Origin: an uncultured Prevotellaceae bacterium
GTDB taxonomy: Bacteria > Bacteroidota > Bacteroidia > Bacteroidales > Muribaculaceae
Length of the DNA stretch: 64,000 bases
Assembly (NCBI GenBank): GCA_900318535.1
Contig: ONKU01000007.1
Coordinates: 62,001 to 126,000, forward strand
Reading direction: 5' to 3'
Part shown: positions 1 to 64,000 of the stretch, piece by piece
How positions within the stretch are numbered: position 1 is the stretch's first letter
Layout of the letters: every line of letters begins with the position of its first letter
Made by a program: the position numbers and the translations under genes
The notes under the pieces: model-generated
What the model was told of the DNA's origin: nothing
Database searches by the model: none
What the model saw: the letters and a program-made list of their open reading frames with translations, nothing else

Positions 1-365
1 TTCAGGCGTTTCCAGGTAATGGGACCCTGGGCATAGAACAGGATGCGGTCGGCAGTGCGCACCACGGGCATCTGCGGCAGGTCGTCGGCATAGTTGTCGG
101 CGTTCATCTTCTCACTCAACGGAGCGCCGCCATAGCCGAACACATGTATCTGCGACAGGTCGCTGCCCAGACCCCAGCTGCGGACGTCGTCGGCGGTAAT
201 CTGATAGATACCGCTCGTGGTCACCGCAATCTTGACCCACTTGCCCGTAGCCAGCTTGCTGCTCTCGGCATAGAAGCTCTTGTCCAGCGCGTGCATGGAA
301 AATGCGCAACAGGCCATGACCAAAACGGACACGGCTGCACGGACGAAATATTTCATCATTTTCAT
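1..365 (-). CDS. porU: PorU-like C25 peptidase / type IX sortase, N-terminal part (partial)
   Basis: The gene runs off the left edge and only its first 121 codons are visible. It starts with a signal peptide (hydrophobic stretch at about residues 8-24). A segment follows that reads ASSKLATGKWVKIAVTTSGIY in outline, then a GYGG turn, and this resembles the N-terminus of PorU-family proteins. In that family PorU is the cell-surface sortase that removes C-terminal signals from type IX secretion cargo and attaches cargo to lipopolysaccharide. The catalytic C25 domain lies outside the window, so another gingipain-like C25 peptidase is possible. I chose the ATG at 363-365; a second in-frame ATG at 357-359 is also plausible. 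It lies 66 bases downstream of the phosphopantetheinyl transferase on the same strand. Confidence 0.65.
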   Translation of the reverse strand, partial: MKMMKYFVRAAVSVLVMACCAFSMHALDKSFYAESSKLATGKWVKIAVTTSGIYQITADDVRSWGLGSDLSQIHVFGYGGAPLSEKMNADNYADDLPQMPVVRTADRILFYAQGPITWKRL

Positions 366-431
366 CTTCAGTTTTCTGTTATATACCTTTATAACGGAAT
401 ATGGCGCCCTTTATTGCCCGACGGGTGACAA

Positions 432-1058
432 TCACGGCACAACGGGCACAGCGACAGTGATGTAATGGCCTTCGGCGCAACGTGTAATCAGGCGGTAACG
501 GCCGTCGCTGCAACGGGCAAAAAATGAGGTTTCCCCAGCCAGCGCTTCAAACGGTTCCACAGTGATGCCCTCAGTCCAGTCGATGGCACTGTTGCGTTCT
601 GCCTTGATGACGGCCTCTTTGGCCGTCCAAGCAATGATGTGGGCGGCAAGATGGTCAGGGCTGATGAATTGCTGTTCGCTGGCATTGAGGAACTTATTGC
701 GCACTTTAATGACCTGCGAGCGGTCATCCTGCTCGGCATCCAGGCCGATGATGAGGTCTTCGTTCCAGGCCAGTGCCACCAGCTTCATCGTGTGGGTGAT
801 GCTGATGTTCACCTCCATCTCCTGAAGGGAAGGCGCCCCTTGCCCATCGTGCAACAGCGTGACAGGCCACCCGAAGGCATGGCACAGCAACAGCCGCTCG
901 GCAGCCTTCTCGCGCTGCCGCTTCACCGGCAACTCCTCCAAATCCTCAACCGGAATTCCCGCCTCACGGCACAGCGCCAGCAGCCGCGGCGCCTCTTCTT
1001 CGAGCCGCCACACCAGCACCCTCGTTCCGCCGGGATATGTCATTTCCTGAACCAACAT
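432..1058 (-). CDS. 4'-phosphopantetheinyl transferase superfamily protein (Sfp type)
   Basis: The 208-residue protein is of usual length for single-chain Sfp/Gsp-type transferases. These move the phosphopantetheine arm of coenzyme A onto a serine of acyl or peptidyl carrier proteins. The family motifs are visible: ISITHT at 85-90, GLDAEQ at 105-110 with the metal-binding D107 and E109, and WTAKEAVIKA at 144-153 with the E/K pair. It is the fifth gene in a same-strand run after the TolC/HlyD/permease genes, 48 bases beyond the last permease. No carrier protein or synthase gene lies nearby, so the substrate could be the fatty-acid acyl carrier protein or a product made elsewhere. Confidence 0.85.
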   Translation of the reverse strand: MLVQEMTYPGGTRVLVWRLEEEAPRLLALCREAGIPVEDLEELPVKRQREKAAERLLLCHAFGWPVTLLHDGQGAPSLQEMEVNISITHTMKLVALAWNEDLIIGLDAEQDDRSQVIKVRNKFLNASEQQFISPDHLAAHIIAWTAKEAVIKAERNSAIDWTEGITVEPFEALAGETSFFARCSDGRYRLITRCAEGHYITVAVPVVP

Positions 1059-1106
1059 GGGGTGATAACGGATTAAACGGAGGGAACGGGAATTAAAGGA
1101 CGGGAT

Positions 1107-2363
1107 TTAGCCGACGCCGTTCTTGGCGAGGTCGATGCGGGTGAGGACCTTGGGATTGTCCTCGCTGGCGGCGATCCAACTGCGGTAGCGGCGGCGGCTG
1201 ACGTATCTCTCGACCAGATAGGCCAAGGTGAACATCACAGGCACCTGCAGCCACAGCATCCAGTAGTGGTGCTGCACCTGGTAGAGGGTGGCGCCGTTGG
1301 TCTGCATGAGCACATAGCCGTTACTCATCCACGTGCCGGGCACACAATCGCCCACGACGTACCACAGACGTGACATCAGGTAACGCGGCCACGAAGCACC
1401 CGTCAGGAAGACGAACACCACCGATGAGAACACGAACAGCAGGAACACGCTCTCACGCTCGTTGACAAAGGCCTGCAGCGTCTGTCCCATCAGCGAGACG
1501 GCGATGACAAACGGCACTGCCAGGCAGATGATGTGCAGGAAGTTGCCGTATTGCGGGAACCCGAACATCAACGGCACATAGTGCAGCACATAGATGACAG
1601 GAACAGTATAAACGATCTGGTGACACATCATCTTGCCGATGATGGTGGCACTCACACATGCCTCTACAGCCATCGGGTCACGGCCGCCGTTGCGGCGACG
1701 GCGCTCAATGCTGCCGCCATGCAGCATGGCGATACCCAGAATCATACTCTGCTGCAGCACCAGCGGCAAGATGAACAGCAGTACGGCGCTGGCAATACCC
1801 ATTGCGGGATTGCCCACGGGTACCTGACGGTTCTCGATGATGGAGCCGCCCATGTTGAGCACGGGCTCAACGACAGCGGCCAGCCGCTCGCCTCCCATAG
1901 CCTGGGTGACATTGGTCAGGGCGGTAAACATCGCCTTGTAGCGCATCATCACGCTCATGTCGCAGTAGAGCGAGACATGGCCTTGGTCGCCACGGGTAAT
2001 GTTCTGACTGAAATCGCGCGGCACATACAGGATGCCATAGCACGCCTTGCTGTGCATGGCTTCCTGTGCCTCCTGCATGTTGGCGGCATAGCCCACGATG
2101 GCGATCTCCTGTGTGGCATCCATGCGGCGGATAAGGTCTCGACTCATGGCGGTGCGGTTGTCATCAACCACCACGACAGCCTCGTTACGCACCACCTCGG
2201 GGTTGTAGATGAGGGCATACAACACGGGATAGACCGCATTGAGCAGGAGGAAGAAGATGACTACACCCTCGTCGCGGAACACCAGCAGCAGCTCGCGTCC
2301 GCACACCCTCAGCACCTGAATGAACCACAGGAACAGGCGACTATGTTTAATCTTCTCGGTCAT
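1107..2363 (-). CDS. ABC-2 type transporter permease (second of pair)
   Basis: The 418-residue inner-membrane protein has the ABC-2 (YhhJ/YbhR-like) layout. One membrane helix lies near residues 35-53, a periplasmic loop of about 130 residues follows, and then a cluster of about five helices fills the C-terminal half with a conserved FLTGASWPRY turn. It starts only 6 bases after the stop of the neighbouring permease, so the two are translated together and probably form a heterodimer. Together with the HlyD-like adaptor and TolC-like channel upstream they would make a tripartite exporter. No ATP-binding subunit is encoded in the run. Cargo is unknown. The C-terminal tail after the last helix is basic and cytoplasmic. 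Confidence 0.85.
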   Translation of the reverse strand: MTEKIKHSRLFLWFIQVLRVCGRELLLVFRDEGVVIFFLLLNAVYPVLYALIYNPEVVRNEAVVVVDDNRTAMSRDLIRRMDATQEIAIVGYAANMQEAQEAMHSKACYGILYVPRDFSQNITRGDQGHVSLYCDMSVMMRYKAMFTALTNVTQAMGGERLAAVVEPVLNMGGSIIENRQVPVGNPAMGIASAVLLFILPLVLQQSMILGIAMLHGGSIERRRRNGGRDPMAVEACVSATIIGKMMCHQIVYTVPVIYVLHYVPLMFGFPQYGNFLHIICLAVPFVIAVSLMGQTLQAFVNERESVFLLFVFSSVVFVFLTGASWPRYLMSRLWYVVGDCVPGTWMSNGYVLMQTNGATLYQVQHHYWMLWLQVPVMFTLAYLVERYVSRRRYRSWIAASEDNPKVLTRIDLAKNGVG

Positions 2364-2369
2364 ATATCA

Positions 2370-3536
2370 TCAAGGCACATACACCGGATTGAGACACTCT
2401 TTCTTCAATCGCCACGAGAGCAGCATGGGCAGAATCATGAATCCGATGAGCGCCGCGTAATAGTATCGTGAATAGTACAGGTCGATGCCGTTCAGGGCCT
2501 GATCAACCATGATAAGGAAATAATACTTGACGGGCACCACAAAGCCCAAGGCCTCGACCCACGGATACATGGCCTCCTGGGGCAGCGAGAAACCCGTAAA
2601 CGAGAACGACACCATGCCCAACAGCGTACACAACATCGTGCCATAACGGAAATTGGGCACAAAACAGTACATGAGCACCGCAAAACTCTGGTTGGCCACC
2701 ACGAGCAGGAACATCGCGCTGAGCATGTGCCACGGGTTGCAGTTGAGCGGGAAGTCATAGCAGCGGTACATCATCCACTGGATAAACCAGCCCACAGCAG
2801 TAAAGAGCACCGTCTGCGGCACGAGTTTGCCAACCAGGGCGAGGAACATGCTGTTGCCCGAAGTCTTAAGCCACTGGCGGCTCAAGCCCGACTTGAGTTC
2901 GAGTCCAAGCGAGAACGCCGTCACCAGCAGGATGAACAGCGACAGGAAACAAGGTACGAACGTCGAATTCAGGTAGTAATTGTAGTTGGTGAACGGGTTG
3001 TTGAGTGCGTGGACATGGGTCTGGATGGGCTGCAGGGTAGATGCGATTTTCTCATTGCTCAAGCCCACGGTGCGCAAGGCCGTCTGCACGATGGCACCGT
3101 TGGCAAGCATCGACATGGTCTTGAAGCCCTTGTACTGCATCGACGCGGGCGCAAAGTAGGCATAGTTCACATAGTAGCTCACCACCGGCTGGCGACCGCC
3201 CAGGGCCTCCTCTTCCAGATACTCGGGAATAAGGAAGAAACCCAGCACCTCGCCGCGCTGCACGGCATCACGCGCATCGGCAAAGTTGCTGTAACGGCGG
3301 CAGATGTTCACTTGCTGGAAGCCGTTCAACGTGCGCGACACTTGACGTGACAGAACGCTGTTGTCCAGGTCGACGATACCCACGGGCACGCGTTCGACGG
3401 AGCCGCCCTTGATCAGGTCCATCAGGTACCAGCAGCACAGCAGCGGCATGATGACAATCAGCAGGAAATACATGGGTCGCCGCACGAGTTGCACACACCC
3501 GCGCTTGAACGACTGACCTATGTATCTCAGTATCAT
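2370..3536 (-). CDS. ABC-2 type transporter permease (first of pair)
   Basis: The 388-residue protein has the same topology as its downstream neighbour. A first helix lies at about residues 23-41, a long periplasmic domain follows, then about five helices. A TGFSLPQEAMYPW segment near residue 315 matches the ABC-2 signature. The periplasmic opening VPVGIVDLDNS is typical of this family in Bacteroidales exporters that work with HlyD and TolC partners. The start codon abuts a perfect 7-base-period repeat array in the 69-base gap after hlyD. The protein is clearly a permease; whether it is powered by an ATPase encoded elsewhere cannot be decided here. Confidence 0.85.
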   Translation of the reverse strand: MILRYIGQSFKRGCVQLVRRPMYFLLIVIMPLLCCWYLMDLIKGGSVERVPVGIVDLDNSVLSRQVSRTLNGFQQVNICRRYSNFADARDAVQRGEVLGFFLIPEYLEEEALGGRQPVVSYYVNYAYFAPASMQYKGFKTMSMLANGAIVQTALRTVGLSNEKIASTLQPIQTHVHALNNPFTNYNYYLNSTFVPCFLSLFILLVTAFSLGLELKSGLSRQWLKTSGNSMFLALVGKLVPQTVLFTAVGWFIQWMMYRCYDFPLNCNPWHMLSAMFLLVVANQSFAVLMYCFVPNFRYGTMLCTLLGMVSFSFTGFSLPQEAMYPWVEALGFVVPVKYYFLIMVDQALNGIDLYYSRYYYAALIGFMILPMLLSWRLKKECLNPVYVP

Positions 3537-3592
3537 AGTTTTTAGTTTTTAGTTTCTAGTCCCTAGTTGTTAGTCCCTAGTTGTTAGTTGGT
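3536..3592. repeat. 7-base-period array, eight TAGTnnn units
   Basis: TAG occurs at 3536, 3543, 3550, 3557, 3564, 3571, 3578 and 3585, exactly seven bases apart. Units read TAGTTTT, TAGTTTT, TAGTTTC, TAGTCCC, TAGTTGT, TAGTCCC, TAGTTGT, TAGTTGG. The array fills the gap between hlyD and the permease gene. On the coding (minus) strand it reads as AACTAnn units running directly into the ATG. Confidence 0.9.
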
Positions 3593-3605
3593 TTGAACAA
3601 TCTGG

Positions 3606-4616
3606 TTATTTGTCGAGGATGACCGACATGCCGGGGCGCAGGTTGGGCACCTTGCTCACGGGGCGCATCTTCACCTCAAAGGTCTTGCTGTCGTACTGGC
3701 CCTGAGCCTTGGAGGCCTGCCAAACGGCAAAGCTGCCCATGTCGTGGATGTAATAGACCGACATCTTGGTCTGCATGTTGTTCAACGCGGGGATGCGCAC
3801 ATTCACTTCCTTGCCCATGGGCAGGTCGTTCAACATTTCTTCACGCACGCTGAAGCTCACCCACATGTCGTCCAACTTGGCAATCGACATGATGGGCGTG
3901 CCCATGGCCACGAGTTCGCCCTCCTGCGGGTAAATCTCACTCACCTCACCGTCACACGGTGCCAGCAGCACCTGGTCCTCGAGCAGGCTTTCCACCTCCT
4001 TAACCGTTCCGCGTGCCACGTTAGCCATGCTGCGGGCGGCATTCTTGTCCTCCTGCTGAGCACCCCTCACAGCCATGTCATACTGGGCCTTGGCGGCCTT
4101 GACCTGAGCCGTAGCGGCATCATAGGCGGCACGGGCCTCGTCACGCTTCTGCTGCGTGGCCACGCCCTGCTTGAACAGGTTCTCGACACGCTGGTAGGTC
4201 TTCTCGGCAATGGTCTGTGCAGCGATAGCCTGCTGCCACATGTTGTAAGCGCTCTGCTTGAGCTCCTCGCGTGTACCCTTCTCGGCCTTCTGGTTCTGGG
4301 AAGCGGCAGCGGCGGCAGCCTGCTGAGCCTGATAGTACTTGGCATCGACAGTGCTGGAGTAGATGCTCACCAGCTTGTCGCCCTTGTGCACGGTGTCGCC
4401 CTCGTGCACATAGAAACGCACGATGCGACCGGGCAGCTTGCCGCTCACGCGCACGGCGTCACAGTCGGCCTGACCCTGGGTCAACGTGTCGGCGGGATGG
4501 ATGAGCAGGATGCCCACCACGGCGATGCAAGCCATCACCAGGGCGAAAACGGCCAGAGCGGCCAGCAACGCCTTGTCTTTCTTGCGGACCACGGTTCTTT
4601 GTTCGTCTTTTTCCAT
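3606..4616 (-). CDS. HlyD-family periplasmic adaptor of efflux/secretion system
   Basis: The 336-residue adaptor has one N-terminal membrane helix (about residues 17-39). The first half of a lipoyl-like (barrel-sandwich) domain follows around GRIVRFYVHEGDTVHKGDKL. A long Ala/Gln/Lys-rich coiled-coil hairpin covers about residues 90-195, then the second lipoyl half (APCDGEVSEIYPQEGELV) and a beta-barrel segment. Such proteins bridge an inner-membrane exporter to a TolC-type outer-membrane channel. It sits between the TolC-like gene (85 bases upstream) and two ABC-2 permeases (downstream) on the same strand, which fixes its partners. The closest described type is the EmrA/YbhG-like adaptor. Confidence 0.9.
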   Translation of the reverse strand: MEKDEQRTVVRKKDKALLAALAVFALVMACIAVVGILLIHPADTLTQGQADCDAVRVSGKLPGRIVRFYVHEGDTVHKGDKLVSIYSSTVDAKYYQAQQAAAAAASQNQKAEKGTREELKQSAYNMWQQAIAAQTIAEKTYQRVENLFKQGVATQQKRDEARAAYDAATAQVKAAKAQYDMAVRGAQQEDKNAARSMANVARGTVKEVESLLEDQVLLAPCDGEVSEIYPQEGELVAMGTPIMSIAKLDDMWVSFSVREEMLNDLPMGKEVNVRIPALNNMQTKMSVYYIHDMGSFAVWQASKAQGQYDSKTFEVKMRPVSKVPNLRPGMSVILDK

Positions 4617-4620
4617 ATTC

Positions 4621-4690
4621 TAGTTTTTAGTTACAAGTTCTGATTTTTATCTGCTCTAGATGCTCTAGAGTTTCTAGACAATCTAGAGTA
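4621..4690. repeat. Compound array: 7-base TAGTTnn units, then four TCTAGA units at exact 9-base period
   Basis: In the gap between the TolC-like and HlyD-like genes, TAG occurs at 4621 and 4628, followed by AAG at 4635 (period 7). TCTAGA then occurs at 4655, 4664, 4673 and 4682, exactly nine bases apart, with variable three-base spacers TGC, GTT, CAA and GTA. CTAG is usually rare in bacterial DNA, so four copies in 33 bases is not chance. Confidence 0.9.
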
Positions 4691-4701
4691 TCTCGACTTT
4701 T

Positions 4702-6132
4702 TTAATATTGCATGGTGCCCATGACCTTGTTCAGGTACTCGAGGGTCATCTGCACGTTGATTTCGGCGTCGATTTTTTCACTGTTGGCCTTGAGCCAGGC
4801 AGTCTGTGCAGTGAGCACATCATCTATGGTGCCCATGCCCTCCTTGAAGGCGACGCCTGCAATGCGCAGGTTCTCGTCGGCCTGCTGCAGGTTGGCCTTG
4901 GTGGCCTCAAAGGTTTTGAAGGCCTCCTGATAGCTGAAAGCGGCCTGACCGATCTGCAAGGCGATCTTCTCCTTGGCGTCCTGCAGTTCCAGACGCTTGA
5001 CGTGGGCATCGACCTGAGCGGCCTTGACCTTGTTGCTCAGGCCACCCCAGTGCCACAGCGGCATCCTGAGCGTCGCTCCCACACTGAATCCGGCTCCAAA
5101 GCGGTTCTCGAAGCCGTTGTAGCTGTTAGGATTGGTGGCATGCAGGGCAGCCACGGCAGCCAGTTTGGGCATCATCTCGCTGCGGGCGACCTTGACCTGC
5201 TGGTCGTAGATCTTGGTGGCCAGTTCCAGCGAGCGCACGTCATGGCGCTTGTCATACACCTCATCCAGATTGAAGTTGGAGGGCGCAAGGCTCAGTCCCA
5301 ACTCGTCACGGCCCTCGTCGGCGAGGGTCATCATGGTGTTCACGGGCAGGCCGCACAGTTGCGCCAGCAACATGCGCGACAGTGTCACGCCGTTGTTCAC
5401 CTTGGTCAGGTCCACGTTGGCCTCGTTCAGCTTCACGTCCACGGCGAGCTGGTTGGCGCGGGTGGCAACACCCTCGTTGACCATCACCTTGACATCGTTG
5501 TCCAGCTTATCGAGCAGATCAACGTAGCTGCGGGCCAGCTTCTGCTTGGCGCACAGCGACACGACCTGCCAGTAGGCGGCATCCACGCTGTAGATCACGT
5601 CCTCGACCTTGCTCTCACGCATCTCGCGGGCGAGCTGCTGTGCCAGATCGGTGATCTGGTTCATGGCCGTGATCTTGCCGCCCATGTAGATGGGCTGGGT
5701 TACTGTCAGGGCACCACCCATCAGGTTGTGGGTGTTGAAAGTGAGTCCGCTCTTGGGCAACAGGGCCACGGTCGTGGGGACATACTGCCCATTGACCTGC
5801 ACGGGATAGCCCGTGGTGGGGTCGATGACCAGGTTGTAGTCGTAGGCGCCCGTCTGGGGGTTGAACGACTTGGTGGGCAGCATCTGGTCCTCCTTGATGA
5901 GCGACAGCTTGCGGGAGTTGTAGATGTAGCCTGCCGTGAAATCAAACTGGGGCAGATAGGCCGCAGCGGCCTCTTTGCGCTGGTAACCGGCCTTGTCGAT
6001 GGCAAGCGATGCCTGCTGGATTTCCTTGTTGTTGCGCAGGGCCATGTGGCGGCACGAGTCCAAAGTGACCACTTCTTGGGCCGAAGCCAGCATCGACACA
6101 GCACAAAGCGCTATCAGAACGATTTTTCGCAT
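4702..6132 (-). CDS. TolC-family outer-membrane efflux protein
   Basis: The 476-residue protein has a signal peptide (MRKIVLIALCAVSMLASAQ) and two OEP-type halves rich in long Ala/Gln/Lys helices, typical of TolC channels that span the outer membrane and periplasm as trimers. Motifs include YSVDAAYWQVVSL and, later, KVARSEMMPKLAAVAAL. It is the first gene of the exporter run tolC-hlyD-permease-permease. A -7 type promoter box (TACTTTTG on the minus strand) lies at 6181-6188, about 50 bases before the ATG. A downstream gap with short-period arrays separates it from hlyD. Confidence 0.92.
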   Translation of the reverse strand: MRKIVLIALCAVSMLASAQEVVTLDSCRHMALRNNKEIQQASLAIDKAGYQRKEAAAAYLPQFDFTAGYIYNSRKLSLIKEDQMLPTKSFNPQTGAYDYNLVIDPTTGYPVQVNGQYVPTTVALLPKSGLTFNTHNLMGGALTVTQPIYMGGKITAMNQITDLAQQLAREMRESKVEDVIYSVDAAYWQVVSLCAKQKLARSYVDLLDKLDNDVKVMVNEGVATRANQLAVDVKLNEANVDLTKVNNGVTLSRMLLAQLCGLPVNTMMTLADEGRDELGLSLAPSNFNLDEVYDKRHDVRSLELATKIYDQQVKVARSEMMPKLAAVAALHATNPNSYNGFENRFGAGFSVGATLRMPLWHWGGLSNKVKAAQVDAHVKRLELQDAKEKIALQIGQAAFSYQEAFKTFEATKANLQQADENLRIAGVAFKEGMGTIDDVLTAQTAWLKANSEKIDAEINVQMTLEYLNKVMGTMQY

Positions 6133-6180
6133 ACGTAATCTTTACTGTTCTATCTTGTTACAGATCCGTTATATCGGGTG

Positions 6181-6188
6181 CAAAAGTA
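6181..6188 (-). promoter_or_regulatory. Probable -7 promoter box upstream of the TolC-like gene
   Basis: Minus-strand TACTTTTG fits the Bacteroidetes -7 element TAnnTTTG. The nearest upstream TTTG (6204-6207) is only 15 bases away, shorter than the usual 19-21, so the -33 half is uncertain. Confidence 0.5.
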
Positions 6189-6297
6189 ATCAAAATATTT
6201 ATACAAAAAAAGGCTATTCCAAATTATAACACAATAAGTGAAATTTGGAACAGCACTCTTCATCATATCATTTACCCAAGGGCCACTCAGATAAGCC

Positions 6298-6331
6298 CTA
6301 AAGGCTAAAACCTAAAACATAAAGCCTACTT
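6298..6331. repeat. 7-base-period array overlapping the DUF3108 gene stop
   Basis: CTAA-type cores occur at 6298, 6305, 6312, 6319 (ATAA) and 6326 (CTAC), each seven bases apart. On the minus strand these are TTAGnnn units. The last unit contains the TAG stop codon of the gene at 6326-7069, so the array begins inside the coding sequence and continues downstream of it. Confidence 0.85.
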
Positions 6332-7069
6332 CTTATAATAGCACTTCACCTCGCCCACGGGGAGCTTGCCCACCAGCAGCAGGGGAATGCGGCTGTCGTC
6401 GGTCGCCATCCAGGCGGTGAGGTTGTCGCTGGACTTCTTGCCACCCTCCTGGGTGAACTTGAAGGAGATGCGGTGAGCCTGACGCTTGGTGCCGTCACGC
6501 ATCTTGATGGTTTCCACACCCTTGTAGTTGATGGTGAGATACTCCTTCTCCTTGCCCGAGAAGATGACGGTGGTGTAGTTCTTGTTGCGGCTCAACTCAT
6601 TGTAGTCCAAGTTGCGCAGCATGTAGAAGACGCTCACCATGTCATAGGCCTGCGCCTTGGCGCTCAGGTCGATGCTGGTCGTCCCGCTCTTGCGGTAGCG
6701 GGTGCAGTGGGCCTTGGTGTGGCTGTAATTGTACGAGAACTTGATCAGGTCGCGGGCATAGTAGTCCTTCTCGTGGGTCAGTTTCTCATACTTCAGCGGC
6801 CTGAGCTCGCTGTCCATGGTGCACTTGAGGGTGTCGCGCACGGGATACACCTTGTCGGCCCACGAGCGTGTCTTGCCGGTGAGCTGGGCATAGTAGCCGT
6901 CCTTGGTCTTGCGGGTGCTCAGCGTCGCGTCAGCGGCATGCTTCCAGATCATGCCCCAGTGGTACACGATCTCATAATTCAGGGTCTCGTTGCTGAAGTC
7001 CCTTGCCCACAGTTGCTGCGGCAGCACGAGCGCCACCACAAACGTCACCATTGTCAGTAAACGTTTCAT
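6326..7069 (-). CDS. DUF3108 domain-containing exported protein
   Basis: The 247-residue protein has a signal peptide (MKRLLTMVTFVVALVLPQQLWA). The rest matches the DUF3108 pattern: NETLNYEIVYHWGMIWKHA near the N-terminus, DTLKCTMDSELRPLKYEKL in the middle, and a WMATDDSRIPLLLVGKLPVG ending. DUF3108 proteins are periplasmic or outer-membrane associated beta-rich proteins of unsettled function. It is on the same strand as the neighbours on both sides but separated by 65 bases from the next gene upstream and almost 200 from the TolC-like gene. No clear promoter box is seen directly before it, so it may be transcribed with the gene at 7134-7763. Confidence 0.85.
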   Translation of the reverse strand: MKRLLTMVTFVVALVLPQQLWARDFSNETLNYEIVYHWGMIWKHAADATLSTRKTKDGYYAQLTGKTRSWADKVYPVRDTLKCTMDSELRPLKYEKLTHEKDYYARDLIKFSYNYSHTKAHCTRYRKSGTTSIDLSAKAQAYDMVSVFYMLRNLDYNELSRNKNYTTVIFSGKEKEYLTINYKGVETIKMRDGTKRQAHRISFKFTQEGGKKSSDNLTAWMATDDSRIPLLLVGKLPVGEVKCYYKK

Positions 7070-7133
7070 CGCTATTCTACAGGTTATTGGTTTTGTTGAT
7101 TTCCCTTCTTAGACCGCGATGACGCCGATTGGT

Positions 7134-7763
7134 TTAATGGCCGACGGCCACCTTGCGCGAGGTGCGCTCACCGTTGGGGCCGGTGGTGACCTGGATGGCT
7201 ACGGGCACACTGTCAGGCGAGGAAACTGGTCGTCCCATCAGGTTGAAGTACTGGTCTTGGACGGGCATGTCATAGGGGATGCCGATGAGCGAAGCCGTGG
7301 GAACCGTCACCATGGTCGTGTCGCCATCCATATAGATGGTGTTGTTGTCGATGGTCGAGCCACGGCATTTCCATGTGATGATCGTGCCGCCCTTGAAGTC
7401 ATTGCTCGCCTGCAGCCAGATGTAGGCCACCGCGACAGTCGTGTCGGCAGGATAGCAGTAGCGTCCGGGAGGGTATATGAACACCGAGTAGCAGCTGTCC
7501 TTGCGGCTGTAGTTGCACGACATGTTCATGTGGTATCCATTGGAGAAGTCAGTGACCTCGGAACTCCTATAGGAGAGCCCGGCAGGCAGACTGATGTTGA
7601 ACTGCAGGCCGCGACTGGGGTCCACACTGGTGAGCATCACCGGCACCGAGTCGATTGTACCTGGTTCTATCTCAAACTCCTCGATGAAAATGCGGTTGGT
7701 CTGGGCCATGATGCCCAGAGCCAGCGACGCTGTCATTATCAATAATAAAAGGTGTCTCATCAT
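7134..7763 (-). CDS. Exported protein with a cohesin-like beta domain and degenerate C-terminal sorting segment
   Basis: The 209-residue protein has a signal peptide (MMRHLLLLIMTASLALGIMAQ). The region at about 25-155 has the rhythm of cohesin-like or Ig-like secreted domains: FEIEPGTIDSVPVMLTS, then LQFNISLPAGLSYR, and later AVAYIWLQASNDFKGG. The C-terminal part contains YFNLMGRPV, which resembles the YDLxGRxV core of type IX secretion C-terminal domains, but only about 40 residues follow it. I do not recognise a specific family member. Cohesin-like domains bind dockerins in clostridia; here the proposal is only structural. It has its own promoter at 7789-7820. Confidence 0.6.
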   Translation of the reverse strand: MMRHLLLLIMTASLALGIMAQTNRIFIEEFEIEPGTIDSVPVMLTSVDPSRGLQFNISLPAGLSYRSSEVTDFSNGYHMNMSCNYSRKDSCYSVFIYPPGRYCYPADTTVAVAYIWLQASNDFKGGTIITWKCRGSTIDNNTIYMDGDTTMVTVPTASLIGIPYDMPVQDQYFNLMGRPVSSPDSVPVAIQVTTGPNGERTSRKVAVGH

Positions 7764-7788
7764 CGGTTCACTATTTAGCTTGGAAGCG

Positions 7789-7820
7789 CAAAGTTACAAC
7801 ATCTTTTGGAATGCTCCAAA
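7789..7820 (-). promoter_or_regulatory. Bacteroidetes-type promoter for the gene at 7134-7763
   Basis: On the minus strand TTTG (7817-7820), 20 bases, then TAACTTTG (7789-7796). This is an exact fit to the -33/-7 pattern, ending 26 bases before the ATG. Confidence 0.75.
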
Positions 7821-7938
7821 TGTTCAAAAAAACCAGTTCTCCAAAAACCAAAAACCGGCCAAAAACTCATTTCAAGCCCCAAAAAGCAAAACGAAAGATG
7901 GCCAAATCCGGTAATTTCTTAAAAAAACGGTCGAAAAA

Positions 7939-7970
7939 CTTGACATTGCACCAAGAATGTTGTAATTTTG
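7939..7970 (+). promoter_or_regulatory. Bacteroidetes-type promoter for the gene at 8014-8502
   Basis: CTTG (7939-7942), 20 bases, then TAATTTTG (7963-7970). Transcription would start near 7976, about 38 bases before the ATG. The divergent promoter for the opposite gene lies about 120 bases away. The stretch between them is A-rich with repeated CCAAAAA words. Confidence 0.65.
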
Positions 7971-8013
7971 CAACGTCAAAATTATCATTTTACCATTTAA
8001 AACACTTTTTACC

Positions 8014-8502
8014 ATGAATTACACTTTTCTAGAACCGGAACGCCGCGAGTTGTGCCACCAGCGTGACAAAGAATTTCTGGCACTGTACAACCCCACCCTC
8101 GACGCCCTGCTCGAGCAAGGGATGAGTCCAAGCAAGGCGCGCCGCACAGCCGCCGAGTTCACCATCGCCAACGGCCGTCCCCACTATCACGTGGGACACG
8201 AAAGGGCCTACCGCTGCGTGTGTCACCTGCTGTCGGCAGCCGACAAGAAGGGTAACGGAGCGCGCAATTTCCGCAACCACGAAGGTATGGGCCTGGCCAA
8301 ACGCCGCCTGCGCCAGCAGATGTGGTTTGAAATCACCGGCCACGTGCTGGAACTCACCAGGCAAGGCATGAGCGTCGACAGCGCCATCGACCACGTGCTG
8401 GAACACTGCCGCGCATCACGCTTCTTCATCACCCCGGCCACCGCCCTGACCAAAATCTGCCATACTCTGCGCACCCGCACCTACCGGCTACAAGCCATCT
8501 AG
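8014..8502 (+). CDS. Unrecognised protein with two tandem helical repeats
   Basis: I do not recognise the 162-residue product. It is predicted to be cytoplasmic, basic and mostly helical, with no signal peptide. The halves look like copies of one unit. Around residues 8-74 the order is an R-rich helix, LLEQGMSPSKARRTAAEF, then RPHYHVGHERAYRCVCHLL. Around residues 93-155 it is an R-rich helix, LTRQGMSVDSAIDHVLEH, then SRFFITPATALTKICHTL. The repeated QGMSxxxA and xxFYxxxxxAxxxIxxL pattern suggests a helix-turn-helix-like fold, perhaps nucleic-acid binding. It has its own promoter and is followed 59 bases later by another unknown gene, the gap being a 7-base-period array. Confidence 0.7.
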   Translation: MNYTFLEPERRELCHQRDKEFLALYNPTLDALLEQGMSPSKARRTAAEFTIANGRPHYHVGHERAYRCVCHLLSAADKKGNGARNFRNHEGMGLAKRRLRQQMWFEITGHVLELTRQGMSVDSAIDHVLEHCRASRFFITPATALTKICHTLRTRTYRLQAI

Positions 8503-8517
8503 AGAATCCAGACCAAC

Positions 8518-8556
8518 AACTCAAAACTCAAAACTAAAAACTCAAAACTAAAAACC
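8518..8556. repeat. 7-base-period AACTnnn array upstream of the gene at 8562
   Basis: AACT occurs at 8518, 8525, 8532, 8539 and 8546 and AACC at 8553, exactly seven bases apart, with remainders CAA, CAA, AAA, CAA and AAA. The array ends six bases before the ATG at 8562. It is the complementary form of the TAGTTnn units at 3536-3592. Confidence 0.9.
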
Positions 8557-8561
8557 AAACC

Positions 8562-8972
8562 ATGAAATACCGCATCGACATCGTCATCGACCTGGATGAC
8601 ATTCAGCAAGCCATTTACACCGAGGGAGTCTGGCACCCCGCCGGCAACGCCACCGCCTGGGGCGTGAACCCGAGTAATGAACCCATCGTGGACCGCCGCG
8701 TGCGTGAAGGCCTTGACGACCTGCTCGCCCGCATGAGCGGCTACATCGTGAGCCAAAACATCAACTTCAACCTCGAGAGCCAAAACATCGTGCTGGGCAT
8801 CGAACTCAAGAAGCGGCCGCTGCTCTCGCTGGCCAGCGACCTCAAGAACGCCATCGTCGCCGCACTGGCCAACTACACGCTGATGTCGCTCTACGGCGAC
8901 GAGGACAGCATCTACGGCACGGCCTGGCGCCTGCACCGCGCCCGCGTGCTGCTCCTCCTGTGCCGCCCGTAA
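8562..8972 (+). CDS. Unrecognised small protein
   Basis: The 136-residue product has no signal peptide or membrane helix, and I do not recognise a family. It starts with a beta-like segment (YRIDIVIDLDDI), has an aromatic GVWHPAG turn and an acidic-basic middle, then the IVLGIELKKRPLLSLASDLK segment, and ends hydrophobic (RARVLLLLCRP). The gene follows the two-repeat protein at 8014 and probably shares its promoter, so the two are likely one unit. A strong terminator follows 35 bases after the stop. Codon use looks like the flanking chromosome, with no sign of recent transfer. Confidence 0.65.
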   Translation: MKYRIDIVIDLDDIQQAIYTEGVWHPAGNATAWGVNPSNEPIVDRRVREGLDDLLARMSGYIVSQNINFNLESQNIVLGIELKKRPLLSLASDLKNAIVAALANYTLMSLYGDEDSIYGTAWRLHRARVLLLLCRP

Positions 8973-9007
8973 AGGTTCACTTTACAACACACGCCTGCCG
9001 TCTTGAT

Positions 9008-9053
9008 CAGTTGGCCTCTTGCTCATGCTTGAGTAAGGGGTCAACTGGTTTTG
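9008..9053 (+). terminator. Intrinsic terminator after the 8014-8972 pair
   Basis: An 18-base arm starting CAGTTGGCCTCTT pairs, with G-U pairs, with an arm ending GGGGTCAACTG, followed by GTTTTGG. Confidence 0.75.
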
Positions 9054-9109
9054 GCATACACAAAAGAGCATTTTTTCGGAAAAACCACCGAGATGTTACG
9101 AAATATTGC

Positions 9110-9117
9110 TAAATTTG
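9110..9117 (+). promoter_or_regulatory. Possible -7 box for the C10 peptidase cluster
   Basis: TAAATTTG fits TAnnTTTG and lies 29 bases before the ATG at 9147. No TTTG is present at the expected distance upstream. Confidence 0.45.
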
Positions 9118-9146
9118 CCGAGAGAAACAATAATTAATTGCCATTG

Positions 9147-11534
9147 ATGAAAAATAAAGCTATGAACAGATTATTTGCTTTAATAATGATAGTGGCGTGT
9201 GCGGCTTTAACAGGCGGCAACGCTTGGGCTGGCCCCATCACCGAGGGGCAGGCCCGCAACATCGCCGCCAATTTCATGGCCAGCCACGCGATTCCTGCCA
9301 CGAGCTTGAGGATGGCCCACAAAGCGCCCAAGTTGAACACACCCGCAACCAATGCGGATGCAGCCTATTATACTTTTAACGCCTCGCGTGGGGGATTTGT
9401 CATCGTGGCTGGTGACGACCGCGTTCCCGCTGTGCTGGGTTACAGCGACAAGGGCACCTTTGACCCTCAGGATATGCCCGAGGCCATGCAGACGCTGCTG
9501 GAAGGCTACGCTGCGCAAATCAACGCTCTTGACCATGGCGCCAAGGCGGCGCCGCATTTTATCAATGGCAACGTCATTGCTCCACTGGTGACAGCCCAAT
9601 GGGACCAGGATGCCCCCTACAACCTCCTGTTCCCCACCCTGAGCAACGGCCAAGTTGCCTATGTGGGCTGTGTGGCAACAGCCATGGCCCAGGTTTTGTA
9701 TTACTGGAAATGGCCGGCACGCACCACCATGCCAATCCCTGCCTTCACTTCAGAGGGCGAGTCCATCTATATGCCCCAGTTACCCGTCATCAGCTTTGCC
9801 TGGGACAAGATGCAAGACACCTACCAAATCTATGACACCAGCGACGCAGCCCTTGCGGCCTCCCAGCTCTCGCTATACTGTGCCCAGTCGGTAGGCATGA
9901 ACTTCACGCCCACCGGTTCAGGTGCCTTTTCCTTTGTTATTCCTACAGCCCTTTCGACCTATTTCAATTACAAAAAAGAAGCCAAGTATGTCCAGCGCGA
10001 CGTTTACTCCACACTGGATTGGGAAGAAATGCTCTACGAGGAGCTGTCGTCGGGACGACCCGTCCTGTATAGCGGCAGCAAGAACATGAGCGGCCACGAG
10101 TTTGTGTGCGATGGTTATGACGGCAACGGCATGTTCCACATCAACTGGGGCTGGAACGGCTTGAGCAACGGCTATTTCCTGCTCAATGTGCTCGACCCCG
10201 ACACACAGGGCATCGGCAGTGCGACAGGCTCCTATGGCTACATCGAGAGCCAAGGCATGGTCATCGGTATCGAGCCTGGTACAGGGACGGCAGGCGGCTT
10301 GGAGGTGACGACCGATAGAGTCGAGGTCAAGAGCTATACCGCCACACGTGCTACATCGACCTACAACTTCTCCATTTCACAGATTACCCGATTCGTTAAC
10401 CGCATGCCCCAACCCATCAGTTTTGACTTTGGATGGGGCGTGTATGACACGAGCGGCCGCCTGCTTCAAAAGCTGAACACCAGCTATGCCACTGCCGTGG
10501 GAATAAATTACTCCATCAGTTCTGACCAGACGCTGTTGTTTGGCAACGGACGCAGTAGCGGTGTGTACCGCATCAAGCCCATCTACAGCGAGCGCAACGC
10601 CAACAACTGGAGGCCATGCGTTGGCGCCGAAATCAACTACATCAAGATGTCCATCCAGGGTAACAGGTGTGTTGTTATCTGCGAGGGCAATGGAGGCACT
10701 TCAAGCTACGAGGTCAATGACATCACCGTCACTGGAAACATGCACCCCAGACGCCCTGTTTACATCACGCTTAATGTGACCAACACTGGCGATTCCCGCA
10801 ACGACTTGATATACATGTTTGCCAACGGGCGCTTTGTTTCGGAGGCTTTTGTGGACATGGAAAAGGGCATGTCGAGCGACGTAAACTTCCAGTACACAAA
10901 AAGCACTGCCGGCACGGTAGATCTCACGTTCTCCCTCAACAGAGACGGCAGTGATCCCATCGCCACCAAGACCATCGTTATCGAACCCATGCCGGCCGCA
11001 CAGTTGAGCGGCACCATTGAGGTGCAGAACGTCGTCGACGAGTGGCGCGACTGGATCCTGGGCGACAAGTTCAGCCTGCAGGCTACCGTCACCAACAACG
11101 GCACCGAGACCTATAACGAGGACATCATCGTCTATCTGAACAAGTCATTGATGGGCTACTATGGCACTCCTGTTCAGAGCGTGACGCGCACGGTGAGCAT
11201 CAGCCCGGGCAAGTCGATTAATGTTGACTTCGACCTCGACAACGTGGTCGACGGATGGACCTATGCTGTCGAAGCATATTATTACAGCCAGGGGCGCGAA
11301 AAGTTATTGGATCTCACCAGTGGCTATACCATCTACTTCACCGAGACACCCACGATTATACGCGGTGACGTGAACCTGGACGGTGAGGTGAATATTGCTG
11401 ATGTCAATGCTGTCATTTCCGTCATCATGGGAACTTTCACCGACCCGAAAATCTTCTTGGAAGCCGACGTCGACGGCAACGGAGAGATCAACATCGGCGA
11501 CGTGAACGCCATCATCAACATCATTCTGGGTTAA
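9147..11534 (+). CDS. C10 family (streptopain-like) cysteine peptidase with dockerin-like tail, copy 1
   Basis: The 795-residue exported protein starts with a signal peptide (ending near GGNAWA) and a SpeB-like propeptide (about 30-130, with GGFVIVAGDDRVPAVLGYS). The C10 catalytic domain shows C175 in YVGCVATAMAQVLYYWKW and H317 in SGSKNMSGHEFVCDGYDG, then HINWGWNG. A beta-rich region of about 380 residues follows, and the last 58 residues hold two calcium-loop repeats (GDVNLDGEVNIADVN and DVDGNGEINIGDVN). Streptopain relatives degrade host and matrix proteins. An upstream in-frame TTG at 9138 exists, but the ATG at 9147 is the better start. Two paralogues follow in tandem. Confidence 0.9.
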   Translation: MKNKAMNRLFALIMIVACAALTGGNAWAGPITEGQARNIAANFMASHAIPATSLRMAHKAPKLNTPATNADAAYYTFNASRGGFVIVAGDDRVPAVLGYSDKGTFDPQDMPEAMQTLLEGYAAQINALDHGAKAAPHFINGNVIAPLVTAQWDQDAPYNLLFPTLSNGQVAYVGCVATAMAQVLYYWKWPARTTMPIPAFTSEGESIYMPQLPVISFAWDKMQDTYQIYDTSDAALAASQLSLYCAQSVGMNFTPTGSGAFSFVIPTALSTYFNYKKEAKYVQRDVYSTLDWEEMLYEELSSGRPVLYSGSKNMSGHEFVCDGYDGNGMFHINWGWNGLSNGYFLLNVLDPDTQGIGSATGSYGYIESQGMVIGIEPGTGTAGGLEVTTDRVEVKSYTATRATSTYNFSISQITRFVNRMPQPISFDFGWGVYDTSGRLLQKLNTSYATAVGINYSISSDQTLLFGNGRSSGVYRIKPIYSERNANNWRPCVGAEINYIKMSIQGNRCVVICEGNGGTSSYEVNDITVTGNMHPRRPVYITLNVTNTGDSRNDLIYMFANGRFVSEAFVDMEKGMSSDVNFQYTKSTAGTVDLTFSLNRDGSDPIATKTIVIEPMPAAQLSGTIEVQNVVDEWRDWILGDKFSLQATVTNNGTETYNEDIIVYLNKSLMGYYGTPVQSVTRTVSISPGKSINVDFDLDNVVDGWTYAVEAYYYSQGREKLLDLTSGYTIYFTETPTIIRGDVNLDGEVNIADVNAVISVIMGTFTDPKIFLEADVDGNGEINIGDVNAIINIILG

Positions 11535-11592
11535 ACGCCAAACCTAATAACATACCTGATCAGTCAATTCAATCACAAAAAACTATAGCAAG

Positions 11593-13956
11593 ATGAAAAC
11601 CAAGAGAAATCTCATTACCCTGATGTGCCTGCTGGCCATTACCACCGCATGGGCCAAACCGATCAGCGAGAGCCAGGCCCGCAGTATCGCATCAGCATTC
11701 ATGGCCCGCCATGAGATGCCGTCCTCCAGCCTGAAGATGGCCCTGAAAGCACCCAAGCTGAGCGCTCCCGCAACGGGCGAGAACGCCGCATTCTATGCCT
11801 TTAACGCCTCTCGCGGCGGCTATGTGATCGTGGCCGGCGACGACCGCGTTCCCGCAGTGCTGGGCTACAGCGACAAGGGCACCTTTGACCCCGAGGACGT
11901 ACCCGAGGCCATGCAGGAACTGCTGGAGAGCTATGTTGCCCAGATCGACGCGCTGGACAGTGGCGCCAAGGCGGCAATGCACCTGGTCAATGCCGCTCCC
12001 ATCGCTCCCATGGTAAAAGCCCAGTGGTCACAAAATAACCCCTACAACATGAAGCTGCCGTTCATCAACGGCAAGCATGCCCACGTGGGATGTGTTGCCA
12101 CCGCGATGGCCCAGGTGATGTACTACTGGAAATGGCCTGCCCGCACCACATGTGCCATACCGGGCTATACCTCCGAAACTTTGTCCATCATGATGCCCGC
12201 GTTACCTGTTGTGGACTTTGACTGGAACAACATGCACAACACCTATGAGACCAGCGACACCTTGAGCACCGCTGCCATGGCTGCCGCGACGCTCTCACAG
12301 TACTGTGCCCAAGCCGTTTGCATGGATTTCAAGACCAAATCATCGGGCGCCTATTCCAGCGACGTCCCCATCGCCATGATTAACTATTTCGGCTATCAGC
12401 ATGGTACCGAGTATGTGAGACGAATGCATTATACCACCAGCACGTGGGAAAACATGCTCTATGAGGAACTGGCCGCAGGACGCCCCGTCATGTACAGCGG
12501 CAGCAAGGCCAGCGGCGGCCACGCGTTTGTGTGCGACGGCTACGCCGGCAACGGCATGTTCCACATCAACTGGGGCTGGAACGGCAACAGTAACGGCTAT
12601 TTCCTGCTCAACGTGCTCAATCCCGACGAGCAAGGCACCGGTGGTGCTGAGGGCGCCTATGGCTACGTTTACAGCCAAGCCATGATTTTGGGCGTCGAGC
12701 CCGGCAACAAGGCTGACGTGCTAGAAGTCACCGACAAGTACATCGAGCTGGAGTCCATCAACGGCAACCGCACGACGCTCCAGCAGAACTTCACCCTGAC
12801 GCAGCTCACCCACTTCCTGAACCACAATTCCGAGTCGATCGGCTTTGACTACGGCTGGGCGCTGTATCAGGGCAACAACAGGCTGAACATCCTGCTCACC
12901 GGCACGAAGGACAATCTGGACAGCTATTACTACACCAAGATATCCAGGACGCTGTCGTTTGGCGCCAACATCTCCAGCGGCACTTATCGCATCGTGCCCA
13001 TCTACAGCGAGATCGGTGCCAATGCATGGAAACCGTGCATCGCCTCTGACATCAACTACATCGAGGTGACCATCAACGGCAACTACTGCACAGCGACGTG
13101 CTACGGCAACTACTGCACCCCCGATTATCAGCTCAACAACATCAGCGTGACGGGACACATGCACCCCAACCGTCCCATCAACATCACCCTGAACGTGACC
13201 AACAAAGGCAACACGGTCAACGACCTGATCTACATGTTCGCCAACAGCCAGTTCTATGGTGCCGCATTTGTTGACCTGGAGAAAGGCGCATCGGGCAACG
13301 TGGACTTCATGTACCTGAGCGAGAATGCCCGTCCGGTCTATCTGACTTTCAGCCTCGATGAGGAGGGCAATAATATCATCGGTTCACAGTACATCACGCT
13401 CAACGAGATGCCTACCGCCACGCTGAGCGGCACTGCCTACCCGCTGAATGTCACCGATGCGGCCAACAGGATCATCACCAGCGACAAGTTCAGCCTGAAT
13501 GTCACGGTCACCAACAACGGTACCGCTACCTATAACGAGGACATCATCGTCAAGCTCTACAAGCACATCTATGGCAACTACGGCACCCTGGTACAGACCC
13601 AGACCCAGACCATCAGCCTGGACAGGCGCCAAAACACAAGTCTGCACTTCGACCTGGACAATGTGATGGACAACTGGCAGTACTTCGTCAAGGTTTACTA
13701 TTACAGCGCCGGCGAAGAGGTATCCCTGTGCGGAACGGGCACCCACACCATCGTCTTCCCGAGCTCATCTGCCCTGCCTGACGGGGACGTGAACGGTGAC
13801 GGTGAGGTGAACATCGCCGACATCAATGCTATCATCAACATCATCCTGGGTGGCAACGCCTCTCCCGAAGTGCGACAGCGCGCCGATGTGGACAAGAACA
13901 CCGAAATCAACATCGCCGATGTGAATGCCATCATCAACATTATCCAGAAGAATTAG
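11593..13956 (+). CDS. C10 family cysteine peptidase with dockerin-like tail, copy 2
   Basis: The 787-residue paralogue of its neighbours has the same architecture: signal peptide to about residue 21, propeptide, C10 domain with C167 in HVGCVATAMAQVMYYWKW and H310 in SGSKASGGHAFVCDGYAG, a beta-rich middle and two dockerin-like repeats at about 728-787. The start lies 58 bases after the stop of copy 1 and no promoter box is evident, so co-transcription is likely. It differs from copy 1 mainly in the beta-rich middle (about 360-720), which suggests that binding targets rather than catalysis have diverged. The tail motif GDVNGDGEVNIADINAIINI is almost identical to that of the other copies. Confidence 0.9.
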   Translation: MKTKRNLITLMCLLAITTAWAKPISESQARSIASAFMARHEMPSSSLKMALKAPKLSAPATGENAAFYAFNASRGGYVIVAGDDRVPAVLGYSDKGTFDPEDVPEAMQELLESYVAQIDALDSGAKAAMHLVNAAPIAPMVKAQWSQNNPYNMKLPFINGKHAHVGCVATAMAQVMYYWKWPARTTCAIPGYTSETLSIMMPALPVVDFDWNNMHNTYETSDTLSTAAMAAATLSQYCAQAVCMDFKTKSSGAYSSDVPIAMINYFGYQHGTEYVRRMHYTTSTWENMLYEELAAGRPVMYSGSKASGGHAFVCDGYAGNGMFHINWGWNGNSNGYFLLNVLNPDEQGTGGAEGAYGYVYSQAMILGVEPGNKADVLEVTDKYIELESINGNRTTLQQNFTLTQLTHFLNHNSESIGFDYGWALYQGNNRLNILLTGTKDNLDSYYYTKISRTLSFGANISSGTYRIVPIYSEIGANAWKPCIASDINYIEVTINGNYCTATCYGNYCTPDYQLNNISVTGHMHPNRPINITLNVTNKGNTVNDLIYMFANSQFYGAAFVDLEKGASGNVDFMYLSENARPVYLTFSLDEEGNNIIGSQYITLNEMPTATLSGTAYPLNVTDAANRIITSDKFSLNVTVTNNGTATYNEDIIVKLYKHIYGNYGTLVQTQTQTISLDRRQNTSLHFDLDNVMDNWQYFVKVYYYSAGEEVSLCGTGTHTIVFPSSSALPDGDVNGDGEVNIADINAIINIILGGNASPEVRQRADVDKNTEINIADVNAIINIIQKN

Positions 13957-14004
13957 ACTTTGTGGCTATCAATAAAAAATTATTACTCTAACACCTTTAA
14001 AAAA

Positions 14005-16365
14005 ATGAGAAATAGGAGAACGATCTTTGTGATGATGTGCCTGCTGGCCATCGCCACAGCATGGGCTGCACCCGTCAACGAGAATCAGGCCCGCAACATC
14101 GCTGCCAGCTTCATGGCCAACCACTCGATGCGGTCGACCAGCCTGAGAATGGCCCACAAGGCTCCAATGGTAAAGACTGCCGGAGCCGACAATGCGGCCT
14201 ATTACGTGTTCAACGCCACCTCAGGAGGCTTTGTTATTGTTGCCGGTGACGACCGTGCGCCCGAAGTGTTGGGCTACAGTGACAAGGGCACATTCGACAT
14301 CGAGACTGTGCCCGAGGCCATGCAGGAGATGTTGGAAGGCTATGAAGCCCAAATCAATGCTTTGGCATTGGGTGCTAAACCCGCTTCACGCAGCACATCG
14401 GGTCCAGCCATCCGTCCGCTGGTAACCGCCTCCTGGTCTCAAAATGCACCCTATAACACCATGTTGCCCACGCTCAACAATGGTCAACAGGCTGTTGCCG
14501 GTTGTGTAGCTACAGCGATGGCCCAGGTGCTGTATTACTGGAAGCAGCCAACCATCAGCACTGCGATTCCCGAGTACACCTCTCAGAGTCTTGGCATCTA
14601 CATGCCTGAACTCCCAGCGGCAGAATTCAACTGGGAAGCAATGCAAGACGTCTACTTGAGCAGCGACACCCAGAGCGAGGGCGCCCTCGCGGCTGCCCAG
14701 TTGACACTCTACTGCGCCCAATCAGTCAAGATGAACTTCCTGTATGGCACATCAGGAGCCAACACGGGTCATATTCCCAATGCCATTTCCACATATTTCG
14801 GCTACAAGCGCAGCGCCCACTGCGAGTATCGCGAGAATTACTCCACCCAAGGTTGGAACAACCTCGTTTACAGCGAGTTGACCGAGGGCCGTCCTGTCAT
14901 CTACAGCGGCAGCAAAGCCAGCGGCGGTCACGCCTTTATCTGTGACGGCTATGACGGTGAAGGCATGTTCCACATCAACTGGGGCTGGGACGGCATGAGC
15001 AACGGCTATTACCTGCTCAACGTGCTCAATCCCGACGCCCAGGGCACCGGCAGCGCAAGCGAAGCTTACGGCTACATCTATGGCCAGTATATTGTTGCCG
15101 GTATCGAGCCTGGCGAGGGAAACAGCGAGTTTGCACTTACCGCAGGCGATGTTGCGCTCAACAGCGCTGTCACAAGCCGCGTGTCGAACAATGCTAACTT
15201 CTCAGCAAATGTAAATGGCAAATTCTTCAACTATACCGCCGAGACGATGAGTGTCAGCTTTGGCTGGGGTCTCTATCAAGACGATGAGCTGATTTCGGTT
15301 CTTTTCAATAGCGCCATCTCTTCGCTCCCGCCCAACTATTACATGACCACCAACAACCAAGAGTTGAATTTCGGTAAAGGCATCACCAGCGGCACCTACC
15401 GCATTGTGCCTATGTATAGTGAGTTGTATGCCAACAACTGGCGTCCGTGTAAGGGTGCCGAAGTAAATTACATTGAGGTGACCATCGACGGCGACGAGTG
15501 CACCGTCATCGGGCAGGGCACTGCAGGCGCTCGAGACTATGTGGTTAACAGCATCACCTGTAACGGCTCGTTGCACCATGGCCGCCCCGTGGATCTTGCG
15601 GTTAACATGACCAACAACGGCTACTCACAAAACGACCTGCTCTACATGTCCGTTAACGGATCGTTCTACTCATCAGCCTATCTGGGCCTCGAACATGGCG
15701 AGACCGATGACATCATGTTCAGGTTCCTGCCCACAACAGCCGGCACCTACACGTGTACCTTCTCGTTTAACCAGGACGGCAGCGATCCCATCGCCATCAC
15801 AACGATCACTGTGGATGAGATGCCCGCCGCCAATCTGAGCATAACTTCTGAGGTGCTCAACGTCACCGACGCCCAGAACCGCATTGTGACCAGTGACAAG
15901 TTCAGCCTGAAACTTAACATCACTAACAACGGTGCTACAGCCTATAACGATGACATCACGGTGAAACTTTACAGGAGAAGCAACGGCAACTCGGGCAGCA
16001 ATGTACAGGTAATGAACCAGCTCGTCAATGTCCCGGCAGGTCAATCCACTATGGTGCAGTTCGACATGGACAATGTCATGGATGGCTGGGAGTACTTCGC
16101 CGCTATATACTATTATAGCGCAGGGCAGATGGTTCGGTCCACAACCACACAGTTCTACACCATTGTATTCCCTGCCGAACCCCAATTCACCGAAGGTGAC
16201 GTGAACAACGACGGCGCAGTTAACATCGCTGATGTCACTGCCCTGATCGATTACCTGTTGGGCAGCGGAAATGCGGTCAACGAACTCGCCGCCGACGTGA
16301 ACGGCGACCAGAGCATCAACATTGCCGACGTTACGGCGTTGATTGACATGCTCCTGAGCAACTAA
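14005..16365 (+). CDS. C10 family cysteine peptidase with dockerin-like tail, copy 3
   Basis: The third tandem copy has 786 residues from the ATG at 14005. An upstream TTG at 13960 would add 15 residues before the signal peptide and is unlikely. C167 lies in AVAGCVATAMAQVLYYWKQ, H309 in SGSKASGGHAFICDGYDG, and HINWGWDG follows. The tail has two repeats (GDVNNDGAVNIADVT and DVNGDQSINIADVT), ending in ALIDMLLSN. That ending is shared with the CotH-like protein encoded next, so the tails of copy 3 and CotH are closer to each other than to copies 1 and 2. The gap to copy 2 is 48 bases. Both catalytic residues are intact, so it should be active. Confidence 0.9.
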   Translation: MRNRRTIFVMMCLLAIATAWAAPVNENQARNIAASFMANHSMRSTSLRMAHKAPMVKTAGADNAAYYVFNATSGGFVIVAGDDRAPEVLGYSDKGTFDIETVPEAMQEMLEGYEAQINALALGAKPASRSTSGPAIRPLVTASWSQNAPYNTMLPTLNNGQQAVAGCVATAMAQVLYYWKQPTISTAIPEYTSQSLGIYMPELPAAEFNWEAMQDVYLSSDTQSEGALAAAQLTLYCAQSVKMNFLYGTSGANTGHIPNAISTYFGYKRSAHCEYRENYSTQGWNNLVYSELTEGRPVIYSGSKASGGHAFICDGYDGEGMFHINWGWDGMSNGYYLLNVLNPDAQGTGSASEAYGYIYGQYIVAGIEPGEGNSEFALTAGDVALNSAVTSRVSNNANFSANVNGKFFNYTAETMSVSFGWGLYQDDELISVLFNSAISSLPPNYYMTTNNQELNFGKGITSGTYRIVPMYSELYANNWRPCKGAEVNYIEVTIDGDECTVIGQGTAGARDYVVNSITCNGSLHHGRPVDLAVNMTNNGYSQNDLLYMSVNGSFYSSAYLGLEHGETDDIMFRFLPTTAGTYTCTFSFNQDGSDPIAITTITVDEMPAANLSITSEVLNVTDAQNRIVTSDKFSLKLNITNNGATAYNDDITVKLYRRSNGNSGSNVQVMNQLVNVPAGQSTMVQFDMDNVMDGWEYFAAIYYYSAGQMVRSTTTQFYTIVFPAEPQFTEGDVNNDGAVNIADVTALIDYLLGSGNAVNELAADVNGDQSINIADVTALIDMLLSN

Positions 16366-16392
16366 GCTATCTGGAATTAACGGGCTAAGTAA

Positions 16393-16423
16393 TTTGCTAT
16401 AGTGCAAAAAATGATTACCTTTG
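16393..16423 (+). promoter_or_regulatory. Bacteroidetes-type promoter for the CotH-like gene
   Basis: TTTG (16393-16396), 19 bases, then TACCTTTG (16416-16423), about 30 bases before the ATG at 16454. It separates the CotH gene from the peptidase run. Confidence 0.8.
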
Positions 16424-16453
16424 CCTGCAATAATTCAATCCTATAGCTTAATT

Positions 16454-18382
16454 ATGACAACTAATAATTCCAACAACTTCGGTGCCAACCATGAACGACG
16501 TTTCATGGTTGGCATCTTACTGGTCATCATGGCCATGGTCGCCCAGTTAGGTCAAGCCAACACCTATATTTCGCTGAATGACGGCAGGCTTCATGTCTTT
16601 CCTGATGATTGCATCAGCAACATGACAACGGATGACAACCAAGTCACAATCACCGCCATCGACGGCAGTGTCTACTCCTATCCCCTTACCGATATCCAGT
16701 CCATCGATAATCAACCCACGAAGGTTTTACCAACTATCACTTCCTATAAGTATTATTCCAAGGACAATTACCAGCTGATATCGAATGCGACAGGGGTTAT
16801 CGCCGGCGACCAGATCAGCGCTTCCGCCATCGGCATCGGCAAATGGCTCACTCCCACGTTCACGCTCTCGGACCAGAATGCCATTGTGTATGTTGACGGA
16901 GCGGAGCACAAGAGTGCCAAGAGCCGCATCTCTTTTGCAAAGGACAGAGTGTACACTGTGGGGTATGCCGGCGACCTTATCCTTTCTATGACCGATGATG
17001 GCAGCTGCTGGATGCAGCCTTATGGCAGGCAATATACCGTTCATGTCAATTTCCCCACCGACAGCGCTACCAGGGTCCCACGCATTGACATCAACACAGT
17101 GGGTGGCGTGCCCATCAGCAGCAAGGAATACTACCTGGACGCTGAAATCATTATTGACGGTGCCGGTATTTTCCCGTCGATGACCGACTCGGTTCAAGTT
17201 AAAGGACGCGGCAATACCACCTGGTCCAGCAACCCCGACACCAAGAACCCCTACCGATTGAAGTTTGCCGAGAAAGTAAAGCCTCTAGGGCTCCCAAAAG
17301 GCAAAAGCTGGGTGTTGCTTGCCAACAAGAGGGCCGGCTCGATGTTGACCAACGCCTACGGCATGAAAGCCGCCAGCCTGCTAGGCACTGTTGCCAGCAA
17401 CCATATCATCCCCGTAGACCTCTATGTCAACGGCACATTCAAAGGCAGCTACAATCTGACCGAGAAAGTTGGTTTTTCGAGCAATAGCGTAGATATTGAC
17501 GACGAAACGGCAGCTGCCTTGCTGGAATTTGATAACCACTACGACGAGGAAGAAGGGCAGAAGTTCTGGACCTCGACCTACTCGGTTCCCGTCAACATCA
17601 AGAAGCCAGATTTCAACGACTCGACGACAACGACATTTCTCACACTTAACATCATCAAAAACCGCGTCAACAGCTTCGTAAAAGCCGTTATCAAAAGGGA
17701 GAACATACTTGATCATGTTGATGTCGAATCGACGGCGAGCTACTTGATGTTAAACGATTACATCCTCAATTATGAAATTTTGCAGCCTAAGAGCGCGTTC
17801 TGCTATAATGAGAACATCCTTGAGGACAGTTGCAAGTTCATTTCTGGGCCGGTTTGGGATCTTGACTGGGCTTTTGGCTATTCAACCGCCCATTCCTACT
17901 TTACTGCCAGGACCAATGTGAACTTCTACACGAACTTGTCTCTGAATCATTACAAGCTGTATTATTACATGAGGTTAGAGCCCGAGATTGCCCGTAGCTG
18001 TTACGAATTATGGAATAACTTCATGGAAAACGGACTTGATGAACTATGCGATTTCTGTCAAGAATATTATGACTATGCTAAGCCGTCGCTTGCCCACGAC
18101 GGGCTAGACCCCACCAACTATGGAGCTCAGGCGACGCGTGCAGCTGATTGGCTCAGGCGACGTGCGAACGACCTGTGTCAAGCCTTCAAATATGAGTTTG
18201 CCGAACCTGGTGACGTTAACGCCGACGACAGCATTACCATTGAAGACGTGACGACACTCATCGACTATCTGCTGTCCGGTGACTCAACGAGCCTAAGCTT
18301 AAATGGTGCTGACGTGGATGGCGACGACAGCATCTCTATTGCCGATGTGACGGCGTTGATTGACATGCTCCTGAGCAACTAA
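16454..18382 (+). CDS. CotH-like (protein kinase-fold) exported protein with dockerin-like tail
   Basis: The 642-residue protein has a hydrophobic export segment at about 19-37. A short domain found in exported Bacteroidales proteins follows (ISLNDGRLHVFPDDCI). The CotH domain then shows KGRGNTTWSSNPDTKNPYRL, LANKRAGSMLTNAYGMKA, GSYNLTEKVG and GPVWDLDWAFGY. In Bacillus, CotH is a spore-coat protein kinase; in Bacteroidales the role of the exported forms is unknown. The last 60 residues hold two dockerin-like loops (GDVNADDSITIEDVT and DVDGDDSISIADVT). The TTG at 16421 lies inside the -7 promoter box, so the ATG at 16454 is the start. Confidence 0.88.
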   Translation: MTTNNSNNFGANHERRFMVGILLVIMAMVAQLGQANTYISLNDGRLHVFPDDCISNMTTDDNQVTITAIDGSVYSYPLTDIQSIDNQPTKVLPTITSYKYYSKDNYQLISNATGVIAGDQISASAIGIGKWLTPTFTLSDQNAIVYVDGAEHKSAKSRISFAKDRVYTVGYAGDLILSMTDDGSCWMQPYGRQYTVHVNFPTDSATRVPRIDINTVGGVPISSKEYYLDAEIIIDGAGIFPSMTDSVQVKGRGNTTWSSNPDTKNPYRLKFAEKVKPLGLPKGKSWVLLANKRAGSMLTNAYGMKAASLLGTVASNHIIPVDLYVNGTFKGSYNLTEKVGFSSNSVDIDDETAAALLEFDNHYDEEEGQKFWTSTYSVPVNIKKPDFNDSTTTTFLTLNIIKNRVNSFVKAVIKRENILDHVDVESTASYLMLNDYILNYEILQPKSAFCYNENILEDSCKFISGPVWDLDWAFGYSTAHSYFTARTNVNFYTNLSLNHYKLYYYMRLEPEIARSCYELWNNFMENGLDELCDFCQEYYDYAKPSLAHDGLDPTNYGAQATRAADWLRRRANDLCQAFKYEFAEPGDVNADDSITIEDVTTLIDYLLSGDSTSLSLNGADVDGDDSISIADVTALIDMLLSN

Positions 18383-18412
18383 GCTATTTGGGAACTGTCA
18401 GGTATGAAACGA

Positions 18413-18453
18413 CAATGGGGCTGGTCGCATGGCGACTTGCCCCATTGTTTTTG
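18413..18453 (+). terminator. Intrinsic terminator after the CotH-like gene
   Basis: CAATGGGGCTGGTCGC and GCGACTTGCCCCATTG pair over 14 of 16 positions around an ATG loop, followed by TTTTTG. Confidence 0.85.
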
Positions 18454-18469
18454 TAGTGGTTGGTTGCGG

Positions 18470-19909
18470 TTAGTTTTCCTGACGGCGGCCCAGGGGGATG
18501 GAGAGGCTGAAGAGGGCGTTGCAGCACTTGGTCTTCATGCCGGTGAACATGTAGTCGGTGCCCACGAACAGGGGTCCCAGCTTGATGCCCAAACCAAAGG
18601 ACTTGCCGCCGCAAAGGATGGGTGAATAGCTGGCGGTGAGCCCTACCAGGTTGCTGGGCTTGTAGTTGACCGAAATGGTGAGTTCGCTCTCGTTGGTGAT
18701 GCGGGAAAAATAGTTGGTATAGAGCACGCCCACGCTCAACTTATCTTCCATGAAGGAGTAGTCGGCGCCCAGCACGAGCGATGAGTTCAAGTGTGTGGTG
18801 CGGGATTTGGCGGCAGTCTCGTCGATGTTGAGGCGCAACAGATCGAGATTGAGCGCCTTGCTGGTGCCCATGATGCCATAGAATTGCCCTACATCACTGG
18901 GGTTGCTGCTGTCAAAGGTCTGGACCTCGGTATTGGACTGCGCCACTGTGGTGGCCCCTTTAGACCATTTGATGAAACCGACATCGACCAATGCTGCCGA
19001 GAGGGTGAGCCCGTCGATGACCTGCCCAGCCACACCGATGTCAAAACCGGCGCCTATGCCGGCAATGCCCATGTGCTTGGTGCTGAAATCCACATCGTCG
19101 ATATAGCCCTGGCTATTGGTCTCGTACTCGAGCCCCTCCATCGAACTCTCGAGCCTGGCATCGACCTCGATTGAGGACGTACCGGAGGCATACATCAGCT
19201 GCTCGGGTGTCGGATTGCTCCAGTCGATGTTGGGGTCCACACCCTCCAGATTGGTCTTGACTACCGCCTTGTTGATTTTCAGGCGGGCATTACCCAGTCC
19301 CAGCAGACCCTTGACACGCAGGCCGGCGCTGAAGCGGTCGCTGAAACGTCTGGTGTAGCCCACAGCGATTTCACTATAGGCATTGACGTTGAGTTCATGC
19401 TGGCCCAGGTCGCGCACATAATTGGAATAGTCGACAGCCTGCAAGCCGCGCACGTCCCTCAAGAACGAGAACATGCCGCGTTGCACGTTCATGTCACCGT
19501 CCACTTTCACGCTCATGCCGATGGTCCAGAACGATTTCGGGCTCTGCCACCACCCCACAGTGAGCACATCGGTGCCGGCGTTGGCTAACGCACGGTTATC
19601 GTCCTTAAGGTTGTTCACAAAGCGGTCGCTGGCGAAGTAGTCGGCATCATCCTTGTTCTTGATGATGTCCACCACATCTTCGAGGCCAAGAGAGTTAGAC
19701 CTCATGGCAGCGTTGACATGGCCGATGCCGGGCAGGTGAACAAAGCCCTTGACAGGAGCCATGGCGGGATTTAACTGCAGGCGGTACTGGGCAACATCCA
19801 TAAAATAGGACGTGCGCAGGTACTGGGCACTGGCGGCAGATGAGCACGCCAATAGCACGATGGCAGCCAACAGCCCGCGGCAGAAAAAAGAACGGCAGTT
19901 AAGTTTCAT
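18470..19909 (-). CDS. DUF5723 family outer-membrane-associated protein
   Basis: The 479-residue protein has a signal peptide (MKLNCRSFFCRGLLAAIVLLA, then an Ala-rich cleavage region). The mature start YLRTSYFMDVAQYRLQLNPA, the FWTIGMSVKVDGDMNVQRGM segment and the barrel-like strands (LVGLTASYSPILCGGKSFG) match DUF5723, a family of PorV/OmpP1-like predicted beta-barrel proteins of Bacteroidetes. Function is unknown. An in-frame ATG-less extension to 19972 would put the signal peptide internal, so I start at 19907-19909. A -7 box (TACCTTTG, minus strand) lies at 19975-19982, giving a leader of about 60 bases. The gene converges with the CotH gene across a shared terminator region. Confidence 0.85.
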   Translation of the reverse strand: MKLNCRSFFCRGLLAAIVLLACSSAASAQYLRTSYFMDVAQYRLQLNPAMAPVKGFVHLPGIGHVNAAMRSNSLGLEDVVDIIKNKDDADYFASDRFVNNLKDDNRALANAGTDVLTVGWWQSPKSFWTIGMSVKVDGDMNVQRGMFSFLRDVRGLQAVDYSNYVRDLGQHELNVNAYSEIAVGYTRRFSDRFSAGLRVKGLLGLGNARLKINKAVVKTNLEGVDPNIDWSNPTPEQLMYASGTSSIEVDARLESSMEGLEYETNSQGYIDDVDFSTKHMGIAGIGAGFDIGVAGQVIDGLTLSAALVDVGFIKWSKGATTVAQSNTEVQTFDSSNPSDVGQFYGIMGTSKALNLDLLRLNIDETAAKSRTTHLNSSLVLGADYSFMEDKLSVGVLYTNYFSRITNESELTISVNYKPSNLVGLTASYSPILCGGKSFGLGIKLGPLFVGTDYMFTGMKTKCCNALFSLSIPLGRRQEN

Positions 19910-19974
19910 CTTGTTATCGTTTTGGTTATTATGTTCTTTATCGAGAGAGGCACTTGTGGGCACTCCGCACACGA

Positions 19975-19982
19975 CAAAGGTA
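19975..19982 (-). promoter_or_regulatory. Probable -7 box for the DUF5723 gene
   Basis: Minus-strand TACCTTTG. The closest xTTG half (20006-20009) is 23 bases upstream, slightly long. Confidence 0.5.
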
Positions 19983-20052
19983 CCACTTTTTTATTACACA
20001 GCCACCAACAGGGGTCAAAATGTGATAAGAGCGGCCGCCCTAGCCGAAATAT

Positions 20053-20088
20053 AAAAAAACGACCACTTCCTGTTAGAGGGAAGCAGCC
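20053..20088 (-). terminator. Intrinsic terminator of the ferredoxin gene
   Basis: On the minus strand GGCTGCTTCC and GGAAGTGGTC pair fully if G-U pairs are allowed, around an 8-base loop, and a run of seven T follows (20053-20060). Confidence 0.8.
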
Positions 20089-20120
20089 GCATTTGTAGTT
20101 TTGTTGATAACGTCTTGCGA

Positions 20121-20291
20121 TTATTCGCCGGGAGCGATAGCACCGGTGGGGCAAGCGTCAGCGCAAGTACCGCAATCCAAGCAGGTGTCGGGGTCGATCG
20201 AATAGATGTCACCTTCCTTGATGGCGTCAGCGGGACATACACTCTGGCAAGTTCCACATGCTACGCAGCTATCAGAAATTACATAAGCCAT
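20121..20291 (-). CDS. Small 2[4Fe-4S] ferredoxin
   Basis: The 56-residue cytoplasmic electron carrier has two classical cluster motifs: CVACGTCQSVCP at about residues 9-20 and CLDCGTCADACP at about 37-48. Each is CxxCxxCxxxCP, so it should bind two [4Fe-4S] clusters. Length matches clostridial-type ferredoxins, which serve pyruvate:ferredoxin oxidoreductase, hydrogenases or the Rnf complex in anaerobes. It is monocistronic, with its own terminator and a -7 box about 60 bases before the ATG. It is flanked by unrelated genes on opposite strands, so the partner enzyme is encoded elsewhere. Confidence 0.95.
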   Translation of the reverse strand: MAYVISDSCVACGTCQSVCPADAIKEGDIYSIDPDTCLDCGTCADACPTGAIAPGE

Positions 20292-20350
20292 ACTAGTGTG
20301 ATTTTAAAGTGAAATAGTTAATAATAGTGTTGTAAAAGTAAACAGTACGA

Positions 20351-20358
20351 CAAAAGTA
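20351..20358 (-). promoter_or_regulatory. Probable -7 box for the ferredoxin gene
   Basis: Minus-strand TACTTTTG, 60 bases before the ATG. No clear -33 partner. Confidence 0.5.
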
Positions 20359-20453
20359 GTGCTTTTATTTGAACTGAAAAGCATTTTTCAGTGTTTTTTA
20401 CTGGTCAGCGTTCATTTTTTTGCAATTTATGCCGTTTGTTCACGGGAATTTTG

Positions 20454-20461
20454 TACCTTTG
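20454..20461 (+). promoter_or_regulatory. Probable -7 box for the SUI1-like gene
   Basis: TACCTTTG. A TTTG lies 15 bases upstream (20435-20438), shorter than usual. A start of transcription near 20468 argues against the in-frame ATG at 20471 and for the one at 20513. Confidence 0.55.
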
Positions 20462-20512
20462 ATGTGAGAGATGCCGAAAGGTTTAATTCGGCTCGCAAAT
20501 TTCGCATCAGCA

Positions 20513-20869
20513 ATGGACACAACCGACTGGAAAGACGCGCTGGGCAAAGCGTTTAACATGCCCGTCCCCGAGGCCGGGGACAACACTCCCGACAAGGGCG
20601 AACAGGCTGCCAACGACAAGGGTGACGCCCTGCAGCAGCAAGGGGCCCGCCGCCTGAGCATCGTGCTGGAACGCAAGGGCCGCGGCGGCAAGCAGGCGAC
20701 GATTGTCACCGGCTTTGTCGCCGACGACGAGGCTGTCAAGCAGGTGGCTTCGCAGCTCAAACGCAAGCTAGGCGTGGGCGGCAGTGCCCGCGGCGGCGAG
20801 ATCTTGATCCAGGGCGACTTCAGGCAACGCGTGGCCGAGGAGTTGAGGGCGTTAGGGTTTAAGTGTTAG
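20513..20869 (+). CDS. SUI1/YciH-family translation initiation factor
   Basis: The product has 118 residues from the ATG at 20513 (MDTTDWKDALG). The C-terminal 75 residues are the SUI1/eIF1-like domain: LSIVLERKGRGGKQATIVTG, a helix DDEAVKQVASQLKRKLGVGG, then EILIQGDFRQRVAEELRALG. YciH-type proteins resemble eukaryotic eIF1 and act at start-codon selection on the small ribosomal subunit, though the bacterial role is modest. The N-terminal 40 residues are low-complexity. An ATG at 20471 is in frame but sits almost at the predicted transcription start. The last codons (LGFKC stop) are written in a 7-base-period array that continues to the next gene. Confidence 0.85.
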   Translation: MDTTDWKDALGKAFNMPVPEAGDNTPDKGEQAANDKGDALQQQGARRLSIVLERKGRGGKQATIVTGFVADDEAVKQVASQLKRKLGVGGSARGGEILIQGDFRQRVAEELRALGFKC

Positions 20870-20886
20870 GCTTTAGGTTTTAGGAG
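20852..20886. repeat. 7-base-period TTAGnnn array overlapping the SUI1 3' end
   Basis: TTAG occurs at 20852, 20866, 20873 and 20880 and TTAA at 20859, all in one 7-base register. Units read TTAGGGT, TTAAGTG, TTAGGCT, TTAGGTT, TTAGGAG. The first units encode the SUI1 C-terminus and the last one ends two bases before the ATG at 20888. Confidence 0.9.
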
Positions 20887-20887
20887 G

Positions 20888-23800
20888 ATGAGGGATAATA
20901 CACGCAATCTGTTGGTCATCAAGGCGTCGGCGGGGTCGGGAAAGACCTACGCCCTGGCCAAGGAATACATCAAGCATCTGCTGTTCACCACGAGTGAGGA
21001 CGGCTCGGGCCACATTGTGCCGCGGCGCCGCCCTGGTGACACGCGCCCCCTCAATGCCCACCGGCTGCTGCTGGCCATCACGTTCACCAACAAGGCCACC
21101 GACCAGATGAAAAGCCGCATCGTCAAGGAATTGCACCGCCTGTCGCAACCTGCCGTGAAGAGCGACTACCTGCAGAACTTCATGGACGAGACGGGACTTG
21201 ACGAGACGACGGTGCGCACGCTGGCACGCCAGGCGCTGAGCGAATTGCTGTTTGACTACAGCAACTTCAACGTGAGCACCATCGACTCGTTTTTCCAGAG
21301 CATCCTGCGCAATTTTGCACGAGAGTTGGACCGCGACTTCAACTACGACATCCAGCTCGACGAGAAATATGCCGTGCGTGCGGCGACCCACAGTTTCCTG
21401 CTCACGCTGGGCAGGTCACCCGTCGTCACGGCCGTGGACAAGTGGGTCAAAGAGTACCAGCGTCACCTGATCAACGACAAAGCCAAGACCAAACAGTGGA
21501 AATTCTTCAGGGATGATGGCGGCAACCTGAGCGAGTTTGCCAACATCATCAACAGCGAGGAATTCCGCGGCAAGATGGACGAGATACGCAACTATCTGGG
21601 CTCGGTGGACGAGAACGGCGAGTTTGTGAGCGACTTCGGGCCCATCCAGCGCTTCAAGGCCTGGATCAACCGCATGATTGAGGTCGAGGAAGAGCGCATC
21701 ACTCAAGCCGATGCCGAACTCCTCCAGTACCTGGCCCCCATGGCCAGCGCGCTCAAGGGTGCCCTGTCCAACTTTTATGAGAAAGGGGTATATGCTGCCA
21801 AATCACCCCTCAAGGACGCCGACGAGACCAAAATTGCCAGTCAGTTCCGCAAGGGACAAGAACCTGACGACAGCGTCATCGCCCACATCACCCAACTGGT
21901 AGCCAGCCACTTCAACGGCGAGCGTTTCGTCACCTTCCTGCAAGCCATCGGTAACAACTTGGGACTGCTGGGCATGCTGGGCATGATCGACGTGCACCTG
22001 GAGCGCTTTCGCCACGAGACCAACTCCATCCTCATCGGCGACACTAACGAGCTCATCGGCACCGTGCTGGAGAGCGGCTCGGCCTTCGTGTATGAGCGCG
22101 TGGGCTCATCGGTTTCCCACTTCATGATCGACGAGTTCCAGGACACGAGTTCCAAGCAATATGACAACTTCAAGGGGCTGCTGCTCGAGAGTCTGGCGAG
22201 CGGCAACTTCAACATGCTCATCGGTGACGCCAAGCAGTCGATCTACCGCTTCCGCAATGCCGACCCGACCGTTTTCCGCGAGAAGGTGGACCTGGACTTC
22301 AAGAACGACATCACCGACGGCCTGGACGACGACAGCCGTCCTGCCCCCGGCGAGCCCACATCGACCAACTACCGTAGCTGCCGCCACATCATCGAGTTCA
22401 ACAACAGCCTGTTTGAGCACATCAGCCAACACTATGCCGACCAGCCGATGATTACCGGCACCTATCGGGATTACCTCCAAGGCATGCCCCCGGGCATCGA
22501 CGAGAAGAAACTGCCCGGATATGTGAGGCTGTACACGGACAAATACCACGAGCTGGCCAAGGACGAGTTCATCCGCGGCATCCTGGCCGAGCAGGGAGAT
22601 CTGCCTGGCGAGGGCGAGTCGCAAAACAGCATCGACACCCTGAAACTGCTGCCCGCCTACCTGATGAAGCTGCACCAGCGCTACCAGTGGGGACAAATAG
22701 GCATCCTGGTCTATACCAACTCCGATGGCCAGCAGGTGGTGCAGCGCATCCTTGAATATAACCAGCGCACGTCAGGAGAGCAGATCAAGGTCATTTCGGG
22801 CGAGTCGCTGCTACTCAACAACTCCCCCATCATCAGACGCATCATCGCCATGCTGCGCTTCATCGACGCCTGCCAGTTCACCGCCGGCGAGGATGGTGAA
22901 ACCGACAACGAGGAACAGGTGGACGAGACTGTCAAAAGGATGCGCGAGAGCATCAGGCGCAAGCTGCTGAACGACCAACGGCTGTATGCCGGACTCAGCC
23001 GCTTCATACAAGCCATCGCGGCACGTCCCCAGCAAGACGACATCACGCCTGCCGAGGCCGGCGCCATCCTTACCCAGAGCATGGACGCCGTGGCCCAGAG
23101 CGGCAATGAAGGCGACACCCCGCAGGACGGCTTTGCCCGCACACTGGTAGAACTGCTGCCCAGCAACGGCGAACTCGCCACACTATCGAGCATCATCGAG
23201 ACCATCATCGCCCACTTCAAGCGTGAGACCGCCACTGGCGATGGAGAGAACGACCTGGACCGCGAAACGGCTTTCCTGCTGGCATTCCAGGACACAGTGT
23301 CGCAATTCTGCTCGCAGCGCAACGGCGGCAGCGTGCGGGAATTCCTGCGCTACTGGGACGAGAAAAAGGACTCGCTGGCGATGAGCAGTGACGAGAACGG
23401 TGACTCGGTGAACGTGATGACCATCCACAAGGCCAAGGGTCTGGAATTTGACTGCGTGGTGCTGCCGTTTGCCAACTGGCAGATTGACGGCAACTACCGC
23501 GAGGACAAGTATTGGGTCACACGTGATGTGTTTATCGACGCCTTGAGCGGCCTGCCCCTGGAGGGAGGGTTGCCTGACGCCGACATCGTGCCGCCCCTGG
23601 TGCGCATCGACGCCACAGTGACCAGCCAGCTCATCGAACAGGGCGTCATCGGTGGCAAGATGCGCGACTTTGTCAACAAGTGCGTGAGTGATGCGACCAT
23701 CGACAACCTGAACAAGACTTACGTGGCCATGACCCGCCCATGCATCGAGATGCACATCTTTTGCGGTACCGATGCCGACCGTAAGCACCACAATCACCTG

Positions 23801-24547
23801 AAACCGCTGCTCACCGGCTTCGCCCAGAGCGCTGGCACGATGCGCGCCATCACCTTGCCCGACGGCACCTCCGACAGCTGGTTTGAGTACGGGCGGCCGT
23901 CCTCGGCAGCCGAGATTGCCGCCTTCAAGCGGGCACAAGAGGAGCGGGACCAGGAGGAAGCGCCACTGAGCATTCCCATCACGGGTTACACCGTGAGCGA
24001 CATACCCGCCGAATTGCGCGTCAGGAGCGAAAACGTCTCCAGCTCGCACATCGATGCCGGCATCAGGCTCCACAGCCTGCTGAGCCGCATCGGCGACCGC
24101 AGCGACGTGGAACGCGTCATTGCACAAGGCCTGAAACAGGGCACCATCAACAACGACGAGAACGACCTGTGCGGCCTGGCCAGTGTCAATGCCCACATGC
24201 GCGACCCCATCATGGACGAGCGATGCCGCGTTGCGGCCTGGTTTGACCCCGCCAACAAGGTCTATAGCGAACGCACCATCACCACAGCCAACTCCAAGGC
24301 CAAAGACGGCATCGAGAACCTGCGTCCCGACCGCATCGTGCGCCGCCCCGACGGCCGCCTGCTGGTCATCGACTACAAGACCGGCCAGCGCGACGACAAG
24401 AAGTACTGCTCCAAGATGAAACGGTACATGGACAAGCTGCACGAGATGGGCATGGCCCCCAAGGGGATTGAGGGGCGCATCTGGTACACCACCCTCGACA
24501 CCATCATCGACGAGAGCGGCAAGGAGTTGGGGTTTTGTTTGGATTAG
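20888..24547 (+). CDS. UvrD/AddA-like helicase-nuclease for double-strand-break processing
   Basis: The 1219-residue protein has superfamily 1A helicase motifs: Walker A ASAGSGKT at 13-20, the Walker B region FMIDEFQDTSSKQYD, then IGDAKQSIYRFRNADP, TNYRSCRHIIEFN, VMTIHKAKGLEFDCVVLP and YVAMTRP. The C-terminal 100 residues form a RecB-type nuclease (LRPDRIVRRPDG, then VIDYKTG). This is the layout of AddA, which with AddB resects DNA ends for recombination. The usual QxxxY of the nuclease domain appears altered (SKMKRY). An AddB partner normally lies beside AddA-type genes, but the next gene here is a PIG-L deacetylase and the previous one SUI1, so AddB must be elsewhere or absent. Confidence 0.88.
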   Translation: MRDNTRNLLVIKASAGSGKTYALAKEYIKHLLFTTSEDGSGHIVPRRRPGDTRPLNAHRLLLAITFTNKATDQMKSRIVKELHRLSQPAVKSDYLQNFMDETGLDETTVRTLARQALSELLFDYSNFNVSTIDSFFQSILRNFARELDRDFNYDIQLDEKYAVRAATHSFLLTLGRSPVVTAVDKWVKEYQRHLINDKAKTKQWKFFRDDGGNLSEFANIINSEEFRGKMDEIRNYLGSVDENGEFVSDFGPIQRFKAWINRMIEVEEERITQADAELLQYLAPMASALKGALSNFYEKGVYAAKSPLKDADETKIASQFRKGQEPDDSVIAHITQLVASHFNGERFVTFLQAIGNNLGLLGMLGMIDVHLERFRHETNSILIGDTNELIGTVLESGSAFVYERVGSSVSHFMIDEFQDTSSKQYDNFKGLLLESLASGNFNMLIGDAKQSIYRFRNADPTVFREKVDLDFKNDITDGLDDDSRPAPGEPTSTNYRSCRHIIEFNNSLFEHISQHYADQPMITGTYRDYLQGMPPGIDEKKLPGYVRLYTDKYHELAKDEFIRGILAEQGDLPGEGESQNSIDTLKLLPAYLMKLHQRYQWGQIGILVYTNSDGQQVVQRILEYNQRTSGEQIKVISGESLLLNNSPIIRRIIAMLRFIDACQFTAGEDGETDNEEQVDETVKRMRESIRRKLLNDQRLYAGLSRFIQAIAARPQQDDITPAEAGAILTQSMDAVAQSGNEGDTPQDGFARTLVELLPSNGELATLSSIIETIIAHFKRETATGDGENDLDRETAFLLAFQDTVSQFCSQRNGGSVREFLRYWDEKKDSLAMSSDENGDSVNVMTIHKAKGLEFDCVVLPFANWQIDGNYREDKYWVTRDVFIDALSGLPLEGGLPDADIVPPLVRIDATVTSQLIEQGVIGGKMRDFVNKCVSDATIDNLNKTYVAMTRPCIEMHIFCGTDADRKHHNHLKPLLTGFAQSAGTMRAITLPDGTSDSWFEYGRPSSAAEIAAFKRAQEERDQEEAPLSIPITGYTVSDIPAELRVRSENVSSSHIDAGIRLHSLLSRIGDRSDVERVIAQGLKQGTINNDENDLCGLASVNAHMRDPIMDERCRVAAWFDPANKVYSERTITTANSKAKDGIENLRPDRIVRRPDGRLLVIDYKTGQRDDKKYCSKMKRYMDKLHEMGMAPKGIEGRIWYTTLDTIIDESGKELGFCLD

Positions 24548-24571
24548 AGATTAGAGATTAGTGATTAGAGA
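24544..24571. repeat. 7-base-period TTAGAGA array between the helicase and PIG-L genes
   Basis: TTAG occurs at 24544, 24551, 24558 and 24565; units TTAGAGA, TTAGAGA, TTAGTGA, TTAGAGA. The first TTAG contains the TAG stop codon of the helicase gene. The array fills the whole gap up to four bases before the next ATG. Confidence 0.92.
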
Positions 24572-24574
24572 GAT

Positions 24575-25339
24575 ATGAATAGACGAGAAATGATCAAGAT
24601 GACGGGGGCAGCGGCCGTGGGAGCCACGGTGCTGGGACTACCCGTGGGCGCCAGTGCCCAAGTGAACAGTGACAATCGTGCAAATCCCACCCGCAAGCGC
24701 CTGAAGGTGCTGGCCATCGGGGCACATCCCGACGATCCCGAGACATGCTGCGGCGGCACCATGTGCCTGCTGACCGAGGCGGGCCACGAGGTGGTGTGCG
24801 TCTATCTCACGCGCGGTGAGGCCGGCATTCCCGGCATGAGCCACAGCGAAGCTGCCGCCGTCCGCGTGGTGGAGAGCGAGAACGCCTGCAAGGTGACCGG
24901 TGCGCGCCACATCTTCATGAGCCAGGTGGACAGCAACACCGAGGTGAACCTGGATCGCTACAAGGAGATGCGAGAGCTCATCGACCGCGAGAATCCTGAC
25001 GTAGTGTTGACCCATTGGCCGCTTGACGGGCACCGCGACCATGCCTGCTGCGGCATCCTGGTGATGGACGCCTGGCGACGCCTCGACCGCCGCTTCAAGC
25101 TGTTCTATTTCGAGGCCATGTCGGGCACGCAGAGCCAGATGTTCCACCCCACCCACTGGGTCAACATCGAGAGCGTGCTGGAGCGCAAGCACGAGGCCTG
25201 CAACTGCCACGTGAGCCAACACATGGAGGACATCTACGAGTGGCACGGTCCCATGGAGAAATTCCGCGGCCTGGAGTGCCGCTGCAACGCTGCCGAGGCC
25301 TTCATGCAGCACAGCGACGCCCTCCCCACCCTGCCCTGA
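24575..25339 (+). CDS. PIG-L family deacetylase, probably Tat-exported
   Basis: The 254-residue protein has a zinc-binding AHPDDPE motif at 50-56 and HRDH at 153-156, the hallmarks of PIG-L/LmbE deacetylases. These remove acetyl groups from N-acetylglucosamine-type sugars. The N-terminus reads MNRREMIKMTGAAAVGATVLG, a twin-arginine-like signal that is unusual for this mostly cytoplasmic family, so the enzyme may act in the periplasm on a sugar or cell-wall derivative. The mature part is Cys-rich (CCGG and CC near 58 and 158). It follows the helicase gene with a 27-base gap filled by a 7-base array. A shared bidirectional terminator lies 35 bases downstream. Confidence 0.88.
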   Translation: MNRREMIKMTGAAAVGATVLGLPVGASAQVNSDNRANPTRKRLKVLAIGAHPDDPETCCGGTMCLLTEAGHEVVCVYLTRGEAGIPGMSHSEAAAVRVVESENACKVTGARHIFMSQVDSNTEVNLDRYKEMRELIDRENPDVVLTHWPLDGHRDHACCGILVMDAWRRLDRRFKLFYFEAMSGTQSQMFHPTHWVNIESVLERKHEACNCHVSQHMEDIYEWHGPMEKFRGLECRCNAAEAFMQHSDALPTLP

Positions 25340-25374
25340 CCAGCCTGCAGCAGAATTCAAGCCTACTAAAAAAC

Positions 25375-25407
25375 AACGTGGCGCGGGAAACAGTCCCGTG
25401 CCACGTT
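25375..25407. terminator. Bidirectional terminator between PIG-L and the outer-membrane barrel gene
   Basis: Arms AACGTGGCGCGGGA and TCCCGTGCCACGTT (one G-U pair) enclose a 5-base loop. It serves convergent genes. A-rich DNA precedes it and T-rich DNA follows it. Confidence 0.85.
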
Positions 25408-25425
25408 ATTTATTGGGGTAATTTT

Positions 25426-27264
25426 CTAAAAGGAGAGGGAGACGCCGCCCATGAAGCCGATGCGCTGTGCACCCATGCCGTAGAGGATGTCGTAGCGGCG
25501 GTTCAGCAGGTTGTGGGCCTCAAGCCACAGGGCAACGGTGCTGTTGAGACGGTAGTTAGCCCCGGCGTGCAGGTTGATGACGTCGTCCATCTTGAGGAAG
25601 TTATAGTTCTCGGGAATGACGATATCGCCATCGTAGTAAGACTTATCACCGAACAATGCCAAACGGCCACCACGGTACTCGAGACCGACATCGAAGGTCA
25701 AGGGGCGCCAGGGGTTCACCTTGATGTCGATGTTGGCGACGGTCGAGGCACGGTCCACGCCCAGCTTGTAGTTGTTATAATGCTTGTCGTTGCTGTAGAT
25801 CTCATCGTCGTGGGGAGCATACTTCAGGTCAGCGGTCAACTCGATGAGTGAGCGGTACTTGTAGTTCACCTCGGCGCTGATGTAGTAGCCGCGGCCGTCG
25901 ATGACCTTGTAGGTGGTCATCATGCCCATATAATAGGCTTGCTCAGGATAGGTTCTCCAGTAGCAGATGCCTGGCTGGTCCTTGACGATGGCATAGCCCA
26001 CCGATGCCTTGGCGCTCAGGCCCTGGAAGGGTCCCACCTTGACGCCGGCTTCGGCATCCAGCGGAGTATAGATGCTACCGTACATCAGAAGGGGCATGTC
26101 GTAGCGGTGATTGTAATAATGTGTGGGCACACGATAGCCCAGGTTTTTGCCGCCCAGGGCGTTGGCAAACACGGTGAAGCCGTCGACCAGAGCGAGGTTG
26201 AAACGCACGTTGGGCGAGATGCGGAAGGCGGCACCATCGCTGAAGCTGATGTGGCCGTTCAGGCCCAACTGCAGCTTGTACATGTCGCCACGGATGGTGT
26301 AGGTGGGCGACAGGGTAATCATGCCGACCTCGTCGAACAAGTCATAGTCGCGGCCGGCTTTGGCCTTGGTGCCGCGGCTCAGGTATTCGCCCTTGATGCC
26401 GAGAGCGGCCGTCGAGAGTTCGTTGATGTCATAGCTGCCTGCCAGGTTCAGGATGCCCCAGTTGTCGTGGGCGCCATGCTTGTACAGGTCGTTGAACGAC
26501 TTGTCGTAGCCGGCGTGGCCATACTGCAGGCCCACGTTGTAGTTCACGGGATTGTCGCGCAGCATGAAGCGGCTCTTCCAACCGGCATTCAGGTTGAAAT
26601 CAGAGAACGTCTGCTTCTCGGTGTCCCAGTTGAAGGGTGCACTGGGTCTATCGGTATTGGTTCCATTAAAATCAAAATAGTGATACTGGCTCCAACCGCC
26701 ATAATGGTTGTAGATGTCGATATGGCCCTTGGCGCCCAAGGTGAGGGTACCGTTGCCGATGCCGCGGCTGTAGTCCACAGCCAGGGTGTTGTCGTTGTAC
26801 TTCTGCTTCAGGCGGTTCTCGTCAAGGCTGATAACCTTGCTGGAGTTCTTGCCGTTCCAAGTGCTGTTGTGGTTGAACCACACGCCCAGTTTCTCGCGCT
26901 CCTCGTCAATGAGGCGATATCCAAAATCCACACGGAAGTTGGCCTGTGTGCCACCGCCCAGGTCCAGATAACCGCGCTTGTCACTGAAGTTGTGGGCCGT
27001 GCGGTAGCCGTAGGGCAGCAGGGTGGGAATCGTGGTGGGGACATCGATGGGCGAAGTGAGGTCACTGTATCCCAGCTGGGTCTTTTGGCCCGACGGAGCG
27101 GGAGCCTTGACCTTGGGGAGCTCGTTTTTCTTAACCGCCTTCTTCTCGAGAGGTGCGATGTCCTTCTCGAGGGTGATTTCCTTGTTCAAGTTGGGTTTAT
27201 CCTGGGCCATTGCCCCGTTCAGGGCGAATGCGGCCAGCAACATGCCAATATATATCTTCTTCAT
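25426..27264 (-). CDS. Outer-membrane beta-barrel protein (TonB-receptor-like barrel without a plug)
   Basis: The 612-residue protein has a signal peptide (MKKIYIGMLLAAFALNGAMAQ). A Lys/Pro-rich linker at about 25-60 follows, then alternating amphipathic strands to the end, which closes with the terminal Phe (GGVSLSF) expected for outer-membrane barrels. No TonB box or plug domain is seen. It starts 29 bases after the stop of the giant TPR gene, and this pairing suggests one envelope complex, perhaps a scaffold plus barrel. The longer reading frame to 27375 would add 37 residues before the signal peptide and is rejected. Substrate is unknown. Confidence 0.8.
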   Translation of the reverse strand: MKKIYIGMLLAAFALNGAMAQDKPNLNKEITLEKDIAPLEKKAVKKNELPKVKAPAPSGQKTQLGYSDLTSPIDVPTTIPTLLPYGYRTAHNFSDKRGYLDLGGGTQANFRVDFGYRLIDEEREKLGVWFNHNSTWNGKNSSKVISLDENRLKQKYNDNTLAVDYSRGIGNGTLTLGAKGHIDIYNHYGGWSQYHYFDFNGTNTDRPSAPFNWDTEKQTFSDFNLNAGWKSRFMLRDNPVNYNVGLQYGHAGYDKSFNDLYKHGAHDNWGILNLAGSYDINELSTAALGIKGEYLSRGTKAKAGRDYDLFDEVGMITLSPTYTIRGDMYKLQLGLNGHISFSDGAAFRISPNVRFNLALVDGFTVFANALGGKNLGYRVPTHYYNHRYDMPLLMYGSIYTPLDAEAGVKVGPFQGLSAKASVGYAIVKDQPGICYWRTYPEQAYYMGMMTTYKVIDGRGYYISAEVNYKYRSLIELTADLKYAPHDDEIYSNDKHYNNYKLGVDRASTVANIDIKVNPWRPLTFDVGLEYRGGRLALFGDKSYYDGDIVIPENYNFLKMDDVINLHAGANYRLNSTVALWLEAHNLLNRRYDILYGMGAQRIGFMGGVSLSF

Positions 27265-27293
27265 AACTATACTATGATGTGTGATGCTGTTGT

Positions 27294-30200
27294 TTAATTC
27301 TTGGACTTGGTGCTCTTTTTCTTGCCGTTGTCGGAGCTGGAGTTGGATGTGGAGCCGGCATTGCTGCTTTTCCACTTGTTCAAGCGCGTGTCGATGGCGT
27401 TGAAGATCTCCTTCTCCTTGCCGGGATAGCTGCTCTTGAGGCTCTGGAGGTACTCCCGGGCCTGTGTCACGTTACCCTGCTTGTGATAGACATCGGCCAG
27501 GGTGATGAAGGCCTTGGCCAACCAGTAGGAGTGCGACGTGCCCTTGTCAATGAGGGCGTTGACCGTCTGCTCGGCACCCTGCAGGTCTCCCATTTCATAC
27601 TGCATCTGGGCGAGTTCATAGGCTGCCTGAGCGCCATACTCGTTGGAGGGATCCTTGGCGAGCGTCCTGAAGGCGGCCTCGGCATCGCGGGTGTTGCCCA
27701 CCTGGGCGAGCGAGAGAGCGCGGTCGAGCGTCACTTCCTTCTCCTCGTTGGCAGTGAGGCCGCCGCGGTCGAGCAGGTTGCCCGAGATATTGCGCACCTC
27801 ATTCCAGTTGCCCATCTGCTTGGCGACACGCATCGCTCCCAGCAGGGCGAGGGTGCGGTTATCGTCGCTGGTAGCCCTCTCGGCCAGGTCCTTGTAGCTC
27901 TGTAGGGCTTCATTGAACTTGCCCTGGCGGGTGAAGATGTCGCTGCGCATGGCGAGAGCGTCCTGGGCATAGGAAGCGTCACCGCCGCCCTGGAGCGACT
28001 CGTCGATGGCGGCCAGCGCTTCGTTGTAATTGCCCTTGCCGTAGTGATAGCGGGCGATGTAGTATTTGGCCTTGGCGACATAGGCGCCGGCGGGATAGTT
28101 CTTGAGGTACTGCTGCATCTTGTCGATGTTGGGTCGCACGTCGGTGGCAGCCTTCTCGGCGGCCTCAAAGGTGAGGCGCTCAACCTCGTTCACGTCGATC
28201 TTGGGCGCATTGGGGATGCCATTCAGGAACTTGCCGAACTCGGCCAGCTGTCCGCGGTCGGCATAAATGAGCTTCATGTCCTCGGCAGCGGCCTGAGCCT
28301 CGTCGCTGGTGGGATACTGGCTGATAACCTTCTTGTAGGCCTCGATGGCGGCATCCTCCTTGTCCATGCTCTTGTTGACCAGAGCGGTCTGGAGCAGACC
28401 CTTGCGGGCCTCGACGCTCTTGGGGTAGTTCTTCAACAGGGTGGCATAGGTACTGAGGGCGTCATTGTTCTTGCCCAGCAGGGCCTGTGCATTGCCCTTC
28501 TCGAGCATGGCCTGCGGAGCGAGGTCGCTCTTGGGATAGGCTGCGATGAGGGCATCCATCTGGTTGATTTCATCGGCATACTGGTGATTGAGGCCCATCA
28601 TCATGCCTTTTTGATACATCGAGTAGTCGCCGCTGGTGTTCTTGCCCAGTCGCATGGCCTGGTCGTAGGACATCTGGGCGCCACCGAAGTCACGAGCATA
28701 GTACTGGGTGTCGCCGATGCGGTTATAGGCGTCGGCCATCAGGTCGGAGCTCAGCTGCTTGCTGGCTACAGCATTCTGGAAAGCCGATTTGGCCTCGGAA
28801 TAGCGCTTCTGCTCATAGAGGCTGTAGCCCAGGTTGTACTGTGCCAGGCCGTAGTTCTCGTCACTCTTGTCGATGGCCTTGACATACTCCTGCTGGTACT
28901 TGGAAGCCTCCTTGAAGTCACCTTCACGGTACTTGGCCTCGGCCAGCCACAGGCGGCTCTCGTTGAGAGCGGTCTTGTCGTAGTTACCCACGGCGATGGC
29001 CTGCTTGAAGTACTGGTCGGCCTCCTTATTGCGGTTGTTGGCCATGGCCTGCACACCCATGTTGTAGAGGATGCGCTGCTTGGCCTTGAGCACCTTGGTG
29101 CCCGGCTTGTTGATGCGGTTGATGCTAGTGAGGGCGCGCTGGTAGTCGGTGGTGCCCATGTAGGCATCGACCAGGTAGTCCTCCACATTATCCTTATAAC
29201 GCGAGTTGGGATACTCGTTGATAAAGTTCTCGAACAGGTCCACACTCTTGTCAAACGGTGTGCGTGCGCCCTTGCTCACGCCGACGGCATAGTTGTAGTA
29301 GGCCGTCTCCCTGACGCCCTTGTCACAATCCATCATGGCTGCCTGCTGGAAGGCCATGTTGGCACCGTTCAGGTCGTTGAGCTGCCGCTTGGCCTGTCCC
29401 ATGTACAGATAGGCGCTCTGGGCCAGGGCATCGCTGCCGTCGGTCACATGCAGCATGTTGTCGACCACGGCCTGGTAGTTGCCGTCGCGGTAGTCGAGCA
29501 CGCCCATGGTGTAGGCAGCGGTGCGGTAAGGCTCACCCTCGGGGTTGTCCAGGTAGCGACGCAGGTAGGTGCGCGCCTGGCGGTCGTTGCCCAGATGGTA
29601 GTAGCTCTCGCCCACGATGCGGTTGAGCTCGGCGTCAAAGTAGTCGTTGCCATGCTGGTCAAGCAGAGCCGTGCCGGCGGCAATCACGTCGTTATAGTGT
29701 TTCTTGTTATACTCAATCTGGGTGAGGTAGTACTGTGACTGATAGCCCAGCTCGGAGCCCTCGGGGATGCGGCTGAACTTCTCGATGGCCTCGTCGTAGT
29801 CGCCCTGGGCATAGTCCAGATAAGCCTTGTAGAACTCGCTGGCGCCGGCATAGCGCGCGCTGCGGTCCAGCTCGTTGTACTGGCGCTCGGCCTCATGGTA
29901 GTTGCCCAGTCGCAGGTTACAGTAGGCGCGGCGGTATTCCAGGTCCTCATCGCTGTTGAGGTCGAGCGCGCGGTTGCGCACGAGCGAATAGCTGAACAGG
30001 GCACTCTCCCACTGGCCGCGATAGAAGTAGTAGTTACCGATCTTCATCTGGGCCTCCACGGCCTTGGTCGAAGCGGGATACTGATCGATGAAGCGCTGCA
30101 GAGCCATCAGGCTGCCGTCGTCGCCCCGCTCAAAACGGCTCAGAGCGATGTAATAGTCGGCCTGCTCACGCATCGAGGCGTCGGCGGGCAGCTGCTTCAT

Positions 30201-30365
30201 GTGCTCGAGCTGGTCGATGGCACCCACATAGTTGTGCGATTCATACATCTGCTTGCCGCGCTCGAGATAGCCGGCGGCCTCACTCGACATCACGCCAGGC
30301 TGTGCCATGGCCACCATGGGTGCGGCCACAAGCACCGAGAATAAGATTTTTTTCATCTTCTCCAT
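27294..30365 (-). CDS. Giant exported tetratricopeptide-repeat protein
   Basis: The 1023-residue protein has a signal peptide (MKKILFSVLVAAPMVAMAQ, preceded by MEKM or starting at the second Met). Nearly the whole mature chain consists of TPR units, for example AYYNYAVGVSKGARTPFDKSV and GLAQYNLGYSLYEQKRYSEA, with recurring W/L/G/Y/A/P positions about 34 residues apart; I estimate more than 20 units. It ends in a Ser/Lys-rich tail. Such proteins form solenoid scaffolds in the periplasm or on the outer membrane (BamD- or YbgF-like roles). It is co-directional with the barrel gene, 29 bases upstream of it, and likely works with it. A -7 box lies at 30446-30453. Confidence 0.9.
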   Translation of the reverse strand: MEKMKKILFSVLVAAPMVAMAQPGVMSSEAAGYLERGKQMYESHNYVGAIDQLEHMKQLPADASMREQADYYIALSRFERGDDGSLMALQRFIDQYPASTKAVEAQMKIGNYYFYRGQWESALFSYSLVRNRALDLNSDEDLEYRRAYCNLRLGNYHEAERQYNELDRSARYAGASEFYKAYLDYAQGDYDEAIEKFSRIPEGSELGYQSQYYLTQIEYNKKHYNDVIAAGTALLDQHGNDYFDAELNRIVGESYYHLGNDRQARTYLRRYLDNPEGEPYRTAAYTMGVLDYRDGNYQAVVDNMLHVTDGSDALAQSAYLYMGQAKRQLNDLNGANMAFQQAAMMDCDKGVRETAYYNYAVGVSKGARTPFDKSVDLFENFINEYPNSRYKDNVEDYLVDAYMGTTDYQRALTSINRINKPGTKVLKAKQRILYNMGVQAMANNRNKEADQYFKQAIAVGNYDKTALNESRLWLAEAKYREGDFKEASKYQQEYVKAIDKSDENYGLAQYNLGYSLYEQKRYSEAKSAFQNAVASKQLSSDLMADAYNRIGDTQYYARDFGGAQMSYDQAMRLGKNTSGDYSMYQKGMMMGLNHQYADEINQMDALIAAYPKSDLAPQAMLEKGNAQALLGKNNDALSTYATLLKNYPKSVEARKGLLQTALVNKSMDKEDAAIEAYKKVISQYPTSDEAQAAAEDMKLIYADRGQLAEFGKFLNGIPNAPKIDVNEVERLTFEAAEKAATDVRPNIDKMQQYLKNYPAGAYVAKAKYYIARYHYGKGNYNEALAAIDESLQGGGDASYAQDALAMRSDIFTRQGKFNEALQSYKDLAERATSDDNRTLALLGAMRVAKQMGNWNEVRNISGNLLDRGGLTANEEKEVTLDRALSLAQVGNTRDAEAAFRTLAKDPSNEYGAQAAYELAQMQYEMGDLQGAEQTVNALIDKGTSHSYWLAKAFITLADVYHKQGNVTQAREYLQSLKSSYPGKEKEIFNAIDTRLNKWKSSNAGSTSNSSSDNGKKKSTKSKN

Positions 30366-30445
30366 TATGTCATTATTTAGTTATTTACTTGATAATTAGC
30401 GCCCACGACTAGGGCACAGATTGCCGTTCACATCAATATTAACTG

Positions 30446-30453
30446 CAAATTTA
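30446..30453 (-). promoter_or_regulatory. Possible -7 box for the TPR / barrel operon
   Basis: Minus-strand TAAATTTG about 80 bases before the ATG. The divergent gap of about 340 bases also holds two copies of CGATTTGGG (near 30530 and 30569) of unknown meaning. I see no gene in it. Confidence 0.4.
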
Positions 30454-30615
30454 ACAATAAATTGCCAATCAGCGCTTAACGCGGGTCTAAAATAATGCTA
30501 AAAATACATAATGCATGCACAGGCCCGCGATTTGGGACGGCACGAGAGCGGCACTGCGTACCGGGTCCCCGATTTGGGCTCCGGAGAAGAAAAAGCGAGA
30601 AAAAACGACAACTTT

Positions 30616-30646
30616 TTTGCTGGTATGCAAAAAATAACTACCTTTG
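30616..30646 (+). promoter_or_regulatory. Bacteroidetes-type promoter for the PpiD-like gene
   Basis: TTTG (30616-30619), 19 bases, TACCTTTG (30639-30646), about 60 bases before the ATG. Confidence 0.8.
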
Positions 30647-30707
30647 CGTGTTTATTTGGCGAAATGCCCTAAAAAAGAGAGAAATAACGTAATATAAATA
30701 ATTGTAA

Positions 30708-32789
30708 ATGGCTACATTAGAGAAAATTAGGCAGAGGAAGAAGATCCTCGCCATCGTAATCGGTGCCGCCTTGCTTGCATTCATTATCGAGGTTGGAATC
30801 GAGGCCATCGGCCGTTCCGGTGGCAACAGCGCAGCCGCAAAAGTCGGCAATGAGAAAATTGACATTATGGCATTCCAGCGTCGTGTTGAGCAGGAGGCCG
30901 CCAATGATCAGCAGAACAACCAGCAGACCGATCCCGCCCTGCGTCAGCAGCAGGTGCTGGACGAGATGATCAACGAGAAGCTCCTTGAGCAGGAGTATGA
31001 GAAGTTGGGCATCTTCGTCAGCGACAAGGAGATCAGTGAGCTGATGATTGGCAAGAATCCCGCTCCTCCCGTGGTACAGTTTGCCCAGCAGGTAGGCGCC
31101 AAGTCGCCCGCCGAGCTGTATGACTTCATCATGAACCCCGGCAAACAGGGTGTTCAGGAGTCGCAAGTGGCAGAACTGCGCAACGAGTGGAACAAGCTGA
31201 AAGATGACATCACCAAGCGATACAGGTTCGCCAAGCTGCAGAACCTGATGGCCGGTTGCATCCAGCCCAATGACCTGGACCTGGCCCAGATCCAGAACGA
31301 CGAGTCGATGACCAACGTCATCACTTTCGCCAAGAAGGACTATGCATCGCTGCCCGATGACAAATATCCCGTTAGCGACGAGGAGCTGAAGGCTGAGTGG
31401 GAGAAGCTCAAACCCATGTTCAAGACCGAAGAGGAGACCCGCGTGATTCACTACATCGCCGTGAACATCGATCCCAGCCAGGAGGACATCGTTGCTGCCA
31501 AGAAGATCGCCGATGCCGCTTACATCGCCCTGCAGAAGGGTCGTGGCGTTGATTCGGTACGCCTGTTGGGAACCGTCCAGATCGACACCGCCAAGATGGT
31601 GCAGAAGGACATGCCCGCCAAGGTGCGTGACTTCTTTGCCAACGCTACTGTGGGCACCACCCGCCGCGACACCACCACCGGTGAGACCCGCCACGTGATG
31701 TACAAGCTCATCAACAAGGAGGTGAGCCTCGACTCGGTAGAGCTGAGCTACGTGATTGCACAGGGTGACGCCAAGTTCCAGAAGAGCATCCTCGATCAGC
31801 TCAACGCAGGCAAGAGCCTGGACGAGCTCAAGAAGGCCAATGCCCAGAAGGTGGACGGCAAGCTCAAAGAGTGGCAGCGCATCTTCAACGCTCCCGACTC
31901 GATGAGGGCCAAGATTGCCAACGCCGGTGAAGGTTACTTCGTTTACAACAGCGGTGAGCAGGGCGCTACCCTGATGAAGGTGGAGAGCAAGAAGGCCGCC
32001 AAGACTTTCTACACGCTCGCTACCATCAGCTATGACGCTTATGCCAGCACCAAGACCAGCGACGGCCTGCGCGACAAGCTTCAGGACTTCCTGAACAAGA
32101 ACAAGACCGCCAAGGCCTTTGAGGAGAATGCCGCTAAGGCCGGTTACAACGCCGTTGAGATGATGATCAGCCCGAGCACCGCTCAGCTGGGTCTGGGTAT
32201 GTACGGCCAGGGCGCCATCAAGGATAGCCGCAAGGCCATTAAGTGGGCGTTTGACAACAAGAAGGATATGGTATCGCCCATCTTCAGCGACAACAACGAC
32301 GTGCTCGTTGCCGTTGCCCTCGACGACATCTATGCCGACGGTTACCTGCCCTACAACTTCACTCAGGGCAAGGAAATGCTGACCAAGCGCGTGCGCAACA
32401 GCAAGAAGGGTGACGCCTTGATGAAGCAGTATCAGGGCAAGGCCAAGGATCTGAACGGTTATGCCGCAGCCATGGGTTCGCAGATTGACACCGTGAACAT
32501 CGTGTTTGCCGCCAACGGCGATCCCAAGCTGGGTAGCGAGCCCGGCCTGATCGGTCGCATGGCAGCCGCCAAGCAGGGTTCCCTGCAGGGTCCTTGGAAG
32601 GGCGAGAACGCCGTGTTTGTTTACCAGGTTGTAAAGCAGGAGAAGTCCAACTACAATCCCAGCAAGGAAGAGTTGAAGAGCCGCTATGCACAGAGCCGCG
32701 GTAACCAGGTATTTGCCAATGGCCGCACCATCTACAACATCCTGTCCAAGGCTACCAAGGTGAAGAAACGCCTGATCGACTTCTATTGA
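30708..32789 (+). CDS. PpiD-like membrane-anchored periplasmic foldase (SurA_N / parvulin)
   Basis: The 693-residue protein starts with a basic cytoplasmic end (MATLEKIRQRKK) and a single membrane anchor (about 12-33). A SurA_N-type domain follows (AAAKVGNEKIDIMAFQRRVE, then QQQVLDEMINEKLLEQEYEKLG). Further on are parvulin-like segments (DTTTGETRHVMYKLINKEVS and LGLGMYGQGAIKDSRKAIKW) and a long helical C-terminus. This matches PpiD of Bacteroidetes, a chaperone for proteins emerging from the Sec translocon. Prolyl isomerase activity is uncertain because several family members have lost it. It stands alone between its own promoter and a strong terminator. Confidence 0.88.
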   Translation: MATLEKIRQRKKILAIVIGAALLAFIIEVGIEAIGRSGGNSAAAKVGNEKIDIMAFQRRVEQEAANDQQNNQQTDPALRQQQVLDEMINEKLLEQEYEKLGIFVSDKEISELMIGKNPAPPVVQFAQQVGAKSPAELYDFIMNPGKQGVQESQVAELRNEWNKLKDDITKRYRFAKLQNLMAGCIQPNDLDLAQIQNDESMTNVITFAKKDYASLPDDKYPVSDEELKAEWEKLKPMFKTEEETRVIHYIAVNIDPSQEDIVAAKKIADAAYIALQKGRGVDSVRLLGTVQIDTAKMVQKDMPAKVRDFFANATVGTTRRDTTTGETRHVMYKLINKEVSLDSVELSYVIAQGDAKFQKSILDQLNAGKSLDELKKANAQKVDGKLKEWQRIFNAPDSMRAKIANAGEGYFVYNSGEQGATLMKVESKKAAKTFYTLATISYDAYASTKTSDGLRDKLQDFLNKNKTAKAFEENAAKAGYNAVEMMISPSTAQLGLGMYGQGAIKDSRKAIKWAFDNKKDMVSPIFSDNNDVLVAVALDDIYADGYLPYNFTQGKEMLTKRVRNSKKGDALMKQYQGKAKDLNGYAAAMGSQIDTVNIVFAANGDPKLGSEPGLIGRMAAAKQGSLQGPWKGENAVFVYQVVKQEKSNYNPSKEELKSRYAQSRGNQVFANGRTIYNILSKATKVKKRLIDFY

Positions 32790-32813
32790 TACCAATAGAC
32801 GCGACAGCATCAT

Positions 32814-32850
32814 CAAGTCCCGCCGGCTCCTGCCAGCGGGACTTGTTTTT
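32814..32850 (+). terminator. Intrinsic terminator of the PpiD-like gene
   Basis: CAAGTCCCGC and GCGGGACTTG form a perfect 10-base stem, followed by TTTTT. Confidence 0.9.
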
Positions 32851-32905
32851 AGGGTGAAAATGCATTTTTATCGCGTCAAGGACAGCACAATTCAAAAAAA
32901 TAGCC

Positions 32906-32913
32906 TATCTTTG
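32906..32913 (+). promoter_or_regulatory. Probable -7 box for the sufE gene
   Basis: TATCTTTG, 30 bases before the ATG at 32943. No good -33 match. Confidence 0.5.
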
Positions 32914-32942
32914 GAGGTTAAACCAAAACATCACCTTTTTTC

Positions 32943-33377
32943 ATGTCAACAGTTAACGAGCGACAAGAGGAAATCATCGAGGAATTTGAGGGTCTGGACG
33001 ACTGGATGGACCGTTATGCGGTCATCATCGACATGGGCAACGCCATGCCCGCGCTGGACGAGCAGTACAAGACGGCCGACAACCTGATTGACGGCTGCCA
33101 GAGCCGAGTGTGGCTGCAGGCCGACTGCATCGACGGCAAGATGCGCCTGCAGGCCGACAGCGACGCCATCATCGTCAAGGGCATCATTTCGATGCTGGTG
33201 CGCGTGCTCGACGGCGCCACACCCCAGGAGGTGCTCGACGCCGACCTGTACTTCATCGAGCGAATCGGGTTGAGGGAACATCTCTCCCCCACCCGCAGCA
33301 ATGGCCTGCTGGCCATGGTGAAGCAGATCCGCGCCTATGCCATCGCCTACCAGGCACGTGAGCACTCGGGCTGTTGA
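32943..33377 (+). CDS. sufE: SufE family sulfur-acceptor protein
   Basis: The 144-residue cytoplasmic protein of usual SufE length has the sulfur-accepting cysteine C52 in the LIDGCQSRVWLQ motif, equivalent to C51 of E. coli SufE. The ALDEQYKTADNLI and ADSDAIIVKGIISMLVRVLDG segments are also typical. SufE takes persulfide from the cysteine desulfurase SufS for iron-sulfur cluster assembly by SufBCD. The suf operon is not next to it, which is usual for Bacteroidales. The two POT transporter genes follow on the same strand after 53 bases and may be co-transcribed or have their own promoter; no -7 box is visible in that gap. Confidence 0.93.
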   Translation: MSTVNERQEEIIEEFEGLDDWMDRYAVIIDMGNAMPALDEQYKTADNLIDGCQSRVWLQADCIDGKMRLQADSDAIIVKGIISMLVRVLDGATPQEVLDADLYFIERIGLREHLSPTRSNGLLAMVKQIRAYAIAYQAREHSGC

Positions 33378-33430
33378 AACGACGACAACACATTATAATA
33401 TTAATATATTAACCAAAAACCTAACAAATT

Positions 33431-35017
33431 ATGTTTAAAAACCATCCCAAGGGGTTAATCCCCGCCGCGTTGAGCAACATGGGCGAGCGCTTCGGCTACT
33501 ACATCATGAACGCCGTGCTGCTGCTGTTCCTGTGCTCCAAATTCGGTCTTGACGAGGGCACATCGGGCGCTATCTACAGCGTCTTCTATGCCGGTATCTA
33601 CGTTTTGAGTCTTGTCGGCGGTTTCATTGCCGACCGCACCCAGAACTACAAGGGTACCATCCAGTGGGGTCTCGTGATCATGGCTGCTGGCTACGTGCTG
33701 CTTTCTATCCCCGTTGTCCACTCGGCCGGCAACCACATGTGGCTGCTCGTGTTCACCTGCGTGGCACTGTTCCTGATTGCCTTCGGTAACGGTCTTTTCA
33801 AGGGCAACCTGCAGGCTATCGTAGGCCAGATGTATGACAACATGGAGGCCGATGCCGTTGCTGCCGGCAAGAGCGAGGAAGAGATCAAGTCGATCAAAGA
33901 TCGCCGCGACTCTGGTTTCCAGATTTTCTACGTGTTCATCAACATCGGTGGTCTGATTGCCCCGTTCGTTGCCCCGTTGCTGCGCCAGTGGTGGCTCGGC
34001 GTCAAGGGTATGGTGTATGATGCAGGTCTTCCCGCATTGTGCCACCAGTACCTGAAAGAAGGTGCCAATATGGCCGGCGAACAGATGACCAACCTCACCG
34101 CACTGATGGAGAAGGTGAACCAGGGTGGCCTGGACATGACCGACATGACTGCCGCCTGCAACAGCTATCTTGAGGTGTTCAACACTGGTGTGCACTACAG
34201 CTTCATTGCGTCGGTAATCGCCATGTTCATCTCTCTGTTTATCTTCATTGCCTTTAAGAAAATCTTCCCGACTCCCGCCAAGAAGGAGGCCGCTGCCGTC
34301 GAGCAGTACACTGCCGAGGAGAAGCGCGCCATGGCCAAGGAAATCAAGCAGCGCATGGCTGCCTTGTTCGCAGTGCTGGGCGTTTGCGTATTCTTCTGGT
34401 TGTCGTTCCACCAGAATGGTCAGTCGCTGTCGGTATTTGCTCGTGACTATGTCATCACCGACAAGATTGCTCCCGAGATCTGGCAAGCAGTGAACCCGTT
34501 CTTCGTGATTGTGCTCACCCCGATCATCATGGCTATCTTTGCCGCTCTGGCCAGGAAAGGAAAAGCGATTTCCACTCCTCGCAAGATTGTCATCGGTATG
34601 GCTATCACGGGTCTGGCTTACCTGTTCCTTGTCCTGCTGAGCATGGCTTACGACTATCCCAATGGTGAGACCTTCCGTGCTCTGGGCATTGACCAGCAAG
34701 CATCCATGAAGTCGCAGTGGTGGGTACTCATTGCCACCTACTTCTTCCTGACTGTAGCCGAGCTGTTCATTTCGCCGCTGGGTCTGTCGTTCGTTTCCAA
34801 GATTGCTCCCAAGCACCTGCAGGGTATCTGCCAGGGCTTGTGGCTGGGTGCTACCGCACTGGGCAACCTGTTCATCTGGATTGGCCCGGTTATGCTCAAC
34901 AAGATGCCCAAGCTGTGGATGTGCTGGGCCGTCTTCCTGGTTATCTGCCTCATCGCCATGGGTGTGATGTGGGGCATGGTAAGCTGGCTGGAGCGTGTCA
35001 CCGGCGAGAAGCAGTAA
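33431..35017 (+). CDS. POT-family proton-coupled peptide transporter (first copy)
   Basis: The 528-residue inner-membrane protein of the MFS superfamily has about 14 helices. The POT motif is NMGERFGYY at 16-24 (ExxERFxYY with Asn in place of the first Glu). GNGLFKGNLQAIVGQMYD and the following region with SGFQIFYVFINIGGLIAPF match the PTR2 signature, and FHQNGQSLSVFA lies on a later helix. These carriers import di- and tripeptides with protons. It has a longer insertion (about 130-250, with an extra loop around VKGMVYDAGLPALC) than the second copy. The paralogue follows after 94 bases and peptidase T is encoded next, so uptake and cleavage of small peptides are grouped. Confidence 0.92.
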   Translation: MFKNHPKGLIPAALSNMGERFGYYIMNAVLLLFLCSKFGLDEGTSGAIYSVFYAGIYVLSLVGGFIADRTQNYKGTIQWGLVIMAAGYVLLSIPVVHSAGNHMWLLVFTCVALFLIAFGNGLFKGNLQAIVGQMYDNMEADAVAAGKSEEEIKSIKDRRDSGFQIFYVFINIGGLIAPFVAPLLRQWWLGVKGMVYDAGLPALCHQYLKEGANMAGEQMTNLTALMEKVNQGGLDMTDMTAACNSYLEVFNTGVHYSFIASVIAMFISLFIFIAFKKIFPTPAKKEAAAVEQYTAEEKRAMAKEIKQRMAALFAVLGVCVFFWLSFHQNGQSLSVFARDYVITDKIAPEIWQAVNPFFVIVLTPIIMAIFAALARKGKAISTPRKIVIGMAITGLAYLFLVLLSMAYDYPNGETFRALGIDQQASMKSQWWVLIATYFFLTVAELFISPLGLSFVSKIAPKHLQGICQGLWLGATALGNLFIWIGPVMLNKMPKLWMCWAVFLVICLIAMGVMWGMVSWLERVTGEKQ

Positions 35018-35054
35018 TTCCCGAGCAACACATTATTTATAACTGATAAAAGGA

Positions 35055-35087
35055 TCTAGAAGATCTAGAATGTCTAGGTTTTCTAGA
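35055..35087. repeat. Four TCTAGA-type units at exact 9-base period
   Basis: TCTAGA occurs at 35055, 35064 and 35082 and TCTAGG at 35073, each nine bases apart. The flanks AAAGGATCTAGAA and TTCTAGATCCTTT form an inverted repeat (35049-35094). It sits between two tandem transporter genes, 25 bases before the second ATG. The design matches the array at 4655-4690, 30 kb away. Confidence 0.9.
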
Positions 35088-35111
35088 TCCTTTAGCAAAA
35101 AGGACAACACT

Positions 35112-36647
35112 ATGTTTGAAAACCAACCAAAAGGACTTTTCGCGTTGGCACTGGCCAACACGGGCGAGCGCTTCGGCTACTACACGATGATTGCCGTGTT
35201 TGCGCTGTTCCTGAGGTCAAACTTCGGTTTCGACCCTAAATGGGCAGGGGAGATCTATGGCGATTTCCTCATGCTCGTCTATTTTCTCCCGATCGTCGGC
35301 GGTTACCTTGCCGACAAGTTCGGCTACGGCAAGATGGTGACCATCGGTATCATCATCATGTTCCTGGGCTACCTGCTGCTGTCTGTTCCCCTGGGCGGGC
35401 AGACCGTCGCCATCGTTTCCATGCTGGCTGCCCTGCTGCTCATCAGTTTGGGCACAGGCCTGTTCAAGGGCAACCTGCAGGTGATGGTGGGCAACCTGTA
35501 TGACGACCCGCGTTACACCAACCAGCGCGATGCCGGCTTCTCGCTGTTCTACATGGCCATCAACATCGGTGCCCTGTTCGCGCCGACCGCTGCCGTGAAG
35601 ATCACCGAGTATGCCCAGACGCATCTGGGCTACACCGCTCCCGGCGAGGCCTATCACTTCGCCTTCATGGTGGCCTGTGCGTCGCTGGTGCTCTCGATTG
35701 CTATCTATTACCTGACGCGCAGCACCTTCCGCCATACCGAGGAGACTGGCAAAAAGGCCAGCAAGGACGCTGCCGTATCCAATGAGCCCGAACTGAGCAA
35801 GGAGGAGACCAAGGCTCGCATTGTGGCGCTGCTGCTCGTGTTCGCAGTGGTTATCTTCTTCTGGATGGCGTTCCACCAGAACGGTCTGTCGCTGACCTAC
35901 TTTGCCGACGAATTCACCGCCAAAACCGCCTCGGGCGTGCACACCATGCCGTTTGACGTGATCAACCTGGTGATGCTCATCCTGATTGTGTATGCCGGCT
36001 TCTCTTTCTTCGAGAGCAAGACGGGCAAGGGCAAGGGTATCTCGGCTGCCATCATCCTTGGCGCACTGGCCGTGCTGGGTTACAAGTATACCCGCGCAAC
36101 GGGCACCATCGACATCTCGGCCCCGATTTTCCAGCAGTTCAACCCGTTCTATGTGGTAGCATTGACCCCTGTGTCGATGGCCATCTTCACCTATCTGGCC
36201 AACAAGGGCAAAGAGCCCTCGGCACCGCGCAAGATTGCCTACGGTATGCTCGTGGCCGGTGCAGCGTTCTTCATCATGCTGTTCGCTTCCCAGGGCTTGA
36301 ACACGCCCAACGAGCAAGCCGCACTTGCCGAGAGTGGCCAACTTGGAGCACTCGTATCGCCCTACTGGCTGATTTCTACCTACCTGGTACTGACCTTCGG
36401 TGAGCTGCTGCTCTCGCCCATGGGCATTTCGTTCGTCAGCAAGGTGGCACCTCCCAAGTACAAGGGCCTGATGATGGGTGGCTGGTTTGGTGCCACCGCC
36501 ATCGGCAACAAGCTGGTGAGCGTGGGCGGTTATCTGTGGGGTGACCTGCCCCTGTGGGTGGTATGGACCGTGTTCATTGCCGTGTGCCTCGCCGCCGCTG
36601 TCTTCATGTTCGCCATGATGAAGCGCCTGGAGAAAGTGGCCAAGTAA
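35112..36647 (+). CDS. POT-family proton-coupled peptide transporter (second copy)
   Basis: The product has 511 residues from the ATG at 35112 (MFENQPKGLFALALANTGER). The POT motif is NTGERFGYY, then SLGTGLFKGNLQVMVGNLYD, AGFSLFYMAINIGALFAPTA and FHQNGLSLTYFADEF. It is a diverged paralogue of the preceding gene with a different central loop, implying a different peptide preference. The longer frame from 35070 would translate the TCTAGA array and is rejected. The POT/POT/pepT order suggests a peptide-use module: peptide import followed by cytoplasmic tripeptide hydrolysis. A strong terminator lies downstream. Confidence 0.92.
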   Translation: MFENQPKGLFALALANTGERFGYYTMIAVFALFLRSNFGFDPKWAGEIYGDFLMLVYFLPIVGGYLADKFGYGKMVTIGIIIMFLGYLLLSVPLGGQTVAIVSMLAALLLISLGTGLFKGNLQVMVGNLYDDPRYTNQRDAGFSLFYMAINIGALFAPTAAVKITEYAQTHLGYTAPGEAYHFAFMVACASLVLSIAIYYLTRSTFRHTEETGKKASKDAAVSNEPELSKEETKARIVALLLVFAVVIFFWMAFHQNGLSLTYFADEFTAKTASGVHTMPFDVINLVMLILIVYAGFSFFESKTGKGKGISAAIILGALAVLGYKYTRATGTIDISAPIFQQFNPFYVVALTPVSMAIFTYLANKGKEPSAPRKIAYGMLVAGAAFFIMLFASQGLNTPNEQAALAESGQLGALVSPYWLISTYLVLTFGELLLSPMGISFVSKVAPPKYKGLMMGGWFGATAIGNKLVSVGGYLWGDLPLWVVWTVFIAVCLAAAVFMFAMMKRLEKVAK

Positions 36648-36660
36648 CCACAGCCCTCAC

Positions 36661-36741
36661 TGCGAGCCGGAGGCTCGCAATACGTTGACAAAGAGCCTTG
36701 CAAAAATCCGCAAATTTTGTGGATTTTTGTAGGGCTCTTTT
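36661..36741 (+). terminator. Two hairpins, the second a strong terminator, after the POT genes
   Basis: A perfect TGCGAGCC / GGCTCGCA hairpin (36661-36679) is followed by a 25-base stem (36690-36741) whose arms begin AAAGAGCC and end GGCTCTTT, with only G-U exceptions, and which runs into TTTT. Confidence 0.85.
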
Positions 36742-36754
36742 GAGGTATTATTGC

Positions 36755-36762
36755 TAATTTTG
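36755..36762 (+). promoter_or_regulatory. Probable -7 box for pepT
   Basis: TAATTTTG, 43 bases before the ATG. No TTTG at the normal distance because the region upstream is the terminator stem. Confidence 0.5.
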
Positions 36763-36804
36763 TAAGTTGAAAAGAAGTATAACCATTAACAGCAGAATAT
36801 CACT

Positions 36805-38022
36805 ATGACAAAATTAGTTGACAGATTTTTGAAGTATGTGAAGTTCGACACCCAGAGTGACGAGCTCACCAACCTGACGCCGTCCACGCCCGGCCAGATG
36901 GTGTTTGCCAAGGAGCTGGAGAAGGAATTGCATGCCATGGGCCTGAGTGACATCTCACTCGACGACAACGGCTATCTGTTCGCCACCCTGCCCGCCAACA
37001 CCGACAAGGCCGTGCCCACCATCGGCTTCATCGCCCACATGGACACGGCTCCCGACATGAGCGGCCACGACGTGAAACCCCGCATCGTGAAATATGAAGG
37101 CGCTCCCATCGTCCTGAGCGAGGAGCCCCGCATCGTGCTCGACCCGGCACAGTTCCCCGAGATGAACGACTATGTGGGCCAGGAATTCATCGTCACCAGC
37201 GGCGACACGCTGCTTGGCGCCGACGACAAGGCCGGCATCGCCGAAATCCTGAGCGCCGTTGAATGGCTGCAGGAACACCCCGAGGTAAAACACGGCAAAA
37301 TCCGCGTGGGCTTCAACCCTGACGAGGAAATCGGCTTGGGCGCACACCACTTTGACGTTGAGAAATTCGGCTGCGACTGGGCATACACCATGGACGGTGG
37401 CGCCGTTGGCGAGCTGGAGTATGAGAACTTCAACGCTGCCAGTGCCAAAATTACGTTCAAGGGCCTGAACGTCCATCCCGGAGCCGCCAAGCACAAGATG
37501 CTGAACTCAATGCGCGTCGCCTTGCAGTTCGCAACTATGCTGCCGCGCTGGGAGACGCCCGAACACACCGAAGGCTATGAGGGATTTTACCACCTCATCA
37601 GCATGCAGGGTAGCGTGGAGCAGACCACGTTGAGCTACATCATCCGCGACCATGACCGTGCCCGCTTCGAGAGCCGCAAACGCGAAATTGAGCACCTGTG
37701 CCGCAAAATCAACTGCGAGTTCCCCGACTGCGCCAGCTGCGAAATCAAGGACCAGTACTACAACATGCGCGAGAAGATTGAGCCGGTGATGAACATCATC
37801 GAAATCGCCAAGCAGGCCATGGAGAACGCCGGCGTGACGCCCAAGGTGCAGCCCATCCGCGGCGGCACGGACGGCGCCCAACTGTCGTTCAAGAACCTGC
37901 CCTGCCCCAACATCTTTGCCGGCGGCATGAACATGCACGGCCGCTTCGAGTACGTGCCCATCCCCTCGATGGAAAAGGCGATGAACACCATCATCGAGAT
38001 CTGCAAAATCGTGGCAGAGTAA
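36805..38022 (+). CDS. pepT: Peptidase T (tripeptide aminopeptidase)
   Basis: The 405-residue cytoplasmic M20B metallopeptidase has zinc ligands in [12 protein letters not shown] (H78, D80), D140 in [12 protein letters not shown], the E174-E175 pair in [16 protein letters not shown]197 in YTMDGG and a His near the end in [11 protein letters not shown]. Length matches E. coli PepT. PepT removes the N-terminal residue from tripeptides. It sits just after two peptide transporters, in line with use of imported peptides, but has its own -7 box and a strong upstream terminator, so it is a separate transcript. A perfect 13-base hairpin follows. Confidence 0.96.
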
Positions 38023-38054
38023 AGGCTCGTTGACATCTTTCTAGCAACCTCATC

Positions 38055-38086
38055 ATTAAGGACCTTAGTAGCTTAAGGTCCTTAAT
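38055..38086 (+). terminator. Intrinsic terminator of pepT
   Basis: ATTAAGGACCTTA and TAAGGTCCTTAAT form a perfect 13-base stem with a 6-base loop, then GTTTT. Confidence 0.8.
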
Positions 38087-38119
38087 GTTTTCGCATAAAG
38101 GCAAAAAACAGCCAATAAA

Positions 38120-38151
38120 TTTGGCTGGTAGCGAAATTTGCTATACCTTTG
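38120..38151 (+). promoter_or_regulatory. Promoter of tRNA-Lys
   Basis: TTTG (38120-38123), 20 bases, TACCTTTG (38144-38151). The tRNA begins 16 bases further on. Confidence 0.85.
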
Positions 38152-38166
38152 CACCGCTTTTTGGGA

Positions 38167-38239
38167 GATTCGCTAGCTCAGCAGGTAGAGCACATCCCTT
38201 TTAAGGATGGGGTCGTGGGTTCGAGCCCCACGCGAATCA
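38167..38239 (+). tRNA. tRNA-Lys (anticodon TTT)
   Basis: The 73-base cloverleaf has acceptor arms GATTCGC and GCGAATC with discriminator A. The D arm is GCTC..GAGC, the anticodon arm CATCC with loop CTTTTAA (anticodon TTT) and GGATG, and the T arm GTGGG TTCGAGC CCCAC. CCA is not encoded. It is transcribed alone, with a promoter before it and a terminator ten bases after it. Confidence 0.97.
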
Positions 38240-38248
38240 CTCATCGGG

Positions 38249-38280
38249 AACGCAGTCCGTAAGGGCTGCGTTTTTGTTTT
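38249..38280 (+). terminator. Intrinsic terminator of tRNA-Lys
   Basis: AACGCAGTCC and GGGCTGCGTT pair around GTAA and are followed by TTTGTTTT. Confidence 0.88.
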
Positions 38281-38303
38281 GATTCATGGCAGAGAGAACA
38301 TAG

Positions 38304-38345
38304 AAGAGGGCTCCGGCAGCACAAAACCTGCCGGAGCCCTCTTTT
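38304..38345. terminator. Hairpin downstream of the second CotH-like gene
   Basis: AAGAGGGCTCCGGCAG and CTGCCGGAGCCCTCTT form a perfect 16-base stem with loop CACAAAAC, 32 bases beyond the stop of the minus-strand gene. The T run is on the plus side, so it may act in both directions. Confidence 0.8.
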
Positions 38346-38377
38346 GCCGTATTGTCCTCTATTTCAATGGAATTTTA

Positions 38378-40105
38378 TCAGTTCTTCAAGATGATGTCGA
38401 TAACCGTATTCACGTCGGCGATGTTGACCTCATAGTCATCGTTGACGTAGGCGCGACCCAGGTAAGTGCTAGGATCGGTATAGCCCAGGATTACATCGAT
38501 CAGACAGTTCACATCGGCGATATTGACCTCACCGTCACCATTAACGTCTCCATCGATGCGGGGGACGAAAACAAACTCATCGAGGTAAGCCATGCGGCGA
38601 CGGATCCAGTCCTCGACATAGTCCATCTCAGTACTCAAGTTAAGCTCTTTACCAGCAATGTCTGAGTCACCGCTCCAGCGTGCCTCTTCACGTGCGGCAG
38701 CGCCAGACTGTTGCAGCTCGTCGATAGCGGTGCGGAAACGGTTCACGAGACTGTCGGTATTGAGGTAAGTCTCGCGCAACGCACGATAACGGGCCAGCAA
38801 TTCATTATAGTACCACTTAACCTCAAACATATCGGCCATGGGCACGTGACTGATCCAACCGGAGGGGTAACGTTCAGGGCTAACCATGTCAGGAATATTT
38901 ACATCGGGCGCATAATTCTGGCCAAGGCTAATGTCAAGATCCCAGGGAACCATTGTAATGCGGGTGTTCTTGCGGAAGTCCTGCACTGCATAGTAGATAT
39001 TGGTGCACTCGTTGTCTAGAGCCTGAAGGGCAACGATGAAGATGTAATAATCTTGCAAGACGGGCAAGTCGAAGTAGTAGCTCATGCTATCGCGTAACGC
39101 GAAATTGGTGTCGGCACGGTTGGCAAACCATACTGCATTATACAATGAGCGCCAATGATAGGCATAGATTTCACTGTAGTCAGGGTATTTGATTTGGAAG
39201 CCATCCCATGACGTTACACCGGTAGAAACCATTGGGTTACTCATATTCACCGTGGTTGTCCATCTGTCAGCTTTCCATAATACACCATGTATCGTCACCC
39301 TGTTCTTATCATCAACGTCGTAACGCTGAATTTTCAACTGCTTGCGGTCGATGGGCTCACACATGTTGTAGATGCCCATATATGCGCCGTTGAGCAGCAC
39401 CTCGACCATGTGGCCGCGTGAACCATTACGCACGTTAGCGATGGAGTCGGCATACCAGGGCTTACGGGCCATGTCGAGCCACAAGTCAGAGTTGATGCGG
39501 TTGCGGATGCGCAGGAAGTCTACCTGTCCAGCATCAAGGATCCAGCTGTTATCGTTACGCAGTCCAAAGAAGCGGTGGTTCTGCTTAGTAGTATCTTCCT
39601 CGTTCAAGAACTTGATGTGGTAATTGCGTTTGTGACGGCCATCAACATTAGTAGCGCCACCACGCCACTTCACCTTGGCAAACAGGGGCTCGGCGTAAGC
39701 TGAATCAGGTTCGCTGACGGTTACGTAGCCATTGGTGTAGTTATTACCAAACGTTCCCGACAGCTCCACAACGGGCAGCCATGTAAAGGTGATATTGCCA
39801 ATGATAAGGCCGTTGCCCGTCATGGCCACGACGGGATACTGCTTACCTCCCTCAATGCCGGTGAACACATACGAATCGCCGCTTTGCAACTCGCTGTCCT
39901 CGATGAAAAGGCTGACGATAGGCTCATCGAAGCTGACAACAGCCTCCAAGTCACTACCGAACAATGATTGCGGAATGCTGCACAGCCAGGTGTTGTTGAG
40001 CGTATCCAGAGGAGCGCGGTGCCCGCCGATGTTTAATGATTGTCCCCATGAGGCCATAGCAGTCAGCAGGATTGCCAGGACCGAAAGAAACTGCTTTTTC
40101 TTCAT
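38378..40105 (-). CDS. CotH-like exported protein with dockerin-like tail (second copy in window)
   Basis: The 575-residue protein has a signal peptide (MKKKQFLSVLAILLTAMASWG). An early beta domain holds YVFTGIEGGKQYPVV. The CotH kinase-fold region then shows VKWRGGATNVDGRHKRNYHI, DSWIL-like SWILDAGQVDFLRIRNRINS, GIYNMCEPIDRKQL and MVPWDLDISLGQNY, which carries the Asp of the family. The last 60 residues hold two calcium-loop repeats (GDVNGDGEVNIADVN, and a weaker second loop, YVNDDYEVNIADVN). The tail is closest to C10 copy 2. A -7 box lies at 40152-40159. Function is unknown; surface location is inferred from the tail shared with the exported peptidases. Confidence 0.88.
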   Translation of the reverse strand: MKKKQFLSVLAILLTAMASWGQSLNIGGHRAPLDTLNNTWLCSIPQSLFGSDLEAVVSFDEPIVSLFIEDSELQSGDSYVFTGIEGGKQYPVVAMTGNGLIIGNITFTWLPVVELSGTFGNNYTNGYVTVSEPDSAYAEPLFAKVKWRGGATNVDGRHKRNYHIKFLNEEDTTKQNHRFFGLRNDNSWILDAGQVDFLRIRNRINSDLWLDMARKPWYADSIANVRNGSRGHMVEVLLNGAYMGIYNMCEPIDRKQLKIQRYDVDDKNRVTIHGVLWKADRWTTTVNMSNPMVSTGVTSWDGFQIKYPDYSEIYAYHWRSLYNAVWFANRADTNFALRDSMSYYFDLPVLQDYYIFIVALQALDNECTNIYYAVQDFRKNTRITMVPWDLDISLGQNYAPDVNIPDMVSPERYPSGWISHVPMADMFEVKWYYNELLARYRALRETYLNTDSLVNRFRTAIDELQQSGAAAREEARWSGDSDIAGKELNLSTEMDYVEDWIRRRMAYLDEFVFVPRIDGDVNGDGEVNIADVNCLIDVILGYTDPSTYLGRAYVNDDYEVNIADVNTVIDIILKN

Positions 40106-40151
40106 TTCTAATAAAACCTTCTTAAATATGATAGTTGTTCAAAATTCGCTG

Positions 40152-40159
40152 CAAAGATA
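40152..40159 (-). promoter_or_regulatory. Probable -7 box for the second CotH-like gene
   Basis: Minus-strand TATCTTTG, 47 bases before the ATG. A CTTG half lies 17 bases upstream (40177-40180), slightly short. The rest of the gap to 40314 shows nothing I can name. Confidence 0.5.
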
Positions 40160-40313
40160 GTAAAAAAGTTGATGAGCAAGCTAAAATTCCTGAAATGATA
40201 TGCTCATGGTGCGCCGATAACTGCTGTACCCCGGCATTTTCCCCACCATTTACAATGACGTTGAGGCATCTCTTGCCAGGGCCCGAAAAATAATTCCACA
40301 GATTTTTCTTTTT

Positions 40314-40348
40314 TTTGTTTCTTATCCGCTAAAAAACAAGTAACTTTG
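40314..40348 (+). promoter_or_regulatory. Probable promoter for the NAD(P)HX repair gene
   Basis: TTTG (40314-40317) and TAACTTTG (40341-40348) with 23 bases between, slightly longer than typical. Confidence 0.55.
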
Positions 40349-40387
40349 CTCTCTCTTATCACTCAACTTGAAAATCACTCGATAGCA

Positions 40388-41908
40388 ATGAAGATATTTA
40401 CCAACGATGGACTGCGTCGCATTGGCGACCGTACTGTGGAAAAAGAGGACATGACGATGCTCGACCTGATCGAAAGGGCCGCATCGGCTGTGTCCTACGA
40501 ACTCATATCGCGCTGGAGGACGTCCAAGCGCTTCGTCTTCTTTGCCGGCCCTGGTGACAATGGTGCCGATACGCTGGCTGTTGCCCGCATGATGTATGAA
40601 CAGGGTTATCGTCCCGAGGTCTATCTGTTCAACATCAAATCCGCCCAATTGTCCCCGTGCTGCCTGGCCAACCGCGACCGCCTGCTGCAGACCGCAGGCG
40701 ATGACATCGACTTCATCGAAGTCATCCAGAACTTCTCGCCTCCCGAACTCGACGAGAACGACGTGGTGGTTGACGGCCTTTTCGGCAACGGGCTGCGCAC
40801 CCCGCTCAAGGGCGGATACACGGCACTGGTGCAGTACATCAACAGCAGTGGGGCCTATGTGGTGTCGATTGACATCCCGTCGGGCATGTTTGGCGAGTGG
40901 AACGTTGGCAACGACCGCCGCAACATCATCAAGGCCAACCTGACGCTGACCTACCAGAGCAAGCGCTTGGCCTTCTATTTCTCAGAGAATGCCGACTTTG
41001 TGGGCGAATGCAAGGTACTGGACATCGAGCTGGACAGGGAAAGCATAGACCGCACGCCCACCGACTTCTACCTTATCGAACGTGACGATGTGCATGAAGT
41101 GATGCGGCCGCGCAATCCATTCATCAACAAGTATGACAACGGTACGCTCTTGCTGATAGCCGGAAGCTACGGCATGATGGGTGCCGCCGTGCTCGCTGCA
41201 CGCGGAGCGCTGCGCGCCGGTGCGGGGCTGGTGACAGTTCATGCGCCGCGTTGCGGTTACCAAGTGCTGCAGACCGCCGTCCCCGAGGCCCTTTTCGAGC
41301 CAGACCGCAACGAGCTGATGACCGAGTCCATTGACTTGCGCCACACCTATAGCGTTGTCGCACTGGGTCCCGGCATGGGTGTCCACGACGAGACGCTGGA
41401 AGCCGTGCACCACTTCATCATGAACTTCAAGCGTCCTTGCCTGATTGACGCCGATGCGCTCAACTGCATCGCACATCGCCCCATGCTGCTCAAGAGCATT
41501 CCTCAGCGCTCCATCATCACCCCTCATGCGATTGAGTTTGACCGCCTCTTTGGCGAGCATAACACCGACGAGGAACGTCTGAAAAAGGCCATCGACGTGT
41601 CCAAACTCTACAGCATCACTATCGTGCTGAAGGGCCATTACACCATGACCGTGCGGCCCGACAGCAAAGTCTATGTCAACAGCAGCGGCAACCCGGGAAT
41701 GGCCACTCCAGGCAGCGGCGACGTGCTGACAGGTGTCATCGCCTCGCTCATCGCCCAGAACTATTCGCCCGACTGGTCAGTCGTGCTGGGAGTGTACCTG
41801 CATGGACTGGCAGGTGACCTGGCCGCCCAGGTTCACGGCACCTACGGCATGGTGGCCAGCGACATCGTCGACAACCTGGGCAAAGCCATTATCGAAGTGA
41901 TGAAGTGA
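40388..41908 (+). CDS. Bifunctional NAD(P)H-hydrate epimerase / ADP-dependent dehydratase
   Basis: The product has 506 residues from the ATG at 40388. The N-terminal YjeF_N domain (1-215) is the epimerase, with PGDNGADTL at 55-63; the usual form is GxGNNGGDG, so the loop is altered. The C-terminal carbohydrate-kinase-like domain (about 225-505), with LLIAGSYGMMGAAVLAARGA and the nucleotide-binding GMATPGSGDVLTGVIASL, is the dehydratase. Together they repair hydrated NADH and NADPH. The frame from 40346 would start inside the -7 promoter box, so it is rejected. The gene is monocistronic and shares a hairpin terminator with the convergent tRNA-Leu. Confidence 0.93.
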   Translation: MKIFTNDGLRRIGDRTVEKEDMTMLDLIERAASAVSYELISRWRTSKRFVFFAGPGDNGADTLAVARMMYEQGYRPEVYLFNIKSAQLSPCCLANRDRLLQTAGDDIDFIEVIQNFSPPELDENDVVVDGLFGNGLRTPLKGGYTALVQYINSSGAYVVSIDIPSGMFGEWNVGNDRRNIIKANLTLTYQSKRLAFYFSENADFVGECKVLDIELDRESIDRTPTDFYLIERDDVHEVMRPRNPFINKYDNGTLLLIAGSYGMMGAAVLAARGALRAGAGLVTVHAPRCGYQVLQTAVPEALFEPDRNELMTESIDLRHTYSVVALGPGMGVHDETLEAVHHFIMNFKRPCLIDADALNCIAHRPMLLKSIPQRSIITPHAIEFDRLFGEHNTDEERLKKAIDVSKLYSITIVLKGHYTMTVRPDSKVYVNSSGNPGMATPGSGDVLTGVIASLIAQNYSPDWSVVLGVYLHGLAGDLAAQVHGTYGMVASDIVDNLGKAIIEVMK

Positions 41909-41942
41909 CCAAGAGGGGGTATCGTACCCACTTCAAGAAAAC

Positions 41943-41979
41943 ACGATGGGCTGGCAGTCATAGATTGCCAGCCCATCGT
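41943..41979. terminator. Bidirectional terminator between the NAD(P)HX repair gene and tRNA-Leu
   Basis: ACGATGGGCTGGCA and TGCCAGCCCATCGT form a perfect 14-base stem with a 9-base loop between convergent transcripts. Confidence 0.88.
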
Positions 41980-41985
41980 TATCAG

Positions 41986-42070
41986 TACCTGAAGTGGGAC
42001 TTGAACCCACACGGCCGCAATGGCCAAGGGATTTTAAGTCCCTCGTGTCTACCGATTCCACCATTCAGGC
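41986..42070 (-). tRNA. tRNA-Leu (anticodon TAA)
   Basis: The 85-base class II tRNA has acceptor arms GCCTGAA and TTCAGGT (last pair G-U) with discriminator A. The anticodon arm is AGGGA with loop CTTAAAA (anticodon TAA) and TCCCT, then a long variable arm and the T arm GTGGG TTCAAGT CCCAC. It starts 31 bases after the yihY stop on the same strand and is probably read through from that operon. Confidence 0.96.
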
Positions 42071-42101
42071 ATGCGGTGCGGATAATTCGGGTGCAAAGAT
42101 A

Positions 42102-43493
42102 CTACTTTCTGGGAATATCCGTGCTTTTTCCGTCATTTTTTTGGTCAAATCCGTCTTTGACCAAATCCAACAGGCACACATCCTCGGTCGATGCCTGCTG
42201 GATAAAGCGCTGCTTGTCAACCCGCTCAAAGAGTTTTCCAAAGCTGTCATCCGTCTTGGCGATGAACTGGCTCTCACCCGTTTCGGCAAGCGCATTGGCC
42301 ACTTTGTTGACGGTCAAATCGTCGGGGTCACAGGCAGGATGATAAGCGATGTCTCCGTCCTCCTTGTCCCCGTCATTCTTGCCGGTGACTGCAATGATCA
42401 ACCCGGCGCGCTGTAAACGGGTCAGCAACCTGTCGGCCAGCACAAGGGGAATGTCATATTTGAGAATCAGCTCGTTGCGGGTGAGTGCCGGCAGACGATG
42501 CTTGAAACGGTAAGTCACAAGAGCGGTCACCGCAACAGCCAAGTGATAGCCATAGGTCGGGGAGATACCCTCGACCTTCTCGCGGTGGGCAAAACTGTCA
42601 AAGTTCTGCCACGAGTAGGTGAGCACGACGCCCGAGAGGGCGATGAGCCACGACAGCTGCATCCACACCAGCATCAAGGGCAAGAAAGCGAAACTGCCGT
42701 AGATGGCATTATACTTGGACACATAGACCTGTCCGCTCACAAACAGCCACTGCACCACATGGAACAACGAGCCGCACAAGATGCCGGCAAACAGGGCCGA
42801 CAAAAATCGCACCTTGGTGTTAGGCACCAGATAGTAGGCAGCGGTGAACACGAGCCACGAGATGATGATAGGGATAAATGAGAGCAGCCGCTGCATCACG
42901 GGCGAGAGAGGGTTACCCTCGAACACATGCTGCACCGCATCACTCATAAAGATGGAGATGCCTGCCGAGCACACCATGAGCACCGGCAGGAGCATAAACA
43001 AAGCCGAATAGTCGGTGATTTTGCGCTGCAGGGAGCGCTTGGTGGCTACGCCCCACACGTGGTTAAAACTGTCCTCCACACTGCTCATGAGAGAGATGAG
43101 CGTCCACAACAGGAAAACGATACCGATGCCGATGAAGATGCCCTGCGAAGCATGCGCCAGATAGTTATCGACATATTCCAGCGCGTTTTCCAACGCATGG
43201 CGCTGAGCGGGGAAATACTTGAAAAGCTCGCTCTGCAACAGGTTCTGGAAGCCGAAGCCACGGGCAATGGCAAACAACAACGCCAGCGCCGGCACGATGG
43301 CCAGCACTGTCCTGTAGGTGAGGGCACAGGCCTGAGTCTGCAGGTCGCGGTCCATGAATGAGCGCACACTCAGGTTAATGACCTTCAGGGCCTTAACCGA
43401 CCACAGGTTGCGCGTGTCATTCCACACGCCACTGATGCAGTAGCGTAGGTTACGGTTGATGCGTTGCCACAGGCTTTCGTGCCTATCCTCCAT
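42102..43493 (-). CDS. YihY/BrkB family membrane protein
   Basis: The 463-residue protein has six or so helices within about 55-330. The YihY motifs are LTYRTVLAIVPALALLFAIA, GIVFLLWTLISLMSSVEDSF and AYYLVPNTKVRFLSALFAG. The family was once called RNase BN but is a membrane transporter-like group of unknown substrate. The C-terminal 130 residues are soluble and contain a winged-helix-like segment (LILKYDIPLVLADRLLTRLQ, then AGLIIAV), an extension seen in Bacteroidetes members. It follows adk after 12 bases in the hpt-adk-yihY run, and tRNA-Leu follows directly. Confidence 0.88.
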   Translation of the reverse strand: MEDRHESLWQRINRNLRYCISGVWNDTRNLWSVKALKVINLSVRSFMDRDLQTQACALTYRTVLAIVPALALLFAIARGFGFQNLLQSELFKYFPAQRHALENALEYVDNYLAHASQGIFIGIGIVFLLWTLISLMSSVEDSFNHVWGVATKRSLQRKITDYSALFMLLPVLMVCSAGISIFMSDAVQHVFEGNPLSPVMQRLLSFIPIIISWLVFTAAYYLVPNTKVRFLSALFAGILCGSLFHVVQWLFVSGQVYVSKYNAIYGSFAFLPLMLVWMQLSWLIALSGVVLTYSWQNFDSFAHREKVEGISPTYGYHLAVAVTALVTYRFKHRLPALTRNELILKYDIPLVLADRLLTRLQRAGLIIAVTGKNDGDKEDGDIAYHPACDPDDLTVNKVANALAETGESQFIAKTDDSFGKLFERVDKQRFIQQASTEDVCLLDLVKDGFDQKNDGKSTDIPRK

Positions 43494-43505
43494 AGGAAAG
43501 GAAGA

Positions 43506-44081
43506 TCACAGGTTGTCCAGCTCTTTTCTGATCTGATCAAAGATGCCGTCGATAGTGCCCATACCATTGATGGCAAGGTACTTGCCCTGCTCCTCGTAAT
43601 AGGCCTTCAACGGTGAGGTCTGATTGTAGTACACCTCCAGACGCTTGCGGGCGGTTTCCTCGTTGTCATCGGCACGGCCACTCAACTGGCCACGCAGCAG
43701 GATGCGTTTGATGAGCTCCTCGTCGGGAACCTCAAGGCCCACTACCGCGTCGATGCGGGTGCCGCGGTCGGCGAGCAACTGCTCCAGAGCCTCGGCCTGC
43801 GGGATGGTACGGGGATAGCCGTCAAAGATGACGCCATCGGCAGTCTTGTCCTTATTCTCGTCAAGCACCTGGGCCAGCAGGTCGATGATGAGCTCGTCGG
43901 GGACGAGTTGTCCCTGATCGATATAGCCCTTGGCCACCTTGCCCAGCTCAGTGCCGCGACGCATGTTGTCGCGCAGCACGTCACCCGTTGAAATGTGGAA
44001 CAGATGGTACTTGTCGATGATCTTATCGCTTTGGGTGCCTTTGCCCGAACCGGGTGCACCAAATATTACAATATTAAGCAT
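43506..44081 (-). CDS. adk: Adenylate kinase
   Basis: The 191-residue cytoplasmic enzyme interconverts ATP plus AMP with two ADP. The P-loop GAPGSGKGTQ lies at 8-17, then STGDVLRDNMRRGTELG, FDGYPRT, and RLEVYYNQTSPLKAYY after a short LID (LLRGQLSGRADDNEETARKR) that lacks the zinc Cys set, the usual form in Bacteroidetes. It is the middle gene of the hpt-adk-yihY run, 44 bases after hpt, grouping purine salvage with adenine nucleotide balance. Confidence 0.97.
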   Translation of the reverse strand: MLNIVIFGAPGSGKGTQSDKIIDKYHLFHISTGDVLRDNMRRGTELGKVAKGYIDQGQLVPDELIIDLLAQVLDENKDKTADGVIFDGYPRTIPQAEALEQLLADRGTRIDAVVGLEVPDEELIKRILLRGQLSGRADDNEETARKRLEVYYNQTSPLKAYYEEQGKYLAINGMGTIDGIFDQIRKELDNL

Positions 44082-44125
44082 AGTATATCTAATGAATGTT
44101 GGCTTATTATACTGATTATTCTGAC

Positions 44126-44668
44126 TTATTTCTCCTTCAAGACGTAGATATCAGGCAGGTTGCGTGCCAAGCCGTCCAGGTCCAGGCCATAGCCCAGAAT
44201 AAACTTGCTGGGAATCTCAAATCCCACATACTCTGGACCCTTGCCCATGGTGAGTGAACCAGGCTTGAAGAGCAAGGACACCATCTTCACCGACTTGGCA
44301 TTGTGCTTGGCCAGTTCATTGCGCAACTGGGTTGCGGTCACGCCGCTGTCGATGATATCCTCGACAATGAGCACATTACGGCCATCAATGTCCTCGGTGA
44401 GGCCCATGATCTGCTTGACCGAGCCCGTCGATTCCATGCCCTCATAGGACTTGAAACGGATAAAAGTGATCTCGGCATCCTGCAGGTCACACGCCCTGAA
44501 CAGATCGGCAGCAAAAATAAACGCTCCGTTCAGAACACAAAGGAAAAGGACGTTCTCATTGGCATAGTCACGCTTGATTTCCTGGGCAAGGCGGTGCACT
44601 TGCTTGGCAATCTCTTCACGTCTGATGTAAGGCTCAAACGTCAAACCCTGATAAGTTACTTCTTCCAT
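44126..44668 (-). CDS. hpt: Hypoxanthine phosphoribosyltransferase
   Basis: The 180-residue cytoplasmic purine-salvage enzyme converts hypoxanthine or guanine plus PRPP into IMP or GMP. The PRPP-binding loop NVLIVEDIIDSGVTATQL lies at 98-115, the flexible-loop segment FIRFKSYEGMESTGSV at 69-84, and the base-binding FEIPSKFILGYGLDLDGLA near the C-terminus. It is the first gene of the hpt-adk-yihY run, with a good promoter 20 bases upstream. In the divergent gap of about 220 bases the SPFH promoter reads the other way. Confidence 0.96.
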   Translation of the reverse strand: MEEVTYQGLTFEPYIRREEIAKQVHRLAQEIKRDYANENVLFLCVLNGAFIFAADLFRACDLQDAEITFIRFKSYEGMESTGSVKQIMGLTEDIDGRNVLIVEDIIDSGVTATQLRNELAKHNAKSVKMVSLLFKPGSLTMGKGPEYVGFEIPSKFILGYGLDLDGLARNLPDIYVLKEK

Positions 44669-44687
44669 AACAATAAAAAATAGGCCA

Positions 44688-44719
44688 CAAAATTAACAAA
44701 GATTCTCGGGCCACACAAC
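44688..44719 (-). promoter_or_regulatory. Promoter of hpt-adk-yihY
   Basis: On the minus strand GTTG (44716-44719), 20 bases, TAATTTTG (44688-44695), 20 bases before the ATG. Confidence 0.7.
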
Positions 44720-44795
44720 ATTTACACCATTTTATATTGAAATGAATGGCAGAATTGGTAAATTGGTTAAAATGTGTTAAAAATCACCACAAAGC

Positions 44796-44827
44796 CTTGG
44801 CTGGTTCAAAATTTGCATATATCTTTG
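44796..44827 (+). promoter_or_regulatory. Promoter of the SPFH gene
   Basis: CTTG (44796-44799), 20 bases, TATCTTTG (44820-44827), about 63 bases before the ATG. A tandem GATATCATTTT word repeat follows (44829-44850). Confidence 0.72.
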
Positions 44828-44889
44828 CGATATCATTTTGATATCATTTTAAACAAAACTAAATATTAACTTTTCAACTTTTATCTATT

Positions 44890-45858
44890 ATGGAAACTAA
44901 GGAATTTAATTTCAAAGGCTTGACAGTGAACGGTTTTGTAATGTTGTTCATCGTCATCTTGTTGCCGATTCTCGCCATTTGGGGAATTTATCGTAGTGTC
45001 ATCCTGTTTGACATGCCCAACCACGGCTGGCAGCCCACCGCACTGCTCATCGCGAGCCTGTTGTTCATCATCTGCACCTTAATCCTCTTGGGCGGATTTC
45101 TCATGCTGGAACCCAACACCGCAAGGGTAACCACATGGTTCGGCAAGTACAGCGGCACATTCACGCGCACCGGCTTCTATTGGATCAACCCCTTCTATGG
45201 CACTAAGAAAGTGTCGCTGCGTGCCCGCAACCTGGATGCCGAGCCCATCAAGGTCAACGACAAGGTGGGTAACCCCGTGATGATCGGCCTGGTTATGGTG
45301 TGGAGACTGAAAGACACCTATAAAGCCTTGTTCGAAGTGGATTCACAGACTATGGCCTCGTCCGACGGCACAATGAACGGTAACGCCAAGGGACTGATGA
45401 GAGCTTTGGAGAACTTCGTGAGCGTACAGAGTTACGCCGCCTTGAGGCAGGTAGCCGGCCAATATGCCTATGACGACAACGACGAGAACACCAAGGAACT
45501 GACCCTGCGTTCGGGTGGTGACGAGATCAACGAGCAACTCGAGGACAAACTCAACGAACGCCTGTCACTGGCCGGCATCGAGGTAGTCGAGGCCCGCATC
45601 AACTACCTGGCCTATGCCCCCGAAATCGCTGCCGTGATGCTGCGCCGCCAGCAGGCCAGCGCCATCATCACCGCCCGCGAGAAGATCGTTGAGGGAGCCG
45701 TGAGCATGGTGAAGATGGCTCTTGATAAACTCTCGGCTGACGATATTGTCGAGCTCGACGAGGACAAAAAGGCCACTATGGTGAGCAACCTTTTGGTTGT
45801 CCTGTGCGCCGACGAGTCGGCCCAGCCTGTGGTTAACACCGGCACACTCAACATGTAA
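44890..45858 (+). CDS. SPFH/band 7 domain membrane protein
   Basis: The 322-residue protein has two N-terminal helices (about 12-35 and 52-74), then an SPFH domain: [40 protein letters not shown] and [17 protein letters not shown]. The segment [20 protein letters not shown] and a coiled-coil follow, with a closing [16 protein letters not shown] proteins assemble into ring-shaped membrane microdomain scaffolds. The next gene encodes a small Arc-type DNA-binding protein, a pairing seen in Bacteroidales. The gap between them holds an inverted array of 9-base units. Confidence 0.92.
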
Positions 45859-45872
45859 TCCTGCGGGCCAAT

Positions 45873-45947
45873 GCGAATTACGCGAATTGAACATATTTCG
45901 CTAAACATCTTATTCGTGCAATTAGTATCATTCGCGTAATTCGCAAT
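45873..45947. repeat. Inverted pair of 9-base-period arrays (CGAATTnnn ... ATTCGnnnn)
   Basis: Left half: CGAATT at 45874 and 45883. Right half: ATTCG at 45912, 45930 and 45939 with ATTAG at 45921. Both halves keep an exact 9-base step. GCGAATTACGCGAAT (45873-45887) and ATTCGCGTAATTCGC (45930-45944) are perfect inverted repeats, so the RNA would form a hairpin. It fills the gap between the SPFH and Arc genes. Confidence 0.88.
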
Positions 45948-45975
45948 AAAGTCCCGCCTAAAGAATCAGCAGACT

Positions 45976-46182
45976 ATGGCAAAGAAAGCCACAAAGAGTT
46001 TCATCTTGCGTGTCGACAGCGACACGATGGATGCCATTGAAAAGTGGGCAGCCGACGAGTTCCGTTCCACCAACGGCCAGTTGCAGTGGATCATCACCGA
46101 GGCGCTGCGCAAGGCCCGCCGTCTGCCCAAAAAGAAACGTACCACCGAAAATACTGCCGATGACGATGAGCGCAATGAATAG
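45976..46182 (+). CDS. Arc-type ribbon-helix-helix DNA-binding protein
   Basis: The 68-residue basic protein has the ribbon strand KSFILRVDSDTMDAIEKWAA, then FRSTNGQLQWIITEALRKAR, the pattern of Arc/MetJ repressors that bind DNA as dimers. The tail is charged (KKKR, then an acidic end). It follows the SPFH gene and overlaps the next membrane-protein gene by eight bases, so it is translationally coupled to it. It may control this small operon, since the preceding hairpin array offers dyad sites. Target not known. Confidence 0.9.
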   Translation: MAKKATKSFILRVDSDTMDAIEKWAADEFRSTNGQLQWIITEALRKARRLPKKKRTTENTADDDERNE

Positions 46183-46801
46183 AAAATACATGATTCTTGT
46201 CTTGGGCATTATTGACCTGCTCACTGTGGCCCTTATCATCGCACTGGCCGCGATGGACAAGATCAGTGAAACGACATTTTGGACGGTACTGATTGTTGCG
46301 TGCCTTGCTGCAACACCCTTGTTCTATCTGGTTGCCCATGGTATCACAGCAGGCATCAAGAGTCCTCAGGAACAAGCCGCCGAACTCGCCGATGACATCG
46401 ATACCGACAACCTGAAATTGCCTCGCACAATCGAAACGACAGTATTCGAGGCCATCACTGTAGCAATCCTGATTGCTGCTGTAGTGGTGTGGTTTGCCAC
46501 TCATTATGCAGGGCTTGATGGCCGGGGCATGGCAGGGTTTGTTATTCTTCCCACCTGGCTGCTTATCAGAGCCTATACCCCCAGGCCATCGTTCCTGTGG
46601 GGAGAGATGCACAACATCGAGCAAGTGCAGATTTCTACACGCCTCATGCGCATTCTGGCCGTGATGATTGCCATCGGAGGCCTGCTGCGGGCTTGCGTCT
46701 GGTTCTATACTCCAGTAATGGGGGATATCTGCAATGGCGTTACCCTCCTGACCTACATCGTGGGCCGCATTATACAAATCTTGGCTTGGAAAAAAGGATG
46801 A
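46175..46801 (+). CDS. Unrecognised membrane protein (paralogue of next gene in part)
   Basis: The product has 208 residues from the ATG at 46175, overlapping the Arc gene; an in-frame ATG at 46166 is the alternative. There are five or six helices: YMILVLGIIDLLTVALIIAL, TFWTVLIVACLAATPLFYLV, a third after RTIETTVFEAITVAILIAA, then others to the end. The stretch LPRTIETTVFEAITVAILI is close to GRTIEGTILEAITVMLLI of the next gene, so the two share an ancestral domain. No named family recognised. Probably part of the SPFH-Arc operon and a membrane partner of the SPFH ring; that is inference from position only. Confidence 0.75.
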   Translation: MNRKYMILVLGIIDLLTVALIIALAAMDKISETTFWTVLIVACLAATPLFYLVAHGITAGIKSPQEQAAELADDIDTDNLKLPRTIETTVFEAITVAILIAAVVVWFATHYAGLDGRGMAGFVILPTWLLIRAYTPRPSFLWGEMHNIEQVQISTRLMRILAVMIAIGGLLRACVWFYTPVMGDICNGVTLLTYIVGRIIQILAWKKG

Positions 46802-46817
46802 ACCACTTAAAAAACAA

Positions 46818-47285
46818 ATGAAAATGAAACAGTCCGATCAACAACAAGAAAAATTTGACATCAAGAAGATTAAAGTGGGCCGCACTATCGAAGGGACTAT
46901 CCTGGAGGCCATTACCGTTATGCTCCTGATCGGCACATGGGTTATTGCCCTGGCTAAACATCAGTTCAGTGGAGGCATGCAAAACGAGTGGCTTCAAGTA
47001 GCTATGATAATCAGCATTGCTGCTATTGCGCTTCTGGTTGTCGCCTATTTCCCACGCTACATGAAGAACGCTCATCAGCTTAGCAATATTCGACAAGTTC
47101 TGATTTCTGTCCGTTCGTTACGCGTGCTGGCCGTTGAATTTGCGTTGATGATATTGTGCAATGCCATCGCGGGCGGCACGATGCTGGGGCAGCCTTTCTG
47201 GACCAGTATCGCACTGGCAGTTATTATCCTCACCTCCTTGATTTTCTACCTATTCATCATTAGGGCAAAAAAGAACGGAGAATGA
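46818..47285 (+). CDS. Unrecognised membrane protein (related to preceding gene)
   Basis: The 155-residue protein has a charged start (MKMKQSDQQQEKFDIKKIKV) and four predicted helices. It resembles the last two-thirds of the preceding protein: RTIEGTILEAITVMLLIGTW, a later helix pair, then RQVLISVRSLRVLAVEFALM against VQISTRLMRILAVMIAI. The gap to the preceding gene is 16 bases, so it is in the same operon. Function unknown. The pair probably arose by tandem duplication followed by loss of the first helix pair in this copy. Confidence 0.7.
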   Translation: MKMKQSDQQQEKFDIKKIKVGRTIEGTILEAITVMLLIGTWVIALAKHQFSGGMQNEWLQVAMIISIAAIALLVVAYFPRYMKNAHQLSNIRQVLISVRSLRVLAVEFALMILCNAIAGGTMLGQPFWTSIALAVIILTSLIFYLFIIRAKKNGE

Positions 47286-47347
47286 TACGATATCCCATTT
47301 GAGGTTTTTGCCTTGTTTTTTGAGCTATCTCGTTCACCCATGCAACT

Positions 47348-48184
47348 ATGAATAAAAAAGTTGAACGATTTTGGCAACGATGGGGCGACACGGTCAGGTT
47401 CCTCTTGTGGGGCCTGACTGCGGCGTTGGTATGCTTTTTGCTATATCGGGTTATCGTGAACAACAACACTCCACATCTGGTGCCCATGAGCGAAGGCGCA
47501 CGCGACAGTCTGATGACCGTCGGTGTGCCTCGCAGCATGAGCGACACGCTGGTGAGGTATGACGCGTTCGACGTGCACTTCAACAGCGAGCGCGGCATCG
47601 CCAACTGTGCCCTTTATGAGCTCGTTAACAACGAGCTATACGGAACAGTGGAACGCGGTAACGAGTTCATGGCTGACCCTAGCGTGAAGGGTTGCCCACT
47701 GCCCGAGGACTATGCCGGAAGCGGCTTTGACCGCGGCCATCTGGTGCCCGCAGGTGACCTGAAGTGGAACGGGACGGCGATGCGCCAGTCGTTCCTGATG
47801 ACCAACGTCGGACCGATGCACAAAGCCCTGAACGAGGGCGGCTGGGCCAAGCTGGAGGAGAAAGTGCGCGAGTGGACGGCACGCGACAGCGCGCTGCTGG
47901 TGTTCACGGGACCGGTTGTTAGCGACGGCGACACAACTCTGGCCAGCGGACGCGTGAAGGCGCCGAGTGCCTACTACAAGGTGATTATGGCACCGTGCGT
48001 GAGGCCGATGCGGGTCATCGCGTTCATTTACCCCAACGGCCACAGCGGGGGACGCTTGCGGCAGTATGCCGTGAGTGTAGACGAGGTAGAACGTCGCACA
48101 GGGCTGGACTTCTTCCCCACCCTGCCGCCCGAGGAGCAGCAATGCCTGGAGTCGCCCGTCAATCTTGACGCATGGGTCAATTAG
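47348..48184 (+). CDS. DNA/RNA non-specific endonuclease (NUC1 family), copy 1
   Basis: The 278-residue protein has an N-terminal membrane anchor or signal (about 18-36) and then a beta-beta-alpha metal nuclease domain. The motif DRGH at 128-131 lies in SGFDRGHLVPAGDLKWNG, with H131 the predicted general base. MTNVGPMHKALNEGGW carries the metal-binding Asn (N153, N162), and VFTGPVV follows. Such enzymes cut DNA and RNA without sequence preference outside the cytoplasm, for nutrient use or biofilm breakdown. Two more copies follow in tandem; this one is the most diverged and the only one with the canonical Asp in DRGH. Confidence 0.9.
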   Translation: MNKKVERFWQRWGDTVRFLLWGLTAALVCFLLYRVIVNNNTPHLVPMSEGARDSLMTVGVPRSMSDTLVRYDAFDVHFNSERGIANCALYELVNNELYGTVERGNEFMADPSVKGCPLPEDYAGSGFDRGHLVPAGDLKWNGTAMRQSFLMTNVGPMHKALNEGGWAKLEEKVREWTARDSALLVFTGPVVSDGDTTLASGRVKAPSAYYKVIMAPCVRPMRVIAFIYPNGHSGGRLRQYAVSVDEVERRTGLDFFPTLPPEEQQCLESPVNLDAWVN

Positions 48185-48211
48185 TTAATGGATATCAGAT
48201 AATATATTAAG

Positions 48212-49153
48212 ATGAAGCAGTTAGTGAAAATTTGGGTCTTGGTTTTTGTGATGGTGATGGGCGGCGCCTTGCCTCCGCAAGTGACAGGTAAAAACACCGT
48301 TACCAGCCAGTGGTGTGCCAAAGCCAAGAGCAAAAAGAAATCCAAGAAAAACAAAAAGAAGGACAAGAAAAACAAGAAAAAATCCAAGAAGTCCAATAAA
48401 TCTTACATGGCCTCGCCGCTGGTGAGTTTGCCCACCATCGGCCAAACAACGACAACGGCGACTGTATCGGCCTCACACAACGCACTGATGGCAGTGGGCA
48501 CCCCCAAAGGGATGTCCAACCAAGTGTTGAACTATAAAACCATCAGGGTGAACTATAACCCGACTTACAGGATCCCCAACTGCGTGGCCTACGAATTGAC
48601 GGCTACCATGGTCGATATGGCCGATGCTCCAGGGCACGAGAACCGCAAGAGTTACAACTATGCCAAGGACAATAGCGTGAAATCATGCCCCGAGAACTGG
48701 GAATACCGCGGCAGCGGCTACAGCCGTGGCCACATGGCCCCTGCGATGGACATGCGTTGGGACAAAACTGCGATGTCGCAGTGCTTCTACATGACCAACA
48801 TGTGCCCGCAGGACACCAAACTCAACAACGACCACTGGCGCGTGCTGGAAGAGAAAGTGCACCGCTGGGCCAAGCGCGACAAGCGCCTGATGGTCTATAC
48901 CGGCCCCATCATGGGCAAGAATCCCAAGATGATTGGCAAGGACAAGCAGAACATCGCCGTCCCCGACGCCTTCTTCAAGGTCATTTATGCTCCCGAACAG
49001 GGCCGCGCCATAGCCTTCATCTACGAGAACAAACCCTGTCCCGGCAACATCAGCAAGTATGCCGTCACCGTCGCCGAGGTAGAGCGCCGCACCGGCCTCA
49101 CCTTCTCCAGCGCCATACCCAAGCGCCAATGCAACATCGACGACTGGCAATAA
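48212..49153 (+). CDS. DNA/RNA non-specific endonuclease, copy 2, with poly-lysine linker
   Basis: The 313-residue protein has a signal peptide (about 1-25). Residues 37-64 are a poly-lysine linker in which most positions are Lys and the rest Ser or Asn, seen in neither neighbour. The nuclease domain follows, with SRGHMAPAMDMRW at 171-183 (Ser replaces the usual Asp of DRGH), MTNMCPQ and VYTGPIM. The linker could hold the enzyme on DNA or on an anionic cell surface. The gap to copy 1 is 27 bases. Sequence is closer to copy 3 than to copy 1. Confidence 0.9.
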   Translation: MKQLVKIWVLVFVMVMGGALPPQVTGKNTVTSQWCAKAKSKKKSKKNKKKDKKNKKKSKKSNKSYMASPLVSLPTIGQTTTTATVSASHNALMAVGTPKGMSNQVLNYKTIRVNYNPTYRIPNCVAYELTATMVDMADAPGHENRKSYNYAKDNSVKSCPENWEYRGSGYSRGHMAPAMDMRWDKTAMSQCFYMTNMCPQDTKLNNDHWRVLEEKVHRWAKRDKRLMVYTGPIMGKNPKMIGKDKQNIAVPDAFFKVIYAPEQGRAIAFIYENKPCPGNISKYAVTVAEVERRTGLTFSSAIPKRQCNIDDWQ

Positions 49154-49190
49154 CGAACCACAAACCTTTAGCAAGGCTTTAGACTTACAT

Positions 49191-49263
49191 CAATGCCCAT
49201 CAATGCCCGCGAATGACCATCAATATTATTCATGATCATTCATGGGCATTTGTGGACATTCAG
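49191..49263. repeat. 10-base-period inverted array between nuclease copies 2 and 3
   Basis: Successive 10-base units from 49191 read CAATGCCCAT, CAATGCCCGC, GAATGACCAT, CAATATTATT, CATGATCATT, CATGGGCATT, TGTGGACATT. The left units (AATGCCCAT) and right units (ATGGGCATT) are reverse complements, so the array folds on itself. Confidence 0.85.
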
Positions 49264-49345
49264 GTAAAAAGTTTTCCCATCGTGAGAGTATTATTCTCTT
49301 TTTCTTGATAGAGGATATTCTATCGCAAAAGTTGTTCCTGTTGTT

Positions 49346-49377
49346 CTTGATTTTTCAGTCGGGTTTCAGTAACTTTG
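49346..49377 (+). promoter_or_regulatory. Promoter of nuclease copy 3 and mnmE
   Basis: CTTG (49346-49349), 20 bases, TAACTTTG (49370-49377), 22 bases before the ATG at 49399. Confidence 0.75.
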
Positions 49378-49398
49378 CAGCGAGAAAAATCAATAGAG

Positions 49399-50292
49399 AT
49401 GAAGAAGAAACAGAAAAGGAGCATCTATTATGTGCTGGCGGTGGTGTTGCTGGCACTTGCCGGCTATCATGGCTACCAGAAGAACGGGTTCTACAAGAGT
49501 GCCTATAACGAGGACCTGCCCGGCCAGGAGCAGACCAGCGACAAGCAGAGCGAGGGCAAGGAGTACCAGTCCACGGGCGATTTGTCACTGCTGGACGTGA
49601 AGCTACCCAAGGACCTAGAGAACCAGACGGTGCACTACAAGCACATCATCGTCTATTTCAACAAGGATTACCGCGTGCCCAACTGCGTGGCCTATGAGCT
49701 GACCAGCACCATGACGTCGATGGCCGACTCGCGTGAGGCCGAAAACCGCGCTGACTACAAGTTTGAGCGCGACTATGACGTGAAGGGCTGCCCCGACTGG
49801 TGGGACTACAAGGACAGCGGCTACACCCGCGGCCACATGGCGCCGGCGATGGACATGCGCTGGGACAAGACCGCGATGGCGCAGTGCTTCCTGATGACCA
49901 ACATCTGCCCGCAAGTCGAGGAGATGAACGATGGCGAGTGGCGCCACGTCGAGGAAGCGGTGCACCGCTGGTCACGGACCGCCAAGCGGCTTATCATATT
50001 CACAGGCCCCATCTTCTCGGACAACATGGAGTACATCGGCAAGCATGACGACATCGCCGTGCCCGAGAGTTTCTTCAAAGTCATCTATGCACCCGAACTG
50101 AACCGTGCCATCGCCTTTGTGATGGAAAACAAGGGAATGCCCAACAGCTGGACCAACTATGCCACTACCATCGACAAGGTGGAAGAGCTGACGGGCTATG
50201 ATTTCCTGTCCAAACTCGAGGACAAAGTGGAAAACGTCGTCGAGAGCAAAGAAAACATCAAAAACTGGCCCGCTTATTATCCACGCCGATGA
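49399..50292 (+). CDS. DNA/RNA non-specific endonuclease, copy 3
   Basis: The product has 297 residues from the ATG at 49399 (MKKKQKRSIYYVLAVVLLAL). It has an N-terminal anchor helix, a Gln/Ser/Lys-rich linker at about 40-60, then the nuclease domain with TRGHMAPAMDMRWDK at 143-157 (Thr in place of Asp in DRGH), MTNICPQ and IFTGPIF. It has its own promoter; the in-frame TTG at 49375 lies in the -7 box and cannot be the start. The stop overlaps the mnmE start by four bases (ATGA), so the two are translated together. Confidence 0.9.
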   Translation: MKKKQKRSIYYVLAVVLLALAGYHGYQKNGFYKSAYNEDLPGQEQTSDKQSEGKEYQSTGDLSLLDVKLPKDLENQTVHYKHIIVYFNKDYRVPNCVAYELTSTMTSMADSREAENRADYKFERDYDVKGCPDWWDYKDSGYTRGHMAPAMDMRWDKTAMAQCFLMTNICPQVEEMNDGEWRHVEEAVHRWSRTAKRLIIFTGPIFSDNMEYIGKHDDIAVPESFFKVIYAPELNRAIAFVMENKGMPNSWTNYATTIDKVEELTGYDFLSKLEDKVENVVESKENIKNWPAYYPRR

Positions 50293-51686
50293 ATCCCATA
50301 GAATTAACCGGTCTCGCAGGTGACACCATCTGCGCCATCTCGACCCCGCAGGGCCGAGGCGGCATCGCTGTAGTCCGCATCAGCGGTCAGCAGGCGCTTG
50401 ATATAGCACAACAACGCTGGCAGGGCAAGCCCCTGGCCGACATGGCAACGCATACCGTCCACCTGGGGCAGCTCACCGATACAGCGGGCGACATCCTCGA
50501 TCAGGCGTTGCTCACCGTCTATCGTGCTCCTAACTCATTCACGGGCGAAGACGTGGTGGAGCTGGCTTGCCACGGCTCGACTTGGATCCAGCAACAGGTC
50601 ATCCAGACACTGATTGATGCAGGCTGCCGCCATGCTACAGCAGGAGAATTCACGCGCCGCGCCTTTGCCAACGGACGCATGGACCTGTCACAGGCCGAAG
50701 CCGTCGCCGACGTCATCGAGGCGCAGTCCCGTGCCGCCCACCATGTGGCGATGAACCAGATGCGCGGCCGTTACAGTGACGAGCTGAAGAGCCTGCGCGA
50801 CAAGCTGCTGCATTTTGTGGCTCTTATCGAGCTGGAACTTGATTTCAGCGAGGAAGACGTGACCTTTGCCGACCGCAGCGAGGTGACGGCCCTGGCACGC
50901 GACATCCATGCCGTGATTTCACGCCTGGCCGACAGTTATAGCGACGGCAACGCCATCCGCAACGGCATGCCCGTGGCCATCGTAGGACAGACCAATGCCG
51001 GTAAATCCACCCTGCTGAACGCCCTGCTGCGCGACGACCGCGCCCTGGTGAGCAACATCCACGGCACCACCCGCGACACCATCGAGGACACCGTGATGAT
51101 GGGCGGCACGCTGTTCCGCTTCATCGACACGGCTGGCATCCGCCAGTCGAACGACGCCGTCGAGCGCATGGGCATTGAACGCACTTGGCAAGCCATTGAC
51201 AAGGCCAACGTCGTGCTCTGGGTCGTTGACGTCACCAGCGCCGACACCAGCATGGCCCATGACATCCTGACCCGCTGCGAGGGCAAAGCCCTCATCGCCA
51301 TACTCAACAAGACCGACCTCGACGACGATGTCGCCGCAAGAAGTGAGCTGAACGACCTGCTGCCCCAGGGCACACCGGTCGTGGCCATCAGCGCCAAGAG
51401 CGAGGAAGACATTGAGGCCCTCAGAAGTCTCATCGTCGAGACCGCCTCCCTGCCCGACGTGGACAGCGACGCCGTCATCGTCACCAACGCCCGCCATTAC
51501 CAAGCCCTCACCCGCGCCCGCGACGCCATCGCCCGTGCCATCGGCGGCCTCGACAACGGCTTGAGCGGTGACCTGCTCGACCAAGACATCCGCGAATGCC
51601 TCCACTGGCTGGGCGAAATCACCGGCGAAATCACCACCGAGACCATACTCGGTGAAATCTTCACCCACTTCTGCATCGGCAAGTAA
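50289..51686 (+). CDS. mnmE: tRNA modification GTPase MnmE
   Basis: The 465-residue cytoplasmic enzyme, with MnmG, adds the carboxymethylaminomethyl group at wobble U34 of certain tRNAs. It has an N-terminal tetrahydrofolate-binding domain (ICAISTPQGRGGIAVVRISG), a helical domain, and an inserted GTPase domain with G1 GQTNAGKST at 233-241, HGTTRDT, DTAGIR at 280-285 and NKTD. The C-terminal Cys lies in FCIGK at 461-465. It is transcribed with nuclease copy 3. A mobile element begins directly after its stop codon, and its last 18 bases are the likely attachment site. Confidence 0.97.
   Translation: MNPIELTGLAGDTICAISTPQGRGGIAVVRISGQQALDIAQQRWQGKPLADMATHTVHLGQLTDTAGDILDQALLTVYRAPNSFTGEDVVELACHGSTWIQQQVIQTLIDAGCRHATAGEFTRRAFANGRMDLSQAEAVADVIEAQSRAAHHVAMNQMRGRYSDELKSLRDKLLHFVALIELELDFSEEDVTFADRSEVTALARDIHAVISRLADSYSDGNAIRNGMPVAIVGQTNAGKSTLLNALLRDDRALVSNIHGTTRDTIEDTVMMGGTLFRFIDTAGIRQSNDAVERMGIERTWQAIDKANVVLWVVDVTSADTSMAHDILTRCEGKALIAILNKTDLDDDVAARSELNDLLPQGTPVVAISAKSEEDIEALRSLIVETASLPDVDSDAVIVTNARHYQALTRARDAIARAIGGLDNGLSGDLLDQDIRECLHWLGEITGEITTETILGEIFTHFCIGK
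51669..51686 (+). other. Probable left attachment site (attL) at the mnmE 3' end
   Basis: TTCTGCATCGGCAAGTAA encodes FCIGK and the stop. G+C content falls at once after it and mobile-element genes follow. Salmonella genomic island 1 uses the same codons of trmE/mnmE as its 18-base attachment site. The right-hand copy would lie beyond the window, so this remains a prediction. Confidence 0.55.
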
Positions 51687-51726
51687 AGCCTTAGAAACAA
51701 CACTGAACAACTTGGAGCAACTTGAA

Positions 51727-51753
51727 GTAAACCGCTATAAATTAGCGGTTTAC
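51727..51753 (+). terminator. Intrinsic terminator after mnmE
   Basis: GTAAACCGCTA and TAGCGGTTTAC form a perfect 11-base stem around TAAAT; CGTTTTTAA follows. It is preceded by ACAACTTGG-type words at a 10-base step (51700-51725). Confidence 0.85.
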
Positions 51754-51786
51754 TCGTTTTTAACACTCTTCCATTATGCAATATTT

Positions 51787-51878
51787 GGGACAAACATGGA
51801 ACAGCATGAAACTTATCCAAAACGCTACTGACGGGACAAAGTGGAACACAGTGGGAAATTGCGGAACTGAATGGAACA
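51787..51878 (+). repeat. Direct repeats GGGACAAAnnTGGAACA near the element end
   Basis: GGGACAAACATGGAACA (51787-51803) and GGGACAAAGTGGAACA (51833-51848) are near copies, and TGGAACA recurs at 51872-51878. Repeats close to an att site suggest integrase arm-type binding sites or operators for the next gene. Confidence 0.5.
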
Positions 51879-51927
51879 AAAATGGCGGTTTTTCCGCAGA
51901 GTTAAACCTTTATAATGACGCACATTT

Positions 51928-53475
51928 ATGGAAATAGAGAAACGATGTCAGTGGTGCGGGAAACAATTCATAGCACACAAAATGACGACTCTTTACTGCT
52001 CTTCAAGCTGTGTTAACAAGGCTTACAAGGCAAAAAAGAAACAGATGATGAAAGAAGAAGTCGAGCAGGAACAACACTCCAAGTTGCCCATCGTTGAAAG
52101 TCTTGGAGACAAACCATACCTAAACCCAATGGAAGCTGCAAAGCTTCTGGGTGTGGGAAAAACAACCATATATAGGTATATGGCTCAGGGGCAATTCAAG
52201 GTTCTTAGACTACCGGCCAAGACCCTCGTAAGAAGAATTGATTTGGAGGCCATGTTTGACAATGCCCCCGCATATGTCAAGCGGAACAACCACAGGCATA
52301 AGATCGAGCACGATAGCTATACAATGAAGGAGATTTGTGAGAAATATCAAGTGACCCGAAAAGTGGCCATGCGACGGATTGAGCAGTTCGACATCCCAAA
52401 GATATACGAGGGACGCAATGTGTCCTTCTTAAAAACTGCCGTTGACAGGTACTTTTCCGAACTCATCGAGGACTTTGATAAGGAGAATTACTACACCATC
52501 CAACAGGTTATGGAGAAGTTCAACATGTCCTACTCTGCCGTCATTTCTTTTGCCAAACGGCATAAGTTACCAAGGGTCACCAGGCGGAGGGAAGTGTTCT
52601 ATTCCAAACCCCATATCGACAGCCTGAAAGGTATTGGTGAAGCTATTGATCCTCTCTACTACACTTTCAAGGAGGTGATGAAGAAGTACGGATTCACAAA
52701 AGATCAAGTAAGCCATTATCTCCATACCTATCATATAGACCGCTTCAAACGAGGTACTTTTACAATGATTAACCGGAAGGAGTTTGACAAGACAATCAAG
52801 GAACGCATGCATGGATTCACAAGCATCTCTGAACTCAACGCAAAGATTGAAGAAGCAAAGGAAGACCGAACAAGAACAGAGCAAATCACACTTCATTCTG
52901 GTAGCATTGAAATCATACCAAGTGTGGAATCAGAGAATGATGCAGATGGGTACGAAGGCTATATTAGTGCCGAGGAGATTGCTGCACGATACAAACAAAG
53001 TAAAAAGTGGGTTGGCTTCCTACTGCGTCAGAAAAAAATACCGAGGGTGCAGGTAGCAGGAATCCTGCTCTACGATGAGACAGCGGTTGACGATGTATTC
53101 AGCAGATACTCGTCACCAGACTCTATCACAGAATGGTACACCACAGATGATATAGAAAAGATGTACAACATGACACCTGTGGCCAGACGCAGCTTTACTC
53201 ATCGTCACAATATCCCTACAAAAAAGGAGTATGGCATCACGTATTACTCCAAGCTCCATGTTGACTTTGCACGTAATCCAGGGCTCCAATATGCCGAAGA
53301 CTACTACATGGTCGAGCAGATTATGGCCAAGTATCATGTTGACAGGGAGACTGTGTATGGTATTGTCAGATACAAAAAAATCCCGAGCGTCAAAGACGGC
53401 CAGTTCAGAGTGTATCTTAAATCCGCCATCGATAAGTACTTTTCCGATAAACAAGAGAAGGACAATAAGAAATAA
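51928..53475 (+). CDS. Zinc-ribbon protein with seven tandem helix-turn-helix repeats
   Basis: The 515-residue protein has an N-terminal zinc-binding motif with C7, C10, C24 and C28. Seven excisionase/MerR-like helix-turn-helix units then start near residues 64, 131, 189, 245, 345, 404 and 460, each opening Y-[TLIM]-x(3)-[EI] and containing a short turn and a lysine/arginine recognition region: YLNPMEAAKLLGVGKTTIYR, YTMKEICEKYQVTRKVAMRR, YTIQQVMEKFNMSYSAVISF and so on. A linker of about 50 residues separates units four and five. It lies between the predicted attL and the integrase gene, so it is probably an element-specific DNA architectural or directionality protein. Confidence 0.88.
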   Translation: MEIEKRCQWCGKQFIAHKMTTLYCSSSCVNKAYKAKKKQMMKEEVEQEQHSKLPIVESLGDKPYLNPMEAAKLLGVGKTTIYRYMAQGQFKVLRLPAKTLVRRIDLEAMFDNAPAYVKRNNHRHKIEHDSYTMKEICEKYQVTRKVAMRRIEQFDIPKIYEGRNVSFLKTAVDRYFSELIEDFDKENYYTIQQVMEKFNMSYSAVISFAKRHKLPRVTRRREVFYSKPHIDSLKGIGEAIDPLYYTFKEVMKKYGFTKDQVSHYLHTYHIDRFKRGTFTMINRKEFDKTIKERMHGFTSISELNAKIEEAKEDRTRTEQITLHSGSIEIIPSVESENDADGYEGYISAEEIAARYKQSKKWVGFLLRQKKIPRVQVAGILLYDETAVDDVFSRYSSPDSITEWYTTDDIEKMYNMTPVARRSFTHRHNIPTKKEYGITYYSKLHVDFARNPGLQYAEDYYMVEQIMAKYHVDRETVYGIVRYKKIPSVKDGQFRVYLKSAIDKYFSDKQEKDNKK

Positions 53476-53577
53476 TAAGCTCAGACTTATCCCAGCATTA
53501 TTTTCAATTATAATCCGCTGATTGCCATCAGCATAAAATAAGTCAAGACATTTGCAAACTAATAAAACAATAAAGAC

Positions 53578-54747
53578 ATGCAGTACTGCAAGACAATCAC
53601 ACTTCGGAAACGCATCCTCAAATGCGGGATGATTTCCCTCTATCTGGACTATTATCCAGGCTATCGTGACATCATTTCTATGAAGACCATCCGTCGTGAA
53701 TCACTTGGTATTTACATTTATCCCAAGCCTCAAAACAAGCGTGAGAAGGACTTCAATAAGGTAATGATTGAAAAAGCTGAAGCCATCCGTTGCAGGCGTT
53801 TTGAGTCCATCGTGAACGAACGTTATGACATTTTTGACAAAAAAAGATTCAACGGCGACTTCCTTGCCTACTTCTATCAGATGCTTCAAAACAAAGACCC
53901 CAAGTGGAGGTTTGTCTATGAACACTTCTCATACTTTGTTGGCGGCAAGTGCCGCTGCGAAGAAATCGACGTTGATCTGTGCAACAAGTTCCGCGAATAC
54001 CTTCTGACAGCAAAGAACATGCGCAACGGCAGACCGATGGCCATCAACTCAGTCGCTGGCTATTGGTCAACATTCCGTGGCTTCCTGAATATTGCTTACC
54101 GTGACAAGATGATCCGAACTAACCCCAATGACTTCTTGGACAAAATCAAGACCATTCCTGTTGACAAGCAGAGTCTGTCAATGGAAGAGCTTCGCAGGCT
54201 TTACCGTACTCCATGTGACATCGACGTACTGAAAAAGGCATCAATTTTCGCTTGCTTAACAGGTATGCGCCGAAGTGACATCATCAATCTCAGATGGGAA
54301 AACATCAAGGAATACGCCGACGGCAACAAGTATGTCGAGTTCTATGCACAAAAGACTAAAACACGTAACCTTATCCCCATCACCATGGGAGCATACGAAC
54401 TCATCTCTGAGGGACGAAAATCCTTATATGGGCCCGTATTTGACGGGTTTGAGATAGACATGGCACGGAAACCGCTGAAAACCTGGCTTGCTAAGGCTTG
54501 TATCAGAAAGCGGATAACATTCCACTCATTCCGGCATACTTTCGCATCGCTTCAAGTGGAACTTGGCACGGATCTCTACACTGTCCAGCAGCTCCTGGCA
54601 CACAAGAGTGTCACAACCACACAAATCTATGCTTGTCATGCCGACCCAAAGAGACGGGAAGCTGCCGAAAGGATATCATCCATGCTTCTCGGTGATGATG
54701 GTAAAAAAATAACGGCTCAAACCAAGAAAACGAAGAATTGTGGCTAA
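53578..54747 (+). CDS. Tyrosine site-specific integrase
   Basis: The 389-residue protein has an N-terminal arm-binding and SAM-like core-binding region (about 1-190). The catalytic domain shows R231 in CLTGMRRSDI, K259, H316 and R319 in FHSFRHTFAS, H342 in LLAHKS, and the nucleophile Y351 in TTTQIYACH. All catalytic positions are present, so it should be active. It resembles integrases of Bacteroides mobilizable transposons. It lies about 1.9 kb from the predicted attL, with the multi-HTH gene between. An 18-base palindrome follows just after the stop. Confidence 0.95.
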   Translation: MQYCKTITLRKRILKCGMISLYLDYYPGYRDIISMKTIRRESLGIYIYPKPQNKREKDFNKVMIEKAEAIRCRRFESIVNERYDIFDKKRFNGDFLAYFYQMLQNKDPKWRFVYEHFSYFVGGKCRCEEIDVDLCNKFREYLLTAKNMRNGRPMAINSVAGYWSTFRGFLNIAYRDKMIRTNPNDFLDKIKTIPVDKQSLSMEELRRLYRTPCDIDVLKKASIFACLTGMRRSDIINLRWENIKEYADGNKYVEFYAQKTKTRNLIPITMGAYELISEGRKSLYGPVFDGFEIDMARKPLKTWLAKACIRKRITFHSFRHTFASLQVELGTDLYTVQQLLAHKSVTTTQIYACHADPKRREAAERISSMLLGDDGKKITAQTKKTKNCG

Positions 54748-54759
54748 AGATTGCGAAAT

Positions 54760-54777
54760 GCCTCAATATATTGAGGC
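54760..54777. promoter_or_regulatory. 18-base perfect palindrome after the integrase gene
   Basis: GCCTCAATATATTGAGGC. No T run follows, so a terminator is unlikely; it looks like an operator. Related CTCAA/TTGAG halves occur at the element promoters near 54865, 59476 and 59630. Confidence 0.6.
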
Positions 54778-54853
54778 GACGCAGAAATATGCCAATTAAC
54801 CACAAAATCCATAATTATGATGGATTGATTGCTGTTATTAGTGGATAATTCCG

Positions 54854-54868
54854 TAACTTTGCGCTCAA
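54854..54868 (+). promoter_or_regulatory. Element promoter (-7 box plus CTCAA motif) for the gene at 54889
   Basis: TAACTTTGCGCTCAA; TAACTTTG is the -7 box. An ATTG lies 22 bases upstream. The same 15 bases occur at the divergent promoter at 59476-59490. Confidence 0.6.
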
Positions 54869-54888
54869 ATTATTGATATTTCATTAAT

Positions 54889-55644
54889 ATGAAGAGCAAA
54901 AAGGTTACGGAACTTTTCTTTTTGGTTGTAGGCTGTATTGCAATGGGTTCATATATAGCAATGCTTTTCGAATGGATTGATTGTGCCGACTGGTTCATAC
55001 TTCCCTCAAAGTTCATCAGCGGACAGTATGAGCAAGCAAAAGCCTTCACACCCATCTTATATATTACCCTGGCGCTGCTGGTTCTTATCAGGATGACATT
55101 CATCAGTTATGCAATGGGCAAGACGGTAGTTGTTATCCCTCATAGTAAGCAGCAGTTGCGTCTTGTCACTGGATCAAAAAACGATTTAATGACAGAAGAG
55201 CCGGAGAAAGATAAGACTGAGGTCATCAGAGAACGCCATCAGCAGCAGCTCATACAACGTAAGCGTCAAATTATGACATGTGTTTTGGATTACGTGGAGC
55301 TCACACTGGCCCCCTACATGAAGACCTCTGACCTCCATGTTTTTTGTAACAACATCAAAAATTGGGAGACCTCAAAGGACATTGAACCTTCGCCGTCCAT
55401 AACCAACGGGCAACTTTCAACATTGGACCTCAGACATTTAGCCTGGAACATCGGAGAACGTTTCAAGTGGAATGGTGAGCAGCGGGCCATATTTATCAAG
55501 CGGTCGTTCCCCAATGAGTTCAGAGATCTTGAAATCAAATCAATCCGGCAAAACCTGCGACAACATGGAACTTGCATCATCCCGATAGACATCCCGGACA
55601 AAGGCTGTTTCAAGTTTCATACCCCATCCGCCAGCTTGCCATAA
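54889..55644 (+). CDS. Unrecognised membrane-anchored protein of the mobile element
   Basis: The 251-residue protein has two N-terminal helices (about 8-27 and 50-72) and a soluble C-terminal part of about 170 residues that is rich in Lys, Gln and Arg, with segments VLDYVELTLAPYMKTSDLHV and RHLAWNIGERFKWNGEQRAI. I know similar two-helix proteins only as hypothetical genes next to integrases in Bacteroides mobile elements. It has its own promoter with the CTCAA motif. The cytoplasmic C-terminal part may bind a partner, but no catalytic motif is visible. Confidence 0.75.
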   Translation: MKSKKVTELFFLVVGCIAMGSYIAMLFEWIDCADWFILPSKFISGQYEQAKAFTPILYITLALLVLIRMTFISYAMGKTVVVIPHSKQQLRLVTGSKNDLMTEEPEKDKTEVIRERHQQQLIQRKRQIMTCVLDYVELTLAPYMKTSDLHVFCNNIKNWETSKDIEPSPSITNGQLSTLDLRHLAWNIGERFKWNGEQRAIFIKRSFPNEFRDLEIKSIRQNLRQHGTCIIPIDIPDKGCFKFHTPSASLP

Positions 55645-55763
55645 AACATTTACCTGCTTGTTACAACTTATTCTGACTTATTCCAAACTTAACTTTTGAT
55701 GACATCATCCAGCATTGAATCAGTCTGTTACTTTGCCCTCGGAATCATAATAATTTCGACAAT

Positions 55764-56150
55764 ATGCAAGAACAGATTACATTCAACGACCTTCCCATGA
55801 TGGTCTCACAGGTGCTCAGCAAAATGGAGCGGCTTGAACGTGTAATTGAAACCATCAGAGAACGGATAGACGGCAATTCCACATCTTCAGCCGAACATAT
55901 TCCAATGACTATTGACGAGGCATGTGACTTCCTGAAGATGAAGAAATCAACAATGTACTATCACGTAGAACGTGGCAACATCACAGTCACCAAACGAGGG
56001 AAAAACTTCATTTTTTTCAAAGATGAACTTGTGCATTGGCTTGAAGGCGGCAGGAAAAACCAGAAAAGCAGCATGAATACAGACGAAGAGAATGACATGC
56101 GCCTGGCTTCATTTAGACGAAAACCCAAAGGATTCTATCCAAGAAGATGA
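55764..56150 (+). CDS. Excisionase-like helix-turn-helix protein
   Basis: The 128-residue protein has a coiled-coil start (VLSKMERLERVIETIRERID) and then a MerR/excisionase HTH_17 domain at about 49-97 (MTIDEACDFLKMKKSTMYYH, ITVTKRGKNFIFFKDELVHW). The tail is basic. Small proteins of this type direct excision by tyrosine integrases or regulate it. It is the second HTH protein near the integrase and its domain is similar to single units of the seven-repeat protein at 51928. The next 560 bases hold no credible gene. Confidence 0.85.
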   Translation: MQEQITFNDLPMMVSQVLSKMERLERVIETIRERIDGNSTSSAEHIPMTIDEACDFLKMKKSTMYYHVERGNITVTKRGKNFIFFKDELVHWLEGGRKNQKSSMNTDEENDMRLASFRRKPKGFYPRR

Positions 56151-56512
56151 CTCATCCCCACCCAAGATGCGCCCATGCCAAATTTCTGTGTCTTTCTACT
56201 TGCCAGCCATTGGCATCGCTTTTGTCCATCACGTCTCGGCCTTTCGTGCAAGCATGAAAGCCTTCGCAGTATTGGACAATGACCAGTGAGAGTCGCCGAG
56301 AAACTCTGTGATGTATGTACTGGAGAATGCAAGTCTGACAACAGACATGCCTTCTCTTTTCCGTACATATAACACGGAGTTTCTTTTTCGACGACACTCA
56401 CAGGTCACCACCATGCAATGGCCTGGCAGGCAGATTCATTGTTGGCATGGACTGCATCACCACCCTCATTCATCTGAAATATAATAGCTTCATATGAGAT
56501 TGCTTTATTTTC

Positions 56513-56613
56513 TTGTAGCGATGTAGCGAAGCACAAACAACCCCATTGTTCTTTTTAAATATCAGCGACTTACGCTTCGCTACATGGTTTATTTTAGGTT
56601 TTGTTTCGCTACA
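56513..56613. other. Control region with four TGTAGCGA copies in mixed orientation
   Basis: TGTAGCGA occurs at about 56514 and at 56522 (TGTAGCGAAGC), and inverted at 56574-56584 (GCTTCGCTACA) and 56604-56613 (TTTCGCTACA). The outer 11-base arms are perfect inverted repeats around an A/T-rich 41-base centre. It lies in a 560-base gene-free gap between the excisionase-like and topoisomerase genes. Iteron-like spacing would suit a replication or accessory binding site; function is open. Confidence 0.5.
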
Positions 56614-56618
56614 AAAAA

Positions 56619-56647
56619 CAGGGGCGGCCTGCCAAAGGTGACCCCTG
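56619..56647. terminator. Probable terminator beyond the topoisomerase gene
   Basis: CAGGGG and CCCCTG enclose a 17-base loop and are flanked by T runs on both strands. The stem is short. Confidence 0.5.
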
Positions 56648-56712
56648 CATTTTTTTATTAAAAACTAGTCGTATGAAATGAAAAAAGTTAGTTGGTGTTT
56701 GTATTGCTGCGG

Positions 56713-58830
56713 TTATTTGAACTCATTACACTTTGGACAGAACCAGTATGATTGCTTCTTCTTTTTGCTGAACACGCTTATCAGCGGCAGACCGCATATC
56801 GGGCAAAGCTTGATGACAGGCTTCATCCGCAGGTCCGCATAGAAGATTGGTTTCAGAGTGGTCGGATGTACACAAGAATTCTCCTGACAGATCCAGAAGT
56901 GCTTCTTGGTCTTCGGGGAATACTTGCGTACAAGCGTTTTACGATGGCATACAGGACATTCCCTATTGGGAACCTCCTGGCCTTCAGCTGCTTTGATTGT
57001 CAATGACATACGAGGAGAGGTCTCTTCTGCGAACTTAATGTTTTCGCGAACCATCCTCTCGGTCTGCTCCATAAAGTCACCTAACCCCATCTTGCCATCG
57101 GCAATGGCCGAGAGATTATACTCCATTTCTGCCGTGAGGTCAGGCTTGGTCAATGATTCGTGAATGTTCTCGATCATTGCCACGCCGAAGTCAGTCGGAA
57201 CGAGTTCCTTACCCTTTTTCTGAATACAGGGAAACGAATGAGACTTTCCTGACGATATGGCGAGCAAGTCAGCAATGATGCTATCACGAGTTGCCGGCGT
57301 TCCAATGCCTTTGCACTCCTTCAGTTTCTCTCTGTTAGGATTGTCCGGGTTGACAAAACGCCAGATATTGGTCATCGCTGCCAGCAGCGAGCCTTCCGTA
57401 AAACGCTTAGGGGGAGTGGTCTTCTTATCCTCTATAATATATACAGGTATAGGGAACTCATCGCCAACCACAAGGTTTGGAATGTCTTTGACTTCATCCT
57501 CCTTGTCATCCGACTTAGCAACACTACGCCATCCTGGACTGACAACCGCCTTGCCAGTTCCTGCGAACATACATCCTTGTGCCTCTATTTCGTATCTGAT
57601 GGCGTTGTATTTACAAGGGGGAAAGAACTGGATGATGTACCGCATGGCTATCATTTCATAGATCTTGCGCTCCCATTCGTCCAAGTTTTTTGGGACAACG
57701 CCAGTAGGTATCAGCGCATGATGTGCGCTGACCTTGTTGTCATTGAAGCAGCGACTCTTTATTGTGGAGTCGGCATGGAGTGCAGCCTCCATGCCATAAT
57801 CGCCAAGGGATTTCAAAATTCGGACACCATCCTGGTGTTGACTTGATGGGATGTAATTACAGTCAGAACGTGGATAGCTCACGAACTTCTTTTCATACAA
57901 GGACTGTACCCTTGCAAGCACACTCGACGGAGACATGCCATAACGCTTATTGGCTTCCACCTGCAAAGTATCGATGGAGTAAGGCAATGGCGAACTTTCA
58001 GTCTGGCTATGCCTCTCGCAGTGGGTGACCCTTGCGGTTTTATTTTTGATTTCTTCCTTGATCCGCTCCAGATATTTCCGGTCAATGATACGCCCTTCGC
58101 AGTCAGTCGGAGCATCCGCTGTCGATGTCAATGTTGCCGTGAAGGGGATGCCGCCCTTTGAGAGGTTAGCCTTCAATTCATAGTAGTTGATGGAATGGAA
58201 ATCTTTTATCTCCTTTTCCCGATTGACCACCAAAGCAAGCGTGGGTGTCTTCACACGCCCTACACGCCAGACACAACCATTACCGCCTGTCCGGGCACTG
58301 ATCGTATATGCCCTCGACAGATTGATGCCTACTAACCAGTCTGCCCGTTCACGCGCCATGCCTGCATGGTACAATGAACGAAACCGTTCATTCGGCACGA
58401 TATTGTCAAACGCCCGTTTCATACTGTCGCTGTCTTTGGCATTGATGAGAATGCGCCGTGCATCCCCCTTATAGCCTACATATTCCAATATTTCGTCAAT
58501 CAGCAACTGCCCCTCACGGTCAGGGTCACCGCCATTGACTACGACATCGGCCTTCTTCAAAACAGTGCGGATATACTCAAATTGTCCCTTGGCTGTTGGC
58601 GAGGGGAGTTTCTTCCATTCTGTCGGGAATATGGGATATTTCTTAAAATCAGCATATTCCTTACCGTAGGCCTCAGGCATAGCCGTCATCAAGATGTGGC
58701 CAAACGCCCATGTCACGATGACATCATCTTTCTGGTAGCAGTGCTTGCTCCTACAAGCGGCATAATCAGTCCACAAGTAAGACGCTATAGCTGTGGCGAT
58801 GTCCGGCTTTTCTGCAATATAAACTGTCAT
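56713..58830 (-). CDS. Type IA DNA topoisomerase (topoisomerase III-like)
   Basis: The 705-residue enzyme has an N-terminal TOPRIM domain (YIAEKPDIATAIASYL, then GGDPDREGQLLIDEI with the metal-binding DPDRE at 102-106). The active-site Tyr is Y319 in FVSYPRSDCNYIPS, and a conserved GIGTPATRDSII segment follows. Two C-terminal zinc-ribbon-like Cys pairs (CPVCHRKT and CPICGLPL with later partners) close the protein. TopB-like enzymes on Bacteroides mobile elements relax or decatenate single-stranded DNA during transfer or excision. It starts 11 bases after the stop of the recombinase-like gene, with which it is co-transcribed. Confidence 0.93.
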   Translation of the reverse strand: MTVYIAEKPDIATAIASYLWTDYAACRSKHCYQKDDVIVTWAFGHILMTAMPEAYGKEYADFKKYPIFPTEWKKLPSPTAKGQFEYIRTVLKKADVVVNGGDPDREGQLLIDEILEYVGYKGDARRILINAKDSDSMKRAFDNIVPNERFRSLYHAGMARERADWLVGINLSRAYTISARTGGNGCVWRVGRVKTPTLALVVNREKEIKDFHSINYYELKANLSKGGIPFTATLTSTADAPTDCEGRIIDRKYLERIKEEIKNKTARVTHCERHSQTESSPLPYSIDTLQVEANKRYGMSPSSVLARVQSLYEKKFVSYPRSDCNYIPSSQHQDGVRILKSLGDYGMEAALHADSTIKSRCFNDNKVSAHHALIPTGVVPKNLDEWERKIYEMIAMRYIIQFFPPCKYNAIRYEIEAQGCMFAGTGKAVVSPGWRSVAKSDDKEDEVKDIPNLVVGDEFPIPVYIIEDKKTTPPKRFTEGSLLAAMTNIWRFVNPDNPNREKLKECKGIGTPATRDSIIADLLAISSGKSHSFPCIQKKGKELVPTDFGVAMIENIHESLTKPDLTAEMEYNLSAIADGKMGLGDFMEQTERMVRENIKFAEETSPRMSLTIKAAEGQEVPNRECPVCHRKTLVRKYSPKTKKHFWICQENSCVHPTTLKPIFYADLRMKPVIKLCPICGLPLISVFSKKKKQSYWFCPKCNEFK

Positions 58831-58841
58831 AACGATTATGT

Positions 58842-59453
58842 TTACAGGTTCCTTTGAATGATATTTGGTGACTGGTGTCTTGTGCGGACCATCGTTGGGT
58901 ATTCCAGCTCCACATTGTACATGTGGAGAATCCTGTAGATGTTGCTCTTCCCGTGATAGCCCGTCCTTGACATGATTTCCTTGATGCTGTAACCCGCATT
59001 GTACATATTGATGACCATGCGGTATTTCTTCAGTTTCTTCTCCTGGTGCTTATCTGCAATGAGTTCCGCCTCAAAGTCATCAAAACCTTCATCACGCTTG
59101 TCTGTACGCACATTGACAATGGCAGAGAGCACATTCCTGGTGCTGCCATTTGGGAACAACTCATCGGAGGTGTCCAAACCATCGAACAAAGAAATAATCC
59201 GAATGTGCCGACTTAGGCAGTATTTCAGGAAAAACACCAGATCCGTGTGATTCTTGAAGGCATTGTCAAATGACAGAAGCACCGCTGCGTCGCCTTCATT
59301 GAGTTTGCCGAGAAAGCACTTCCATTCAAGACGATCATTGTCATCCTTGTCCTCAATATGGATAGGGGAACATTGAAGCTGTTTCATCTTTGAAACCCCC
59401 ACTTCAATATTATCAACATATTGAGCATTATTTATATAGCCGATGCAACTCAT
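58842..59453 (-). CDS. Serine-recombinase-like protein lacking the catalytic serine
   Basis: The 203-residue protein looks like a resolvase/invertase N-domain (1-130) plus C-terminal HTH (about 138-185, KYRMVINMYNAGYSIKEIMS). The start CIGYINNAQ aligns with IGYARVST: position 10, the nucleophile serine, is Ala, and position 8, normally Arg, is Asn. The DRLxR helix reads DNAFK (63-67), so two more catalytic arginines are changed. The fold markers LNEGDAAVLLSFDNA and SLFDGLDTSDE remain. It is therefore probably a DNA-binding regulator or architectural protein, not a recombinase. It is the first gene of the recombinase-topoisomerase operon. Confidence 0.8.
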   Translation of the reverse strand: MSCIGYINNAQYVDNIEVGVSKMKQLQCSPIHIEDKDDNDRLEWKCFLGKLNEGDAAVLLSFDNAFKNHTDLVFFLKYCLSRHIRIISLFDGLDTSDELFPNGSTRNVLSAIVNVRTDKRDEGFDDFEAELIADKHQEKKLKKYRMVINMYNAGYSIKEIMSRTGYHGKSNIYRILHMYNVELEYPTMVRTRHQSPNIIQRNL

Positions 59454-59475
59454 GTTGTACCTATTGCTGCAAATA

Positions 59476-59490
59476 TTGAGCGCAAAGTTA
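59476..59490 (-). promoter_or_regulatory. Promoter of the recombinase-like / topoisomerase operon
   Basis: On the minus strand TAACTTTGCGCTCAA, identical to 54854-54868. The -7 box is 59483-59490, about 30 bases before the ATG. CTCAA sits at the likely transcription start. Confidence 0.65.
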
Positions 59491-59624
59491 TATTATAATT
59501 ATTTAATAGACACTTTATTTGTCAACTTTAACACTTTGTTTTGCAATCAAATAAGCAAATTGGTTCTGTTTGGTTCTATTTCTCAATAAAATGATACCAA
59601 TAATTAAAATATTAGGAAATAATA

Positions 59625-59655
59625 CCAATATATTGAGCAAAACACAGTAGTTTTG
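59625..59655 (+). promoter_or_regulatory. Promoter region of the lipoprotein gene with an operator-like palindrome
   Basis: CCAATATATTGAGC (59625-59638) resembles the 18-base palindrome at 54760 and covers the expected -33 position. The -7 box TAGTTTTG is 59648-59655, 38 bases before the ATG. Confidence 0.5.
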
Positions 59656-59692
59656 CATCCTGTAAATCAACCCAAACATTTTTTATAAGGAT

Positions 59693-60739
59693 ATGATCAC
59701 ATTTAACACGTTCAAAAACTCAAAACATTTGACATTAAAACTATGTTCATTATGCCTGACGGTTTTCCTGTTTTCATCATGCTCCAGTGATGACAAACTT
59801 GATTTCAGATCTTCAAATGATGCGTTAAGAGCATATCAGGATTATCTGAGTTCTGTCAAAGAAACAAAGACCTGCAACACTTCATCATTCTGTAAAGAAA
59901 TCAAGGTATGGAAGGAGATCTCAGATACCGTTTACCACTTTCTGATGAAGGATTCCACATTCATTAAAGACTTACATTGTGCAAATGACTATGCATCAAT
60001 CCACGACTCCATTCGTTTTGAGTTTCTCAGACTGACTGAGACATGGCGGTACTCATACGAGGATGTTCTGCAAATCAAGGAGCAGACATCCATATTCCAT
60101 GAGGACAATGAGCTGCACGAGGCCGTTATTGAAGCGCAGCCTTTCTTTGTCGCATTAGACAGTGTCCCTGTCTTTGTAGCCAACAAGAAAGATATTCTTT
60201 CTCAATATCGTAGCCTACTGAAGCACACCATACAATCCGGCATCCATGACAAGGCTGCCATGCTTGACTTCATCGGCAAGGAGGATATTTTGTTCCGCTC
60301 ATTCCTGATTCACATCTATGAGATGGATAACGAGCCGTTATCTGACATCACACAAGAAACGGAACGGATTTGCCGGAACATCTTTATTGCTGCGAAAAAC
60401 GGAGAGATTGCTGCACGTGACGCCATGGTCTATATGTCTATGCGGACGGTCAGACGGCTTTTGCAAAACTCCACCGCCTGCATATCGGACATCAACAATC
60501 AGAAGACAATGAGCAAGGCTCAGGGAAATGCCTATCTATGGATGATTATTCAGCCGTTCATCAGCATTGACCAGTTTTCGATCGCCACACTCACGCCACA
60601 GGAACATAGTCATTTCAACTACATCATCGCACAACTGCCGAAGTCGGTCAAGTTTGCCGAGACATTCGGCATTGACCAACGTGCCTTAAACTATCTCCTT
60701 CCTCAACAACTCTTGAAAATGTATGTATTAACACTCTAA
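59693..60739 (+). CDS. Putative surface lipoprotein of the mobile element
   Basis: The 348-residue protein has a lipoprotein signal: a hydrophobic stretch at 13-27 and lipobox LFSSC at 26-30, so C30 would be lipidated. The next residues are SSDDK; acidic residues just after the Cys are the known lipoprotein export signal of Bacteroidetes, which suggests display on the outer surface. The mature part is helical with many charged residues and no named domain (AYQDYLSSVKETKTCNTSSF, LLKHTIQSGIHDKAAMLDFI). A surface or entry-exclusion role is a guess. It heads a run of five co-directional genes leading to the relaxase. Confidence 0.75.
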   Translation: MITFNTFKNSKHLTLKLCSLCLTVFLFSSCSSDDKLDFRSSNDALRAYQDYLSSVKETKTCNTSSFCKEIKVWKEISDTVYHFLMKDSTFIKDLHCANDYASIHDSIRFEFLRLTETWRYSYEDVLQIKEQTSIFHEDNELHEAVIEAQPFFVALDSVPVFVANKKDILSQYRSLLKHTIQSGIHDKAAMLDFIGKEDILFRSFLIHIYEMDNEPLSDITQETERICRNIFIAAKNGEIAARDAMVYMSMRTVRRLLQNSTACISDINNQKTMSKAQGNAYLWMIIQPFISIDQFSIATLTPQEHSHFNYIIAQLPKSVKFAETFGIDQRALNYLLPQQLLKMYVLTL

Positions 60740-60751
60740 ATATTCAAGGAT

Positions 60752-61207
60752 ATGATTAAAGACGAAGTAACCAGATTTATGGCCTTAGCGCCGCTCATGC
60801 TGCCAAAGTTGATAAAAAACACGACAGCCGAAGAAACGGACATCACTGACGATTCCGCCATATTGTATTTCACATTGGAGGAGGCATTGCCAATCAGCCT
60901 CGTGATGGATATGCTTGAAGATGACATGGAACTGTCATTGCTTTATCATGGCACAAGTAAGGACAACACAAAGCTGCATCATTGCTGTTTCTTTACAAGC
61001 CCTGCCAATGGAAAGAACATGTTTAAGTTCAACATGGTCTCAGATAACCGTGAATATGTCAGTGACCTGACCATTTCCATTTTCGACTCACTTGACACAA
61101 TGGAGAGTGAGCTGGAATCAGATCTGACGTCACATGCCAAAAGTTTCGACTTCATTCAGGCCATGGAGGTTTCTGAAGTGCTTGGCTTATTCTGCCTGTT
61201 GGAATGA
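60752..61207 (+). CDS. Unrecognised acidic protein of the mobile element
   Basis: The 151-residue cytoplasmic protein has no signal or membrane segment. It is acidic in the middle (LEDDMELSLLYHGTSKDNTK) with predicted alternating helix and strand, and ends in a Leu-rich stretch (VSEVLGLFCLLE). It starts 12 bases after the lipoprotein gene and overlaps the next gene by four bases (ATGA), so it is part of an operon. I do not recognise a family; the tight coupling suggests a partner of the following protein. Confidence 0.7.
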   Translation: MIKDEVTRFMALAPLMLPKLIKNTTAEETDITDDSAILYFTLEEALPISLVMDMLEDDMELSLLYHGTSKDNTKLHHCCFFTSPANGKNMFKFNMVSDNREYVSDLTISIFDSLDTMESELESDLTSHAKSFDFIQAMEVSEVLGLFCLLE

Positions 61208-61587
61208 GAACAGAACTCCTATATAAGATAGCCGACATGATCAACGCCAACAGCACGAAATACCGTGCTGTCATCCCTCGCGCTAAAAGGCAGTATATGA
61301 CACAACAGGGCAAAATCCTTGTCAAGTCCACTTGTCTTGTCCTTAATGTTATGGTGACGACCCGACCGAAGAACCATGTGAATCGGAGCATCTGGAACAT
61401 TTATGAAAATGACATCGACAGAATTATCACAAAAATCAGTCGCAGGGATAAGGCGTTTGCCCAGCGGATTGACAATGGTGAGCCGACCCTGTTTGACATT
61501 GAGGTCATTGTGCGTCGGGCATCATTCCAAGCACTTAAACTGAAGCTTGTCAGTACGGCCTACGACATCTACGCAGAGAACAGTTAA
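61204..61587 (+). CDS. Unrecognised basic protein of the mobile element
   Basis: The 127-residue protein is strongly basic in its first half (RAVIPRAKRQYMTQQGKILV, then VMVTTRPKNHVNRSIWNIYE) and has a helical C-terminus. The charge is opposite to that of the acidic protein encoded just upstream, with which it is translationally coupled by an ATGA overlap. That arrangement is seen in toxin-antitoxin pairs and in nucleic-acid-binding complexes, but no known toxin motif is visible. I do not recognise a family. Confidence 0.65.
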   Translation: MRTELLYKIADMINANSTKYRAVIPRAKRQYMTQQGKILVKSTCLVLNVMVTTRPKNHVNRSIWNIYENDIDRIITKISRRDKAFAQRIDNGEPTLFDIEVIVRRASFQALKLKLVSTAYDIYAENS

Positions 61588-61627
61588 TTCAATATTATCC
61601 ATATTACTTGTATTACTAAATTCACAT

Positions 61628-62116
61628 ATGGTAGCAAAGATCATATTCTTCGTATTTCCCTTATTACTGATATTGCTTCCTTTATTGCTATATCGGAAAT
61701 ACAAACCGCCGTACATCATCGTATGGCTTCGCTTGGCATTCGACAACAATGCCAGAAAGATGGCAACGAACATCACACAACTTGTGCTCATTTTCTTTCA
61801 TGTCACATACTTTGCCGTGTTTCCCGAAGACTACGGTTTTATCTTTTCTTCCTTCATTGTATTCTTCATGTTTGCAACCAAAACAACTGTCAGGCTGATG
61901 CTCGCCACCAGACGGAACAAAGCCTTGTATCGGCTCCTGGCCATTGCAAGCGTTGCGCTGCTATTCGCACCTCACACATTCTCGACTTCTTTCTCTTTGG
62001 CATTGATTCTGGAATGTGCAACATTCTTTCCATCCAAGGAATCTGAGGACTTTCAGGAGAAGCATCTTAATGAGGAAGGAATGGACAAGAAATTCGTTGA
62101 CTCCTATTTTAGTTGA
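61628..62116 (+). CDS. Unrecognised small membrane protein of the mobile element
   Basis: The product has 162 residues from the ATG at 61628 (MVAKIIFFVFPLLLILLPLL). Four predicted membrane helices follow, with short loops (LRLAFDNNARKMATNITQLV, FIFSSFIVFFMFATKTTVRL) and an acidic cytoplasmic tail (SKESEDFQEKHLNEEGMD). The frame extends upstream to 61547, which would overlap the previous gene by 41 bases and give an implausible start. Gap to the previous gene is 40 bases. Possible entry-exclusion or mating-partner role, inferred only from neighbours. Confidence 0.7.
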   Translation: MVAKIIFFVFPLLLILLPLLLYRKYKPPYIIVWLRLAFDNNARKMATNITQLVLIFFHVTYFAVFPEDYGFIFSSFIVFFMFATKTTVRLMLATRRNKALYRLLAIASVALLFAPHTFSTSFSLALILECATFFPSKESEDFQEKHLNEEGMDKKFVDSYFS

Positions 62117-62152
62117 AAATAAACATTAACACCATAATAAAACCAATTCGTC

Positions 62153-62494
62153 ATGAAAAAGAATCAGAAAAATAGAACCATCCACAAGATGACATTTGAC
62201 AACACTCTTCTGGAAATCCTTAAAACGAAAGACAATCACAAGCTGTCTCGTTTTGACGCATTCATGTGGTTAGCGGAGCATATCCTTGATGGATTTCCTT
62301 GTTCCCAAGGAGAAGGCCAGTTACAATTGTACAAAGTCACAAACAGTGAACTGGCAAAGCTATGGCATTGGAGCCGCCCAAGCGTCCAGAAATTCACCCA
62401 GGAACTCATCGATCTGGGTTTACTTAGACGGGAGCGTTTCGGCAAATATTTTGCCTATTCGCTGAGTGCCGAAGCAGAGAAACTCATCAAGTAA
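62153..62494 (+). CDS. Winged-helix DNA-binding protein of the mobile element
   Basis: The 113-residue protein contains a winged-helix domain at about 30-110: FDAFMWLAEHIL, then LYKVTNSELAKLWHWSRPSV, QKFTQELIDLGLLRRERFG and KYFAYSLSAEAEKL. The pattern resembles small transcription regulators and primosomal DnaD-like wings. It is the last gene before the candidate oriT and the relaxase, so it may control the mobilization gene or act in the relaxosome. A basic N-terminus (MKKNQKNRTIHK) supports nucleic-acid contact. Confidence 0.75.
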   Translation: MKKNQKNRTIHKMTFDNTLLEILKTKDNHKLSRFDAFMWLAEHILDGFPCSQGEGQLQLYKVTNSELAKLWHWSRPSVQKFTQELIDLGLLRRERFGKYFAYSLSAEAEKLIK

Positions 62495-62572
62495 ATTGAT
62501 TGCAGACTCTTCAATCTTCTCGAATATGAGCAGGCAGCAACAATCAATGATTGGAACTTCACTCTCCCAAAT

Positions 62573-62716
62573 GGGGAGCTTGCTCCTCCGAACAAAGGGA
62601 TATGATGTCGAACAAAGGGAAGGGAGTTTTATAAAAACTCTTAGCCTAATAAGAGTTAACATTCATTAACTCGTTAGGCTGCCTCTCCTGAAGGAGTTCC
62701 TACGGGGAGCAAGCTC
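62573..62716. other. Candidate origin of transfer upstream of the MobV relaxase
   Basis: This 250-base gap holds two direct repeats CGAACAAAGGGA (62589-62600 and 62609-62620, 20 bases apart) and a nested hairpin at 62643-62680 (AGCCTAA ... GAGTTAA CATTCA TTAACTC ... TTAGGCT). It also holds a GGGGAGCTTGCTCC palindrome (62573-62586) echoed by GGGGAGCAAGCTC (62704-62716). The position just upstream of the relaxase gene is typical for oriT of MobV systems. The nick site is not identified. Confidence 0.6.
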
Positions 62717-62744
62717 AGGCAAAAGTGATTAAAAGACACAAAAA

Positions 62745-64000
62745 ATGGCAGAAAAGAAACAAGTAATGGATGTGCGTCCGAACAAGGATGGCATATCAAA
62801 ACAGGAAAGCAACGAGCAGCAGCGCAACTGGTCAGAAAACCTTTGGGACAGAAAATCCAAAGACAGCCTTGCCAATTACGACCCGACTCGTGCCCATCTG
62901 AACTTCGAGGTCACAAAAGGAGGAAAGGTCCAGCCGATAGACAAGTCCAAGAGCATTGACGAGAGGATGAAAGACATCCTCAACTCACGTGGTATCAAAA
63001 ATCCTAACGCCAGGGCTAAGGCACGCAGAAAGCAACGGATCCTTGCCCAGATGATATTCGGCGGCAGTAGAGGGCGCATGTTGGAATTGGCTTTCGGGGA
63101 GCAGAACGTAAATCTCAATAAAGGGGCGGATAACTCAAAACTGACGAGAGCCAAGGACATTGAGACATGGGCGGCTAAAGTCTATGGCTTTGTTGCCCGA
63201 AAATTCGGCGAGGAAAACATCGTCAGTTTCTACGTTCATTTGGATGAAACGAATCCTCATTGCCACTGTACCGTCCTTCCCATTGACGAAATGAACCATC
63301 GGATTTCATGGACAAGCGTTTTCGGGAAGAATCCCATGGAAGAGAAAGCAACTTTTACACGACTTCACAATGAACTGTACGAGGAAGTCAACAGTCACTG
63401 GGGACTTGAACGTGGTAGCAATAAGGCTGAAACTGGCGCAAGGCATCGCTCGACAGAAGAATACAAGCGTGATCTCATCAACCAGGTGCAGGAGCTGGAG
63501 AGCACCAGGGAAGGATTACAGAGGCAGATTCGTAGAGCAGAGATCAAACTGAAGGGGCTGTCCACGATGATAGCGAATTTACAGATTCGGAAAGAAAAAA
63601 TAAACGAAGAAATAGGACTTATCGCACAGCAACTTGGTGAGGATGGACAGGACAAGGAACAGTTGGCCAATCGCATGGAAGAGCTCCGCAAGCAGATGGA
63701 GGACATCGACCTGAAGATGGCGGACAAGCAAAGGATGTTGGACGAAACGGAATCCGAACTATCGAATGCCAAAACGGAACTTGAAAAACTGAAGCGAGCG
63801 CATGGCGAAATGTCTAAATCAATCGGAGATGACATCGACAGAAGGGCTGAAATAGTTCACTCAAATATCAATGCCACTTATTATAAGATGGTGGCGTCCT
63901 CGATGGAACCCCTTTTGCCTACCCTTAATGCGGAACAACATGAGATTTTAGATAAGTCTGGCTTCTTTGACCTCAGAAACAATTCCCAACATATCATCAA
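62745..64000 (+). CDS. MobV-family relaxase (plasmid recombination / mobilization protein), partial
   Basis: The gene is open to the right edge: 418 codons are visible and no stop is reached. The metal-binding HUH relaxase motif HLDETNPHCH is at 165-174. The segment AHLNFEVTKG near residue 47 and KARRKQRILAQMIFGGSRGR near 87 fit the Pre/Mob family. After about 235 the protein turns into a long coiled-coil (QELESTREGLQRQIRRAEI, then KMADKQRMLDETESELSN). Relatives on Bacteroides transposons nick at oriT and pilot the strand to the recipient. The ATG at 62745 follows the candidate oriT. It has no downstream partner in view. Confidence 0.92.
   Translation, partial: MAEKKQVMDVRPNKDGISKQESNEQQRNWSENLWDRKSKDSLANYDPTRAHLNFEVTKGGKVQPIDKSKSIDERMKDILNSRGIKNPNARAKARRKQRILAQMIFGGSRGRMLELAFGEQNVNLNKGADNSKLTRAKDIETWAAKVYGFVARKFGEENIVSFYVHLDETNPHCHCTVLPIDEMNHRISWTSVFGKNPMEEKATFTRLHNELYEEVNSHWGLERGSNKAETGARHRSTEEYKRDLINQVQELESTREGLQRQIRRAEIKLKGLSTMIANLQIRKEKINEEIGLIAQQLGEDGQDKEQLANRMEELRKQMEDIDLKMADKQRMLDETESELSNAKTELEKLKRAHGEMSKSIGDDIDRRAEIVHSNINATYYKMVASSMEPLLPTLNAEQHEILDKSGFFDLRNNSQHII

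Follow-up and report, generated by a model that had tools for sequence, protein, structure and literature searches.

Within the window (the whole 64,000-nucleotide stretch of DNA analysed, positions 62001-126000 of contig C20 in a genome, G000, of 2.92 Mb in 43 contigs), two genes on the minus strand are separated by a gap that contains a heptad array. One is an ORF for an ABC-2 type permease (2370..3536; Pfam PF12698, 4.2e-35), whose start codon adjoins the array, whilst the other, on the far side of the gap, specifies an HlyD-type membrane-fusion protein (3606..4616; Pfam PF16576, 6.6e-20) and served as our anchor for finding orthologous gaps. The array itself (3536..3588, plus strand) occupies the start slot of the permease gene and comprises eight TAGT cores, with TAG at 3536, 3543, 3550, 3557, 3564, 3571, 3578 and 3585; the exact 7-base step reported in the original prediction is thus correct. 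Successive cores are followed by the words TTT, TTT, TTC, CCC, TGT, CCC and TGT, with TGG behind the last core, and on the coding strand of the permease gene the same DNA reads as ACTANNN repeats directly 5' of the ATG. TRF additionally reported period 14 (100 % matches, 3557-3588) and period 21. An eight-unit TAGTNNN run occurs once in the window, against a mean of 0.00 in 100 dinucleotide-preserving shuffles, none of which held such a run. The looser pattern of four TAGNNNN units had six matches in the window (0.00 expected from shuffles), which, among the six places originally named, fell at 3536 and 24545 only.

All six places lie in short gaps at gene edges, in agreement with our own gene calls (made, here and in the comparisons below, with a home-made codon-bias caller), and all six carry period 7. 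They are not, however, copies of a single motif as had been proposed: the other five have other cores, forming several dialects, and the one at 4621 has only two units. This weak TAGTTTT remnant (4621..4632, plus strand; TAG at 4621 and 4628) lies before the HlyD start codon and shares its gap with a period-9 array of TCTAGANNN (4652..4696), which has a palindromic TCTAGA core and a variable three-base remainder; TCTAGA units are also present in this gap in the relatives G338, G345 and G207. Heptads of TTAGG or CTAAA type, with one core broken, run outward from the stop codon of the minus-strand gene 6326-7069 (6298..6328, minus strand). At 8518..8559 (listed on the minus strand), ACTCAAA/ACTAAAA heptads stand on the coding strand just before the ATG at 8562, with ACT at 8519, 8526, 8533, 8540 and 8547, and CTA in two units only. 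A further TTAGG-type array with one broken core (20851..20884, plus strand), found by TRF and absent from the array set of our period scan, overlaps the stop at 20869 and ends three bases before the ATG at 20888, and GATTAGN heptads (24542..24571, plus strand) begin at the TAG stop of gene 20888-24547. A second period-9 TCTAGANNN array (35053..35086), built like the first on palindromic TCTAGA with three variable bases per unit, spans the start codon at 35070 and runs on into the gene. At gathering scores, the search of the window for known RNA families returned nothing beyond two tRNAs.

A comparison of period-7 arrays with random sequence had been set beforehand as a test, and was run on 800 kb of the same genome plus the window, scoring tandem similarity at periods 4 to 15 with no motif preset and excluding low-complexity stretches more than 75 % alike at lags 1-3. 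This identified 60 period-7 arrays, 58 of them mostly intergenic (864-924 kb sample); in intergenic segments alone there were 53, whereas 20 replicates of a third-order Markov control averaged 0.0, so that the outcome named beforehand as refuting did not arise. Period 14 followed with 45 arrays (42 mostly intergenic), of which 39 overlap a period-7 array, and period 9 with 26 (11 mostly intergenic). The remaining periods gave few: nine arrays at period 12 and six at period 6 (none mostly intergenic in either case), eight at period 15 (three mostly intergenic), four at period 11 (two), three at period 8 (all three), one at period 10 (itself mostly intergenic), and none at periods 4, 5 and 13 in the same sample. 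Genome-wide, four consecutive TAGTNNN units were placed 143 times, against 0 for the reversed pattern; as the reversal, TGATNNN, is itself a heptad in some relatives, this zero is clean in the own genome but not everywhere. In the relative G100, for example, TGATNNN x4 is abundant (48 + 82, 130 placements) and TAGTNNN is absent, pointing to another lineage-specific heptad. A general 7-base periodicity of leaders was rejected, as own upstream regions with arrays removed gave 0.293 at lag 7 compared with 0.293 and 0.304 at lags 6 and 8.

The original prediction described a fixed core with a free remainder, unlike a perfect microsatellite. The unlikeness held up: across 58 arrays, mismatches at lag 7 cluster in particular columns instead of spreading evenly (combined z 17.5), and 25 arrays taken individually fall below 0.05. 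That the arrays arose by chance, or are decayed ordinary perfect microsatellites, therefore seems to us scarcely credible; zero arrays are expected from both the shuffles and the Markov control, mismatches are not spread over the columns, and words are common to unlinked loci, although, among the matches listed, many TAGTNNN heptads of other phyla are perfect or nearly so. The remainder, on the other hand, proved not to be free, being drawn instead from a small list of words with coupled letters. In 26 distinct arrays (152 units, of which 126 were counted, each array's last unit being set aside and arrays whose word string is contained in another's being left out), the words after TAGT were TTC (32), CCT (27), TTT (22), CCC (20) and TGT (13), with others making up 12, such that five words account for 114 of the 126 units. 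The mixed words CTC, CTT, TCC and TCT occurred only 1, 3, 2 and 2 times, compared with 11-16 expected for each from letter frequencies. Counted as doublets, there were 54 TT, 47 CC and eight mixed, for which Fisher values treat units as independent though they are not. The same words are used in G237, another species of the genus (14 arrays, 80 units; doublets TT 19, CC 51, mixed 6), and the arrays of G170, from another genus, contain chiefly TGT, TTT and CGT (28 arrays, 180 units). A word order common to different arrays was considered and rejected, with 3-grams found in at least three arrays summing to 9 compared with 6.7 in shuffles.

The suggestion that the arrays are a diversified slippage product comes near to the explanation that we now prefer, with one qualification. 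Single-unit slippage predicts identical neighbours, and identical neighbouring words showed no excess over shuffles in the own genome (14 vs 19.2), G237 (21 vs 21.9) or G170 (74 vs 78.2), which counts against that explanation. Identical words were in mild excess at greater distances, namely at lag 3 in the own genome (16 vs 9.9) and at lag 2 in G237 (25 vs 19.2) and G170 (72 vs 61.1), with the own lag-2 value (17 vs 14.5) being unclear; block duplication of two or three units thus fits better than single-unit slippage. Perfect runs do occur in G237 and G170, including one run of 12 CCT units in G237. The STRR of cyanobacteria are kindred heptamer repeats; these and the LSSR of Mrazek and colleagues are reportedly defined by near-perfect units, whereas units here vary word by word, and the near-identity of LSSR units has no counterpart in our arrays, where identical neighbours are no commoner than in shuffles.

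Besides TAGTNNN, the own genome contains dialects of TTTAGRG, GATTAGN, TTAGGNN, TTAGGAG and NAGTTNT types (dialects and hairpins were read by eye). No GGG is found on the TAG strand of any of 17 TAGT arrays, G-tracts being confined to some units of other dialects, such as TTTAGGG, and tandem TAACTGA (two units) has 0 occurrences in the 924 kb own sample. The period-9 kind, with core TCTAGANNN, occupies 11 three-unit places in the own genome compared with 0 for its reversal, each place being found on both strands because the core is palindromic. We also observed dispersed AT-rich period-9 repeats of AACAAATAC and GAATTAAAC types (own C18:60891, C25:107968, C29:4940 and C15:127638), some of which are long inverted repeats and several of which end at a motif considered below, GGCATCCGC.

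Of the 60 arrays, 53 repeat a TTAG, CTAG, TTAA or CTAA core at lag 7. As TTAG, CTAG and TTAA provide a stop on both strands, and as a 7-base step shifts the frame, three units close all six reading frames, raising the possibility that the arrays are spacers that block run-on or antisense translation. By this measure, 44 of the 60 own arrays close six frames within their own length, compared with 16.7 expected from dinucleotide shuffles of the arrays and with only 7 % of length-matched random intergenic segments; moreover, the stop-bearing core recurs in those same 53 arrays, and several stop-slot arrays take the TAG stop of the gene as their first. The figure of 53/60, however, reflects few events, since the dialects depend on one another; period-9 arrays place their stops in a single frame, and the ACTGAAA/ACTGACA and ACTCAAA units hold a stop on one strand only and yet occupy the same slots. 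The published GGGAATC heptads, judged from their sequence, hold no stop at all and do likewise, for which reason stop codons were rejected as a universal cause. We regard this stop-spacer reading as improbable. A protein-binding ladder on DNA or RNA, in which the core would be the site, the 7 bases the spacing and the remainder a spacer, had also been proposed; it received no direct support here and we consider it very unlikely. The core is indeed conserved whilst the remainder varies, and UAG is a core motif of some RRM proteins, but the same slots are filled by arrays with various cores and with either of two periods (7 and 9), sequences on the mRNA strand are opposite at starts and stops, and dialects differ within one genus.

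Arrays have a marked polarity relative to genes. Of 42 arrays with a called orientation and an unambiguous nearest gene edge, 37 have a TAG strand that points outward from this edge (24/27 at stops and 13/15 at starts). A further 17 without such an edge divide into 11 outward and six inward, and for the last of the 60 no orientation could be assigned. Ten of 16 clear start-slot arrays lie within 7 nt of the start. Exact TAGT heptads elsewhere are outward in 80 of 91 clear cases, comprising G237 (8/9), G170 (13/15), cyanobacterial hits (21/22), Bacteroidota hits (16/18) and other phyla (22/27), with phyla assigned from record titles. As a TAG-sense array may truncate an ORF and so appear stop-adjacent, start slots are given separately, and these alone give 36/38. 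The total of 170 TAGT arrays elsewhere further included 27 that lacked a flanking gene on one side, two intragenic ones (both antisense) and 50 that were far or ambiguous; loci of <1500 bases (e.g. L171) were skipped, and the contig scan comprised at least 119 stretches, with several hits from one genome.

Inspection by eye placed arrays in about nine gaps immediately behind a terminator-like hairpin, AAGTTTAGAGTTTAGGG being an example of the tails. At four own loci (C15:121892, C15:247335, C29:72972 and C27:4276) unlike terminator-like hairpins are each followed by a nearly identical AAGTTTAGAGTTTAGGG tail, which looks like a standard module behind the stem. At the start side, we folded leaders with outward arrays no more than 25 bases from the start (17 of the 19 outward ones, inward arrays being left out). 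Reversing these arrays in silico lowered the mean unpaired probability around the start from 0.640 to 0.458, with a decrease in 16 of 17, whereas shuffling them hardly changed it (0.622 vs 0.640, native being higher in 10 of 17 only). In this model, composition can thus explain the start-slot orientation, and the period does not. The available text of a study in Flavobacterium johnsoniae (Bacteroidetes) describes initiation without Shine-Dalgarno sequences that is tuned by mRNA structure (PMC6847099), and by analogy an unstructured leader would be plausible in the array host, if this is a member of the Bacteroidetes. The leader argument fails to cover every case, as GGGANTN heptads are polar too and their start-slot strand is not A-rich, as far as the accessible part of that report describes them (PMC4692102).

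Two arrays share a gap in nine of 51 array gaps, and all nine pairs are convergent; where the flanking genes are co-directional, the stop is followed by the TAG-strand array, a spacer, the reverse array and finally the start. These pairs, along with GGCATCCGC, point to a different origin, in which a dispersed palindrome would have GGCATCCGC at its centre and, as its arms, an array on one side and an inverted array on the other; single arrays would be half elements, and outward polarity would come for free. GGCATCCGC has 147 placements in the own genome compared with 17 for its reversal (18 of 48 being intergenic in the 864 kb sample), an excess that may in part come from codon usage in genes. 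With up to one mismatch allowed, 13 of 58 arrays (two of the 60 were not used) have the motif or its complement no more than 30 bases from the 3' end of the TAG strand (six and seven by orientation), and 0 of 58 have it at the 5' end, against 37 of 2600 background intergenic 33-mers; as facing arms can share one motif, and four motifs are shared, the 13 hits represent about nine distinct motifs. When 19 GGCATCCGC sites were folded, two gave arm stems at -53.5 and -52.3 kcal/mol, the rest ranging from -5.4 to -41.0. On the other side, 42 of 51 array gaps hold one array, the nine double gaps fall within random placement (mean 4.8, maximum 12, 2000 trials), and an inverted partner (z ≥ 3) was found in only three of 27 testable single arrays compared with one of 16 on the other side, so that decayed partner arms were rejected as the source of polarity. 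Furthermore, in most of 89 family genomes GGCATCCGC is not enriched over its reversal, the excess being seen in few (e.g. G017, 82 vs 16; G007, 127 vs 39). An origin as arms of such an element is in our judgement unlikely. By eye, GGCATCCGC is also preceded by other AT-rich period-9 repeats, and GGCATCCGC/GCATCCGC was observed at the 3' end of various dialects, often between inverted arms (G000:C29:139298, C27:4329, L218 and G207:C31).

As counted from our table, TAGTNNN x4 is present in 73 of 297 family genomes, 35 of them among the 40 of the own genus (own included) and 38 among the 257 elsewhere, although the reversed control was placed in 17 of the 40 own-genus genomes and low counts therefore mean little. 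High counts with zero for the reversal were found in the own genome (143), G232 (280) and G264 (299). In 100 kb samples, four close congeners had 3, 4, 4 and 11 intergenic period-7 arrays, G173 (own genus) and G003 (another genus) had none, G209 had one and G223 seven. The last, from another genus of the family, also displays on contig C36 period-9 TTGGACNTC-type arrays of up to 146 bases and period-7 GTTTAAN arrays. Loss of mismatch repair was rejected as a cause and is not needed, since 39 of 41 congeneric genomes, the own one included, have MutS.

Of 101 genomes of the own genus, 97 (own included) yielded the HlyD gene, and in 39 genomes, again with the own one, the encoded protein is at least 90 % identical. 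In the best 30 of these 97 loci, the own one among them, the gaps flanking the gene were read by eye; according to the species, they hold ACTANNN, ACTTANN, ACTGANN, TTAGGNN or TCTAGANNN arrays or are free of arrays. The focal gap measures 69 bases in the own genome and 76 in G338, i.e. one unit apart, and there a single base within one word separates G338 from G345. Three relatives with a mean identity of 81-85 % in the flanking genes were compared with own contig C20, and in 14 gaps one or more of the genomes had an array of period 7 or 9; some of these are conserved with whole-unit differences, some lack the array in one species and some have another dialect. The gap at 24547, for instance, contains GATTAGA in the own genome and G345, and TTAAAGG/TTAATGG in G338. 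A comparison centred on G338 (nine gaps) gave the same picture of whole-unit differences, absences and dialect changes. Among the matches listed, the same words also occurred at two loci of the uncultured Bacteroidales MAGs RUG14590 and RUG12225; at E 1e-20, no shared DNA linked these or five other loci to the own sample or to the relatives compared. The heptads could be spread as whole words through the genome by a dedicated or semi-dedicated copying process with GGCATCCGC as its preferred end point, a fixed codebook being re-ordered into lineage dialects within otherwise conserved operons. Copying of this kind may proceed by template switching at the TAGT core or by synthesis on a nucleic-acid template. 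We consider this codebook reading rather unlikely.

The original prediction knew of no description of such arrays; in fact, related systems have been published. In the portion available, Rehm et al. (2015; PMC4692102) report GGGAATC/(GGGANTN)n and GGGGA(C/T)T heptads in two xanthomonads and one Nostoc-type cyanobacterium, with 70 and 75 convergent pairs in the two xanthomonad species and the same edge positions and polarity as here. Those heptads resemble ours in their period of 7, conserved and variable positions, mostly intergenic location, convergent pairs, and lengths and sequences that vary between close species (PMC4692102). Our arrays likewise have 7-nt units with fixed and variable positions and an outward strand at both edges, and convergent inverted pairs in the nine double gaps, with three single arrays adding a weaker partner arm. 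In contrast, the published heptads are G-rich and quadruplex-forming, whereas the TAGT dialect lacks G-tracts, and one motif is described per genome studied, whereas here there are several dialects and a period-9 kind; the word list, central motif and dialect difference at one gap do not appear in the accessible text of that report (PMC4692102). TAACTGA direct repeats were described by MacGregor (2015; PMC4679880) in Beggiatoaceae, cyanobacteria and five Bacteroidetes, where most of them closely precede start codons and keep one orientation, as is also true of our start-slot arrays (13/15 outward, 10/16 within 7 nt). The parts of that paper at hand further note that 36 of 169 sets are split by one or two related heptamers and that differences between two close Cyanothece strains are mostly 7-nt indels (PMC4679880). 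Read from ACT, TAACTGA becomes ACTGATA, close to the congeners' ACTGACA/ACTGAAA start-slot units; it is, however, essentially one exact unit, and the accessible text mentions no stop-slot partner system (PMC4679880). Mrazek et al. (2007), as relayed in the available parts of both papers (PMC4692102, PMC4679880), described heptanucleotide long simple sequence repeats (LSSR) of prokaryotes, in which heptamers are over-represented and for which 7-nt polymerase slippage was proposed. Among the matches listed from open-licence PMC articles, no title or abstract opening describes TAGT-type word arrays in Bacteroidales, which is not proof of absence.

Taken together, we observed whole-unit differences, homogenised runs, shared words and polarity. 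We consider it an even call that the arrays are a heterogeneous intergenic heptad satellite, formed by block duplication, spread from a common stock of words and kept at gene edges in fixed polarity. Growth and shrinkage would occur by slippage or unequal duplication of blocks of one to three units (7, 14 or 21 bases). The shared words suggest that new arrays would not be built de novo from the DNA around each gene but would start as copies of a few pre-existing units (TAGT followed by CC, TT or TG and then by C or T), although selection instead of copying could also account for the sharing. As to the route, our guess is template switching at the TAGT core. Retention at gene edges in fixed polarity, for which part of the evidence is in hand, would follow at the start side from the A-rich strand being the mRNA strand, which in the folding model keeps the initiation region unpaired, whilst behind stop codons and terminator-like hairpins the opposite strand is the mRNA strand. 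Since related species can differ in the entire dialect that fills one slot, most arrays probably lack a dedicated regulatory role.

Bacterial heptameric repeats are over-represented and have no established role, according to the accessible part of one report (PMC4692102). Whilst the heptad architecture is already known, the limited word list and whole-ladder differences at one spot between species are unusual. This clade, with its many close species, some with more than 100 placements, several dialects and conserved flanks, makes the growth, spread and polarity of such arrays traceable gap by gap. The outward polarity of TAGT heptads in several phyla and of the published G-rich heptads points to a common, testable rule of gene-edge DNA.
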